A DNA stretch of 48,031 nt from positions 1 to 48,031 of the forward strand of contig JABWBA010000017.1 in the NCBI GenBank assembly GCA_013360745.1. The letters run 5' to 3'. This DNA is from Chthonomonadales bacterium (GTDB lineage: Bacteria > Armatimonadota > Chthonomonadetes > Chthonomonadales > CAJBBX01). The position numbers and the translations under genes are program-made. This document shows, piece by piece, positions 1 to 48,031 of the stretch; position 1 is the stretch's first letter, and each line of letters starts with the position of its first letter. The notes under the pieces were generated by a model. The model was not told the origin of the DNA and ran no database searches. It saw nothing but the letters and a program-made list of their open reading frames with translations.

Positions 1-1
1 C

Positions 2-2944
2 GATATCAACTCGATGCCGATCATCTATTACGGCGTCACAGGAACACGACCCAGTCGCGATGTTCGGGATATCACCGACAACATCATCAAGCCCAGGTTG
101 AGCAAGATCCCCGGTGTCGCGGCCGTTACCGTGAGCGGGGGCGATGTACGCGAGATCAGAGTGGCCGTGCGCAAAGAACGCCTCGATGCCTATAACATCG
201 GTATCCAGCAAGTGGCAGCGGCAGTTCGCGCGAACACGCTGAACTTTCCAGCCGGCCACGTGATCGAAGGTAACAGGGAGTACAGCGTTCGCCTGGTCGG
301 CGAGTACCGCGATATGGAGATGATCTCCAGAACGCGTATTCGTATGCCCGATGGTCGAACGGTGCCGCTTTCTGAGATCGCCGATGTTCATGACACCATC
401 GCCGAACCCCGCACCGGCAGCAGAATCAACCAGCAGGATTCGGTGGCGATCGTCATCCAGAAGACATCGGAGGGCAATACCGTTGATATCGCGCACAATG
501 TCCGATCTGAGATCGCTCAGCTTCAGAAGGAACTGCCACGCGACATACGGTTCGTTCTGAACAACGACCTCTCGGTTAATGTAGAGCACTCCGTAGACGA
601 TGTCGTTATGAGCCTTGTACTCGGTGCGCTACTCGCCGTCCTGGTCGTATTCCTCTTTCTCCATAACCTTCGCGGAACGATGATCGTAGGCATAGCCATT
701 CCAACCTCGGTCTTCGCCACTTTCCTGCCCATGTACGCGTTTGGTTTTACGTTGAACACGATGACCCTCCTCGCTCTTTCCTTGAGTGTAGGGATCCTCG
801 TAGATGACAGCATCGTGGTTCTCGAGAACATCTATCGACACCTGACCCGAGGCGAACAGCCGATCGAGGCTGCCATCAACGGCCGGGGCGAGATCGGCCT
901 TGCTGCGGTTACGATCACACTCGTCGATGTCGTGGTTTTCGTACCGATCGCGTTCATGGGTGGCATCGTCGGCCAGTTCTTCAAGGCTTTTGGCCTTACG
1001 ATCGCAACCGCGACTCTCTTCTCGCTCCTGATGTCGTTCACGCTGACGCCTCTCCTCGCGGCGCGCTGGTATCGGGCCGGCGAAGCCGTGGAAGCTCACC
1101 ACGGCTTCTTCGGGATGATCAACCGCATCTATGCCGCTCTCGACCGCTTGTACCGTAAGATCCTGGAATGGGCGCTTCGATATCGCGGCGTTGTCGTCTA
1201 TATCGGCAGCGGGCTGCTAATCCTTGTACTGCTGGCGATCGCGGCGTCGATTGCTGGACCTGCGATCGCCGGTAGCCTGGTCACTCTAGCCGTATTGTTT
1301 GGCGTGTTCGGTCTGATCTTCATGTGGCGGTACAGGGTATTGGGCCTAATAATAACGGGAGCCGGCATCGCATCGGTGTTCATAGCGTATGGCATTGGCA
1401 TCGGCGCCGGAAGGCCGCTTCTAAACTTCCGCTTTGCGCCGGATCAGGACCAGGGCACGATCACGATCGACGGCGAACTTCCGGCCGGCACCTCGCTAAA
1501 GCGAACACGAGAGGTCGTCATGGGCCTGGAGGATACGGTGGCTTCCGTGCCGGATGTTCAGAATATCTTCACGAATCTCGGCAGTACTCAGACAGGCATG
1601 GCTGGCGCGGGATCTTCCGGAACTCAGTATTTCTCGCTCACCCTCCGATTGAAGGACAAGATGAGCCTTGCTGAGGCGGTGAATCCCTTTGCGAAGAAGT
1701 CGAACCTCCGCCGTCAACCGGCTACCGCGGTAGCCGATGAGGTCCGGAAGAAGGTTGGCGTCCTCCCCGGGGTCACCCTCAAAGTTGCGGCTGTCAGCGG
1801 CTTCCGTGGCGGATCCTCACCGATGCAAATCGATCTTCTGGGCAACGATATCGGAGCGATGACATCCCTTGCGATGCGGATCCGCGACGTATTCCGAGCC
1901 ACTCCCGGAATCATCAATGCCGACATTACGACGAGGATTGGTCGCCCTGAAGAACGTGTCATCATCGATCGGGATCGAGCTGCGTCCTTCGGTCTCACGG
2001 TGAGTCAGATCGCGCTGGCGCTTCGTACCGCGCTCGAGGGCGACGACAGCACCGTGTATCGGGAAGGGGGCAACGAGTACAAGATCCGAGTCCAACTGGG
2101 AGAACAGTATCGTAAGGCCACCGCGGAGATCGAGACGATCGTGGTCGGTCATGTTGCCGACGCCAAGGGCCTTCTTCAACCCGTTCGTCTGAGTGAGGTC
2201 GCTCGGGTCTTTCTGGCGGAGGGGCCTACGAAAGTCGATCGTATGGATCGTCAACGGTTGGTCTCGGTAACTGCGGACACGCTCCCGGGATATGCGCCTG
2301 GCAATCTACGGCTCGATATTGAAAAGAGGATCGAAGACAGCAAGCTCGATTTCGGCTCGACAGCCTGGAGATGGGGCGGTGAGACGCGGGTACAGGACGA
2401 AGAAGCCGGGTATATGATGGGCGCGTTGACCCTTTCCATTATTCTGGTCTACATGCTCATGGCCGCCCTGTTCGACAACCTGCTTTATCCGCTGATCATC
2501 ATGATCTCACTCCCGCAGGCTATGGTGGGAGCGCTGATCGGACTCATGGTAGCGAATCATGCCCTGACGATCGTCGCTATGATCGGGATCATCATGCTCG
2601 TAGGATTGGTAACCAAGAATGCGATTCTGCTCGTCGATTACACGAATACGCTCCGAGCGCGGGGCCGAAGCCGTAACGATGCGATTCTTGAGGCCGGTCC
2701 GACCCGTTTGAGACCGATTCTAATGACCACATCGGCGATGATCTGCGGCATGCTCCCCACCGCACTCGGTCTAGGCCGGGGCGCCGAATTCCGAGCCCCG
2801 CTGGCTACTCCCGTAATCGGAGGGCTGATACTCTCGACCCTCCTAACGCTTGTGGTTATCCCGTGTGTGTACACGTATTTTGACGATGCCGCACAGATGA
2901 TCGGCAGACTTATGCATCGGCTCCAACACCGTAGCCGAAGTTGA
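2..2944 (+). CDS. RND-type (HAE1/AcrB-like) efflux pump inner-membrane subunit, 5' end missing
   Basis: The gene is open from base 2, so its start lies before the window; 980 codons are visible. RND pumps use the proton gradient to export drugs, metals or lipophilic compounds through a trimeric inner-membrane subunit. The fourth-helix motif GILVDDSIVVLEN (about bases 788-826) carries the paired aspartates of proton relay. The later motif LVGLVTKNAILLVDY (about bases 2600-2644) supplies the relay lysine. DQDQG (about bases 1441-1456) opens the second porter domain. Between the first membrane bundle and this domain there are three hydrophobic stretches (about 1187-1410) where AcrB-type pumps have one. 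A small transporter-associated gene follows. The membrane-fusion partner is not visible. Substrate cannot be told. Confidence 0.93.
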   Translation, partial: DINSMPIIYYGVTGTRPSRDVRDITDNIIKPRLSKIPGVAAVTVSGGDVREIRVAVRKERLDAYNIGIQQVAAAVRANTLNFPAGHVIEGNREYSVRLVGEYRDMEMISRTRIRMPDGRTVPLSEIADVHDTIAEPRTGSRINQQDSVAIVIQKTSEGNTVDIAHNVRSEIAQLQKELPRDIRFVLNNDLSVNVEHSVDDVVMSLVLGALLAVLVVFLFLHNLRGTMIVGIAIPTSVFATFLPMYAFGFTLNTMTLLALSLSVGILVDDSIVVLENIYRHLTRGEQPIEAAINGRGEIGLAAVTITLVDVVVFVPIAFMGGIVGQFFKAFGLTIATATLFSLLMSFTLTPLLAARWYRAGEAVEAHHGFFGMINRIYAALDRLYRKILEWALRYRGVVVYIGSGLLILVLLAIAASIAGPAIAGSLVTLAVLFGVFGLIFMWRYRVLGLIITGAGIASVFIAYGIGIGAGRPLLNFRFAPDQDQGTITIDGELPAGTSLKRTREVVMGLEDTVASVPDVQNIFTNLGSTQTGMAGAGSSGTQYFSLTLRLKDKMSLAEAVNPFAKKSNLRRQPATAVADEVRKKVGVLPGVTLKVAAVSGFRGGSSPMQIDLLGNDIGAMTSLAMRIRDVFRATPGIINADITTRIGRPEERVIIDRDRAASFGLTVSQIALALRTALEGDDSTVYREGGNEYKIRVQLGEQYRKATAEIETIVVGHVADAKGLLQPVRLSEVARVFLAEGPTKVDRMDRQRLVSVTADTLPGYAPGNLRLDIEKRIEDSKLDFGSTAWRWGGETRVQDEEAGYMMGALTLSIILVYMLMAALFDNLLYPLIIMISLPQAMVGALIGLMVANHALTIVAMIGIIMLVGLVTKNAILLVDYTNTLRARGRSRNDAILEAGPTRLRPILMTTSAMICGMLPTALGLGRGAEFRAPLATPVIGGLILSTLLTLVVIPCVYTYFDDAAQMIGRLMHRLQHRSRS

Positions 2945-2978
2945 CGGGTACTGGATGATCTCTTGAAGGAGTCATGAG

Positions 2979-3272
2979 ATGCGAATGGTTTTTATCATCT
3001 GCGAGGCGAATGTCGAGGACAGGGTGATCGAAAGCCTGTTGGAGATTGGCGTTCCGGGCTATACTCGTACCACCGCGACGGCGGAGGGTTTCGGCATTCA
3101 CGGCCGTCGTGAAGGATCCGCAGTATGGCCCGGATACAATAGTACGATCATCACCGTAGTACCAGATGATGTGTCTGCGGTGATCTCCGAAACAATGGCG
3201 ACACTACGAGAGGAACGGCAGGGTCGGCTCGCGATCCATGTCTACAGTGTGGCGGCCGACGTGCTGCTCTGA
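2979..3272 (+). CDS. PG0541-like (PII-like) transporter-associated protein
   Basis: This 97-residue protein begins 34 bases after the RND gene behind a good ribosome site (GAAGGAG, bases 2965-2971). It opens MRMVFIICEANVEDRVIE and has the alternating strand-helix pattern of the PII/ferredoxin-like fold. From memory of families, small proteins of this type ('PG0541 family transporter-associated protein') sit directly downstream of RND permeases, exactly as here. The role is unknown; a regulatory or small-ligand-sensing part for the pump is a reasonable inference. No signal peptide or membrane helix is seen. The name rests on context, size and general fold pattern rather than on a sequence search. 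Confidence 0.7.
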   Translation: MRMVFIICEANVEDRVIESLLEIGVPGYTRTTATAEGFGIHGRREGSAVWPGYNSTIITVVPDDVSAVISETMATLREERQGRLAIHVYSVAADVLL

Positions 3273-3338
3273 ATAACCCGCACTGGCCGCAGAGACGCCA
3301 TAGCAGTATCTTGATCATGGAGCCCACATAGGCCCATC

Positions 3339-5198
3339 ATGCATCCGCCCCATGGGATCAGCGATATCATCGGTGGAAAGTACCGGATCATCAGAGAGAT
3401 CGCCCGGTCGAATGATATCGTCTATGAGGCGGTTGATCAGACCATGGGCCGCAGAATCGCGATTAAGGAGCTGTTGCTTCCGCCCAATCTGACGGGCCTG
3501 GCTCGACGTGAGCGGATTGAGCGTTTCGGACGAGAGGCTCGCGCTGCTGGCAAGCTCTCCCATCCGAACATCGTCACCATCTACGACTTCGGCGAGGACG
3601 GCGGCCGGTACTTTATCGCGATGGAGTACCTCGAAGGCGGCACCCTGCGCGATCGGCTCCAGACAGCCGGGCCGCTGCCTATGGGGGATGTGCTCGGATA
3701 TGCCTATCAGATGCTGGCCGCACTCGCCCATGCGCATGCCAATCGGGTCATCCATCGGGATGTGAAACCCGACAATGTCTATATCCTGCCCGATGGCCTG
3801 ATCAAACTAACCGACTTTGGCATCGCACGGTTGACTGAAGAAGCCTCGCTCACCGGTGATGGCCAGGTGTTCGGGACACCCAGCTATATGTCGCCAGAAC
3901 AGATCGAAGGGCGTACGATCGATACGCGCTCCGATCTCTTCTCCACAGCCATCGTCCTGTACGAAATGTTGACCGGGCATAAGCCCTTCACCGGCGACAG
4001 TGTAGTCAGCATCACCTACGCCATCATGAACGCCCAACCGGCTCCTGCTCACGGCATACCCGAATCGCTCCAATCCGTCCTCACCCGAGGCCTTGCGAAG
4101 TTACCGTCCGCCCGATTCCAAACGGCCGAGGAGATGCGTAAGGCCCTCTCAGACGCGGCCGCCTCCCTGTCCGACGGCAGAACCGATCGGACCCAACATC
4201 AACCGTCAGGCCGATTTCCGCCGCATTCTCTGCGGCCCGATCTCTCGCCACATCCTGGCGTTTCATCGGCGCATCACGGGGCCACACCCACTGCGGCAAC
4301 GTCAGCCTTGCCTCCTCGATATCCTGCTGGCCCGACACCAGCCAGCAACCCGCCGACCCCGGCGACTTCGATGCCTGCTGGGACGGTCAGCGGACCGTTT
4401 GCAGACTGGGGCAATACCGGCCGCCCTGCAGCGTCGGCCCCCGACAGCATGCGGCAGGGATGGAGCGCGCCCGGTCCGCTGCTGAGCGAGCGATCCCGCA
4501 CGTTCCTGGGCTCCGTTGCGATCGGTTTTGTGCTCGCAGCGATCATCCTTGGAGCGACGCTATCGTTTGTCCGATCCTACGAAGAACGCCAGAAATCTGT
4601 CGGAGTTCTTGCGGCGCAATCTACGCTCCGAGAGGCGGAAATGCTCGTCACCCAGGGTCAGCTGCAACAAGCCGCACAACTATATGCTCAGGTACTGCGG
4701 ACGAACGCTGAGACCGCTGAAGGCAGAACCGCACGCTCCAACCTGGCCGAGGTTCGAATGAGGCTCGGCGTTATTGCGGCACAACAAGGAGAGCCCGCTG
4801 AAGCGGAACGCTATTTCAATGAAGTGATCGAACTCTACGACGGCTACCCTGCATCGCTATCGCCCGCCGATATGAGCCGATATCAAAGCGCTCTGGAGAA
4901 CCTCGCAGCCATCCGTATGAATACAGGGCCTTCGGGCGGTACCGACTCATCGCGTAACCGCGATGCCCCAACACAGGGTCCGGATTTAGGCGCCCAGGCC
5001 CTTTCGGCTCGATCTCAAGAGGCCGAGCGCTATCTCGAACAGGGAGATAACATGGAGCTCCAGGGCGATCGTAGATCGGCTCGCGAACTCTGGCAGCGGG
5101 CGGCAGCAGCGGCCCCTGGCACGCCACCGGCCATCGAAGCCAATACCCGCTTGAACAATACCAGGCCCGACTTCGACTCGCACGCGGGTTGGCCATGA
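3339..5198 (+). CDS. Membrane-anchored serine/threonine protein kinase with C-terminal TPR-like repeats
   Basis: The 619-residue protein has an N-terminal Hanks-type kinase (about 14-270): ATP-site Lys43, helix-C Glu66, the HRD loop at 139-141 with Lys143 and Asn146, DFG at 159-161 and SPE at 185-187. Catalysis therefore looks possible. The glycine loop is odd: IREIARSNDIVYEA replaces the usual GxGxxG. A Pro/Ala-rich linker (about 275-385) leads to one membrane helix (about 388-412). Outside the membrane lie helical repeats resembling tetratricopeptides (about 425-510 and 560-610). The stop overlaps the next gene's ATG (ATGA), so the two are probably co-translated. No PASTA domain is present. 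The ligand or substrate is unknown. There is no strong ribosome site at the start, so the N-terminus is slightly uncertain. Confidence 0.9.
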   Translation: MHPPHGISDIIGGKYRIIREIARSNDIVYEAVDQTMGRRIAIKELLLPPNLTGLARRERIERFGREARAAGKLSHPNIVTIYDFGEDGGRYFIAMEYLEGGTLRDRLQTAGPLPMGDVLGYAYQMLAALAHAHANRVIHRDVKPDNVYILPDGLIKLTDFGIARLTEEASLTGDGQVFGTPSYMSPEQIEGRTIDTRSDLFSTAIVLYEMLTGHKPFTGDSVVSITYAIMNAQPAPAHGIPESLQSVLTRGLAKLPSARFQTAEEMRKALSDAAASLSDGRTDRTQHQPSGRFPPHSLRPDLSPHPGVSSAHHGATPTAATSALPPRYPAGPTPASNPPTPATSMPAGTVSGPFADWGNTGRPAASAPDSMRQGWSAPGPLLSERSRTFLGSVAIGFVLAAIILGATLSFVRSYEERQKSVGVLAAQSTLREAEMLVTQGQLQQAAQLYAQVLRTNAETAEGRTARSNLAEVRMRLGVIAAQQGEPAEAERYFNEVIELYDGYPASLSPADMSRYQSALENLAAIRMNTGPSGGTDSSRNRDAPTQGPDLGAQALSARSQEAERYLEQGDNMELQGDRRSARELWQRAAAAAPGTPPAIEANTRLNNTRPDFDSHAGWP

Positions 5199-6265
5199 AC
5201 GATCCTATACCACCTTCCGACGGGAACGCTCTCCCGGAAGAGATCGCAACACTGATCAATCTTGGCTCGCCTGCGGCGTTCAAGGACCTCGAGCGGTTGT
5301 CGTTCTCGACCGATCGTCGTATCCGAAAGGCCGCTCGCCGAGGGCTCTTCATCCTCCAACAGCGGGGACTCCAACCTGAGAGCCTCTCCGAGGATAACTC
5401 TATCCTTGTCGATGCACGGCGCACCGAACCGAAGTCGGAAACTCCGGCAATAGCGCTACTAACACTGGAACGCCCTGCGGGTGATCGCATGTGCGTCGTC
5501 TCACAGGACGAAACCACGACGAGCAGCTGGACTGTCCTACTCTCGGCCTCGCGGGGAATCGTCTCAATTAACAATACGGATATGAGCATTGCCGATGCGC
5601 GCCGTCTACTCACCAAGCCGACGCCGTCCGGCCATATCTGGCCGGTATGCCGCCTACAGGGTACGCAGGTCGCGCAAATCCTTTACCGATATCTCGATAT
5701 CAACGAATCCGCTCGGACGATGATTCCCTTCGGGACACGACGATTGCTTGCCCGATTCGCGCCAATCAAACCAGACTCTCATCTTGAAGCGCCAACACCG
5801 CCTACGATATCGTCGCCTCTCCTCGCAACGGACGCCGGGACGGCACAAGCGCACCTGGAGTCCATACCCGTATGGTCCCTGGGGCTTGGCTCCGAGGCGA
5901 TCGCACAAGCGAGACAAGACCATTCCCGCTTTGAGATGTCAAGGGTTATCCTGCTCCCTTCCACCCAACGTCAACGAGAAGAAGCGTTTTGGAGGGAACT
6001 GGTGGACCGGCTGATTACCTCGGAGGCCCATCAACGGGTGATCCATCAGCTCGAAGACGACGCTGTCGTATATTATTATAGCGGCGATCATGGCAGGGCC
6101 TCACAACTCATGGAGCAGGTCAGCGCAGGTAGGCGGAGCGCTGTGCCTTCGGAATGGCCTCTCCTCCAGGCTGTGGTGCGGGCCACGGTAGCCACGGATT
6201 CCATTGGACAGGGAAATACCGAAGCGCCATCGGGTCCGAGCGCTTCGCGGCACTTGAGGGGCTAA
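5195..6265 (+). CDS. Unknown protein coupled to the Ser/Thr kinase
   Basis: The start is taken as the ATG at 5195, which overlaps the kinase stop in an ATGA arrangement. A TTG two codons earlier is also in frame. The 356-residue product has no signal peptide and no membrane helix. Residues about 15-55 look like a short helical HEAT-like pair (ATLINLGSPAAFKDLERLS, then KAARRGLFILQQ). The middle is mixed alpha/beta, followed by a Pro-rich stretch near residue 195 and a helical region (about 255-325) that resembles a single tetratricopeptide unit (DDAVVYYYSGDHGRASQLM). I recognise no enzyme motif. The tight coupling suggests it works with the kinase, perhaps as substrate or adaptor; this is inference only. 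Confidence 0.8.
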   Translation: MNDPIPPSDGNALPEEIATLINLGSPAAFKDLERLSFSTDRRIRKAARRGLFILQQRGLQPESLSEDNSILVDARRTEPKSETPAIALLTLERPAGDRMCVVSQDETTTSSWTVLLSASRGIVSINNTDMSIADARRLLTKPTPSGHIWPVCRLQGTQVAQILYRYLDINESARTMIPFGTRRLLARFAPIKPDSHLEAPTPPTISSPLLATDAGTAQAHLESIPVWSLGLGSEAIAQARQDHSRFEMSRVILLPSTQRQREEAFWRELVDRLITSEAHQRVIHQLEDDAVVYYYSGDHGRASQLMEQVSAGRRSAVPSEWPLLQAVVRATVATDSIGQGNTEAPSGPSASRHLRG

Positions 6266-6288
6266 GCCTCGCTCGTGCGCGGATTGTT

Positions 6289-7155
6289 TCAACGTAATGC
6301 GAAGCCCAGGACGATTAGGATCAGGATTAAACCGGCTGCATAACCGAGCGCGTTCCGTTCTTCCTTACTGTAATGGAATGCGCTCCGGTGTACTGCAAGG
6401 ACGACGACAGCCATGGGCGCTAGTGCAGGCAGCGCCCAGCCAGTCACCATCACCACGAGCATATAGGCGCACAGGGTTAGCATCAACGGGAGTAAGGTGC
6501 GGTTGTACCCATCGTTCATCCCGATATAACGACAGAGAGATGAGACAAAGAAGGCGATAAAGAGGAAGTCCGCGAAGCCGGCAACCGCCATCGGCGCTGC
6601 GCCAGCCGTCGAGCTGGGCAATCGGACGGTCATCGCTTCCGCCAGCTTTTCTGCGGCCGGTGTAGGGTTCGAGAGAACCCGCTGAACCGGGCCGCCCAGT
6701 AACACGGTCCAGATATCGACAAGCGCAAGTACCACGGCGATCGGCGGGATCATATTCAGCGAGCGTACAATCCGAGATAGGAGTACGCCCGCGCCCACGC
6801 CAAAGAGCATGAACACAAGCTCATTCAATCCGGGAACGCGTATCATCCAGACCCACGGAGTTACGAGACGCCCGGCGGCGAACATGATCCTGAGCGGGAT
6901 CACAAGGGCAGCACAGCCGAGAGTGAGGATCAGTGCGCTTTGCACGCGCTGAAGCCGCGCGGCGACCGCCGCCGCGACCCAGACCGAGAGAGCGAGACTC
7001 AGGACCGTAGACAATAGAACGAGCCAGAGGCGTTCCTCTCGGATCCTTGGCGCGATTTGCCAGAACACCATATACGCGATGAGGGCGACGCTCGGGATTG
7101 CGGAGCGTACCGGTCGATTGGATGAATCGGGCTGATTCGGGGATAGGAACATCAT
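6289..7155 (-). CDS. Polytopic membrane protein, possible diverged presenilin/SPP-type intramembrane aspartyl protease
   Basis: The protein is almost entirely hydrophobic, with about nine membrane segments. I chose the ATG at 7155. A GTG at 7200 would extend it by 15 codons but lies inside a strong promoter (7172-7201) of the opposite-strand gene. In the 288-residue form, one segment ends LALVDIW (Asp147), the next contains GFADFLF (Asp196), and two segments on comes LPALAPM (PAL 243-245). That order and spacing match the YD, GxGD and PAL motifs of presenilins and signal peptide peptidases. GFAD and VD are non-canonical, so activity is not assured. It is transcribed alone and converges on the 5195-6265 gene. 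The presence of a membrane-protein gene is sure; the protease idea is inference. Confidence 0.85.
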   Translation of the reverse strand: MMFLSPNQPDSSNRPVRSAIPSVALIAYMVFWQIAPRIREERLWLVLLSTVLSLALSVWVAAAVAARLQRVQSALILTLGCAALVIPLRIMFAAGRLVTPWVWMIRVPGLNELVFMLFGVGAGVLLSRIVRSLNMIPPIAVVLALVDIWTVLLGGPVQRVLSNPTPAAEKLAEAMTVRLPSSTAGAAPMAVAGFADFLFIAFFVSSLCRYIGMNDGYNRTLLPLMLTLCAYMLVVMVTGWALPALAPMAVVVLAVHRSAFHYSKEERNALGYAAGLILILIVLGFALR

Positions 7156-7171
7156 TAGCGCTGCAGGCTCT

Positions 7172-7201
7172 TTGACACGATCCGTACGCGTATTGTACAC
7201 T
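7172..7201 (+). promoter_or_regulatory. Sigma-70-type promoter of the ANTAR regulator gene
   Basis: TTGACA (7172-7177) and TACACT (7196-7201) are separated by 18 bases, close to the housekeeping consensus. The expected transcript start is near 7208, and the ribosome site AGGAGG lies before the GTG at 7243. The promoter overlaps the extended N-terminus possible for the minus-strand gene, which favours its internal ATG. Confidence 0.7.
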
Positions 7202-7242
7202 ACGGGCGAGACCAGTAAAGCTCCAGAGGAGGAGCGCGTATC

Positions 7243-7839
7243 GTGACCAGGACATCATCGGACAGCGGACCCTTGCGGATCGTCATCGCAGACGACGAAC
7301 CGATCATACGCCTGGACCTGCAGAACCTACTGGAGAGCCTGGCGTACGAGGTGGTTGCCTCTGTCGGTGACGGAGCGGCCGCGTTGGAGGCGGTGCGTCA
7401 GCTTCTCCCGGACCTTGCAATCCTCGACATCCGCATGCCGGTGATGGATGGGATCGACGTTGCCAGGATTATGCACAAGGAGCGCCTCGCGCCTGTGCTG
7501 ATCATCACCGGTTATCCCGAAGCCGATCTTGTGCATCGCGCCGCCGACGCCGGCGTTTTTTACTATCTGGTGAAGCCCTATAAGCCTGTGGATCTGATGC
7601 CGGCGGTCGAGATCACGCTCAGTCGTTGGAGTGAGTTCATCGCTCGGGCCGACGAGGCCCATGAGCTAGAAGACCGCCTGGAAACGCGAAAATCCGTCGA
7701 TCGAGCCAAGGGCATCCTGATGGATCGATACGGGCTCAAGGAGCAGGAAGCATTCCGACGGATTCAAGTGCAGAGCATGAACACGCGCAAATCCATGCGC
7801 GATATCGCAGAAGCGATCATCATCGCTCACAGCATTTGA
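7243..7839 (+). CDS. Response regulator with ANTAR RNA-binding output domain (antiterminator)
   Basis: The 198-residue protein starts at a GTG behind AGGAGGAG. The receiver domain covers about 11-125, with acidic residues in IADDEP, phospho-acceptor Asp62 (LAILDIRMP), Thr89 and Lys111 (LVKPYKP). The C-terminal helices (about 135-197) carry the ANTAR signature: RKSVDRAKGILMDRYGL, then a helix with EAFRRIQ and ending IAEAII. ANTAR proteins bind paired hairpins in mRNA leaders and prevent termination, as EutV, NasR and AmiR do. The HisKA_2-type kinase 72 bases downstream is the obvious partner, as EutW is to EutV. Target RNAs are not evident in this window. Confidence 0.95.
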   Translation: MTRTSSDSGPLRIVIADDEPIIRLDLQNLLESLAYEVVASVGDGAAALEAVRQLLPDLAILDIRMPVMDGIDVARIMHKERLAPVLIITGYPEADLVHRAADAGVFYYLVKPYKPVDLMPAVEITLSRWSEFIARADEAHELEDRLETRKSVDRAKGILMDRYGLKEQEAFRRIQVQSMNTRKSMRDIAEAIIIAHSI

Positions 7840-7911
7840 CGATATCACCCATGACGTCCATTCGACCGCTCTAGCGATTTCCGCCTCTTCAATGTTGTCG
7901 ATGAACCATCA

Positions 7912-9669
7912 ATGAAAGCCCGTTTTCGTCTCCGCAGTCCGATCACCTTCCGCTTCAGCGACCCCGTCGGCGAATCGAACCCGGAGGCCCTCCGACAGGA
8001 GATCAATAAGCGCGATCAGGCGTTGAAGGACGCCGAACGGCTCGTTCAGGAACTCCGGAACGAGGCGGACGAGAGTCGTGCCGAAGCCGACGCATTACGA
8101 CGCGTCAGCGAGACAACCGGCTCGGTCTTTGATCTCGAAGATATGCTGCGAGCGACGGTGGACGTCGCGCTTCGGGTTACCAATACCGAATCCTGTCAGG
8201 TCTACTTGCTCGATCGCAAGACCAACGAGCTCGTATTGAGAGGGGCGGACGAAACCGGCAGGAGTATGATCGGCGCGATACGCCTGAAGGTCGGCGAAGG
8301 GGTCACGGGCCTTGCAGCCCAGGAGAGAAAGCCGATTGCGATTAAGCGGGACGCGGCGCACGATCGGCGATTCAAGTACTTTCCTGAGATCCACGAGGAG
8401 GATTACCATAGCATCCTCTCCGTTCCGCTGCTTTACCGCAATCAGATGCTCGGCGTTGTCAATGTCAGAACTCGAGAACCTCACGTCTACACGAGACACC
8501 AGATGCGGCTTCTATCCGGCATCGCCGGTCAGGTCGCAGGGGCGATCGAGAAGGAGCGCCGAGCTCGCCAGCTTGAACGGACTGCCGTCCAGCTCCACAA
8601 GCTCTCTGAGGTTAGTCAGGCCATTATGTCCAACGTGTACCTCGACGATATGCTCTCCATGTTCGTCGACATCACGGCGAACACGATGGGATATACCGTC
8701 TGCACGGTCATGCTCGTAGACCATCAGTCGCAGGAACTCGTCATCAAAGCCACACAGAGCGCGCATCAGGAGTACCTGGGCAAGCCTCCCACGAAGCTGG
8801 GCGAGAGCATCGCTGGCCGAGCGGCTCGCGAGGGCCGCGTCCTTACCGTGACGGATGTGAAGAAACACCCGGACTACAGGTTTCCCGATATCGCCGAACG
8901 AGCCGGTCTGACCTCACTCGCGTCGGTACCCTTGAAGTTCAAGGATGAGGTTCTCGGCGTACTGAACTGCTACACCGAAAGCGTACATGAGTTCACTCGG
9001 GAAGAGCTGGCGATTCTTCAGGCATTGGGCGCTCAAGCAGCGATGGCCATTCAGACCGCGCGCCTGATGCTCAAATCGGCTGTGATTCAAGAGATGCACC
9101 ACCGCGTTAAAAACAGCTTGCAGCAGATCGCGAGCCTCGTGCGCCTCCAGATCCATTATGCCGGTCAGCTAACCGTCGAATCAGCGATGAACGATACGCT
9201 CACCCGCATACTGGCGATCGCCGCCGTTCACGAACTGCTCCTGAGGGACGACCTCGATCGGGTGAGCGTAACGCGCCTTGCGGAGCAGATCCTCAGCGGC
9301 ACGAAACAGAGTGTGGTGCCTCCGGGTAAGACCATTGAAGGCAAGGTCACGGGCCCTGACCTCCGGCTTCCGCTATCCCAGGCGACGACGCTCGCGCTCG
9401 TCCTCAATGAACTTGTCCAGAATGCCGTGGAACACGGTTTTCGAGACATGGTTACCGGCAATATCCATATCGATGTGGTCAAGACCGGCGAAATGGTGAC
9501 CGTTCGGGTTATCAACGACGGCGAACCGCTCAGCGCTGATTTCAATCCATCAACGGAACGCCTCGGTCTAAGGATCGTCACCGACCTTGTGCGCGGATCT
9601 CTGGGCGGCGTCTTTACGATGGAAAACGCCGACGGGATTACCGCAACCGTCACATTCCCCCTCCCTTAG
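7912..9669 (+). CDS. GAF-GAF sensor histidine kinase, HisKA_2 type
   Basis: The protein has 585 residues. A short coiled coil (about 25-66) precedes two GAF domains (about 72-215 and 243-385) that would bind a small ligand or sense a redox or chemical signal. The dimerisation/phosphotransfer region has the HisKA_2 motif EMHHRVKNSLQQIASLVRLQ with the likely phospho-His397. A compact HATPase follows, with its N box near LVLNELVQNAVEHGF and a G box near ERLGLRIV. There is no membrane helix, so it acts in the cytoplasm. HisKA_2 kinases of this build pair with ANTAR regulators, and one lies immediately upstream. The signal is unknown. The ribosome site is weak, so the start is somewhat uncertain. 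Confidence 0.95.
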   Translation: MKARFRLRSPITFRFSDPVGESNPEALRQEINKRDQALKDAERLVQELRNEADESRAEADALRRVSETTGSVFDLEDMLRATVDVALRVTNTESCQVYLLDRKTNELVLRGADETGRSMIGAIRLKVGEGVTGLAAQERKPIAIKRDAAHDRRFKYFPEIHEEDYHSILSVPLLYRNQMLGVVNVRTREPHVYTRHQMRLLSGIAGQVAGAIEKERRARQLERTAVQLHKLSEVSQAIMSNVYLDDMLSMFVDITANTMGYTVCTVMLVDHQSQELVIKATQSAHQEYLGKPPTKLGESIAGRAAREGRVLTVTDVKKHPDYRFPDIAERAGLTSLASVPLKFKDEVLGVLNCYTESVHEFTREELAILQALGAQAAMAIQTARLMLKSAVIQEMHHRVKNSLQQIASLVRLQIHYAGQLTVESAMNDTLTRILAIAAVHELLLRDDLDRVSVTRLAEQILSGTKQSVVPPGKTIEGKVTGPDLRLPLSQATTLALVLNELVQNAVEHGFRDMVTGNIHIDVVKTGEMVTVRVINDGEPLSADFNPSTERLGLRIVTDLVRGSLGGVFTMENADGITATVTFPLP

Positions 9670-9777
9670 GAGTCAGAGTCGTATTGGGAGGGCGCCCATC
9701 AGAGCCGAGCTGCCGCAGATTTTATAGCGACGAACGCTGGATAGAAAGCTCGCTCCCGAGGTATCGCACGAAGCGGG

Positions 9778-9783
9778 TATAAT
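9778..9783 (+). promoter_or_regulatory. Probable -10 element (TATAAT) of the rplJ-rplL transcript
   Basis: A perfect TATAAT lies at 9778-9783, just before the L10 leader. I see no good -35 hexamer at 16-18 bases upstream, so this rests on the -10 element and on position. Confidence 0.45.
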
Positions 9784-9799
9784 CACCACGCGCTTCTTA

Positions 9800-9880
9800 T
9801 ATGCGCCCTGTCGAAGACAGCGGGTATTCCGTTCGAATAATGGGGTCACGATTGACTCCGCCCGCCGAGGTAGGACGTTC
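9800..9880 (+). ncRNA. Ribosomal protein L10 leader (autoregulatory mRNA structure)
   Basis: This part of the 348-base gap before rplJ contains CTGTCGAAGACAGCGGGT (from 9808), a hairpin with a GAA loop, and then GCCGAGGTAGG (9864-9874). Both resemble the conserved parts of L10 leaders, where the L10-L7/L12 complex binds to repress its own mRNA. Downstream (9874-9960) more complementary segments occur, such as TTCGAT/GTCGAA and AGGAC/GTCCT, which could form the switching or terminator part. I judged this by eye; limits are approximate. Confidence 0.65.
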
Positions 9881-10017
9881 GATAAGGCCGGCCGATTGCC
9901 GATCTGTCGAATCCCGCCCCCTCGTGTCCTCTTCAGGCCGCCGGCCAACCCGTTCATCTTGCGCCGATCCTGCGCTGGCGGAACCGCGATCCTGCGGATC
10001 TGGAGGAGTCGTTAGTC

Positions 10018-10560
10018 ATGTACACAAAGGACCCGAGACCGGAAAAGGTCGAGAAGGTCGCTCAGATCGCCGCGCACCTGTCGCAGTGCGCAGGAATCAT
10101 TCTGACGAACCATCGTGGCTTAACCGTTCACGAGATCACTCAGCTTCGCTCTGCGCTTCGGGACTCCGGAGCGGAATACCATGTCGTAAAGAACACCCTG
10201 TTGCGGCGCGCACTTGGAGAGACACCGGACTCTCTGGCGGCGCTTCTGCACGGGCCCACCGCGATCGCTATCTGTCATCAGAGCCCTATCGAACCCGCCA
10301 AAGCCTTGATCGGGTATTTCCGTGAGTTGCGCAAACCGGAAGTAGTCATCAAGGGCGCATGGATCGGCGGTACGGTTTATGATGTCGAGCAAGTTACTGC
10401 TCTGTCCAAACTCCCGCCGCGGCCCGTAATCCTGGGACAGGTTCTTGGCACCATACAGGCGCCGCTCACCAATCTAGCCGGTACTCTCAACGGCGTTCTC
10501 AGCGAGTTCGCACGCACCCTACAAGCGCTGGCGGATCAACGTTCAAGCCAGACCGTATAA
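10018..10560 (+). CDS. rplJ: 50S ribosomal protein L10
   Basis: L10 (180 residues) anchors the L7/L12 dimers on the ribosomal stalk, where translation factors act. The N-terminal rRNA-binding domain is recognisable: [20 protein letters not shown], then [14 protein letters not shown]. The C-terminal helix (about 150-175) that carries L7/L12 dimers follows. Its ATG comes after a strong GGAGGAG site (10002-10008). rplL follows after 16 bases. The usual rplK-rplA genes are not upstream and rpoB is not downstream, so the cluster has been broken up here. The leader RNA before it probably gives feedback control. Confidence 0.97.
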
Positions 10561-10576
10561 CGAAAGGATAGTACAA

Positions 10577-10960
10577 ATGGCAGACATCAATGCGATTATC
10601 GAGCAGATCGAACAGCTCTCGGTTCTCGATCTCGTCGAACTGACCAAAGCAATCCAGGATAAGTGGGGCGTCTCGGCTGCGCCGGTTGCAGTCGCCGCCG
10701 CCGCCGGTCCGGCCTCCGCGGCCGAAGCGGCTCCCGCTGCGGAAGAGCAGACTTCCTTCGATGCCGTTTTGACGGCCATCGGCGATAAGAAGATCAATGT
10801 AATCAAGGTCCTTCGCGAAGTTACCTCACTCGGTCTGAAGGAAGCCAAGGAGCTCGTCGATACCGCCCCTCAGCCGATCAAACAGGGTATTCCGCGGGAA
10901 GAGGCTGAGGCTATCAAGGCGAAGTTCGAGGCCGAAGGCGCGACAGTCGAGATCAAGTAA
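10577..10960 (+). CDS. rplL: 50S ribosomal protein L7/L12
   Basis: The stalk protein has 127 residues. The N-terminal dimerisation domain (about 1-35, [20 protein letters not shown]) is joined by an Ala/Pro-rich hinge (about 36-58) to the globular factor-binding domain. In the latter, [20 protein letters not shown] and [16 protein letters not shown] are typical. It lies 16 bases after rplJ and shares its control. Two hairpin-capable sequences follow the stop: CTCTGC/GCAGAG at 10964-10989 and a long inverted repeat at 11001-11055. Confidence 0.98.
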
Positions 10961-11000
10961 CCTCTGCCCACAGGTTGTTCACCGCAGAGATGGTCCATAC

Positions 11001-11055
11001 ACACACCGCGGACACATACATAGTGCATGGGTATGCTATGGTGTCCGCGGTGTGT
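11001..11055. repeat. 15-bp perfect inverted repeat between rplL and ispE
   Basis: ACACACCGCGGACAC (11001-11015) is exactly mirrored by GTGTCCGCGGTGTGT (11041-11055). The 25-base loop can partly extend the stem (CATAG with CTATG). It could terminate rplJL transcripts, though no T-run follows, or act as an operator: a TGCTATGGT extended -10-like sequence lies at its right side, just before the ispE starts. Confidence 0.7.
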
Positions 11056-11060
11056 CCAAT

Positions 11061-12014
11061 ATGGATCCATTAGAGCGTATGAGTCGAAGGGTAGACCCGA
11101 CGGTCGCGACCGTGCATCGCCGCCATGCCTTCGCGAAAGTCAATCTCACGCTTGATATCGGCAATCTCCGAGCCGATGGATATCACGAGCTGCAGAGCGT
11201 GATGCAGACCATATCCCTGGCTGATGAGGTGGCGGTAACCGTCACCGAGGCTCCGGGTATCGTCCTTCGCTGTACGGGGCCAATACCTATTGGCAACGGC
11301 CCCGACAACCTGGCATACAGAGCCGGAGCCGCCGTGATCTCATCCTCCGGATATACCGGAGGATTCGAGATCGAAGTTGATAAGCGGATTCCGTTGCGCT
11401 CCGGTCTCGGCGGTGGGAGTGCAGACGCGGCGGCGGTGCTGGAGTTGGCCTCTCGGGCCATCGGATGGCGTCCTGCCCCGGCGATGCTCCGTACGATGGC
11501 CGCACAAATCGGCTCGGATGTGCCGTTCTTCTTGAGAGGCGGAACAGCGCATATAACCGGCCGAGGGGAGAGAGTGGTGCCTCTTCCCGATATCGATCCT
11601 CTCCATCTTGTCATCGTCCGACCGCTGGACGCGGACTCGGAGGTCGACGACGGAGTACCTACGGCTCTCGCCTATCAGACACTGGACGAACTTCGTGGTT
11701 CCGAGACGCCATCAGCGGCTACAGATGCGCTGATTCGAGCCATCAGTTCTGGCTCCCGGGATCATCTGATCGGCGGTCTCCGCAACGACTTTATACCCGT
11801 GTTAGACCGGTTGGCGCCCCGATCCATCGTAGCCCTTGATGATCTCCGGCGCTATGGCGCAGCCGGCCATAACCTCTGCGGCAGCGGTTCGGCGGTCTTC
11901 GGCGTCTTCGATACCGCTGATCGAGCAAAGGACGTCGCCCACCTGATGTCTGAACGCTGGGGATGGGCCATATCATGTCGAACCGTACCGTCGACCGAAT
12001 GCGCAGCAACGTGA
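11061..12014 (+). CDS. ispE: 4-diphosphocytidyl-2-C-methyl-D-erythritol kinase
   Basis: IspE phosphorylates CDP-methylerythritol in the non-mevalonate (MEP) route to isoprenoids. The protein (317 residues from the ATG at 11061) shows the GHMP-kinase features: an N-terminal strand HAFAKVNLTLDIGN with the early Lys, the ATP loop PLRSGLGGGSADAAAVLEL, and the C-terminal motif NLCGSGSAVFGVF. Possible starts are GTG 11052, ATG 11061 and ATG 11079. None has a strong ribosome site, and the family usually has few residues before AFAKVN, so 11079 is also reasonable. The next gene overlaps its 3' end by about 50 bases, suggesting an operon. Confidence 0.95.
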   Translation: MDPLERMSRRVDPTVATVHRRHAFAKVNLTLDIGNLRADGYHELQSVMQTISLADEVAVTVTEAPGIVLRCTGPIPIGNGPDNLAYRAGAAVISSSGYTGGFEIEVDKRIPLRSGLGGGSADAAAVLELASRAIGWRPAPAMLRTMAAQIGSDVPFFLRGGTAHITGRGERVVPLPDIDPLHLVIVRPLDADSEVDDGVPTALAYQTLDELRGSETPSAATDALIRAISSGSRDHLIGGLRNDFIPVLDRLAPRSIVALDDLRRYGAAGHNLCGSGSAVFGVFDTADRAKDVAHLMSERWGWAISCRTVPSTECAAT

Positions 12015-12814
12015 CCGCATCGGTTGTGGAGCGCGAGGACGTCCGCCCGGTACCTTGCCCCGCTATTGTCCTGGCCGGAGGTCGCGCATCGCCGGACTTC
12101 GTAAGGACCACCGGGATCAGCAACCGAGCGCTCATCAGGCTTGGGAATGTCACCCTGCTCGAGATCATCGTCAACGCTCTCAACGATTCGAGCATGGTAT
12201 CAGATATCTACGTTGTGACCTCAGACACCCCGCCGGACGGAACCATACAGATCGACCCCGCGGATAGCTTTGTCGGTAATGTACTGGCTGGACTGGACCG
12301 ATGCGAGAGCGCCGAACGAGCTGTGATCGCGACCTCGGATATGCCCTTCGTCCACGCGGATGCGGTCCGGACGTTCGTCACGGCCGCGACTCGGCTGGAT
12401 ACCGATCTCGTGTATCCCATCACCCCTGTCGGGATCTGTCGTGCTTCCTATCCGGATCTCAAGCGAACAGCGCTTGCCCTCCGAGAGGGCGTATTCACGG
12501 GAGGCAATATGGTCGTCGTTCGCCCAGCCGCCCTGCAGCGCATCCGAGGCCGCATCCTCGAGGCGTACGACGCGAGAAAGAGCCCCTTGCGACTTGCGGC
12601 AATGCTTGGTCCGGGCATCACTGCGGGGGTGTTGTTAACGTTGATCACTCGTCGTGGTTGGTTAGGGCTGCGGCGCATTGAAACCGCCGCATCCCGCCTG
12701 CTCCGCATCGATTGTCGGGCGCTAGTGATTGATGATCCTGTTCTGGCGACCGACCTCGATCGCCCGGAGGACCTGGAGATCATTCTGAAGATGAAACGCG
12801 AGCAGGCTAACTAG
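11963..12814 (+). CDS. MobA-like nucleotidyltransferase (NTP_transf_3)
   Basis: The N-terminal loop PAIVLAGGRASPDF is the nucleotide-binding signature of the NTP-transferase family. ATSDMPFVHADAVRTF carries the metal-binding Asp region of MobA/IspD-like enzymes. The C-terminal half includes a hydrophobic stretch around LRLAAMLGPGITAGVLLTLI and a conserved-looking DDPVLATDLDRPEDLEII ending, typical of MobA-like proteins. The partner sugar-phosphate or cofactor is unknown. It overlaps ispE by 52 bases if it begins at 11963; ATGs at 11975 and 11999 are alternatives. It ends overlapping the convergent aroF gene by 8 bases. Coupling to ispE suggests a cell-envelope or isoprenoid-linked role, but that is inference. 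Confidence 0.88.
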   Translation: MGHIMSNRTVDRMRSNVTASVVEREDVRPVPCPAIVLAGGRASPDFVRTTGISNRALIRLGNVTLLEIIVNALNDSSMVSDIYVVTSDTPPDGTIQIDPADSFVGNVLAGLDRCESAERAVIATSDMPFVHADAVRTFVTAATRLDTDLVYPITPVGICRASYPDLKRTALALREGVFTGGNMVVVRPAALQRIRGRILEAYDARKSPLRLAAMLGPGITAGVLLTLITRRGWLGLRRIETAASRLLRIDCRALVIDDPVLATDLDRPEDLEIILKMKREQAN

Positions 12815-13838
12815 CTTCCTTTCTTATCACAACAGCCACGTCATCCACCGCCCTCATCAATGCCGCAAAATCCTGCGGCGTCAGCGATTGTTGACCATCC
12901 GACAGAGCCTCGTGTGGACGAGGGTGCACTTCGACAATCAAACCATCGGCGCCAGCCGCTAATCCCGCCAGAGCCGCTGGACGAACATATCGAGCATATC
13001 CCGTGGCGTGGCTCGGGTCGACGATCACCGGTAGATGGGTGATCTCCTTGAGCACCGGCACCGCCATGACATCCAGGGTGTTCCGTGTGTAGGTCCGATC
13101 CAGTGGAAGAATCCCGCGTTCGCATAGGACGACGTTGCGATTCCCCTCGTTGAGCAAGTATTCCGCCGCGAATAGGAGCTCGTCGATCGTCGCGGATGGG
13201 CCGCGCTTCAAGAGGACCGGGCGATCCGATCTGCCTGCTGCGACAAGAAGTGCGAAGTTCTGCATGTTACGCGCACCGATCTGCAGCATATCCGTATGCT
13301 GCGCGACAACCGGTACATCGTGGGTGTCCACTACCTCAGTGACGGTCGGAAGTCCAACATCCTGTCCGACCCGCGCGAGGATCTCGAGTCCCTTCTGCTG
13401 CAGTCCCTGAAAAGAATAGGGTGATGTCCGGGGTTTGAATGCCCCGCCTCGTAAGATCGTTGCTCCTGCTTCCTTGATGGCTACCGCGGTTTCGTGCAGC
13501 TGCTCATAGCTCTCGATCGAACATGGACCTGCAATCACGCTTACCTTCGGCCCGCCGAACGAAGCCCTACCGACATTGACAACCGTGGATTGATTGCGGA
13601 ACTCCCGCGAGGTGAGCTTGTATGGTCGGCTTACGTGAACGACGTGGCTGACGCCAGCATTCGTGCGTATGGTGTTCGCGAGCGGCTCCCGTACCCCTGG
13701 ATCGATCGCGCTGGTAATACCGATCGCCAGGTGGTCTCCACCGGGCAAGAGTACTGTGGTCAGGCCTCGTTCCCTGATGAGATCGACAACCGCCTGCACA
13801 TCGGCATCCGCGACTGCGGCTTTCATGAGTACAATCAT
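12807..13838 (-). CDS. aroF: 3-deoxy-7-phosphoheptulonate (DAHP) synthase, type I-beta
   Basis: DAHP synthase condenses phosphoenolpyruvate with erythrose 4-phosphate, the first step of aromatic amino-acid synthesis. The 343-residue protein has an N-terminal ferredoxin-like regulatory extension (about 1-70, [20 protein letters not shown]) as in Thermotoga-type enzymes. The barrel follows, with [29 protein letters not shown], a GARNMQN motif, [12 protein letters not shown], and [11 protein letters not shown]. It overlaps the convergent nucleotidyltransferase by 8 bases. An extended -10 sits only six bases before the ATG, so the mRNA is probably leaderless. Feedback regulation by an aromatic amino acid is possible through the N-terminal domain. 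Confidence 0.95.
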
Positions 13839-13844
13839 GTCCCG

Positions 13845-13871
13845 AGTATAGCATGAGCATCGTTGATGCTC
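13845..13871 (-). promoter_or_regulatory. aroF extended -10 promoter with adjacent palindrome
   Basis: Read on the minus strand, TGCTATACT is an extended -10 with TATACT at 13850-13845. It ends six bases before the aroF ATG. Directly upstream, GAGCATC-GTT-GATGCTC (13855-13871) is a perfect 7-bp inverted repeat placed where the -35/spacer would be, a position suited to a repressor operator. No consensus -35 is present. Confidence 0.5.
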
Positions 13872-13903
13872 TGGCTAACCCATGACGCGTGGAGGTGAAG
13901 CTG

Positions 13904-14716
13904 TTGAATGTGCTCTGTATTGGAGCCCATCCGGACGACTGTGAGTCTGCGATGGGCGGAACGGCCGCGCTGATGGTCGATCGTGGCGACACGGTTCGGT
14001 TTCTTGCCCTTACTAACGGCGATAAGGGTCATTATGCCGATGAGTATCGTCGAGAGCCCCGCCTGCTCGCCGAACGGCGCCATCTCGAGGCGTTGAGAGC
14101 TGCTGCCGTACTGGGATGCGAATACCAGTGTCTCGGGTGGCATGATGGAGAGGTCTACGTAACGCCGGACGCTACCGAGGCGGTGGTACGCGCCATCCGC
14201 GGCTTCGGAAAAGCCGGCGAGGGACCGGATTTGATCGTCACCAACCGTCCGTGTGACTACCATCGTGACCACCGTTATGGCGCTCAGCTGGTGCTCGACG
14301 CGGTTTACATGCTCACCGTGCCCCTCGCCTGTCCTGATATGCCGCACCTGTCCCGACTCCCTGTCGTCGCCTATTGGCAGGACCATTTCGTTGAGACTGG
14401 CGCCTTTCGTTGCGACAGAGCGGTCTCGATTGATCCGGCAATGGAGCGAAAGGTCTCCGCGATCCAGGAGCACAGATCACAGTTCTGCGAGTGGATCCCC
14501 TACAACGCCGGTTCTCACAGCGCGTTCAGCGATTTTCCAATCGATGAGCGCAGTCAACGGGAACGGCTTAGCCGTATTTTCGAGAGCGCGGCGGCCGATG
14601 TCGCGAACGCGTATAGGAGTCACCTGCCGATAACCACGCGCTACGCGGAAGCGTTTCAGATCAGCGATTACGGCGCGGTGCCCGAACCGGATGAGCTGCG
14701 ATCGTACTTTCCCTGA
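13904..14716 (+). CDS. PIG-L/LmbE family deacetylase
   Basis: These zinc enzymes remove acetyl groups from N-acetylglucosaminyl compounds, for example BshB in bacillithiol synthesis. The 270-residue product (start TTG 13904) has the metal motif IGAHPDDCESAMGG near its N-terminus, with the ligands His and Asp in AHPDD, and the later NRPCDYHRDHR that supplies the third ligand. I prefer TTG 13904 because GGAGGTG (13891-13897) lies six bases before it; a GTG at 13889 would place that ribosome site inside the gene. The gene stands alone, divergent from aroF. Specific substrate cannot be told. Confidence 0.9.
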   Translation: MNVLCIGAHPDDCESAMGGTAALMVDRGDTVRFLALTNGDKGHYADEYRREPRLLAERRHLEALRAAAVLGCEYQCLGWHDGEVYVTPDATEAVVRAIRGFGKAGEGPDLIVTNRPCDYHRDHRYGAQLVLDAVYMLTVPLACPDMPHLSRLPVVAYWQDHFVETGAFRCDRAVSIDPAMERKVSAIQEHRSQFCEWIPYNAGSHSAFSDFPIDERSQRERLSRIFESAAADVANAYRSHLPITTRYAEAFQISDYGAVPEPDELRSYFP

Positions 14717-14743
14717 TCGTCGCCACAGGCTTTCTTAGCCATA

Positions 14744-16090
14744 CTACAGATAGGCGCCGCGACTGCCGAGGTTGTTACGTGCGAGCGTACCGGTCGTATC
14801 GTCTTCGCGGATATTCGCTTCCACATTTCGATTCAGGATATTGCCCTCGACGATCGTACCGTCGGCGCCAACCAGCTCGATGCCGATTCGATTGTCCTGA
14901 ATGTCGTTGCGTCGCAATAGATGACCACGGGGACGGATATCGGGCGCGGTACTGGTGGCCTCAGGTCCCGATCGAATACCATGGTCCTGATTGTTGGCGA
15001 TTCGGACTCCACGGCCGTTCCTTGTCATCGTATTCCCTTCTATCTGCCAATCCCACGAAGTCAGGCTTTCCGGATACAGTCGTGCGAAGCCCTCTACCCT
15101 GCCGGACCACAGGAGGATGCCATGGCCGTTACCCTGGAATGTATTATCGATCACGTTGAAGTGATGCCCATTCTCAACCGCGATCCCCGCCTGGCGATTC
15201 ATGATCATCCGGTTCGCTTCGAGCATGGTATCCCACGAATATCCCAACCAGAAGCCGTAGTTCGACCGATCCGCATAGTTCCGACGGAATATGTTGCCGC
15301 GGCAAAAGGTGGCCTCAAAGGCGATATTGGGGCTGAGCGAGCCATCGTTGTCTTCGAATAGATTATCGTCACATCCGTCCGGCTTTCCTGAGGGATCGAG
15401 ACCCGCAAGGAAGAACCCATCGCCACCAAGGCGCGCCGCGTTGCGGCGGAAGACATTGCGACTGGAGCCCCGGACGAGTACGAATCCTGCCGCATCCGCC
15501 CCCATATGTCCGAAATGAAGCCCACCCTCCCGCGGTTCAAATCGACAGCAATAATCGGCGATGTTCTCCTCGAATCGACTGTCCGACGTAGCAGACAGGT
15601 AGAACCCGAAACCGCTGCAGTACGATGCATTGGTCAGCGTAACGGCTAGACGACGGCAACCATATGCCATGAGCCCGGTCTGCTGATGCTGCAGTTCGCA
15701 GGAAACCACTTCGCAGTCGTCGCAGCCAACCAGCAGAACGCCTCCTCCGTACGCTCTCTCTGAGGGAAGCCAGATATCCAGAAACACGGTATTCGATGCG
15801 ATCTCCGCCGTACCATGGACCGAGCAATGATCCAGGACGAGACGCTCGACCGATATGGCACGAATGCCGTGTTGATAGCCTTTGATTGAGAGCCCCTTAA
15901 TCGTTATATTGTTGGCGGTAATCTCAAGGCCGATACCCTGTCCGGTCGCACCGATGAGGGTTACACCATGCCCTATGATGGTGATACCGGGTGTTGTTAT
16001 CCGGAGACCGCTCGGGCAGTAGTAGACACCCTCCGCGAGTGTGCAAGATCTCCGCAGTTCCATTCCATCCACCGGTACGATCACTTCCAT
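14744..16090 (-). CDS. Right-handed parallel beta-helix repeat protein (NosD/pectate-lyase-like)
   Basis: The 448 residues consist largely of beta-helix coils with repeating elements such as NITIKGLSIKGYQHGI, DNLFEDNDGS and NNIFRRN-like stretches (EENIADY, FRRNAAR, FRRNYAD, IEGNTMTRNGRGV, IVEGNILNRN). These match NosD/CASH-type repeats found in carbohydrate-binding proteins and lyases. No signal peptide is visible, which is unusual for such folds. The start is ATG 16090, preceded by GAGAAGGGG with six bases spacing; a GTG at 16123 lies further up. It begins 51 bases after the PBP2 stop on the same strand and is likely co-transcribed with the cell-wall genes. Catalytic residues cannot be assigned. 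Confidence 0.85.
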   Translation of the reverse strand: MEVIVPVDGMELRRSCTLAEGVYYCPSGLRITTPGITIIGHGVTLIGATGQGIGLEITANNITIKGLSIKGYQHGIRAISVERLVLDHCSVHGTAEIASNTVFLDIWLPSERAYGGGVLLVGCDDCEVVSCELQHQQTGLMAYGCRRLAVTLTNASYCSGFGFYLSATSDSRFEENIADYCCRFEPREGGLHFGHMGADAAGFVLVRGSSRNVFRRNAARLGGDGFFLAGLDPSGKPDGCDDNLFEDNDGSLSPNIAFEATFCRGNIFRRNYADRSNYGFWLGYSWDTMLEANRMIMNRQAGIAVENGHHFNVIDNTFQGNGHGILLWSGRVEGFARLYPESLTSWDWQIEGNTMTRNGRGVRIANNQDHGIRSGPEATSTAPDIRPRGHLLRRNDIQDNRIGIELVGADGTIVEGNILNRNVEANIREDDTTGTLARNNLGSRGAYL

Positions 16091-16141
16091 CCTATTCCCC
16101 TTCTCGAGTTGGCCAGAGTGCACGCTCCTCGTAGGAGCAGA

Positions 16142-17986
16142 TCAGTCGTCGGCCGCCGTCCGCGGCGTGACCGCTTGTGTTGTCGTGACGCCAAGGTACT
16201 GGCCCATGATCGCCCGCGCGATAGGAGCCGCTACTTCGCCCCCATGCCCCCCTTCCTCGATGCGAACACATACAACAATCCGGGGATCCTCCGCCGGCGC
16301 ATAGCCCACATACCATGCGTCATCGACCATCTCCCCTTTCCGGCGGCGTTGAGCGGTACCCGTCTTACCTGCTACGCGGATCCCAGGCAACGCCGCCAGA
16401 CGACCGGTGCCGCCCTGTTCCGTAACAGCTTCCATCGAGGAACGGATGGTATTCAGCACATCACGGCTCAGATTCAGTCGGTGACGCACGACGGGCGCGA
16501 CCACCTCCGGAGGAGCGGCGCCGTGGGCCGTGTAACGGGTTACCGAGTGGACCAGTTCGGGTGCATAAACCGTACCGCCATTGGCAATGGCTCCGATCGC
16601 CGCGCAGACCTGCATTGGCGTTGCCGCAAGCATTGCCTGTCCGATGGCGTAATCGACCGTATCACCGCCCACCCACGGTCCCAATCCCCTCTCGCGCTTC
16701 CATGCCGGTGTAGGAACCACACCGGCGATATCACCTGACGCCGAATCAATCTGCGTCCGTTCACCGAATCCAAACAGGCGCGCATATTGTGCGATCCTTT
16801 CGGGCCCGAGTCTCTGACCCACTCTATAGAAATAGATATCGCACGATTTGGCAATAGCCTCGTGTAACACCACGGATCCATGGCCGGATCTGCGATGACA
16901 TCGTTTGGGCCATCGACCGAGATGGATGATGCCGGAGCAGTACTCGGTCTCGTACGGATTGATCCGTCCTGTAGCAAGACCGGCGACGGCCGTCACAATC
17001 TTGAAGGTAGAGCCAGGCGCGGTTGCAGAACCGACCGCCCGATTGATCAACGGTAGTCGCTTATCGGCCTGGAGCGCGGACCATTCACGCTTGCCGATGC
17101 CAAGGGCAAACTCTCTGGGATCATAGGAAGGCATGCTGGCGAGGCAGAGAACCGCCCCGTTCCTCGGATCGAGCGCAACGACGGCCCCTGTCCGACCCCG
17201 CTTCAGCTGATCCCGAAGAAGGCGAAAGGCCGTTACCTGCAGTTTACTTCGAATATTCAGCTGCAGTTTGGCGCCGGGTATCGGCGACTCGGTCGCGATC
17301 TCACCGCGCGACCGCCCTTCGGCATCTACTTCGATCCGCCGCAGACCATCCTTGCCCCGCAGAACCTGATCATACGGACCTCCCTCCACGCCCGTCTTCC
17401 CACATATATCGCCCGTTTGATAGCCAGCGGCGGATCGTTCTCGCAGATCGTTCTCAGAGCATTGTCCAACATAACCAAGAAGATGGCCGTATGCCGCGCC
17501 GACAGAGTATGCCCTGACGGGTTCAGGTCCAAGGCTGATTCCGCGGAGCTCGTATAGACGCTCTTCCAGCGCGGTGGCCGCTTCAAGGCCGAGATCCACG
17601 GCAACCACCACCGGTTGATACGAGTCGACATGGTTATCCGCGTATTCCTTCTCCAATACTTCACGAGAAAGGCCGGCGATAGAGGCGGTGCGAGGCAAGA
17701 GCGCAGGATCGCGCTCGACCGCAGAAGGGGATACCCGCAGGACAACGCGCGTCCGGACCGTGGCGAGCACAACCCCATCAGCATCAACGATAACCCCTCG
17801 AGGTGGAATGCGTCGCAGCGCTCGGGTTCGATTCCGTTCCGACGCTTGAAGCAGTTCCTTACCCATGGCGATCTGGAGGTACCAGAGTCTCGCCAACAGC
17901 AGGACACCAGCCAGAACCGCTAGCGCCATCGCGGCGGTTACACGCCGGTCATCTGGCGGAGACGGCGTCTCTTCGACGAGAGACAC
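16142..17986 (-). CDS. mrdA: Penicillin-binding protein 2 (transpeptidase)
   Basis: PBP2 cross-links peptidoglycan during side-wall elongation together with RodA. The protein has 614 residues. A cytoplasmic start and one membrane helix (about 17-38) are followed by the dimerisation domain (RRIPPRGVIVDADG at about 59-71) and the transpeptidase domain. Its catalytic motifs are SxxK at Ser326-Lys329 (APGSTFKI), SxN as Ser381-Cys-Asp (SCD, usual in PBP2), and KTG at 541-543 (AGKTGTAQ). It starts four bases after PBP1A stops, so both are surely in one operon. No rodA is seen next to it. Confidence 0.95.
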   Translation of the reverse strand: MSLVEETPSPPDDRRVTAAMALAVLAGVLLLARLWYLQIAMGKELLQASERNRTRALRRIPPRGVIVDADGVVLATVRTRVVLRVSPSAVERDPALLPRTASIAGLSREVLEKEYADNHVDSYQPVVVAVDLGLEAATALEERLYELRGISLGPEPVRAYSVGAAYGHLLGYVGQCSENDLRERSAAGYQTGDICGKTGVEGGPYDQVLRGKDGLRRIEVDAEGRSRGEIATESPIPGAKLQLNIRSKLQVTAFRLLRDQLKRGRTGAVVALDPRNGAVLCLASMPSYDPREFALGIGKREWSALQADKRLPLINRAVGSATAPGSTFKIVTAVAGLATGRINPYETEYCSGIIHLGRWPKRCHRRSGHGSVVLHEAIAKSCDIYFYRVGQRLGPERIAQYARLFGFGERTQIDSASGDIAGVVPTPAWKRERGLGPWVGGDTVDYAIGQAMLAATPMQVCAAIGAIANGGTVYAPELVHSVTRYTAHGAAPPEVVAPVVRHRLNLSRDVLNTIRSSMEAVTEQGGTGRLAALPGIRVAGKTGTAQRRRKGEMVDDAWYVGYAPAEDPRIVVCVRIEEGGHGGEVAAPIARAIMGQYLGVTTTQAVTPRTAADD

Positions 17987-17989
17987 TTC

Positions 17990-20305
17990 TCAACGCCCCT
18001 CACCGGGTGGAGGGCGATGAGTCGTGCACATCCTGGGTATATCCCGTCGTGCAACCGAGCGATTGATCGTCACCGGGCAATATAAGGTCGCGAGTCGTCC
18101 TGTCTCGGCGCATACTCGCACCTGAATGATCTCTGCCCCAGGATCCGGCTTCGGAGGAGGAGGCTGCGGACGAGGCTGCGGTACAGTCGTCTGCGGGCTA
18201 TGCGACGGAACGGAGGGCGTTGCCGCCGGGGGTCCGCCGGGCTCGACCGGAGCGAGTCGTTCCTCCGGCGAAAGGATCGGTGTATCGAGCGGTGGCGGTT
18301 CTTCGGGCAGGGACTCCGGAATAACGCCATCGGGTGTCACGGTCGATGGCTTTGGAGGCCGGGTTGTCGTCTCATCCGATCGCGTGTTTTCTGTCGTCTT
18401 ACCAAGACGATGTAGTGTGAGCGCCTTCGACATGAAATCACGCCAGATTGGCGCGCATACCCCGCCGCCGGTGGTGCCGGACATCGTTAGATACCGAACA
18501 CGTCCCTGGCTTCGCTGCTCACGGGCAACCCATACCGCCGTCGTAAGCTCCGGTGTATATCCGACGAACCATGCATCGCGATTGTCGTTGGTCGTGCCCG
18601 TCTTACCGTGAGCATCCGGGACGGACGAAGCCGCCGTCGCAGTGCCGCGCAGCACGACATCACGAAGCGCCTCGTCCATCATCTCGAGTGTTGAGGGTTG
18701 GATGCCGGTCTCGGCAAGGTCCGGACTGAAGTCATCGATCGGCATGCCATCGCGCTCCTGCACACGCACGATCACCTCGGGAACCGCCCGCCTGCCTTTG
18801 TTGGCGAACACGGTATACGCAGAGCACAACTCGATGGGTTTCACCGCCGAGGCTCCCAGGGCCAACGGCAGGTACCGATCGAGGCTCGAGTCGATCCCCA
18901 TCCGCCGAGCATAGCTGATTACCGTATCGATCCCAGCGTCATACGCCACGCGCGCGGCGATACTGTTTAACGATCGACGAATGGCATTGCGGACTGTCAC
19001 CCGTCCATAGCTGAAGTGTCCGCCATAGTTCTGGGGCTTCCAATCACGCCACGGATAGTCCGGCGCATCCCTGTAGGTCGAATCGAGATCACATTTGCCG
19101 GTATCGATGGCCGCCGTGTATACGATCGGCTTAAAGGCAGAGCCCGGCTGTCGTCGCCCCTGCGTCACGGCGTTGAACTGATCCCTCGAGTAGTCGACGC
19201 CACCAACCATCGCCCTGACCCAACCGGTTCGGTTTTCCAGACAGATCAGTGCGCCCTGATTCGCCGCGCCCGATCGACGAACGCCGCTGCGCAAGGCCTC
19301 CTCAGCTGCAGCTTGTATTCGTGAATCGACGGACGTGAATACCCGCAATCCGCTTCGCGCCTTATCAGATCCATACAACTTGATTAGCTGGCGCACGACA
19401 TAATCCACCACATAAGGAGCGCCCCGAATCTGATTTCCCCGGACCACGGCCTTGCGTGTGCGAATCGTTTCTGCACGAGCCTTTTCGAGCTGGAGTCTGG
19501 TGATATAGTTGGCTTCGAGCATCCTATCAAGAACGAGGTCGCGACGACGAAGAGCCGCCTCCATGTGCCTTGAAAAATAGACGGGGCGCTGCGGCAATCC
19601 GACCAGATAAGCCGCCTGGCTCAACGATAGCCTGCGCGCCGACTTGTGAAAATACGCCTGGGATGCCGCTTCGATGCCGTACGCGCCATTACCGTAGTAA
19701 ATGGTATTCAGATATAGCTCGAGGATCTCATCCTTCGTGAACAGCTCCTCAATCCGTCTGGCCAACAATGCCTCACGGACCTTCCGTTCGAGCAGTTTCT
19801 CGCGGGACAGGCCAAGGTAGGCGATATTGCGGGCGAGCTGTTGCGTTATTGTGCTAGCCCCCTGGCCCTGTAGATTGCCGCCGACCACGTTCGCGACGAC
19901 CGCGCGGACGATACCGATGTAGTCGACGCCATGATGGCGCATGAACCGAATGTCCTCGATAGCGATGGTTGCCTTCCGCACATGGTCACTGATCTGGTCT
20001 AGCTTGACAGGCCTGCGGTTTGCGGCCGACAGGATCGCCATGATGCGGGGGTTGCCCTTGTCATCATCGTCCGCGTAGTAGATCCGCGTACTTTCCTCCG
20101 GTGCGAAACTGGTGATATCGGCGACCGATGGCAACTCACGGGAGATCCTGATGAAGTGAGCGATCGCCATCGTGAGCAGCAAGCCCATCGCGGCAAAACA
20201 TACGATCAGGACCCAGGCAAGAAACGTCTTGATCCGGCGGAGAGAGGACCCTCTTCGCTGGTTGGTACGTCGTCTGTTATGGCGATCGAATCTGCTCTTA
20301 GCCAT
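17990..20305 (-). CDS. mrcA: Class A penicillin-binding protein 1A (glycosyltransferase-transpeptidase)
   Basis: This bifunctional enzyme polymerises glycan strands and cross-links peptides. In 771 residues: a basic N-terminus, a membrane helix (about 26-50), and the GT51 domain with catalytic Glu117 in IAIEDIRFMRHHGVD and GASTITQQLARN at about 149-160. The transpeptidase follows, with SxxK at Ser389-Lys392 (PGSAFKPI), SxN at 445-447 (SLN) and KTG at 568-570 (GKTGTTND). The tail is rich in Pro/Glu (about 650-730). It ends in a Cys-containing motif (VCAETGRLATLYCP) common in PBP1A tails. It is followed four bases later by PBP2; pyrF lies 92 bases upstream on the same strand. Confidence 0.95.
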   Translation of the reverse strand: MAKSRFDRHNRRRTNQRRGSSLRRIKTFLAWVLIVCFAAMGLLLTMAIAHFIRISRELPSVADITSFAPEESTRIYYADDDDKGNPRIMAILSAANRRPVKLDQISDHVRKATIAIEDIRFMRHHGVDYIGIVRAVVANVVGGNLQGQGASTITQQLARNIAYLGLSREKLLERKVREALLARRIEELFTKDEILELYLNTIYYGNGAYGIEAASQAYFHKSARRLSLSQAAYLVGLPQRPVYFSRHMEAALRRRDLVLDRMLEANYITRLQLEKARAETIRTRKAVVRGNQIRGAPYVVDYVVRQLIKLYGSDKARSGLRVFTSVDSRIQAAAEEALRSGVRRSGAANQGALICLENRTGWVRAMVGGVDYSRDQFNAVTQGRRQPGSAFKPIVYTAAIDTGKCDLDSTYRDAPDYPWRDWKPQNYGGHFSYGRVTVRNAIRRSLNSIAARVAYDAGIDTVISYARRMGIDSSLDRYLPLALGASAVKPIELCSAYTVFANKGRRAVPEVIVRVQERDGMPIDDFSPDLAETGIQPSTLEMMDEALRDVVLRGTATAASSVPDAHGKTGTTNDNRDAWFVGYTPELTTAVWVAREQRSQGRVRYLTMSGTTGGGVCAPIWRDFMSKALTLHRLGKTTENTRSDETTTRPPKPSTVTPDGVIPESLPEEPPPLDTPILSPEERLAPVEPGGPPAATPSVPSHSPQTTVPQPRPQPPPPKPDPGAEIIQVRVCAETGRLATLYCPVTINRSVARRDIPRMCTTHRPPPGEGR

Positions 20306-20397
20306 GCTGAGGCGGATTCTATGTCAGACGAGGCAGCGAAGTCAACGGTCGCCAGTCCACATCGAACCATGCAACCCTACATCGACCATTTCCGGCG

Positions 20398-21144
20398 CTA
20401 TGGTGAGCTCCCATCTTCAGAAGCTGCTGCGATCTCTCGAACGATCTCACGGCAACACGCCTGAGGATCTGAGGATCCTGTAATCGGTCGGCCTACGACG
20501 ATAAAATCGGCTCCAGCGTGGATGGCTTCTCCCGGGGTGAGCGTTCGACGCTGGTCATTTCGCTCGGCCCATGCGGGACGAACCCCGGGTGTTATCAGTA
20601 GAAAACCGGGACCACAGGCAATACGAACTGAAGCGACCTCCCTCGGCGAGCATACGACTCCGTCACATCCAGCGGACTGCGCTTGCCGCGCCATGTGAAC
20701 CACATAATCCGTTACGCTCGCATCGACACGCATTTCCACCGCGAGTTCACGGGGGTCGAGACTGGTCAAGAGCGTAACGGCGATCACCAGCGGCCTGGGA
20801 ACCGCCAGCTCCTCTGCTCGCGCTCGAACTGCGGTAACCGCGGCCTCCATCATCCGTTGGCCTCCTGCTGCGTGGACATTCATCATCCAGACACCATGCG
20901 ACACGATGGCGGAAGCGGCGGCGGCTACGGTATTCGGAATATCATGGAGTTTGCAGTCATAGAAAATCCGTCTCGGACTGGCAACCCCTCGACCGTTCAG
21001 AAGCTTGAAGCCGCATGCGTGAACGGCTTCAAGCCCCACTTTGAAGGCGCCCGCATCGTGTTGAAGGAGACACGCCAACCTGGTCGCGTGTTCAAGCGAT
21101 GAGGTATCTAGTGCGACGATCAATCGATCGCGCGGCGTCATCAT
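20398..21144 (-). CDS. pyrF: Orotidine 5'-phosphate decarboxylase
   Basis: PyrF makes UMP from OMP, the last step of pyrimidine nucleotide synthesis. The barrel protein (248 residues from ATG 21144) has DRLIVALDTSS at its start, the catalytic FYDCKLHDIPNTV (Lys65, Asp68), and the phosphate-binding end FLLITPGVRP with ADFIVVGRPIT. The family usually has Phe rather than Leu in KFHDIPNT; this is minor. A GTG at 21180 would add 12 residues. No other pyr gene is near. It lies upstream of the PBP genes on the same strand and may share their transcript. Confidence 0.95.
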   Translation of the reverse strand: MMTPRDRLIVALDTSSLEHATRLACLLQHDAGAFKVGLEAVHACGFKLLNGRGVASPRRIFYDCKLHDIPNTVAAAASAIVSHGVWMMNVHAAGGQRMMEAAVTAVRARAEELAVPRPLVIAVTLLTSLDPRELAVEMRVDASVTDYVVHMARQAQSAGCDGVVCSPREVASVRIACGPGFLLITPGVRPAWAERNDQRRTLTPGEAIHAGADFIVVGRPITGSSDPQACCREIVREIAAASEDGSSP

Positions 21145-21331
21145 CCGACTGGTCTCAGGTGCATATGGATTGTTCGGCACTCTCAGTATCGTTCATCCAC
21201 CGGTCCCACGACTCCACGCAATGCCTGTTCGCATCGCGCCCTTAACCTGAGAGCGGACTGTCCGAACCCTCAGCGGTGCGAACCAGAGGGCCGGGAACGG
21301 TATAGGCCGAGGATCTTACGCGAGTCGGCCC

Positions 21332-21709
21332 TTATTCCTCATCACCACAGCCACAGCGGCAACCGCAGCCACAGCCGCCGGACGATTCCTCGGTCGCAGC
21401 ATTGGGATTCTCGAAACGGAACGCTCCGCCGTGTTCGTCCTCGACGTATTCGACCGTTGTTCCGATCATGTGCTCCAGGCTCGTCGCATCGATCACGACC
21501 CGTAGTCCGTGCTGCACAAACTCCGTATCGCCGTTGTGGCTTGTATCATCGATGCCCATACCGTACTTATAGCCCGAACAATCCCGATCCGCCACGAAGA
21601 TGCGGAGCGCATCCGACGAGCGGTTCTCCTTTTCCAGGACGGACTGTATCTCGCGGACTGCCCGTTCCGATAACGTGATCGGCGCGTCCGTAATGACCCC
21701 TGAACTCAT
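21332..21709 (-). CDS. IscA/HesB/ErpA-type iron-sulfur assembly protein with an extended Cys-rich tail
   Basis: Such A-type carriers bind and deliver Fe-S clusters. The start ATG 21709 (125 residues) has AGAGGTGA upstream; an in-frame extension to 21850 looks non-coding. The core pattern is present: ITLSERAVREIQSVL, then DRDCSGYKYGMGID with the conserved Cys44, then VVIDATSLEHMIGTTVEY and FRFENPNA. The normal C-terminal CGCG is expanded to Cys113, 115, 117, 119 and 121 separated by single residues (GGCGCGCRCGCGDEE). The gene is alone, divergent from purL, with no other isc/suf genes in the window. Confidence 0.9.
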   Translation of the reverse strand: MSSGVITDAPITLSERAVREIQSVLEKENRSSDALRIFVADRDCSGYKYGMGIDDTSHNGDTEFVQHGLRVVIDATSLEHMIGTTVEYVEDEHGGAFRFENPNAATEESSGGCGCGCRCGCGDEE

Positions 21710-22021
21710 CGTTAACTGGTCACCTCTCTGATCTCCCGATAGCGGCGCACTACCATCGGATGGAAGCGCTCGGCTCGCGAAGGAAGGTGATATCGAACCA
21801 TCATCCGCGATACGAGCGCAGATCGGGAACACCGTGCGCCCCGATCTCACTCCGTTATACGAGGATACCCCTAATATTGCGCCAATACTTTCCGATCAAC
21901 GATCGACTTCGCGTTGAATCGGTTACCATGGATGCGATATACTCTCAGGGATGCAGCCCGATGTGATGCTCACGCTGCGGTTGCCGATTCACTCCCTGCG
22001 AATAATCACGGGAGGGACCTG
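21710..22021. other. Divergent intergenic region between the HesB-like gene and purL
   Basis: These 312 bases hold the purL promoter (21914-21943), a short leader with CAGGG/CCCTG arms (about 21946-22000) that could form a stem, and the purL ribosome site. I see no purine riboswitch or recognisable PurR box. On the minus strand no convincing promoter for the HesB-like gene was found. Confidence 0.5.
21914..21943 (+). promoter_or_regulatory. Promoter of the purine operon
   Basis: TTGAAT (21914-21919) and TATACT (21938-21943) are 18 bases apart. The transcript would start near 21950, leaving a leader of about 70 bases before the purL start at 22022. The 18-base spacer recurs in the promoters at 7172 and 31143. 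Confidence 0.65.
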
Positions 22022-24277
22022 GTGATATCGCCTGACGTCTACCGTCCGATGGGCCTCAACGACCTGGAATACCAGCAGGTCGAGGGAATACTCGGCCGAG
22101 AACCCACCATAACCGAACTGGGTATGTTCGCGGTCATGTGGTCGGAGCATTGCGGCTACAAGTACTCCCGACCTATCCTCGCCCTCTTTAAGAACTACCG
22201 CGAAGCACAGGAGCAGGGAGCCCTCGAGAACGCGGGCATCGTGCGGCTCGATGATCGCCTCGGCATCGTCTTCAAGATGGAAAGTCACAATCACCCTTCA
22301 GCCGTGGAGCCGTTTCAGGGAGCCGCAACCGGTGTCGGTGGCATCCTGCGTGATATTTTCACGATGGGCGCACGACCTATCGCGTGTCTCAATAGCCTTC
22401 GATTCGGTCCCATCCAGGGTAGAAGCAAGGATGCGATCCGAAATCGATATCTCTTCGATGGAGTCGTATCCGGCATCGCCCATTACGGCAACTGCGTCGG
22501 TGTTCCGACGGTGGCCGGCGAGATCATGTTCCATCCGAGCTATAGCGGCAATCCTCTCGTCAATGCCATGGCTGCCGGGGTAGTGGAGCTTGGCCATGTC
22601 GCGGGCGCAAGGGCGGACGGACCGGGTAATCCGGTTCTCTATGTCGGCTCGAGCACGGGCCGAGATGGCATCCATGGCGCAACGTTCGCGTCGGTGCAGC
22701 TCGGGCCCGATTCCGACAGCCGACGCCCCAACGTTCAGATGGGTGACCCGTTCATGGAGAAGCTCCTGATCGAGGCCACGCTCGAAGCCCTCGCCACCGG
22801 TGATATCATCGGCATCCAGGACATGGGCGCCGCTGGCCTCACCTGCGCCACCTCCGAGATGGCTACGAAGGCGGGTACGGGCATGGAGATCGACCTCCTG
22901 AAGGTGCCCCGACGCGAAGCGGGGATGACGGCCTATGAAGTAATGCTCTCCGAAAGTCAGGAGCGCATGCTCGCGGTCTGCCGTAAGGGCGCGGAGGATC
23001 GGGTGGCGGCGATCTACAGGAAATGGGAGCTGAACGCGGCGGTGATCGGCCATGTTACAGCCGAACGGATTCTACGCATCAAAACGGGCGATGTGATCGA
23101 AGCCGAGATGCCTTCGGACGCCCTGACCGATATGTGCCCGGTGTATCGCCTCGACGTTGAAGAACCCGGATACATAAAGCTCGCGCACGCAGTCGAGCCT
23201 CTTCTACTGCCCGAACCAACCGACTACACCGACGTACTGCGGCGCCTGTTATCCTCTCCGACCATCGCCGACAAGAACTGGGTTACCGAGCAGTACGATT
23301 CCATGGTTCAGACGCTCACCAGTCAGGGGCCGGGTCAAGCCGACGCTGCCGTTCTCCGCGTCCGAGGCTCCAACCGCGGCATCGCCATGAAAACCGACGG
23401 AAACGGACGATATTGCCTTCTAGACCCCTATGTGGGCGGGATGATCGCGGTCATGGAGTCGGCGCGAAATGTCGTTTGTGTCGGTGCGCGCCCCGCGGCG
23501 ATTACCGATTGCCTCAACTTCGCCGCACCTGAGAAACCCCAGGTATTCTGGCAGTTCACCCGCGCAGTGGAGGGGATAGCAGCCGCAAGCGAAGCCCTGG
23601 GTGTGCCGGTTGTGAGCGGTAACGTTTCCTTCTATAACGAAACGCACGAAGGGGCTGTGCTGCCGACCCCGGTGATTGGGATGCTTGGCATCATCGACAA
23701 TCCTGCGGAAGCCCGGGGATTGGCTTTTCTGGAGGAAGGCGATGCCATCCTGCTGCTTCGTGCCGATAACGATCCATCAGGCGGTCTTGGCGGTTCCGAA
23801 TACCTATCGCTGATCCATCAGGTCGAGGCAGCTAGACCACCGAGTATCGACCTCGATGCCGAACTCCGGCTCCATCGAGCCCTGCTATGGGCGATCGGTC
23901 AGGGACTAGCCGTCAGCGCTCACGATTGCTCCGACGGCGGTCTTGCCGTGTGCCTCGCCGAGAGCGCCATCGCCGGCGGCCTCGGCGCGAGTATCTTACT
24001 GCGATACGATGTCTGGCCTGGATTACCTCCATCAGCGATTCTATTCGGAGAGGCCCAGTCCCGAGCCGTCGTTACGGTTCGCGGAGAGAAACATATCAAG
24101 CGGCTCGAACAACTCGCTGCAGATGCGGGCGTTCAGGCCCATTGGATCGGGACCGTTGGCGGGGATGTCCTTCGCATCTCGCTGGATGGCGAACTCATCA
24201 TCAGCGAAGGGATCGAGCAACTCCGTATGGCGCATCGAGACGCCATTCCCTCGATCATGGCAGCCGATCGCGATTGA
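22022..24277 (+). CDS. purL: Phosphoribosylformylglycinamidine synthase, PurL subunit (small type)
   Basis: PurL converts FGAR to FGAM using ATP and ammonia delivered from PurQ; PurS/PurQ are expected elsewhere. I place the start at GTG 22022, which has GGGAGGG (22010-22016) at good distance; earlier in-frame codons overlap the promoter. The 751-residue length fits the small PurL class. Characteristic stretches are FAVMWSEHCGYKYSR, VFKMESHNHPSAVEPFQGAA, GIQDMGAAGLTCATSEM, and ALWAIGQGLAVSAHDCSDGG. It heads a cluster with purF, an unknown gene and purM. Confidence 0.97.
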   Translation: MISPDVYRPMGLNDLEYQQVEGILGREPTITELGMFAVMWSEHCGYKYSRPILALFKNYREAQEQGALENAGIVRLDDRLGIVFKMESHNHPSAVEPFQGAATGVGGILRDIFTMGARPIACLNSLRFGPIQGRSKDAIRNRYLFDGVVSGIAHYGNCVGVPTVAGEIMFHPSYSGNPLVNAMAAGVVELGHVAGARADGPGNPVLYVGSSTGRDGIHGATFASVQLGPDSDSRRPNVQMGDPFMEKLLIEATLEALATGDIIGIQDMGAAGLTCATSEMATKAGTGMEIDLLKVPRREAGMTAYEVMLSESQERMLAVCRKGAEDRVAAIYRKWELNAAVIGHVTAERILRIKTGDVIEAEMPSDALTDMCPVYRLDVEEPGYIKLAHAVEPLLLPEPTDYTDVLRRLLSSPTIADKNWVTEQYDSMVQTLTSQGPGQADAAVLRVRGSNRGIAMKTDGNGRYCLLDPYVGGMIAVMESARNVVCVGARPAAITDCLNFAAPEKPQVFWQFTRAVEGIAAASEALGVPVVSGNVSFYNETHEGAVLPTPVIGMLGIIDNPAEARGLAFLEEGDAILLLRADNDPSGGLGGSEYLSLIHQVEAARPPSIDLDAELRLHRALLWAIGQGLAVSAHDCSDGGLAVCLAESAIAGGLGASILLRYDVWPGLPPSAILFGEAQSRAVVTVRGEKHIKRLEQLAADAGVQAHWIGTVGGDVLRISLDGELIISEGIEQLRMAHRDAIPSIMAADRD

Positions 24278-24309
24278 GCGCACGCGGGGAGTCACTGGCA
24301 ACGAGCTGG

Positions 24310-25791
24310 GTGCCCGATGCCCATGTGGCAAATAGCTCCGATGCGCCGAAAGACGAATGCGGCGTTTTCGGCGTCTATAGCCCGGGCGAGGACGTCGCCC
24401 GCATTGCCTACTTCGGCCTGTTCGCTCTGCAGCACCGAGGACAGGAAAGCGCGGGGATCGCCACAGCCAATGGCGAACGCATCAAGGCCCACGCGGCCAT
24501 GGGCCTGGTGACGCAGGTTTTCGACGAGCAGCTGCTGCGTGATCTCGGCGGCGCCCATATCGCACTCGGTCATACTCGCTATTCGACGACTGGAGCATCG
24601 GATATCTGTAACGCCCAGCCGATCGTTCGCAGCAGTTCGGTTGGTGATCTTGCCGTCGCCCATAACGGCAATCTTGTCAACGCCCATGTCTTGCGCAATC
24701 GACTGGAGCGCGAGGGAGTTGAGTTCCAGAGCACCAGCGACTCTGAGGTTATCGCTGTGATGCTGGCGCGAGCGATGAACGGGAGCATCGAGTCAGCGCT
24801 GAAAGAAGTCCTGCCCCAGCTCAAAGGCGCCTATTCGCTGGGGATTATGACCCCGACCCAGTTGATCGCCGTAAGGGATCCGCACGGGGTTCGACCGCTT
24901 TGCGTTGGCCAGATCGGCCCGAATCGCTATGTCGTCTCCTCAGAGAGCTGTGCCGTCGGCGTGGTAGGCGCCCATTTTATCCGCGAGGTTGAACCCGGCG
25001 AAGCGATCATCATCGATGCAGACGGACTCCGGGAAGCACAGATTGTACCGCTGCAGCGACATGCCGTTTGTCTCTTCGAGTTCATCTACTTTGCGCGCCC
25101 AGATTCGCACATCTACTCGCAAACGATCTACGATACGCGCAAGCGGATGGGTCACGAGCTCGCTCAAGAACACCCCGCCGAGGCCGATGTGGTCATTCCG
25201 ATACCCGATTCCGCTGTACCGGCGGCCCTGGGTTACTCAGAAGCCTCGGGTATCCGCTTCGCGGAAGGTCTGGTAAAGAATCGATATATTCAACGCACGT
25301 TCATCGATCCCGATCAGCGGATGCGCGATCTTGGCGCACGGATGAAGTATTCCCCTCTTACCAATATGATCGCTGGCCGCAGGGTCGTCATGGTTGATGA
25401 CTCGATTGTTCGTGGAACGACAACCGACAAGCTGGTGCGGATGTTGATCGACGCCGGGGCCCGGGAGGTTCATGTTCGCATCACCTCGCCGCCGGCCCGG
25501 TTCCCGTGCTTTTACGGTATCGATATGGCAAAGCAGGAGGATTTGATCGCAGCGAACTATTCCGTCGACGAGATACGCCAGAGGATCGGCGCAACTTCTC
25601 TGGGATACCTTTCTCTACCCGCTGTGATTCGGGCTGTCCGTAAGCCAGGCAGTCTATTCTGCAGGGCCTGTTTCGATGGTCACTATCCGATCGAGATCCC
25701 CGGGGATGTGCGGCTACAGAAGATGATGTTGGAGCGCGCCCGCGCCAACGGGCAACGTGGAAGCGACGGATCATCAGGAACGGAATCCTAG
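24310..25791 (+). CDS. purF: Amidophosphoribosyltransferase (Fe-S, Bacillus type)
   Basis: PurF makes phosphoribosylamine from PRPP and glutamine, the first committed purine step. A propeptide precedes the catalytic Cys17 (DECGVFGV) of the N-terminal glutamine amidotransferase domain. The PRPP motif VVMVDDSIVRGTTTDKL is in the C-terminal half. Cysteines in HAVCLFEFIYFARPDS, ARFPCFYGID and CRACF match the four 4Fe-4S ligands of the Bacillus subtilis enzyme. The start is unclear: GTG 24310 or GTG 24325 (giving an 11-residue propeptide, as in Bacillus); neither has a strong ribosome site. purL ends only 32 bases upstream. Confidence 0.95.
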   Translation: MPDAHVANSSDAPKDECGVFGVYSPGEDVARIAYFGLFALQHRGQESAGIATANGERIKAHAAMGLVTQVFDEQLLRDLGGAHIALGHTRYSTTGASDICNAQPIVRSSSVGDLAVAHNGNLVNAHVLRNRLEREGVEFQSTSDSEVIAVMLARAMNGSIESALKEVLPQLKGAYSLGIMTPTQLIAVRDPHGVRPLCVGQIGPNRYVVSSESCAVGVVGAHFIREVEPGEAIIIDADGLREAQIVPLQRHAVCLFEFIYFARPDSHIYSQTIYDTRKRMGHELAQEHPAEADVVIPIPDSAVPAALGYSEASGIRFAEGLVKNRYIQRTFIDPDQRMRDLGARMKYSPLTNMIAGRRVVMVDDSIVRGTTTDKLVRMLIDAGAREVHVRITSPPARFPCFYGIDMAKQEDLIAANYSVDEIRQRIGATSLGYLSLPAVIRAVRKPGSLFCRACFDGHYPIEIPGDVRLQKMMLERARANGQRGSDGSSGTES

Positions 25792-25893
25792 ACTACCCAT
25801 GGTCGTACCCCGCATAAAACCCGACCGCCGAACCATCCGTACATCCTGTATCACGAAGCTGCTGCCGCAGCTAGGATCCTGGAGGGTAACACT

Positions 25894-26628
25894 GTGATCG
25901 GAGCGCTTCTCAGGCACGCAATACGTGCTGCCGCGGTTGCAGGTGGCGCTGCGGCCGCGACGGCCGGCGCACGGTATATGGGAAGCCGACGAATCGTCGC
26001 TTCCGAGAAGCTCGGCCGCGCCCTTATGGATACCCAACGGATCGAGGAGGCGCTGCCCTACACCATCGATGAGAGCGAAGCCGCCCTGGCCGCCTGTGCG
26101 GTGTACCTCATCAATGTTGCGTACGAAGCCGCTTCGGGTATCAGCGGCCCACCCACGCTGGATCCTATCGGCCACGAGAGAACCATTTCTTCCGATTCCT
26201 CTGGCACTACCGCGACGATCACCACTACAGCGCACGAGCCGGAGACTAGATGGCAGTTCGATGTCGTGATCCCAGGCCTTGCCAGGATTAGCGGAAGCCG
26301 CAGACTCGAAGCATCACGGTTCTCCGGTTCGCACATAAAGATGAAAACCCCGGATACCGTTACGATTCGGTACGACAACGGCTACTCCGCAAGAATCGAA
26401 TCCGATCTCGAGTTTGCGAGCAATCTCCTCAGGCTCGTAGGCCCCCAGACTCAGTTGATCGGCAATGTGAACCTATCGGATAATCGGGGCAATGTCGGGC
26501 TCCTGCGGATCGACGCTGCAGGAGTCGTAACCGGAACGATCACGCGCGGCCCGAATATCGTTGGGCGGTTCGATGGCAATCTCACCTCCGGCCTGACATT
26601 CAGGTCGAACTCCCCGGTGGCTGCATGA
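25894..26628 (+). CDS. Unknown protein within the purine operon
   Basis: The GTG start at 25894 follows GGAGGGT by six bases. The 244-residue protein has an Ala-rich hydrophobic N-terminus (about 3-30) that could be a membrane anchor or signal. A helical region follows (about 38-80). From about 95 on it is beta-rich with runs such as TATITTTAHEPETRWQFDVV, and the end contains repeats like GNVGLLRIDAAGVVTGTI and IVGRFDGNLTSGLTF. Its stop overlaps the purM ATG (ATGA), so it is translated with purM. I recognise no family, and no purine enzyme has this shape. Confidence 0.85.
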   Translation: MIGALLRHAIRAAAVAGGAAAATAGARYMGSRRIVASEKLGRALMDTQRIEEALPYTIDESEAALAACAVYLINVAYEAASGISGPPTLDPIGHERTISSDSSGTTATITTTAHEPETRWQFDVVIPGLARISGSRRLEASRFSGSHIKMKTPDTVTIRYDNGYSARIESDLEFASNLLRLVGPQTQLIGNVNLSDNRGNVGLLRIDAAGVVTGTITRGPNIVGRFDGNLTSGLTFRSNSPVAA

Positions 26629-27665
26629 CACCGGACCAATCAACCTACAGGGAGTCCGGCGTCGACATCGATGCCATGAATCGCGGGCTCCGGGGCATCC
26701 GCGATCACGTGCGATCAACGTATAACGATTGCGTCTTGACCGATGTCGGCAGTTTCGGCGGAATGTTCAAGCTCGATACGTCGGGTATGTCCGAACCGAT
26801 TCTGGTATCGAGCATTGATGGAGTCGGCACCAAAGTTCGCGTCGCCTCGGCCCTCGGCATATACAACACCATCGGCGCTGACCTCGTGGCCCATTGCGTG
26901 AACGACATACTCGTACAGGGCGCTCGACCGCTCTTCTTCCTGGATTACTTTGCCACGGCGCGATTGGCCCCAGAGATCCTTGGTGAAGTGGTGCAGGGTG
27001 TTGCCGATGGCTGCCGCCGCGCGAGCTGTGTTCTCATCGGAGGCGAAACCGCGGAAATGCCCGGCGTATATGAGGAAGGCGAGTACGATCTGGCAGGCTG
27101 TATTGTCGGTGTCGTCGATCGTGCGCAGGCTCTGCCCAGAGGCATCATTGGCGCTGGTGATTCGGTCATCGGCCTGGCTTCGAATGGTCTGCATACCAAC
27201 GGGTATTCGCTCGCGCGGCATGCACTGTTCGATATCGCGGGGCTCATGCCCGCATCGCGTCCAACGGAGCTCGGTGGACGTACCGTAGGCGATGCTTTGC
27301 TTGATACGCACCGATGTTACGCCCCATCTGTCTTGCCGCTCTTAGGAGAATATCGGGTCAAGGCGATCGCCCATATCACCGGCGGCGGGCTCTACGACAA
27401 CATTCCCCGGGTTCTACCTCCAGATTGCGCGGTACGACTTCACCGTGCGAGCTGGACTGTGCCGCCCATCTTCGGACTGATTCAGAAGGCCGGCTCGGTA
27501 AGCGTAACCGAGATGCATCGGGTGTTCAACATGGGGATCGGCCTGGTCCTGATCGCCAGCACCACCGAAGCGCATGGCATCATCGAATCGCTAACGGCCT
27601 CGGGCGAGACCGCGATGTTGATCGGGGAGGTGTGCACAGGGAGCCCGGAGGTCCTCATCCAATAA
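26625..27665 (+). CDS. purM: Phosphoribosylformylglycinamidine cyclo-ligase (AIR synthetase)
   Basis: PurM closes the imidazole ring, turning FGAM into AIR with ATP. It has 346 residues and starts with TYRESGVDIDAMNRGLRGI; further signatures are SSIDGVGTKVRVAS, DLVAHCVNDILVQGARPLFF, LIGGETAEMPGVY, ASNGLHTNGYSLAR, and HITGGGLYDNIPRVL. Its ATG overlaps the stop of the preceding unknown gene. It converges on the solute-binding protein gene with a gap of 20 bases that holds no clear terminator. Confidence 0.97.
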   Translation: MTPDQSTYRESGVDIDAMNRGLRGIRDHVRSTYNDCVLTDVGSFGGMFKLDTSGMSEPILVSSIDGVGTKVRVASALGIYNTIGADLVAHCVNDILVQGARPLFFLDYFATARLAPEILGEVVQGVADGCRRASCVLIGGETAEMPGVYEEGEYDLAGCIVGVVDRAQALPRGIIGAGDSVIGLASNGLHTNGYSLARHALFDIAGLMPASRPTELGGRTVGDALLDTHRCYAPSVLPLLGEYRVKAIAHITGGGLYDNIPRVLPPDCAVRLHRASWTVPPIFGLIQKAGSVSVTEMHRVFNMGIGLVLIASTTEAHGIIESLTASGETAMLIGEVCTGSPEVLIQ

Positions 27666-27685
27666 GGGCGCCGTCGGCCTCACGC

Positions 27686-28999
27686 TCAATCCATCAGGTT
27701 CGGGTTGGCCTGATTTCGCTTGATAATGATGTTGGTGCGGCGCGCGATGTTGTCGGCTGCTTGCTCGGGTGTGATCTCACCCTGCCAAATCCGGTCGCAC
27801 TCCTCATCCCGGATGGTGTCTGCATCGAGTTGCTGGATCCATGGCGATTGCTGCCGCAATCGCGAACGTTGAATCTCCGATAGGTAGAGGTGGTTCCGTC
27901 GTTCCCTCGGATAACCCGGATTAAAGAGGAAACGCTGTGAGCGGCAATAGGCCTCGATGCTCGGCATTCCATCACCATAGTCAGCAACGAGCATCTCATC
28001 CTCCGCGCTGACGAGATGCTGTAGGAAGTCGACGCTCAAGGCTTTGCGCCGGGCAGTGCGCGGTACAGCGTAGATCTTGCTTTCCAGCATGCCTACACGA
28101 TACTCAGCTCGAGGAACAGGAGCAATATCCCAATCCAGATGCCGGTTCTTGCGCCATTCGATCGATAACCAGCGTCCGGTGATGATCATCGCGGCTTTTT
28201 CGGCTTTGAACAGGTTCTGCGATCCACCCCAACCTCCGAGCGGGGCCAGGCTCTGCTCTTCCGTGGCGCTTGGCGCAGCATGGTGTGTGCGTCGAAGCGC
28301 CGCCCACCATGCAAACGCCTTCTTGGCTGCCGCCGAATCACAGGTGCAGCGAGCGCCATCGGGGCTATACCATGAGCCGCCAGCTTGCCAGATGAACATT
28401 TCGAGCAGATGGGATGGCGGCAGAACCGTACCGAACTGTATGCGCCGGCCAGCACTATCGGTCTCAGTCAGCTGCCTTGCGGCTCTGGTGAAGTCCTGCC
28501 AAGTCCATTGCTCCGTAGGCTCAGAGACGCCGCCCTTATGGAACAGGCGTCGATTATAGAACAGCATGTACGGGCCGCAGTTATCCGGTAGGCCAAGGAC
28601 CCGCCCCCGTACGCGATCGCCATGCTCATAGATAAACCCATCCAGTTGTGGCCAGAACCCATCCATGGAAATGCCCCTGCGGCGCACCCACGGGCGAAGA
28701 TCCTCAAGGACGTTCTTACGGGCAAATAGCGCTGCGCTTTGCGGGGAATAGACTGCAAATACATCCGGAGGCACACCACCCGCGAGCTGCGTCAGCACGC
28801 GTTGGGGGCCGGCATCGGGATCGTTGATGACCCGTACATCCGGCCGTTTGGCGTTATACAGGCGTATCTGTTCCGCGCGGATGGGATTGGGATCGACAAC
28901 CCAGCGGATCGCCTCTTCCTGTACATCCGGCTTACCGCAGCCAGAGACGGTGACGAGGGTGACGAGGCCAACGACGACCAGGGTACCCGGGCTACTCAT
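27686..28999 (-). CDS. ABC transporter sugar-type solute-binding lipoprotein
   Basis: The protein (437 residues) starts with a lipoprotein signal whose lipobox V-S-G-Cys21 would be lipidated. The mature part resembles family 1 extracellular binding proteins: ARPDVRV-type N-terminal strand, GGVPPDVFAVYSPQ, LPDNCGPYMLFYNRRLF, and MIITGRWLSIEW. These bind sugars or oligosaccharides for ABC importers. No permease or ATPase gene is near, so it is an orphan here. A -10-like TAGAAT (minus strand, 29011-29006) ends six bases before the ATG, suggesting leaderless mRNA as for aroF; an AGGGG sits too close to serve well as ribosome site. Confidence 0.88.
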   Translation of the reverse strand: MSSPGTLVVVGLVTLVTVSGCGKPDVQEEAIRWVVDPNPIRAEQIRLYNAKRPDVRVINDPDAGPQRVLTQLAGGVPPDVFAVYSPQSAALFARKNVLEDLRPWVRRRGISMDGFWPQLDGFIYEHGDRVRGRVLGLPDNCGPYMLFYNRRLFHKGGVSEPTEQWTWQDFTRAARQLTETDSAGRRIQFGTVLPPSHLLEMFIWQAGGSWYSPDGARCTCDSAAAKKAFAWWAALRRTHHAAPSATEEQSLAPLGGWGGSQNLFKAEKAAMIITGRWLSIEWRKNRHLDWDIAPVPRAEYRVGMLESKIYAVPRTARRKALSVDFLQHLVSAEDEMLVADYGDGMPSIEAYCRSQRFLFNPGYPRERRNHLYLSEIQRSRLRQQSPWIQQLDADTIRDEECDRIWQGEITPEQAADNIARRTNIIIKRNQANPNLMD

Positions 29000-29042
29000 A
29001 CCCCTATTCTAGCGCAGCGATATTGCAGCGATCACTAAGACC

Positions 29043-29074
29043 ACGTGGGCTCGGACGAATGGCCGAGCCCACGT
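29043..29074 (-). terminator. Hairpin after groEL
   Basis: ACGTGGGCTCGG (29043-29054) and CCGAGCCCACGT (29063-29074) form a perfect 12-bp GC-rich stem with an eight-base loop, 31 bases past the groEL stop. The following minus-strand bases (GGTCTTAG) contain only a poor U-run, so termination efficiency is uncertain. Confidence 0.6.
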
Positions 29075-29104
29075 TCACCTGGTCGGTATTCTACGATCGT
29101 GCGA

Positions 29105-30745
<1,641 letters not shown>

Positions 30746-31036
30746 CTACTTCTCTAGAACCGCGAGCACATCATCCTGCCGCAGGATAACATACTCCTGA
30801 CCGCCGATCGTTACCTCAGTGCCGCCGTACTTGGCATAATAGATCCGGTCTCCGACCTGAACGTCGATCGGTTCGACCTTTCCATTGTCCAACCGCTTAC
30901 CCGGACCGACAGCGATCACCTCACCCTGCTGCGGCTTCTCTTTCGCCGTATCCGGCAACAGGATCCCGCCAGCGGTTGTCTCCTCTGCTTCAGTCGCCTT
31001 TACAACCAGACGATCTCCCAGGGGTTTCAGAGCCAT
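30746..31036 (-). CDS. groES: 10 kDa co-chaperonin GroES
   Basis: GroES caps GroEL. I place the start at ATG 31036, preceded by GGGAGG at proper spacing; an in-frame extension upstream is non-coding. The 96 residues begin [19 protein letters not shown] and contain the mobile loop [17 protein letters not shown], followed by [14 protein letters not shown]. The promoter and HrcA operator lie about 70-135 bases upstream. Confidence 0.98.
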
Positions 31037-31106
31037 CTTCAAGCCTCCCTTTGAGCTATGCGCCCTCGACAGGCCTGCATCGCCTGCCAAGCGCTAATCC
31101 GATGAG

Positions 31107-31133
31107 TTGGCACTCTCATCGTCAGACTGCTAA
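31107..31133 (-). promoter_or_regulatory. CIRCE operator (HrcA binding site) of groES-groEL
   Basis: TTGGCACTC-N9-GACTGCTAA (plus strand) differs from the CIRCE consensus TTAGCACTC-N9-GAGTGCTAA at one base in each arm. It lies just downstream of the groES promoter, the classical place for repression by HrcA, released by heat. Confidence 0.88.
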
Positions 31134-31142
31134 CAGACCACG

Positions 31143-31172
31143 AGTATACACGCTGGCGGTCGGTAAATGCAA
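31143..31172 (-). promoter_or_regulatory. groES-groEL promoter
   Basis: On the minus strand TTGCAT (31172-31167) and TATACT (31148-31143) are separated by 18 bases. The start point would fall at or next to the CIRCE element, so HrcA binding would block initiation. Confidence 0.7.
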
Positions 31173-31242
31173 GACCATGAACGACCAGATGCCGGATGGC
31201 CATGGATCCGCGACTACGCGCAATCAACTCGCGTTCTGGGTG

Positions 31243-31251
31243 TGCTACACT
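31243..31251 (+). promoter_or_regulatory. Possible extended -10 promoter of glmL
   Basis: TGCTACACT has the TGn extension and a -10 hexamer TACACT. No good -35 is present. It lies about 45 bases before the glmL ATG. Confidence 0.4.
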
Positions 31252-31293
31252 AGTCCTGTTTCAGCCATCATCCGCGGAGGCGCTCGCTCGACT

Positions 31294-33105
31294 ATGCCTG
31301 ATGTGCGGTCCATTCTGGCCACTGACTGCGGAAGCACCACAACCAAAGCCATTCTCATCGAACTCCAGGGGGACCAATACCGGCTGGTAGTGCGGGGCGA
31401 AGCCCCTACCACGGTTGAAGCGCCCTTTGATGATGTCACTGTCGGCGTATTGAACGCTGTCCGAGAAGTCGAAGAGCTTTCGGGGAAGAGGTTCATCAGC
31501 GAGGACGGCCGCGTCGTCGCGCATACCGGAGGCGCGGACCTCTATCTATCGACGTCCAGCGCGGGTGGCGGCCTGCAGATGACGGTCGCCGGTGTCGTCA
31601 AAGCCATGAGCGCTGAGAGCGCACAGCGCGCAGCGCTCGGAGCCGGTGCGATCATCATGGACGTCATCGCCGTCGACGACGGACGCAAGGACTTCCAGAA
31701 AGTCGAACGAATACGTCAGTTACGACCCGACATGCTGCTGATGTCGGGAGGCACCGACGGCGGCACGATCAACCACCTTGTCGAACTCGCGGAGATGCTC
31801 GTCGCGGCCGACCCGAAACCGCGATTGGGCATCGGCCTCGCGATCCCGGTGATCTACGCAGGAAACAAGGATGCGTTTGAGGCAGTAGAGGCGCTGCTCA
31901 AGGAGCGGGTATCCCTCAGGAAGGTGGACAATCTTCGCCCCACTCTGGAGCGTGAGAACCTCCTGCCGGCAAGAGAAGCGATCCACGATCTATTCCTCGA
32001 ACATGTCATGCAGCAAGCTCCGGGCTACAGTAAACTGTCGACGTGGGTTAGCGCCGGCATCATGTCGACTCCCAATGCGGTTGGCAAGATCATGCAGACG
32101 ATTGCCGCCCAGAGGGATATCACCGTGCTCGGTGTCGACATCGGCGGCGCGACCACCGATGTCTTCTCCGTATTCAAGAACGAGTCGGGCGATAGCGTCT
32201 ACAACCGCACAGTATCGGCCAACCTTGGCATGAGTTACTCCATCTGTAACGTCCTCACCGAGGCTGGCATCGACAACATCAAGCGCTGGCTTCCCTTTGA
32301 GATATCGGATGAGGAGTTACGGAATCAGCTCCGAAATAAAATGGTCCGACCCACTACGATCCCTCAGCAACTCAGTGATCTGTTGATCGAACAGGCGGTG
32401 GCTCGCGAAGCGCTTCGCTTAGCGTTCGACCATCATAAATCGCTGGCTAGAGGCCTTACCGGTATTCAGCAGCAACGAACCATCGGCGATGCGATGACCC
32501 AGGAAGCCAGCGGGAAGACCCTTGTCGATATGATGGCTCTGGATATGATCGTCGGGAGCGGCGGTGTTCTATCCCATTCACCACGACGGGGCCAGGCTGC
32601 TCTAATGATGATGGACGCCTATCAACCGGAAGGCGCCACCTTGCTGACCGTCGATTCGATCTTCATGATGCCCCAGCTCGGCATCCTATCGACCGTCCAT
32701 CCTGAGGCTGCAACACAGGTGTTTGAGCGGGACTGCCTTGTCTACCTCGGGACATGCGTCGCTCCTGTGGGTTCGGCCAAGCAGGGCGAACCGTGCATAA
32801 CGGTTACGATAGGCGACCGCTCCGAGACGGTGGCGTTTGGCACGATCAAAGTTGTGCCGCTCGGTTATGTCAAGGACGGCTCGAGTAACGAACCCGAACG
32901 CGTCGAAGCGGCCCTTCAGCCCGCTCGCGGCTTCGATGTTGGCGCGGGTCGTGGTCGGTCGCGAACGATTACCGCCACCGGCGGCGAAGTGGGTCTGATC
33001 ATTGATGCACGCGGCAGGCCCCTTACACTGCCGACTGAGGATGTATCGCGAAGGGCGAAGATCCGATCGTGGCTTGATGCCATGGGCCTTCCCACAACGG
33101 ATTAA
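31294..33105 (+). CDS. glmL: GlmL/MutL-family ASKHA ATPase (glutamate mutase L-like)
   Basis: Members have the actin/Hsp70/hexokinase nucleotide fold and were named for genes beside adenosylcobalamin-dependent glutamate mutase, where they are thought to act as reactivators. The 603-residue protein (ATG 31294; upstream in-frame codons overlap the groES region) has the phosphate-1 loop ATDCGSTTTKAILIEL near its start. Further motifs are VAHTGGADLYLSTSSAGGG, MSGGTDGGTINHLVEL and the second phosphate loop VLGVDIGGATTDVFSVF. No mutase subunit (GlmS/GlmE, OraS/OraE) or B12 domain is found in the window, so its client is unknown. Downstream genes on the same strand may form an operon with it. Confidence 0.92.
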   Translation: MPDVRSILATDCGSTTTKAILIELQGDQYRLVVRGEAPTTVEAPFDDVTVGVLNAVREVEELSGKRFISEDGRVVAHTGGADLYLSTSSAGGGLQMTVAGVVKAMSAESAQRAALGAGAIIMDVIAVDDGRKDFQKVERIRQLRPDMLLMSGGTDGGTINHLVELAEMLVAADPKPRLGIGLAIPVIYAGNKDAFEAVEALLKERVSLRKVDNLRPTLERENLLPAREAIHDLFLEHVMQQAPGYSKLSTWVSAGIMSTPNAVGKIMQTIAAQRDITVLGVDIGGATTDVFSVFKNESGDSVYNRTVSANLGMSYSICNVLTEAGIDNIKRWLPFEISDEELRNQLRNKMVRPTTIPQQLSDLLIEQAVAREALRLAFDHHKSLARGLTGIQQQRTIGDAMTQEASGKTLVDMMALDMIVGSGGVLSHSPRRGQAALMMMDAYQPEGATLLTVDSIFMMPQLGILSTVHPEAATQVFERDCLVYLGTCVAPVGSAKQGEPCITVTIGDRSETVAFGTIKVVPLGYVKDGSSNEPERVEAALQPARGFDVGAGRGRSRTITATGGEVGLIIDARGRPLTLPTEDVSRRAKIRSWLDAMGLPTTD

Positions 33106-33121
33106 CACTTAGACCAACGTT

Positions 33122-33151
33122 CCGGCAGCGTCACGCGATGTCGCCTGCCGG
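33122..33151 (+). repeat. Imperfect hairpin between glmL and the esterase gene
   Basis: CCGGCAG (33122-33128) pairs with CTGCCGG (33145-33151). It could be a weak terminator or attenuator after glmL; no T-run follows, and the next ribosome site starts six bases on. Confidence 0.35.
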
Positions 33152-33170
33152 GCGTAAGGAGATAGGGATA

Positions 33171-34640
33171 ATGAGAACGCTTCGGATGCTGGTCGTAATG
33201 CTTGCCCTTGCCGCGGGAATCGTGTCCGCGGGACAAGCCCGAGCGGAACTTAAGCTCCCGAGTATCTTTGGCGACCATATGGTCCTGCAGCGTAATCGCC
33301 GTGTGCCGATCTGGGGGCATGCCGATGCGAACCAGGCGATCACCGTAAGTGTGGGGTCCCGGAGGGTGACCGTTCGATCCGATAGTGAAGGCCGCTGGAT
33401 GGCGAGGATTGGGCCGTTCCCCGCCGGCGGACCGCACGAGATCACCGTCCAGGCGGATCAGGATGTGGTGGCGCTTCGAGACGTTATGTTCGGTGAAGTG
33501 TGGATCGCTTCGGGCCAGAGCAATATGGAGTGGCCTCTAGCGTCATCCCGAAACGCTGCGTCCGAAGTCCAGAGTGCAACCAATAACCAGCTGCGTCTCT
33601 TCATCGTCGGGAAGTCGCCGATTGCGCATCCGGTCGATGATTGTACGGGCAAATGGTCCGTGTGCTCACCCGACTCCGCTGCGGGCTTCTCCGCTGTGGC
33701 CTACTTTTTCGGTCGAGCGTTGTATCGTCGCTTGCAGGTTCCCATCGGTTTGATCGAAACCGCATGGGGCGGAACTCCGGCGGAATCCTGGACCCCCCGT
33801 AAGTGGTTGGAAGGTGATCCGGACCTGACGCCGATGCTCTCCCGTATCCCACCACCCGGCCAGACGACCAAGCCAAATGATCCATCCAAACCAGCCTGGG
33901 ATTCCTGGACGCCGACGAGCCTTTACAACGGTATGATCGCCCCGCTGGTCCCCTATGCGGCTGCGGGCTTTATCTGGTATCAGGGCGAATCGAACGCTGA
34001 TCGAGCCTATCAATACCGCAAGCTCTTTCCTGCGATGATCCGCTCCTGGAGGGAGGCCTGGAAGGATCCGGATATGGCGTTCCTATGGGTTCAACTAGCG
34101 AACTTCATGAAGCGCGCACAGGAACCGGGCGATAGTGCGTGGGCTGAGCTCCGAGAAGCCCAGACGATGACGCTTTCGTTGGCCAGAACTGGCCAGGCGG
34201 TGATTATCGATATTGGAGAAGCAGACGATATCCATCCACGCAATAAACAGGACGTCGGTATGCGGCTCGCTCTGCAAGCTCAGGCGATCGTCTATGGCGA
34301 TAAGGATATCCTCGCCTCGAGTCCGATGTTCGATAGGATGTCGGCAAATGGTAATAAGGTCACGGTAACCTTCACCCACACTGGGCGCGGCCTGACGACG
34401 CAAGATGGACTGCCTGCGGCGGGCTTCGCCATCGCCGGTCGCGACCGGATCTTCCATTGGGCCGATGCTCGGGTACAGGGCAACGCTGTCGTCTTGACCA
34501 GCCCGAAGGTAGATGCGCCGATCGCAGTCCGTTACGGCTGGGCTGATAACCCGCATGTCAATCTCGTCAACTCGGCAGGACTGCCCGCGTGCCCGTTCCG
34601 AACGGATATCTGGCAGGGCGTCACGATCAACAATCGGTAA
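33171..34640 (+). CDS. Secreted sialate O-acetylesterase-type SGNH hydrolase
   Basis: These enzymes remove O-acetyl groups from sialic acid or plant polysaccharides. The start ATG 33171 follows AAGGAG. A signal peptide is clear (about 1-25, ending GQARA before E26). After a beta-domain (SIFGDHMVLQRNRRVPIWG), the SGNH block I is WIASGQSNMEW with nucleophile Ser117. The GGTPAESW and WYQGESNA motifs follow, and the catalytic Asp352/His355 lie in EADDIHPRNK. The protein has 489 residues, full family length. Its stop overlaps the next ATG (TAATG). Actual substrate is unknown; a polysaccharide-degrading role is inferred. Confidence 0.93.
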   Translation: MRTLRMLVVMLALAAGIVSAGQARAELKLPSIFGDHMVLQRNRRVPIWGHADANQAITVSVGSRRVTVRSDSEGRWMARIGPFPAGGPHEITVQADQDVVALRDVMFGEVWIASGQSNMEWPLASSRNAASEVQSATNNQLRLFIVGKSPIAHPVDDCTGKWSVCSPDSAAGFSAVAYFFGRALYRRLQVPIGLIETAWGGTPAESWTPRKWLEGDPDLTPMLSRIPPPGQTTKPNDPSKPAWDSWTPTSLYNGMIAPLVPYAAAGFIWYQGESNADRAYQYRKLFPAMIRSWREAWKDPDMAFLWVQLANFMKRAQEPGDSAWAELREAQTMTLSLARTGQAVIIDIGEADDIHPRNKQDVGMRLALQAQAIVYGDKDILASSPMFDRMSANGNKVTVTFTHTGRGLTTQDGLPAAGFAIAGRDRIFHWADARVQGNAVVLTSPKVDAPIAVRYGWADNPHVNLVNSAGLPACPFRTDIWQGVTINNR

Positions 34641-35311
34641 TGGGGATGCCGGAAGGTGGCGAACCGGATCCGTCCCAGCCATCCGTCTCACGACGAGCAA
34701 CCCTGCGCCTCGGTGCGCGGGAACGAGTTCGACTCCAGGCTGCAGTCATAGGCGGAATTATCCTGCTTCTGGCCGCCGCACTGCGTCCGATCCTCGCGAA
34801 TCTCGTCGAGACGCGGGACTTTCAAACGTGCCAGACAAACGTCCGCAAGATCGCACAGGCTTTGACGATCTATAGCCAGGAATGGGATGACGCTTATCCG
34901 AGTTCGCGTTCGTGGCTCGATGCAGTGCGCGGGCGAATGTCCGCGACGACGGGCACCGGCTTCAATGCGGATCACTACCTCCGGTGTCCCAAGGACTCCA
35001 GCAAAGGGGCTTCCAGTTACGCCTATAATGCGCTCATGGAAGGCCTTAGCATCACCGTACGACAGCAGGATCCCGCAAAGATCGAACGACGGCGCAGGCT
35101 TCGCCGGCTCGATCATGCTGTCCTTGTCATTGAAAAGCACGGTTCCTCGGCCAACGCCGCAGTCTCCATGGCAGAATGGGACGACGTTCGACGGCTTCTG
35201 GATGTGCCGCATCACGTGCCAGAGCCGACCGGTTCGTTGATTCTCGGCAGCGGCCGCGCATGGTTTGAGAGCTCCGATACTCTCGCAAACTATAGTGGAA
35301 GGAGGTTCTAG
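34640..35311 (+). CDS. Pseudopilin-like / DUF1559-like single-pass membrane protein
   Basis: The ATG at 34640 overlaps the esterase stop. The 223-residue protein has a short cytoplasmic part and one hydrophobic helix (about 35-57, AAVIGGIILLLAAALRPILA). Then follows the stretch CQTNVRKIAQALTIYSQEWD and YPSS, like the conserved start of pseudopilin-like proteins common in Armatimonadota and Planctomycetes (N-terminal helix, then a C..N..QI..A...Y pattern). A Cys-containing YLRCPKD segment follows. The usual prepilin cleavage motif (GFTLIE) is missing, so classical processing is doubtful. Function unknown. Confidence 0.8.
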   Translation: MGMPEGGEPDPSQPSVSRRATLRLGARERVRLQAAVIGGIILLLAAALRPILANLVETRDFQTCQTNVRKIAQALTIYSQEWDDAYPSSRSWLDAVRGRMSATTGTGFNADHYLRCPKDSSKGASSYAYNALMEGLSITVRQQDPAKIERRRRLRRLDHAVLVIEKHGSSANAAVSMAEWDDVRRLLDVPHHVPEPTGSLILGSGRAWFESSDTLANYSGRRF

Positions 35312-35314
35312 ACT

Positions 35315-36460
35315 GTGGGTACAGCCTATACTCCGGGCCTGAAAGTCAGCGCCAGTACCGAGGTCGTGAAAACACGCCGTCTCCCGCTGAAAGGAACGGT
35401 ATTAGTATCCGAAGGAGAACGGGTACATCCGGATACCGTCATCGCACGGACCGAACTTCCCGGCGCGATGCAGACGATCAAGCTGGCCGAACAGCTCGGG
35501 ATCGACGCGGCGGATGTCCCGGCCGCCCTAAAAGTATCGACAGGCGACCGCGTTGAAAAGGGCGCTTTGATCGCGCAGACCAGGGGCCTGTTTGGCTTCT
35601 TCAAGAGCGAGTTCAAGGCTCCGATTACCGGCACGATCGAGATGTTCTCCGAGGCCACTGGCCACCTTGGCATTCGCCTGCCCGCGACCCCAGTTGAGAA
35701 AGACGCCTATATTGACGGTATCGTGAAGGAGGTCATACCCGACGAAGGCGTGGTCGTCCAGTGTCGCGGCGCCCTGGTCCAGGGCATCTTCGGCGTCGGC
35801 GGAGAACGACAGGGTCGGATCGCTATCCTCGCTAAGACCCCGGCCGATGTACTGGATGATAGGGACATCACCGATAACCACTCCGGCGCCATCCTGATCG
35901 GCGGCGCAGGTCTCACGCCTGCGGCGATGCGTAAAGCAGCCGCGTGTGGTGTTGCCGGTCTCGTTGTAGGCGGCATCGTCGACCGCCATCTGATCGACTA
36001 TTTGCGGGAGATCCTGGGCGATCCGAAGTACGACATTGGCGTCGCGATCACGGGTCACGAACCCATCGCCTTCACCATCGTCGTTACCGAAGGGTTTGGC
36101 CAGATTGCGATGGCGAATCGCACCTTCCAGCTGCTCTGCTCCCTCGATGGCCGATCGGCCTCGATCAATGGCGCGACACAGATCCGCGCAGGTGTAATAC
36201 GACCTGAGGTGATAGCGCCTTCGGATCCATCCGATCTGTCGATCGATGGCCCTGTCTCCAGCAGCGAGCTAGACCTCGGTACGCCGATCCGCGTAATCCG
36301 AGAGCCGTACTTCGGAGCGCTCGGCGTCGTCACCGATCTCCCATCGGAGCTTCAAATCGTCGAGTCCGAAACACATGTGCGCGTACTCCACGCCCGGTTG
36401 GATGATGGCCGCTCGGTTACCGTTCCTCGGGCCAACGTGGAGATCATAGAAACGAGATAG
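35315..36460 (+). CDS. Unknown protein with barrel-sandwich (biotinyl/lipoyl-like) and KOW-like parts
   Basis: The GTG start at 35315 follows AGGAGG (35300-35305), four bases after the previous stop. In 381 residues, two stretches (GTVLVSEGERVHPDTVIA and STGDRVEKGALIAQTRG, then FKAPITGTIEMFSEATGHL) look like barrel-sandwich hybrid motifs of biotinyl/lipoyl or RnfC-like domains, without a lipoylation Lys in the usual context. The middle (about 190-260) has alpha/beta character with GAILIGGAGLTPAAMRKAA. The end (GALGVVTDLP, then VRVLHARLDDGRSVTVPR) looks like a KOW/SH3 barrel. No transmembrane helix. It is probably linked to glmL by position; function is unknown. Confidence 0.85.
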   Translation: MGTAYTPGLKVSASTEVVKTRRLPLKGTVLVSEGERVHPDTVIARTELPGAMQTIKLAEQLGIDAADVPAALKVSTGDRVEKGALIAQTRGLFGFFKSEFKAPITGTIEMFSEATGHLGIRLPATPVEKDAYIDGIVKEVIPDEGVVVQCRGALVQGIFGVGGERQGRIAILAKTPADVLDDRDITDNHSGAILIGGAGLTPAAMRKAAACGVAGLVVGGIVDRHLIDYLREILGDPKYDIGVAITGHEPIAFTIVVTEGFGQIAMANRTFQLLCSLDGRSASINGATQIRAGVIRPEVIAPSDPSDLSIDGPVSSSELDLGTPIRVIREPYFGALGVVTDLPSELQIVESETHVRVLHARLDDGRSVTVPRANVEIIETR

Positions 36461-36509
36461 CTGCGTTAGGAAGAGCCGGGCAGTACACGCGATCGATATG
36501 CGCGACTTA

Positions 36510-36527
36510 TTGTGAAATATGTCGCAA
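36510..36527. promoter_or_regulatory. Rex- or CRP/FNR-like palindrome upstream of hox
   Basis: TTGTGAA-ATAT-GTCGCAA is a near-perfect inverted repeat. The Rex consensus TTGTGAA-N4-TTCACAA is matched in the left arm fully and in the right arm at five of seven bases; a CRP-type TGTGA-N6-TCACA is matched at nine of ten. It sits six bases before the -35. Confidence 0.5.
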
Positions 36528-36533
36528 ATAGTG

Positions 36534-36564
36534 TTGCTACACCCCACCTCTATTATGGTATAGT
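36534..36564 (+). promoter_or_regulatory. hox-hyp operon promoter
   Basis: TTGCTA (36534-36539) and TATAGT (36559-36564) are 19 bases apart, slightly long, but the -10 is extended (TGGTATAGT). Transcription would start near 36571. Confidence 0.55.
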
Positions 36565-36812
36565 GTCTGTACATGCGAGGCCCAGGTGTGAGGTGAGGGA
36601 GTGTACGCGGAGATTGCGCACGTAGTCACAGACCCATCAACGAACCGATACACCAACAGTCAGCGCTGGAATCGGCGTTCTAATACGGCCGTTTACGAAC
36701 CCGACAGCGCTTCCATCAACCACCAAGTCTGCGTCCGATCCCCCATCCAACTGTTGGGATCCACTCCCGATGTCGCCTCAACTCCTTGGCGCCCTATACA
36801 AGGGAGGAACCC

Positions 36813-37340
36813 ATGACCCCCGTTGCCGTGCCAGAGGTTACCGTACCGAAGGAGCCGTCATCGCGCGCGGCCCCCCGTGCGGATAATCGGTTGAAGATGC
36901 TCGAGGCTACGATGAAGAGGCATCAATACCAGGCGGACGCCCTCATCGAAGTCTTACACACGGCGCAAGAGCTGTTTGGTTGTCTTGAAGATGACATGCT
37001 CACCCATGTTGCGCGCAGCCTGAAGGTGCCGCCAAGCCGCGTCTATGGTGTTGCGACCTTCTACCACTTCTTTACTCTCAAACCCCACGGCGAGCACACC
37101 TGCGTGGTGTGCATGGGGACCGCCTGCTACGTCAAAGGCGCCGCGGCTCTCGTGTCCGCCATCGAAGATCTGGCCGGGATCAAAGCCGGCGAAACGACTC
37201 CCGACGGCAAGTTGTCCCTGATCACGGCCCGCTGTCTCGGCGCGTGCGGTATCGCGCCGGCGGTGGTCCTTGATGGCGAGGTGCTGGGATACGAAACCCC
37301 CGAATCGCTGTGCAATCGGGTGAAAGGCTGGCTAACCTGA
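36813..37340 (+). CDS. hoxE: Bidirectional hydrogenase diaphorase subunit HoxE
   Basis: HoxE is the NuoE-like subunit of the NAD(P)-linked [NiFe] hydrogenase. The ATG 36813 follows AGGGAGGA. The 175-residue protein has an extended N-terminus, the helical NuoE domain ([32 protein letters not shown]), and the thioredoxin-like [2Fe-2S] fold. Its ligands are Cys100, Cys105, Cys141 and Cys145 (CMGTAC and CLGAC), the canonical C-x4-C-x35-C-x3-C. hoxF starts after one base. It is the first gene of the operon. Confidence 0.95.
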
Positions 37341-37341
37341 C

Positions 37342-38988
37342 ATGGATACAACCGATCTATTGGAGATCGCTGAACGTGAACGTGCCGCACGGACTCCGCG
37401 GCGACTCCGATGTTGTACTGCGGCGGGCTGCCTCTCTCAGAACGGCCAGGCGCTCAAGGCCGCGCTCATTGAGGCGGTGAAGACCGCAGGACTCACCGAC
37501 AGCGTCGAGGTCGTCGGTGTTGGTTGTATGGGGCTGTGCAGCCAGGGCCCCCTGGTCCAGGTCGATCCGGACGGTCCCCTCTACGAAAAGGTGACCCCCG
37601 ATCAAGCGCCTGCGATCGTGGCGGCCCTCAACGAGCCGAGCGCTCCTGCGGATGACGTTCGCGTGGGCGACCCAACCCACCCGTTTTTCGCCAAACAGGT
37701 GCCTGTGGTGCTTCAGAACAGCGGAAAGATCAATCCCGAGCGCATTGAGTCCTATATCGAGGTGGGCGGATACCAGGCTCTCTGTACGGCAGTACGGGAG
37801 ATGCAGCCATTAGAAGTCTGCGAACTGATTACGGCCAGCGGTCTCCGAGGTCGCGGAGGCGCTGGCTACCCGACCGGTTTGAAATGGTCCACTGTCGCCA
37901 AGACCGAGTCGGACCGGAAGTTCGTGGTATGCAATGCCGATGAAGGCGATCCGGGCGCCTTCATGGACCGGTCCGTTCTCGAAAGCGATCCGCACCGAAT
38001 CATCGAAGGCATGGCGATCGCCGCCTATGCCGTAGGGGCTAGCCAGGGCTTCGTCTATGTCCGGGGTGAGTATCCGCTAGCCATCAGCCGCTTGAAGACA
38101 GCCATCAGCCAGGCACGCCGCCTCGGTGTTCTGGGAGCGGGCGTCTTCGAGACACGGTTCGACTTCCGGGTAGATATCCGAATCGGCGCGGGCGCCTTCG
38201 TCTGCGGGGAAGAGACCGCGCTGATGCGCTCGATCGAAGGTCACCGCGGCACCCCCAGACCACGTCCTCCATTCCCCGCAGCGAAAGGTCTCTGGGGGTG
38301 CCCGACGCTGATCAACAATGTTGAAACATTGGCCAACATACCCGCGATCGTCGCCAATGGGCCTGAGTGGTTTGCAGGCCTCGGCACGGGAAAGAGCGCG
38401 GGAACGAAGGTGTTCGCTCTGGCCGGCAAGATCAAGAACACGGGTTTGATCGAAGTGCCCATGGGTACGACACTACGCACCATCGTCGAGGAGATGGGTG
38501 GAGGAGTTCCGGGCGGCGGTTCGGTCAAGGCAGTGCAGACCGGTGGTCCATCGGGAGGATGCATCCCGGCCGAGCACCTCGATACACCCGTCGATTACGA
38601 ATCGCTTGCTCAGCTCGGTTCGATCATGGGCTCAGGCGGCATGATCGTAATGGATGAAAGCGATAATATGGTCGACGTCGCACGGTTCTTCATGGAGTTC
38701 TGCATGGATGAATCCTGCGGCAAGTGTGTACCGTGCAGGGCCGGCACCGTACAGATCCATCACCTCCTCACCAAACTCCGATCCGGTAAAGGCACCGCGC
38801 GGGATCTCGATGTGCTGCGTGAACTCTGCGAGATGGTTAAGCAGACCAGTCTGTGCGGTTTGGGCCAGTCTGCGCCCAATCCGGTCCTCAGCACACTGCG
38901 GTATTTCCACAATGAGTACGATACGCTGCTCAATGACCCGATGACACCAGCAACCAAGCCGCTGCAGACGTCAACAGAGACGAGGTGA
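37342..38988 (+). CDS. hoxF: Bidirectional hydrogenase NAD(P)H-binding diaphorase subunit HoxF
   Basis: HoxF carries FMN and the NAD(P)H site, exchanging electrons with the hydrogenase. The 548 residues comprise an N-terminal thioredoxin-like [2Fe-2S] domain (Cys25, 30, 62, 66), the NuoF core with the Gly-rich nucleotide loop [14 protein letters not shown] and the FMN motif [14 protein letters not shown], a SLBB-type segment, and a 4Fe-4S site ([13 protein letters not shown] at about 458-470 with a fourth Cys in TSLCGLGQ). It starts one base after hoxE; the stop overlaps a GTG before hoxU. Confidence 0.97.
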
Positions 38989-38993
38989 GACAG

Positions 38994-39710
38994 ATGGCAG
39001 TCAAAACCCTGACAATCGACGGTAAGCATGTCTCGGCTAGAGATGACCAGACGATCCTCCAGACCGCTCGCGAAGCGGGCATACGTATTCCCACGCTTTG
39101 CGATCTGCCTGGCGTCGGCCCCCTCGGCGCTTGCAGGTTATGCCTGGTCGAAGTAACCGGTGTGCCGAAACTCCTTCCTGCATGCGTCACGGTCGTACAG
39201 GAAGGGATGGAAGTCCAGACCAACACCGAACGGCTGCGACGATACCGATTGATGATCGTGGAACTTCTCTTCGCCGAACGGAACCATGTCTGTTCCGTCT
39301 GCGTGGCCAACAATCACTGTGAGCTGCAGGATCGGGCTATGGAGATCGGCATGACCCATAGCCGGTTCGCATACCAGTTTCCGAAGCTCGATGTGGATAC
39401 CACCCACGGCAGATTCGGCATCGACCACAACCGCTGTATCCTCTGCTCACGGTGCGTGCGCGTATGTGACGAGATCGAAGGCGCCCATACATGGGATGTC
39501 TCGGGGCGCGGCGCCAATGCCCGGGTGATCACCGATATGAACGTCCCATGGGGCGAGGCCGCAAGCTGCACCTCCTGCGGCAAATGCGTGCAGGCCTGTC
39601 CCACGGGCGCTATCTTCCGAATCGGCGCTACCGTCGCTGAACTTGAGAAGGACCGTACACAGCTCTCGTTCATCGTCAATGCGCGGGAGAATAAACAATG
39701 GCTCGGATGA
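38994..39710 (+). CDS. hoxU: Bidirectional hydrogenase iron-sulfur subunit HoxU
   Basis: HoxU wires electrons from the diaphorase to the hydrogenase module; it resembles the N-terminus of NuoG. The 238-residue product (ATG 38994 after GAGGTGA) has a plant-type [2Fe-2S] ferredoxin domain ([26 protein letters not shown]), the His/Cys cluster region ([14 protein letters not shown]), and two 4Fe-4S motifs ([23 protein letters not shown]). It overlaps hoxY by 13 bases. A GTG at 38985 is an alternative start. Confidence 0.97.
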
Positions 39711-40240
39711 AAGTCGCCACAGTATGGTTCGGCGGATGTTCTGGCTGCCACATGTCCTTTTTGGACCTCGATGAGTTCTTGATCGACCTCGCGGCCCAGG
39801 TTGACATCGTCTACAGCCCGGTAGCCGACGTGAAGGAGTATCCATCCCACGTGGATATATGCCTGATCGAAGGCGCTGTCGCCAATGACGAGCATGTCGA
39901 GCTCGCGCACTTGATCCGCCAGAATACCGATATCATCATCGCGTTCGGCGATTGTGCGGTCACGGGCAATGTCACCGCGATGCGAAACCCGCTCGGGACG
40001 ATAGAACCCATTCTTCAGAAGGTGTACGTGGAAGCTGCGACACTGCATGGCCGCATCCCGTTCGAGAAAGGGATCGTTCCCCAGCTGCTCGACCGGGTCC
40101 TTCCACTGCATCAAGTGATCGAGGTTGACGCCTATTTGCCCGGCTGCCCACCACCAGCCGAACGCATCAAGGCAGTCCTCGTCAAGGCCTTGTCCGGAGA
40201 ACCCCTCACTCTGGAAGGCTCCGATCTCAAGCCCGGTTAG
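39698..40240 (+). CDS. hoxY: [NiFe] hydrogenase small subunit HoxY
   Basis: HoxY is the short small subunit with one proximal 4Fe-4S cluster. In 180 residues the ligands are Cys14 and Cys17 ([10 protein letters not shown]), Cys86 (FGDCAVTGN) and Cys150 ([11 protein letters not shown]). The absence of a signal peptide fits a soluble cytoplasmic group 3d enzyme. The start overlaps hoxU; hoxH follows after 18 bases. Confidence 0.97.
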
Positions 40241-40258
40241 CAAGGACGGAGAACAGCC

Positions 40259-41680
40259 ATGCAACAGCGTATAGTCATCGATCCTGTTACGCGCATCGAA
40301 GGTCACGCCAAGATCAGCATCTTCCTTGACAATGAGGGACAGGTGTCTGACGCACGCTTCCATGTCACCGAGTATCGGGGCTTCGAACGCTTCTGCGAAG
40401 GGCGCCCCTTCTGGGAAATGCCCGGCATCACGGCTCGAATCTGCGGCATCTGCCCTATCAGCCATATCCTGGCGTCCGCCAAAGCCGGCGATGGCATTCT
40501 GGCCGTCCAGGTCTCGCCAACCGCAAACAAGCTCCGCCGCCTAATGAACCTGGGGCAGATCACCCAGTCGCACGCCCTCAGCTTCTTCCATCTGAGCGCG
40601 CCCGACTTCCTTCTGGGTTTCGATAGTGATCCAGCAACTCGTAACGTCTTCGGCCTGATCAAGGAAAACGCAGACCTCGCCCGACGGGGTATTCGGCTTC
40701 GGCAGTTCGGGCAGGATATCATCCGCCTGCTCGGGGGCAGCAAGATTCATCCAGCCTGGGCCACACCGGGGGGCGTTCGATCCGCCTTGACGGAGGAAGC
40801 GCGCGACGACATACGCGCACGGCTCCCGGAGGCATTTGAGACGACGCAGATCGCCCTCGATCTCTTCCAGGAGATCCTGGAGAAGTTCGGCCACGAGGCC
40901 CATGTGTTCGGCAACTTCCCCAGTTTGTACATGGGTCTGGTTGCGCCCGACGGTTCCTGGGAACATCACGACGGCCACATACGCTTTGTCGACAGCGCCC
41001 GCAACACGATCGCGGATCATCTGGACGCAAAGGATTATCAACAGTACATCGGCGAGGCCGTAGAGCCATGGTCGTATTTGAAGTTCCCCTACTACAAGCC
41101 GATGGGCTATCCGGATGGCATCTATCGTGTTGGGCCTCTCGCGCGACTGAACGTTTGCGAGCGGATGGGCACGCCCCGCGCGGACGCGGAACTGGCTGCC
41201 TTTCGGGATGCCCATGGCGCCGTGAACTCCTCGTTCCTGTATCATCAAGCGCGTCTGATCGAAATCCTATGCGCGCTCGAGCATATTGAGATGCTGATCG
41301 AGGATCCGGATCTACGTGGGGACAGGCTGCGAGCCGATGCCGGGGTCAACTCTCTAGAATCCGTCGGAGTCAGCGAAGCCCCTCGGGGTACGTTGTTCCA
41401 CCATTACAAAGTGGATCCGAACGGCCGTCTGACCTATGTCAACCTGATCATCTCGACCGGCCAGAACAACGTCGCCATGAACCGAACCGTGGCTCAGATC
41501 GCTCGCCACTATATCCACGGTCCGGAAGTCAAGGAAGGTCTTCTGAACCGCGTCGAAGCCGGTATACGTTGCTTCGATCCGTGCCTTAGCTGCTCGACAC
41601 ACGCCCTTGGCGCTATGCCCATACAGCTGCAGATCACCGATCATCACGGCGATGTCATCCGTGAGCTTCGGCGCGACTGA
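40259..41680 (+). CDS. hoxH: [NiFe] hydrogenase large subunit HoxH
   Basis: HoxH carries the Ni-Fe(CN)2CO active site that interconverts H2 and protons. The 473 residues show the L1 signature [12 protein letters not shown] with Cys62 and Cys65, and the C-terminal DPCLSCSTH with Cys442 and Cys445. Proteolytic maturation would cut after His448, releasing a 25-residue tail ([10 protein letters not shown]...); the protease gene is next. The N-terminal [13 protein letters not shown] is typical. Together with HoxEFUY it marks a group 3d NAD-linked hydrogenase. Confidence 0.97.
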
Positions 41681-42161
41681 GTTCGATACAACCTGCGAGG
41701 AGCCGTCACCATGTGGCGGCTCCTTGATCGTCACGATCGGCAACGAACTCCGTTCGGACGATGGTATTGGCCACGTTGTCGGGCGCCTGATCGCCGATGC
41801 CCTACCCGAAGATTGTACGTTGATGCCAACCCATCAGCTGTTGCCGGATCTCGCAGCGGATATAGCGCGGTACGACCGCGTCATCTTCGTCGACGCTCGG
41901 CTGCCAGATGATGATCCGGAGGTCCATGTCTACACCATCGAACCGGCGTCCGAGGATACACCCCTCGGCCATGCCGTCTCGCCGGCGCATCTCATTGCGA
42001 TGACCCATGCGCTCTACGACCATGCGCCTCTCGCCGTCGTTATGTCGCTGCCGACAGCGAGCTTCGACTACGGTTTTGAGTTGTCGCCTATCGCACGACG
42101 CGGCGCCCATAGGGCAGCGGAACTACTGCTGCGAATGATCAGCAAGGAATACGGAGGCTGA
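41652..42161 (+). CDS. hoxW: Hydrogenase maturation protease (HoxW-type)
   Basis: The protein trims the HoxH C-terminus once nickel is inserted. The core [18 protein letters not shown] opens the fold and carries the first nickel-binding Glu; the following FVDARLPDD supplies the second acidic ligand and the [11 protein letters not shown] region the His. The start is doubtful. ATG 41652 (169 residues) overlaps hoxH by 29 bases; TTG 41724 (145 residues) begins right at the core. A strong ribosome site GAGGAG (41697-41702) is followed at eight bases by an ATG (41711), but that ATG is in another frame. Identity is firm, start not. Confidence 0.88.
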
Positions 42162-42169
42162 GCCTCGAC

Positions 42170-42511
42170 ATGCACGAACTCGGGATCATGGACTCGATCC
42201 TAAGAACCGCGTTTGAACGATCTGAGGAAGCCGGTGCGAGCAGGATACACCGGATTACCCTCACGATCGGCAGCCTCTCCGGCGTCGCACCAGAAGCTCT
42301 GGAGTTCGCATTTGGCGCGCTCACCGTCGATACCGCTGCTGAGGGAGCCACACTGGATATCCGCAGAAACGACGTCAGGATTACCTGTGCTGTCTGCGGC
42401 GCTGAGTACGTGCCCGAAGCTCCTGTAGCTTGTTGCACCGTCTGCGGGTCGCCAGGAGGCGCCATCACCACCGGCCGAGAGATTGAGCTTACATCGCTGG
42501 AGGTATCCTGA
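42170..42511 (+). CDS. hypA: Hydrogenase nickel chaperone HypA
   Basis: HypA passes nickel to the hydrogenase precursor with HypB. It has 113 residues. The N-terminal MHE provides the nickel-binding His2, and the zinc site is Cys73, Cys76, Cys89 and Cys92 (TCAVCG, CTVCG). It starts eight bases after the protease stop and is followed four bases later by hypB. Confidence 0.96.
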   Translation: MHELGIMDSILRTAFERSEEAGASRIHRITLTIGSLSGVAPEALEFAFGALTVDTAAEGATLDIRRNDVRITCAVCGAEYVPEAPVACCTVCGSPGGAITTGREIELTSLEVS

Positions 42512-42515
42512 GATT

Positions 42516-43196
42516 ATGACGGCAACCCGAACGATCGAAATACACGAAGCGGTGCTGGACAAGAACAGGGCGATCGCGGAGCAGAACCGAGCGCTCCTTG
42601 CCACGAGCAATGCATTGGCGATCAACCTCATGTCCTCGCCGGGCTCCGGGAAGACGAGCCTCCTCGAACGGACCCTGACGGAGCTTTCGGAGGCTATCTC
42701 GATCGGCGTCATCGTCGGCGACCTGGCTACGGATAACGATGGACGCCGGCTCGGCGGACGAAACGCGCAGGTTATTCAGATAACCACCGGTGATATCTGC
42801 CATCTCGACGCGTCCATGGTAGGCACGGCGCTGGCGAGTTTCGATCCAGTCCCAAACCTCGTATTCATTGAGAACGTCGGCAACATGGTCTGCCCTGCGG
42901 CATTCGACCTGGGCGAGAGAGTGCGCGTCGCCCTCCTGTCGGTCACCGAAGGGGAGGACAAGCCCCTCAAATACCCAACCTTGTTCCGCACCGCGGACGC
43001 TGTAATCGTAACGAAACTCGACATCGCAGAAGTGTGCGAGTTCGATGCAGAGGCAGCGCGAGCTAATATTGTCGCCACAGCCCCGAACGCCGTTACGTTC
43101 TGGTTATCGGTTCGCACAGGTGCAGGCATGGAAGCGTGGTACCAATGGCTGCGCGATCATGTTGGGGAGAGAACAGCGCATGGCGACGCAATATAA
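42516..43196 (+). CDS. hypB: Hydrogenase nickel insertion GTPase HypB
   Basis: HypB drives nickel delivery by GTP hydrolysis. The 226-residue product (ATG 42516) has the P-loop SPGSGKTS (Gly43-Thr47), the switch region VGDLATDNDGRRL, the metal site Cys95-His96 (GDICHLDA) with Cys126 (NMVCPAAFDLGE), and the base motif VTKLDIAE. It lacks the N-terminal CxxCGC high-affinity site and any His-rich stretch, so it would not store nickel. It overlaps the malic enzyme start by 17 bases. Confidence 0.96.
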   Translation: MTATRTIEIHEAVLDKNRAIAEQNRALLATSNALAINLMSSPGSGKTSLLERTLTELSEAISIGVIVGDLATDNDGRRLGGRNAQVIQITTGDICHLDASMVGTALASFDPVPNLVFIENVGNMVCPAAFDLGERVRVALLSVTEGEDKPLKYPTLFRTADAVIVTKLDIAEVCEFDAEAARANIVATAPNAVTFWLSVRTGAGMEAWYQWLRDHVGERTAHGDAI

Positions 43197-45459
43197 CGAT
43201 GCCCTTGACTACCACAGCCGCCCGACGACAGGCAAGATCGAGATCGTATCGTCGAAACCGTGCGAAACGCAACGGGACCTATCGTTCGCCTATACACCCG
43301 GCGTAGCCGTACCATGCCTCCGCATCGCCGCCGATCCTGAGGAAGCCTACCGCTATACGACGAAATCGAATCTCGTCGCTGTGATCACGAACGGTACGGC
43401 CGTCCTTGGTCTCGGCAACATCGGAGCTCTGGCCGGCAAACCGGTCATGGAAGGCAAAGCTGTCCTCTTCAAGCGTTTTGCCGATGTCAACGCGATCGAT
43501 CTAGAAGTCTCGACGGAGGATCCGGAAGAGTTCATCCGCACTGTTCGCTTGCTCGAGGCGAGCTTCGGCGGCATCAATCTTGAGGATATCCGAGCCCCCG
43601 ATTGTTTCGAGATCGAGCGTCGGCTCTCGGACGATTGCAGCATCCCCGTATTCCACGACGATCAGCATGGCACCGCGATCATCTCTGGAGCCGCGCTGAT
43701 CAATGCCCTCGACCTCTGTGGAAAGCAGATCGAAGGCATTCGTATCGTCTTCCTCGGCGCCGGCGCCGCTGCGATCGCGACCGCCAGGTTCTATCGGCTG
43801 TTGGGTGCGCGGCAGGAGAACATCGTCGTCTGTGATCGGGCAGGCGTCATCCATGCCGACCGGGGCGACGATCTGCATCCTGCGAAGCGGGAGTTTGCCC
43901 TGAAAACGGATATCCGCACGCCCGAGGAGGCATGTGCCGACGCCGACGTCGTCGTCGGATTATCCGCTCCTGGTGCGATCACCGCGAGTATGCTGGAGCG
44001 GATGGCGAACCGGCCCATCGTTTTCGCCCTGGCGAATCCTGATCCGGAGATCACGTACGACGAAGCCCGGGCCACACGGCCCGACGCGATCATCGCGACC
44101 GGACGGTCCGATTTCCCCAATCAAGTCAATAACGTACTCGGATTTCCGTTTATCTTCCGAGGGGCTCTGGACGTCCGCGCAAGATCGATCAACGAAGCGA
44201 TGAAGGTCGCTGCTGCACAAGCCCTGGCGCGCCTAGCCCGCGAGGATGTGCCCGACTCCGTCATCAGCGCGTATGGCGTTCCCTCACTTCGCTTCGGGCC
44301 GGATTACCTCATCCCAAAACCATTCGATCCGCGGGCCCTCCTCTGGATCGCCCCTGCGATCGCCAGCGCGGCTATGGAATCAGGTGTGGCCCGCATCCAG
44401 CTCGACCTCGATCGCTATCGCGAGGAGTTAGAGGCGCGCATGGGCAAGGGCCGCGAGATGATGCGCGTGGTGATGAATAAGGCGCGCCGCGCGCCACGGC
44501 GCGTCCTGCTGGTCAACGGTGAACATGAAAAGATGATCCGCGCTGCCCACCAACTCCGCGATGAAGGGCTCGCTCTGCCGATCCTACTGGCGGACCCCGC
44601 GGCCGTTGCCGCGAAAGCGCGCGAAATCCAGATCAACTGCGAGGGTATCACCGTGGTCGATCCGGCGGAACCAGACCTGCGGAGACGGTGTGCAGAGCGG
44701 CTTCTCGAACGGCGGTGGCGGAAGGGTATCACCAGGACCGAGGCGGACGAACTCCTCGCAATACCGAGTTATATGGGCGCGGCGATGCTGGATCTCGGAG
44801 AAGCCGATACGCTTGTAACCGGTCTCCGATCGAACTACGCCGACGCATTGCGGCCGATGCTCCAGATCATCCGTGCCTTGCCGGATTGCTCCATTGCCGC
44901 CGGAGTCTTCTTGATCGCGACTCGCCGGGATGTTCTGTTCTTCGCGGACGCCTCGGTCAATATCGATCCGGAGCCCGATACTCTGGCGAACATCGCGATT
45001 CGAACTGCAACACTCGCACAGGACTTCGATGTCGAACCTCGGATCGCAATGATCAGTTTTTCCGATTTCGGCAGTGTACGGCATCCGAGATCGGAGAAGG
45101 TGCGCCAGGCTGTCGATCTCGTTCGAACCCGCCGCCCGGATCTGACGATCGATGGCGAGATGTCGGCCTCGACCGCACTATCGGAGCCTGCGCTATCCAA
45201 CCGATACCCCAACAACCAGCTCCGGCACAGGGCGAACGTCCTGATCTTCCCCAGCCTGGAGGCCGGGACCGTTGCGTCTCATATCGTCCAGCGTCTCGGC
45301 GACGCGACGCTGATCGGTCCGATCCTCGTCGGCATGCGTAAGGCGGTCCACGTATTGATGCGTGGCGCCGAGGTCCAGGATATCGTCAATCTTGCCGCTA
45401 TCGGCGTTGTTCAGGCGCTTCAGCGGGAGGAGGGCGGCCGATCTGCGGTCAACCGTTGA
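43180..45459 (+). CDS. maeB: NADP-type malic enzyme with C-terminal phosphotransacetylase-like domain
   Basis: MaeB oxidatively decarboxylates malate to pyruvate, forming NADPH. Start ATG 43180 with GGGGAGAG upstream gives 759 residues, the usual length of the MaeB family. The catalytic domain has the Tyr-containing [12 protein letters not shown], the Lys region [34 protein letters not shown], the Rossmann loop [14 protein letters not shown], and [21 protein letters not shown]. The C-terminal part (about 430-759) resembles phosphotransacetylase ([33 protein letters not shown]), usually without that activity. Unusually it lies between hypB (17-base overlap) and hypF (one-base overlap). Confidence 0.95.
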
Positions 45460-47804
45460 TGCACGTTGCTCCCTCTGCGATCGCGCGATTACGGGTGGAG
45501 TTTCGAGGTACGGTTCAGGGCGTCGGCTTTAGGCCGTGCATCTATCGACTTGCGACCGAACTCGGGCTTGCCGGTTGGGTGGCGAACACGGATCATGGTG
45601 CGGTAGCGGAGATCGAAGGCCCGACAGCATCCCTGGATGCCTTCCTCGCGCGAGTGCCGACATCCCTTCCCCCCCGTGCATCGATCCAGGGCATGGAGAG
45701 CTGCCTACTCGATCCGGCCGGCTTCCAGCGGTTCGAGATCGCCCCCAGCCTCGCTACGGGAGCCCCGGTTGCACACATGCTGCCGGACATCGCGACCTGT
45801 GACGATTGCTTGCGGGAGATGAACGATCCCGACGACCGTCGGTTTCGCTATCCGTTCATCAACTGCACGAACTGCGGTCCCCGCTACAGCATCATATCGG
45901 CGCTGCCCTACGATCGCCCCCTGACGTCCATGAGTGAGTTCCAGATGTGCGCCGCTTGCCGCACTGAGTACGATGATCCGAACGATCGACGATTCCACGC
46001 CCAACCGAACGCTTGTGCCGAGTGTGGCCCGGGTCTGGAGCTCTGGAGTCCGGATGGTACGGTCCTTGCGTCTCACGATCCTGCGCTGATGGGCGCTGTC
46101 GACGCCATCCGCCAGGGACAAATCGTCGCGGTAAAGGGCCTTGGCGGCTTCCATCTCATCGTCGACGCGTCCAATCTGTCTGCGGTCGCACGGCTGAGGA
46201 CACGGAAGCGGCGTGAGGAAAAGCCTCTCGCGGTAATGGCCCCGACGATCGACGCGGTTCGAGTGTTCGCCACACTTACGGCCGCTGAGGAGCGAGCTCT
46301 GCATAGCCCGGAGCGCCCGATCGTCCTCGTTGAGGGTCGCGCCGGCATCAACACACCGATCGCCCCGAACGTAGCCCCAGGCAATCCGTATCTCGGGGTG
46401 ATGCTGCCCTATACGCCGCTTCATCATCTGCTACTCGCGGAACTGCAGCGTACCGTCGTCGCGACCAGCGCGAACCTCTCGGACGAACCGATCTGCATTG
46501 ACGAACGGGAGGCATTGGCCCGGCTCCGCGGGATCGCGGACGTCTTTCTGGTTCATAACCGCCCCATCCTCCGCCACGTCGATGACTCGATCGTCCGGTG
46601 TATCGTCGGCCAACTGCAGGTTCTGCGCCGAGCTCGCGGGTTCGCTCCGGCTCCCATCTCTCTTGGTTCGACCTCCAGCCCAGCCGCTGATAGAACGGAA
46701 TCCGTACTCGGCGTGGGGCCCCACATGAAGAACACGGTCGCACTGCGTATCGGCAGCGATGTGTTTCTGAGCCAGCATATCGGCGACCTTGATACCGACG
46801 CGGCCCGGCGCACCCATCATCGCGTCTGCGCGGATCTCCCGGCGCTCTACGCCGTCTCGCCGCGATATATCGGCGTGGACCTGCATCCGGACTACGCGTC
46901 CACCTCCGAGGCGATGGCGATAGCCAGATCCCAATCGCCCGAACCGACGTTGATTCCGGTCCAACACCACTACGCGCACGTTCTATCCTGTATGGCCGAT
47001 AACGGGTTGGATGGCTCGGCGCTCGGGGTCGTATGGGACGGCACCGGACTCGGTACGGATGGCACGATCTGGGGAGGCGAGTTCCTTCTACCAACTAACC
47101 GAGGTTTCGTCCGCGTCGCCCACCTACTTCCATGGCGTTTGCCTGGCGGAGATCATGCCGCGACCGAACCCAGACGAGCAGCACTCGGCCTACTGCATCA
47201 TCTGCACACCGGCGAACTGCCTGCGGCTCTCCACACAACCTCGGAGTTCGGATGGACCGAACAGGACATCGCGGTGCTCTGGAGGATGATGGATCGAGGC
47301 GTTAATGCGCCCTGGACCTCCAGCATGGGCAGGATGTTCGACGCGATCGCAGCGCTGTGCGGCGTTCGAATGGTGAACCGGTACGAAGGGCAGGCCGCCA
47401 TGGAGCTGGAGTGGAGAGGCGCCCGATCCAGCACTCCGCGCCGGTATCGCCTGGAACTGCGGACCGACCGCACACCCCTGCTCATCGATTGGGCGGGAAC
47501 CGTGGACCGCATCTATTCGGATTATAGGGATGGAGTGGATTTGTCGGATATCGCATTGGGATGGCACCATGCCCTTGCGGATCTCGTCGTAGATGTGGCA
47601 CAGTGGACCGGGGAGAAGAAGATCGTACTGACCGGCGGTTGTTTTCAGAATCGGCTATTGACCACAGCGACGATGGTACGACTGGCGGCGGTTGGCCTGC
47701 AGGGCTATATTCACCAGCGAATCCCACCGAACGATGGCGGCGTCTCACTCGGCCAGGTTGCTGCAGCAACCGCGGTCGTCACGCGAACTCCGAATCCAGC
47801 TTGA
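45459..47804 (+). CDS. hypF: Carbamoyltransferase HypF
   Basis: HypF makes the thiocarboxamide precursor of the cyanide ligands from carbamoyl phosphate and ATP, acting on HypE. Its 781 residues hold four domains. They are an N-terminal acylphosphatase (GTVQGVGFRPCIYRLA, about 18-33) and two zinc fingers (CDDC with INCTNC, then CAAC with ACAECGP, about 110-190). A YrdC-like domain (LGGFHLIVDASN, and RRKREEKPLAVM-like Lys/Arg region) comes next. The C-terminal Kae1-like domain has VQHHYAHVLSC, GVVWDGTGLGTDGTIWGGE and LTGGCFQN. The ATG overlaps the maeB stop by one base; a TTG one codon earlier is possible. Confidence 0.97.
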   Translation: MHVAPSAIARLRVEFRGTVQGVGFRPCIYRLATELGLAGWVANTDHGAVAEIEGPTASLDAFLARVPTSLPPRASIQGMESCLLDPAGFQRFEIAPSLATGAPVAHMLPDIATCDDCLREMNDPDDRRFRYPFINCTNCGPRYSIISALPYDRPLTSMSEFQMCAACRTEYDDPNDRRFHAQPNACAECGPGLELWSPDGTVLASHDPALMGAVDAIRQGQIVAVKGLGGFHLIVDASNLSAVARLRTRKRREEKPLAVMAPTIDAVRVFATLTAAEERALHSPERPIVLVEGRAGINTPIAPNVAPGNPYLGVMLPYTPLHHLLLAELQRTVVATSANLSDEPICIDEREALARLRGIADVFLVHNRPILRHVDDSIVRCIVGQLQVLRRARGFAPAPISLGSTSSPAADRTESVLGVGPHMKNTVALRIGSDVFLSQHIGDLDTDAARRTHHRVCADLPALYAVSPRYIGVDLHPDYASTSEAMAIARSQSPEPTLIPVQHHYAHVLSCMADNGLDGSALGVVWDGTGLGTDGTIWGGEFLLPTNRGFVRVAHLLPWRLPGGDHAATEPRRAALGLLHHLHTGELPAALHTTSEFGWTEQDIAVLWRMMDRGVNAPWTSSMGRMFDAIAALCGVRMVNRYEGQAAMELEWRGARSSTPRRYRLELRTDRTPLLIDWAGTVDRIYSDYRDGVDLSDIALGWHHALADLVVDVAQWTGEKKIVLTGGCFQNRLLTTATMVRLAAVGLQGYIHQRIPPNDGGVSLGQVAAATAVVTRTPNPA

Positions 47805-47816
47805 AGGAAGGCAACC

Positions 47817-48031
47817 ATGTGCCTCGCGGTACCCGGCAAGATCATCAGCATCGACGAACCTGACGGACCAACATCCTCTCCGCTCGACCGAAATGGGCTT
47901 GTCGACTTCGGCGGAATCGCGAAGCCGGTCAATCTGGCCTATGTACCGGAGGCGAACATCGGCGACTACGTCATCGTCCATGTCGGCTTCGCGATCAGCT
48001 CCATGGATGAGAGCGAGGCGGGTCAGGTGTT
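47817..48031 (+). CDS. hypC: Hydrogenase assembly chaperone HypC, cut by the window end
   Basis: HypC shuttles the Fe(CN)2CO group with HypD to the large subunit. Seventy-one codons are visible from ATG 47817 behind GAAGGAAG. The N-terminus MCLAVPGKIISID has the essential Cys2 of the family. DFGGIAKPVNLAYVPEA and GDYVIVHVGFAIS follow as expected. An insertion-like stretch (DEPDGPTSSPLDRNG) lengthens the first loop. The gene runs off the window; hypD and hypE are expected beyond. Confidence 0.95.
   Translation, partial: MCLAVPGKIISIDEPDGPTSSPLDRNGLVDFGGIAKPVNLAYVPEANIGDYVIVHVGFAISSMDESEAGQV

Follow-up and report, generated by a model that had tools for sequence, protein, structure and literature searches.

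Presenilin and signal peptide peptidase (SPP) are enzymes that cleave proteins within membranes. Because presenilin is the Alzheimer's enzyme, proteases of the presenilin type have been studied intensely. Simpler prokaryotic homologues of presenilin have been wanted for work on structure and mechanism (PMC2947513). Human SPP and presenilin can be aligned with one another only over TM1 and TM5–9 (PMC13252537). Substrate-bound presenilin contains TM6a and strands that pair with the substrate (PMC7248309), and the same holds for SPP (PMC13252537). In presenilin-1, alanine is reported to be the sole substitution at the second glycine of the GxGD motif that leaves an active enzyme (PMC3316526). Substitution of the equivalent glycine in human SPP, G264A, causes a mild defect; the substitutions G262A, V223A and Y218A cause strong defects, and L319A a severe one (PMC13252537).

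The protein encoded at positions 6,289 to 7,155 of the window—the whole 48,031-nucleotide stretch of DNA analysed here—is likely to belong to a bacterial family of di-aspartyl intramembrane proteases that has no family model so far and is homologous to presenilin and SPP. It is referred to below as the window protein. Its gene and the codons of its principal residues are as follows:

6289..7155, minus strand: gene of the window protein, a presenilin/SPP-like membrane protein with 288 residues and nine helices (from the open reading frame, its translation, AlphaFold and homologues)
6717..6715, minus strand: codon of Asp147, the proposed first catalytic aspartate, in a hydrophobic-D-x-x-x-V motif (VDIWTV) followed by GGP
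6568..6579, minus strand: codons of GFAD (residues 193–196), with Asp196 as the proposed second catalytic aspartate (from conservation and the PDB profile alignment)
6429..6421, minus strand: codons of the PAL motif (P243-A244-L245, in LPALAPM), conserved and aligned with the PAL of presenilin-1
6358..6360, minus strand: codon of Glu266, an almost invariant residue (E in 104 of 105 members) which starts an extra C-terminal helix

The frame runs on the minus strand from an ATG at 7155 to a stop ending at 6289, with an alternative in-frame GTG start at 7200; the plus strand across the same interval contains 12 stops. Asp147 sits in LALVDIW, and Asp196 (codon 6570..6568, minus strand) in GFADFLF. 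The original prediction, made from the sequence, had counted nine hydrophobic segments with an aspartate in each of two successive ones and PAL two segments further on. The AlphaFold model agrees: it has nine hydrophobic helices (residues 20–37, 43–67, 71–94, 110–127, 133–152, 194–211, 213–238, 245–255 and 264–287), with Asp147 in the fifth, Asp196 in the sixth and PAL just before the short eighth. The predicted spacings were the same on recount, at 49 residues from Asp147 to Asp196 and 47 from Asp196 to PAL.

Conservation was assessed in three successive sets of 49, 81 and 105 homologous sequences. The third was picked so that the most divergent members were represented, and it covers most families of Armatimonadota. 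Overall identity among family members is 20–30%. Asp147, Gly193 and Asp196 are nevertheless invariant in all 103 members of the largest set that cover them, and within PAL, P243 is kept in 100 of 105 and L245 in 98 of 105; the alignment of homologues therefore bears out the original prediction for both aspartates and PAL. V151 is kept in 97 of 103 members, and Glu266 stands in the context R/K-x-E. Conservation of the aspartates, Gly193 and PAL across the 105 sequences indicates that the motifs of the window protein are not due to chance. The altered motifs that had been claimed, VD and GFAD, are present in the window protein, and its relatives alternate GFAD with GxGD. Position 195, the second glycine of GxGD, is alanine in 54 and glycine in 49 of the 103 members and nothing else, with at least four G/A changes on the tree of 81 members. 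The order to which the window protein belongs reads GFAD, whereas canonical GxGD is frequent outside it, as GVGD, GPGD, GIGD and GLGD. The residue preceding the first aspartate may be V, I, M, A, T, F or Y, and tyrosine, giving the canonical YD, occurs only in the Fimbriimonadia-like branch (AYDIFLVLTPLGF). The equivalents of SPP residues G262, V223 and L319 are conserved in the family, and the tyrosine before the first aspartate is usually another hydrophobic residue. The restriction of position 195 to G or A, together with conservation of these equivalents of SPP-critical residues, fits a working active site, with the exception of that tyrosine.

As a single query, the window protein matched nothing in Pfam, NCBIfam or the PDB. 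When the PDB (177,635 sequences) was searched by hmmsearch with the first family alignment, the single match at E-values up to 10 was presenilin-1 (2kr6, E 0.023). Broader alignments retrieved SPPL2a (E 0.0036–0.014), presenilin-1 (0.01–0.09) and presenilin-2 (0.14), at values near the false-positive level: a nicotinic receptor was matched in another region at E about 0.01, and there was one further weak unrelated match. A profile of the Fimbriimonadia-like branch alone gave no match in the PDB. Full-length presenilin-1 aligned with the family in motif order, with VYDLVAVLCPkGP on the Asp147 region, GLGDFIF on Asp196 and PAL on PAL. Asp257 of presenilin-1 is thereby aligned with Asp147, in a stretch that is weak alone, and the GFAD region is aligned with GLGD of presenilin and GFGD of SPPL2a. 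No family member passed the cut-off of the presenilin/SPP models in Pfam or NCBIfam. Sub-threshold Pfam matches reached E 0.059 for PF04258 and E 0.18 for PF01080, and PF01080 is the Pfam family with weak matches from the largest number of members in the broad alignment (three of 58). The archaeal SPP family, PF06550, matched nothing in 61 Armatimonadota genomes, while two archaeal controls were positive.

Comparison of predicted structures points the same way. The AlphaFold model of the window protein, for which 42 homologues were used, has a pLDDT of 89.7 and a pTM of 0.87. A second model, of the L088 relative, which is 28% identical and has a canonical GIGD, has a pLDDT of 94.7 and a pTM of 0.91. 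In Foldseek searches of the PDB the best 13 matches to the window protein are all presenilin or SPPL2a (probability 0.66–1.00, eleven of them at 0.98 or more), and the first unrelated match has a probability of 0.18. The best 14 matches to the L088 model are likewise all from the presenilin family, with the archaeal homologue 4hyg as match 14, and the first unrelated match has a probability of 0.10. A fold unlike that of presenilin, for instance a transporter, would have spoken against the original prediction; what was found in both best sets (13 and 14 matches, TM-scores 0.29–0.44) was the presenilin family. The top Foldseek probability is 1.00, yet across the two models the E-values are 0.01–0.5 and the TM-scores fall below the usual threshold of 0.5. 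Since even SPP and presenilin can be matched to each other over no more than TM1 and TM5–9, modest global fold scores are to be expected for this family. Between its aspartate helices the L088 model contains short amphipathic helices and a beta-hairpin, and these, in a reading of the secondary structure, appear to resemble TM6a and the strands of presenilin and SPP.

Homology of the family to presenilin and SPP is very probable. Polytopic hydrophobic proteins do yield many weak profile matches, such as the nicotinic receptor, and TM-scores below 0.5 would be in line with a transporter or a structural protein of the membrane that is unrelated to presenilin and in which the aspartates and PAL are coincidental; such a protein is nevertheless very unlikely, given the motif conservation across the family and the agreement of both structure searches and three of the four PDB profile searches on presenilin/SPP. 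The A24 peptidases, which lack PAL, share GxGD with the family and are bacterial, as discussed in PMC2947513. The idea that the family is a branch of these type IV prepilin/preflagellin peptidases is the least credible of those considered: the Pfam families listed for the members include no A24 model, neither FlaK nor any prepilin peptidase structure appears in the best 50 Foldseek matches of either model, and the aspartates of the family lie in adjacent helices followed by PAL.

Given homology, the family would be highly likely to be catalytically active as a protease. The alternative is a non-proteolytic relative of presenilin and SPP, which would have kept the fold and its polar residues for binding, chaperoning or ion leak. 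Such a relative could account for GFAD in place of GxGD in the order of the window protein, and the catalytic competence of a fold cannot be judged from sequence alone, but it is unlikely. The aspartates are invariant (103 of 103) in a family that is otherwise only 20–30% identical, and among pseudo-enzymes catalytic residues are usually lost in some branch of the tree. Position 195 moreover switches repeatedly between G and A only, and alanine there is tolerated in presenilin-1 (PMC3316526) and causes a mild defect in SPP (PMC13252537). Because only G or A is tolerated before the second aspartate and alanine is tolerated in these published cases, an active protease appears more likely than an inactive relative. 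The original prediction of a bacterial GxGD-like protease family, or an inactive relative, is thus largely supported by the invariant aspartates and by the direction of the profile and fold searches.

A protein search found homologues in 54 of 61 related genomes, and the family profile detected one in 268 of 291 Armatimonadota genomes, nearly always as one copy per genome. Among the 194 better genomes (completeness at least 90%, contamination at most 5%), 186 have a homologue. When about 85,000 bacterial and archaeal species were scanned with a single nine-residue pattern, 19 relatives were confirmed. Of these, 17 bear the names Armatimonadota/Armatimonadetes or Candidatus Hebobacteria (itself a class of Armatimonadota), and two have the NCBI label Bacillota; none clearly outside Armatimonadota was seen with that pattern in these species. 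No relative was found in viral contigs, and a literature search returned no paper that links Armatimonadota to presenilin or intramembrane proteases. The few near-complete genomes of the phylum that lack the family gene include three of one genus (G043, G056 and G216, 97% complete); it is also missing from two genomes of 1.5 Mb (G152 and G153). One genome carries a tandem duplicate (L099:5038-6918) in which each copy keeps both aspartates. In another, a single 3.4 Mb contig (G015, locus L028), the homologue is split into two frames just before the PAL region, so that either the gene is broken or the sequence contains an error; the genome is otherwise complete.

Two genes of the window next to that of the window protein recur beside the family:

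7243..7839, plus strand: response regulator with an ANTAR domain, divergent from the window protein gene (Pfam Response_reg, ANTAR)
7912..9669, plus strand: GAF/HisKA_2 sensor histidine kinase, adjoining the ANTAR regulator (Pfam)

Of 61 sampled loci, 15 have the ANTAR response regulator near the family gene, mostly next to it and divergent, and 12 keep the kinase; the two form a recurrent neighbour pair across orders. Directly downstream on the same strand, leuS (leucyl-tRNA synthetase, identified by Pfam on one representative) is found in 16 of the 61 loci, from about 12 families (L033, L088, L089, L092, L093, L103 and ten others), often after a gap of only tens of bases. Both sides of this neighbourhood are present together in some loci (L033, L088 and L089), and in Fimbriimonadia-like genomes a glycosyltransferase gene is a neighbour. 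The neighbourhood suggests that the arrangement is old and that the family is expressed together with housekeeping genes; no clue to the substrate was found among the neighbours in the 61 sampled loci. In the window, a 358-residue open reading frame with a TTG start and no Pfam family (5189–6265, plus strand) separates a Ser/Thr kinase-TPR gene from the protease-like gene.

The S49 signal peptide peptidase SppA is absent from the genome of the window protein and was not found over the cut-off in the taxonomic family of that genome (G000–G011). SppA is common elsewhere in the phylum, where it co-occurs with the protease-like family, and the window protein as a simple replacement for SppA is therefore no general explanation. 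Homologues of Site-2 protease occur in all 21 genomes tested.

Counts of lysine and arginine favour a cytoplasmic position for the even-numbered loops in 69 of 81 members, with five against. This bias would place the loop between the aspartates outside, so that the family probably has the orientation of SPP, opposite to that of presenilin. With the N terminus and even loops cytoplasmic and the Asp–Asp loop outside, as the charge distribution suggests, the substrates implied by an SPP-like orientation would be type II (N-in) segments, for example signal-peptide remnants or membrane anchors with the N terminus inside. The short amphipathic helices and strands that lie between the aspartate helices would draw the transmembrane segment to be cut into an extended conformation, and the two aspartates would activate a water molecule within the membrane, beside the PAL turn. 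Near-universal single-copy presence suggests a housekeeping role, which may lie in membrane protein clearance or processing.

The balance tilts somewhat towards the view that the whole phylum carries, as a core single-copy gene, a deep branch of presenilin/SPP: a stand-alone protease whose helix plan is shifted and which has a new glutamate that is conserved. If this is true, it would be evidence that the superfamily arose earlier, or reaches further, than its eukaryotic and archaeal members suggest; the family would add bacteria to the evolution of GxGD intramembrane proteases and would point towards a core process at the membrane in Armatimonadota that is as yet unstudied. The proteins of the family, of about 290 residues, are apparently stand-alone and spread over one bacterial phylum. 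Their natural G/A variants before the catalytic aspartate mirror the presenilin-1 disease mutation G384A.

Among known systems, the A24 type IV prepilin/preflagellin peptidases are likewise GxGD-type di-aspartyl membrane proteases in bacteria, but they have no PAL and a different placement of the aspartates, and the family matches them neither by sequence nor by fold. The archaeal homologue (PF06550; MCMJR1/PSH, 4hyg) is also a prokaryotic, stand-alone, nine-helix protein, with YD, GxGD and PAL. With presenilin (PF01080, A22A) the family has its motifs in register (VYDLVAVLCPkGP, GLGDFIF, PALP) and its top structure matches in common; it differs in its opposite predicted membrane orientation and short Asp–Asp loop, and in the helix differences described below. 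SPP and SPPL proteins (PF04258, MEROPS A22B) share hydrophobic-D-x-x-x-V, GxGD (as Gx[GA]D) and PAL with the family, and SPPL2a is its best PDB profile match. The amphipathic helix and strands between the aspartate helices are also alike, as the predicted orientation would be, and the Asp–Asp spacing is 46 in human SPP (D219–D265, PMC13252537) against 49 in the window protein. The family differs from SPP/SPPL in being bacterial and in having no significant Pfam match.

With A22 as a whole the family has in common the aspartate pair in adjacent helices, the motif at the first aspartate, PAL two helices on, and the fold (at TM-scores of 0.29–0.44). It departs from A22 in strict GxGD (GFAD in the window protein; 49 GxGD and 54 GxAD among 103 members), in Pfam cut-offs and in helix numbering. 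In A22 the first aspartate, the second and PAL fall in the sixth, in the seventh and before the ninth of nine helices, as opposed to the fifth, the sixth and the eighth in the family, which has four helices before the first aspartate instead of five. Behind the short PAL helix the family also has one more helix, at the C terminus; this helix begins with Glu266 and has no counterpart in presenilin or SPP. With motifs as in A22 but outside it in strict GxGD, helix numbering and Pfam cut-offs, the family is therefore called here a new sister family within the presenilin/SPP superfamily, and not a member of A22A or A22B.
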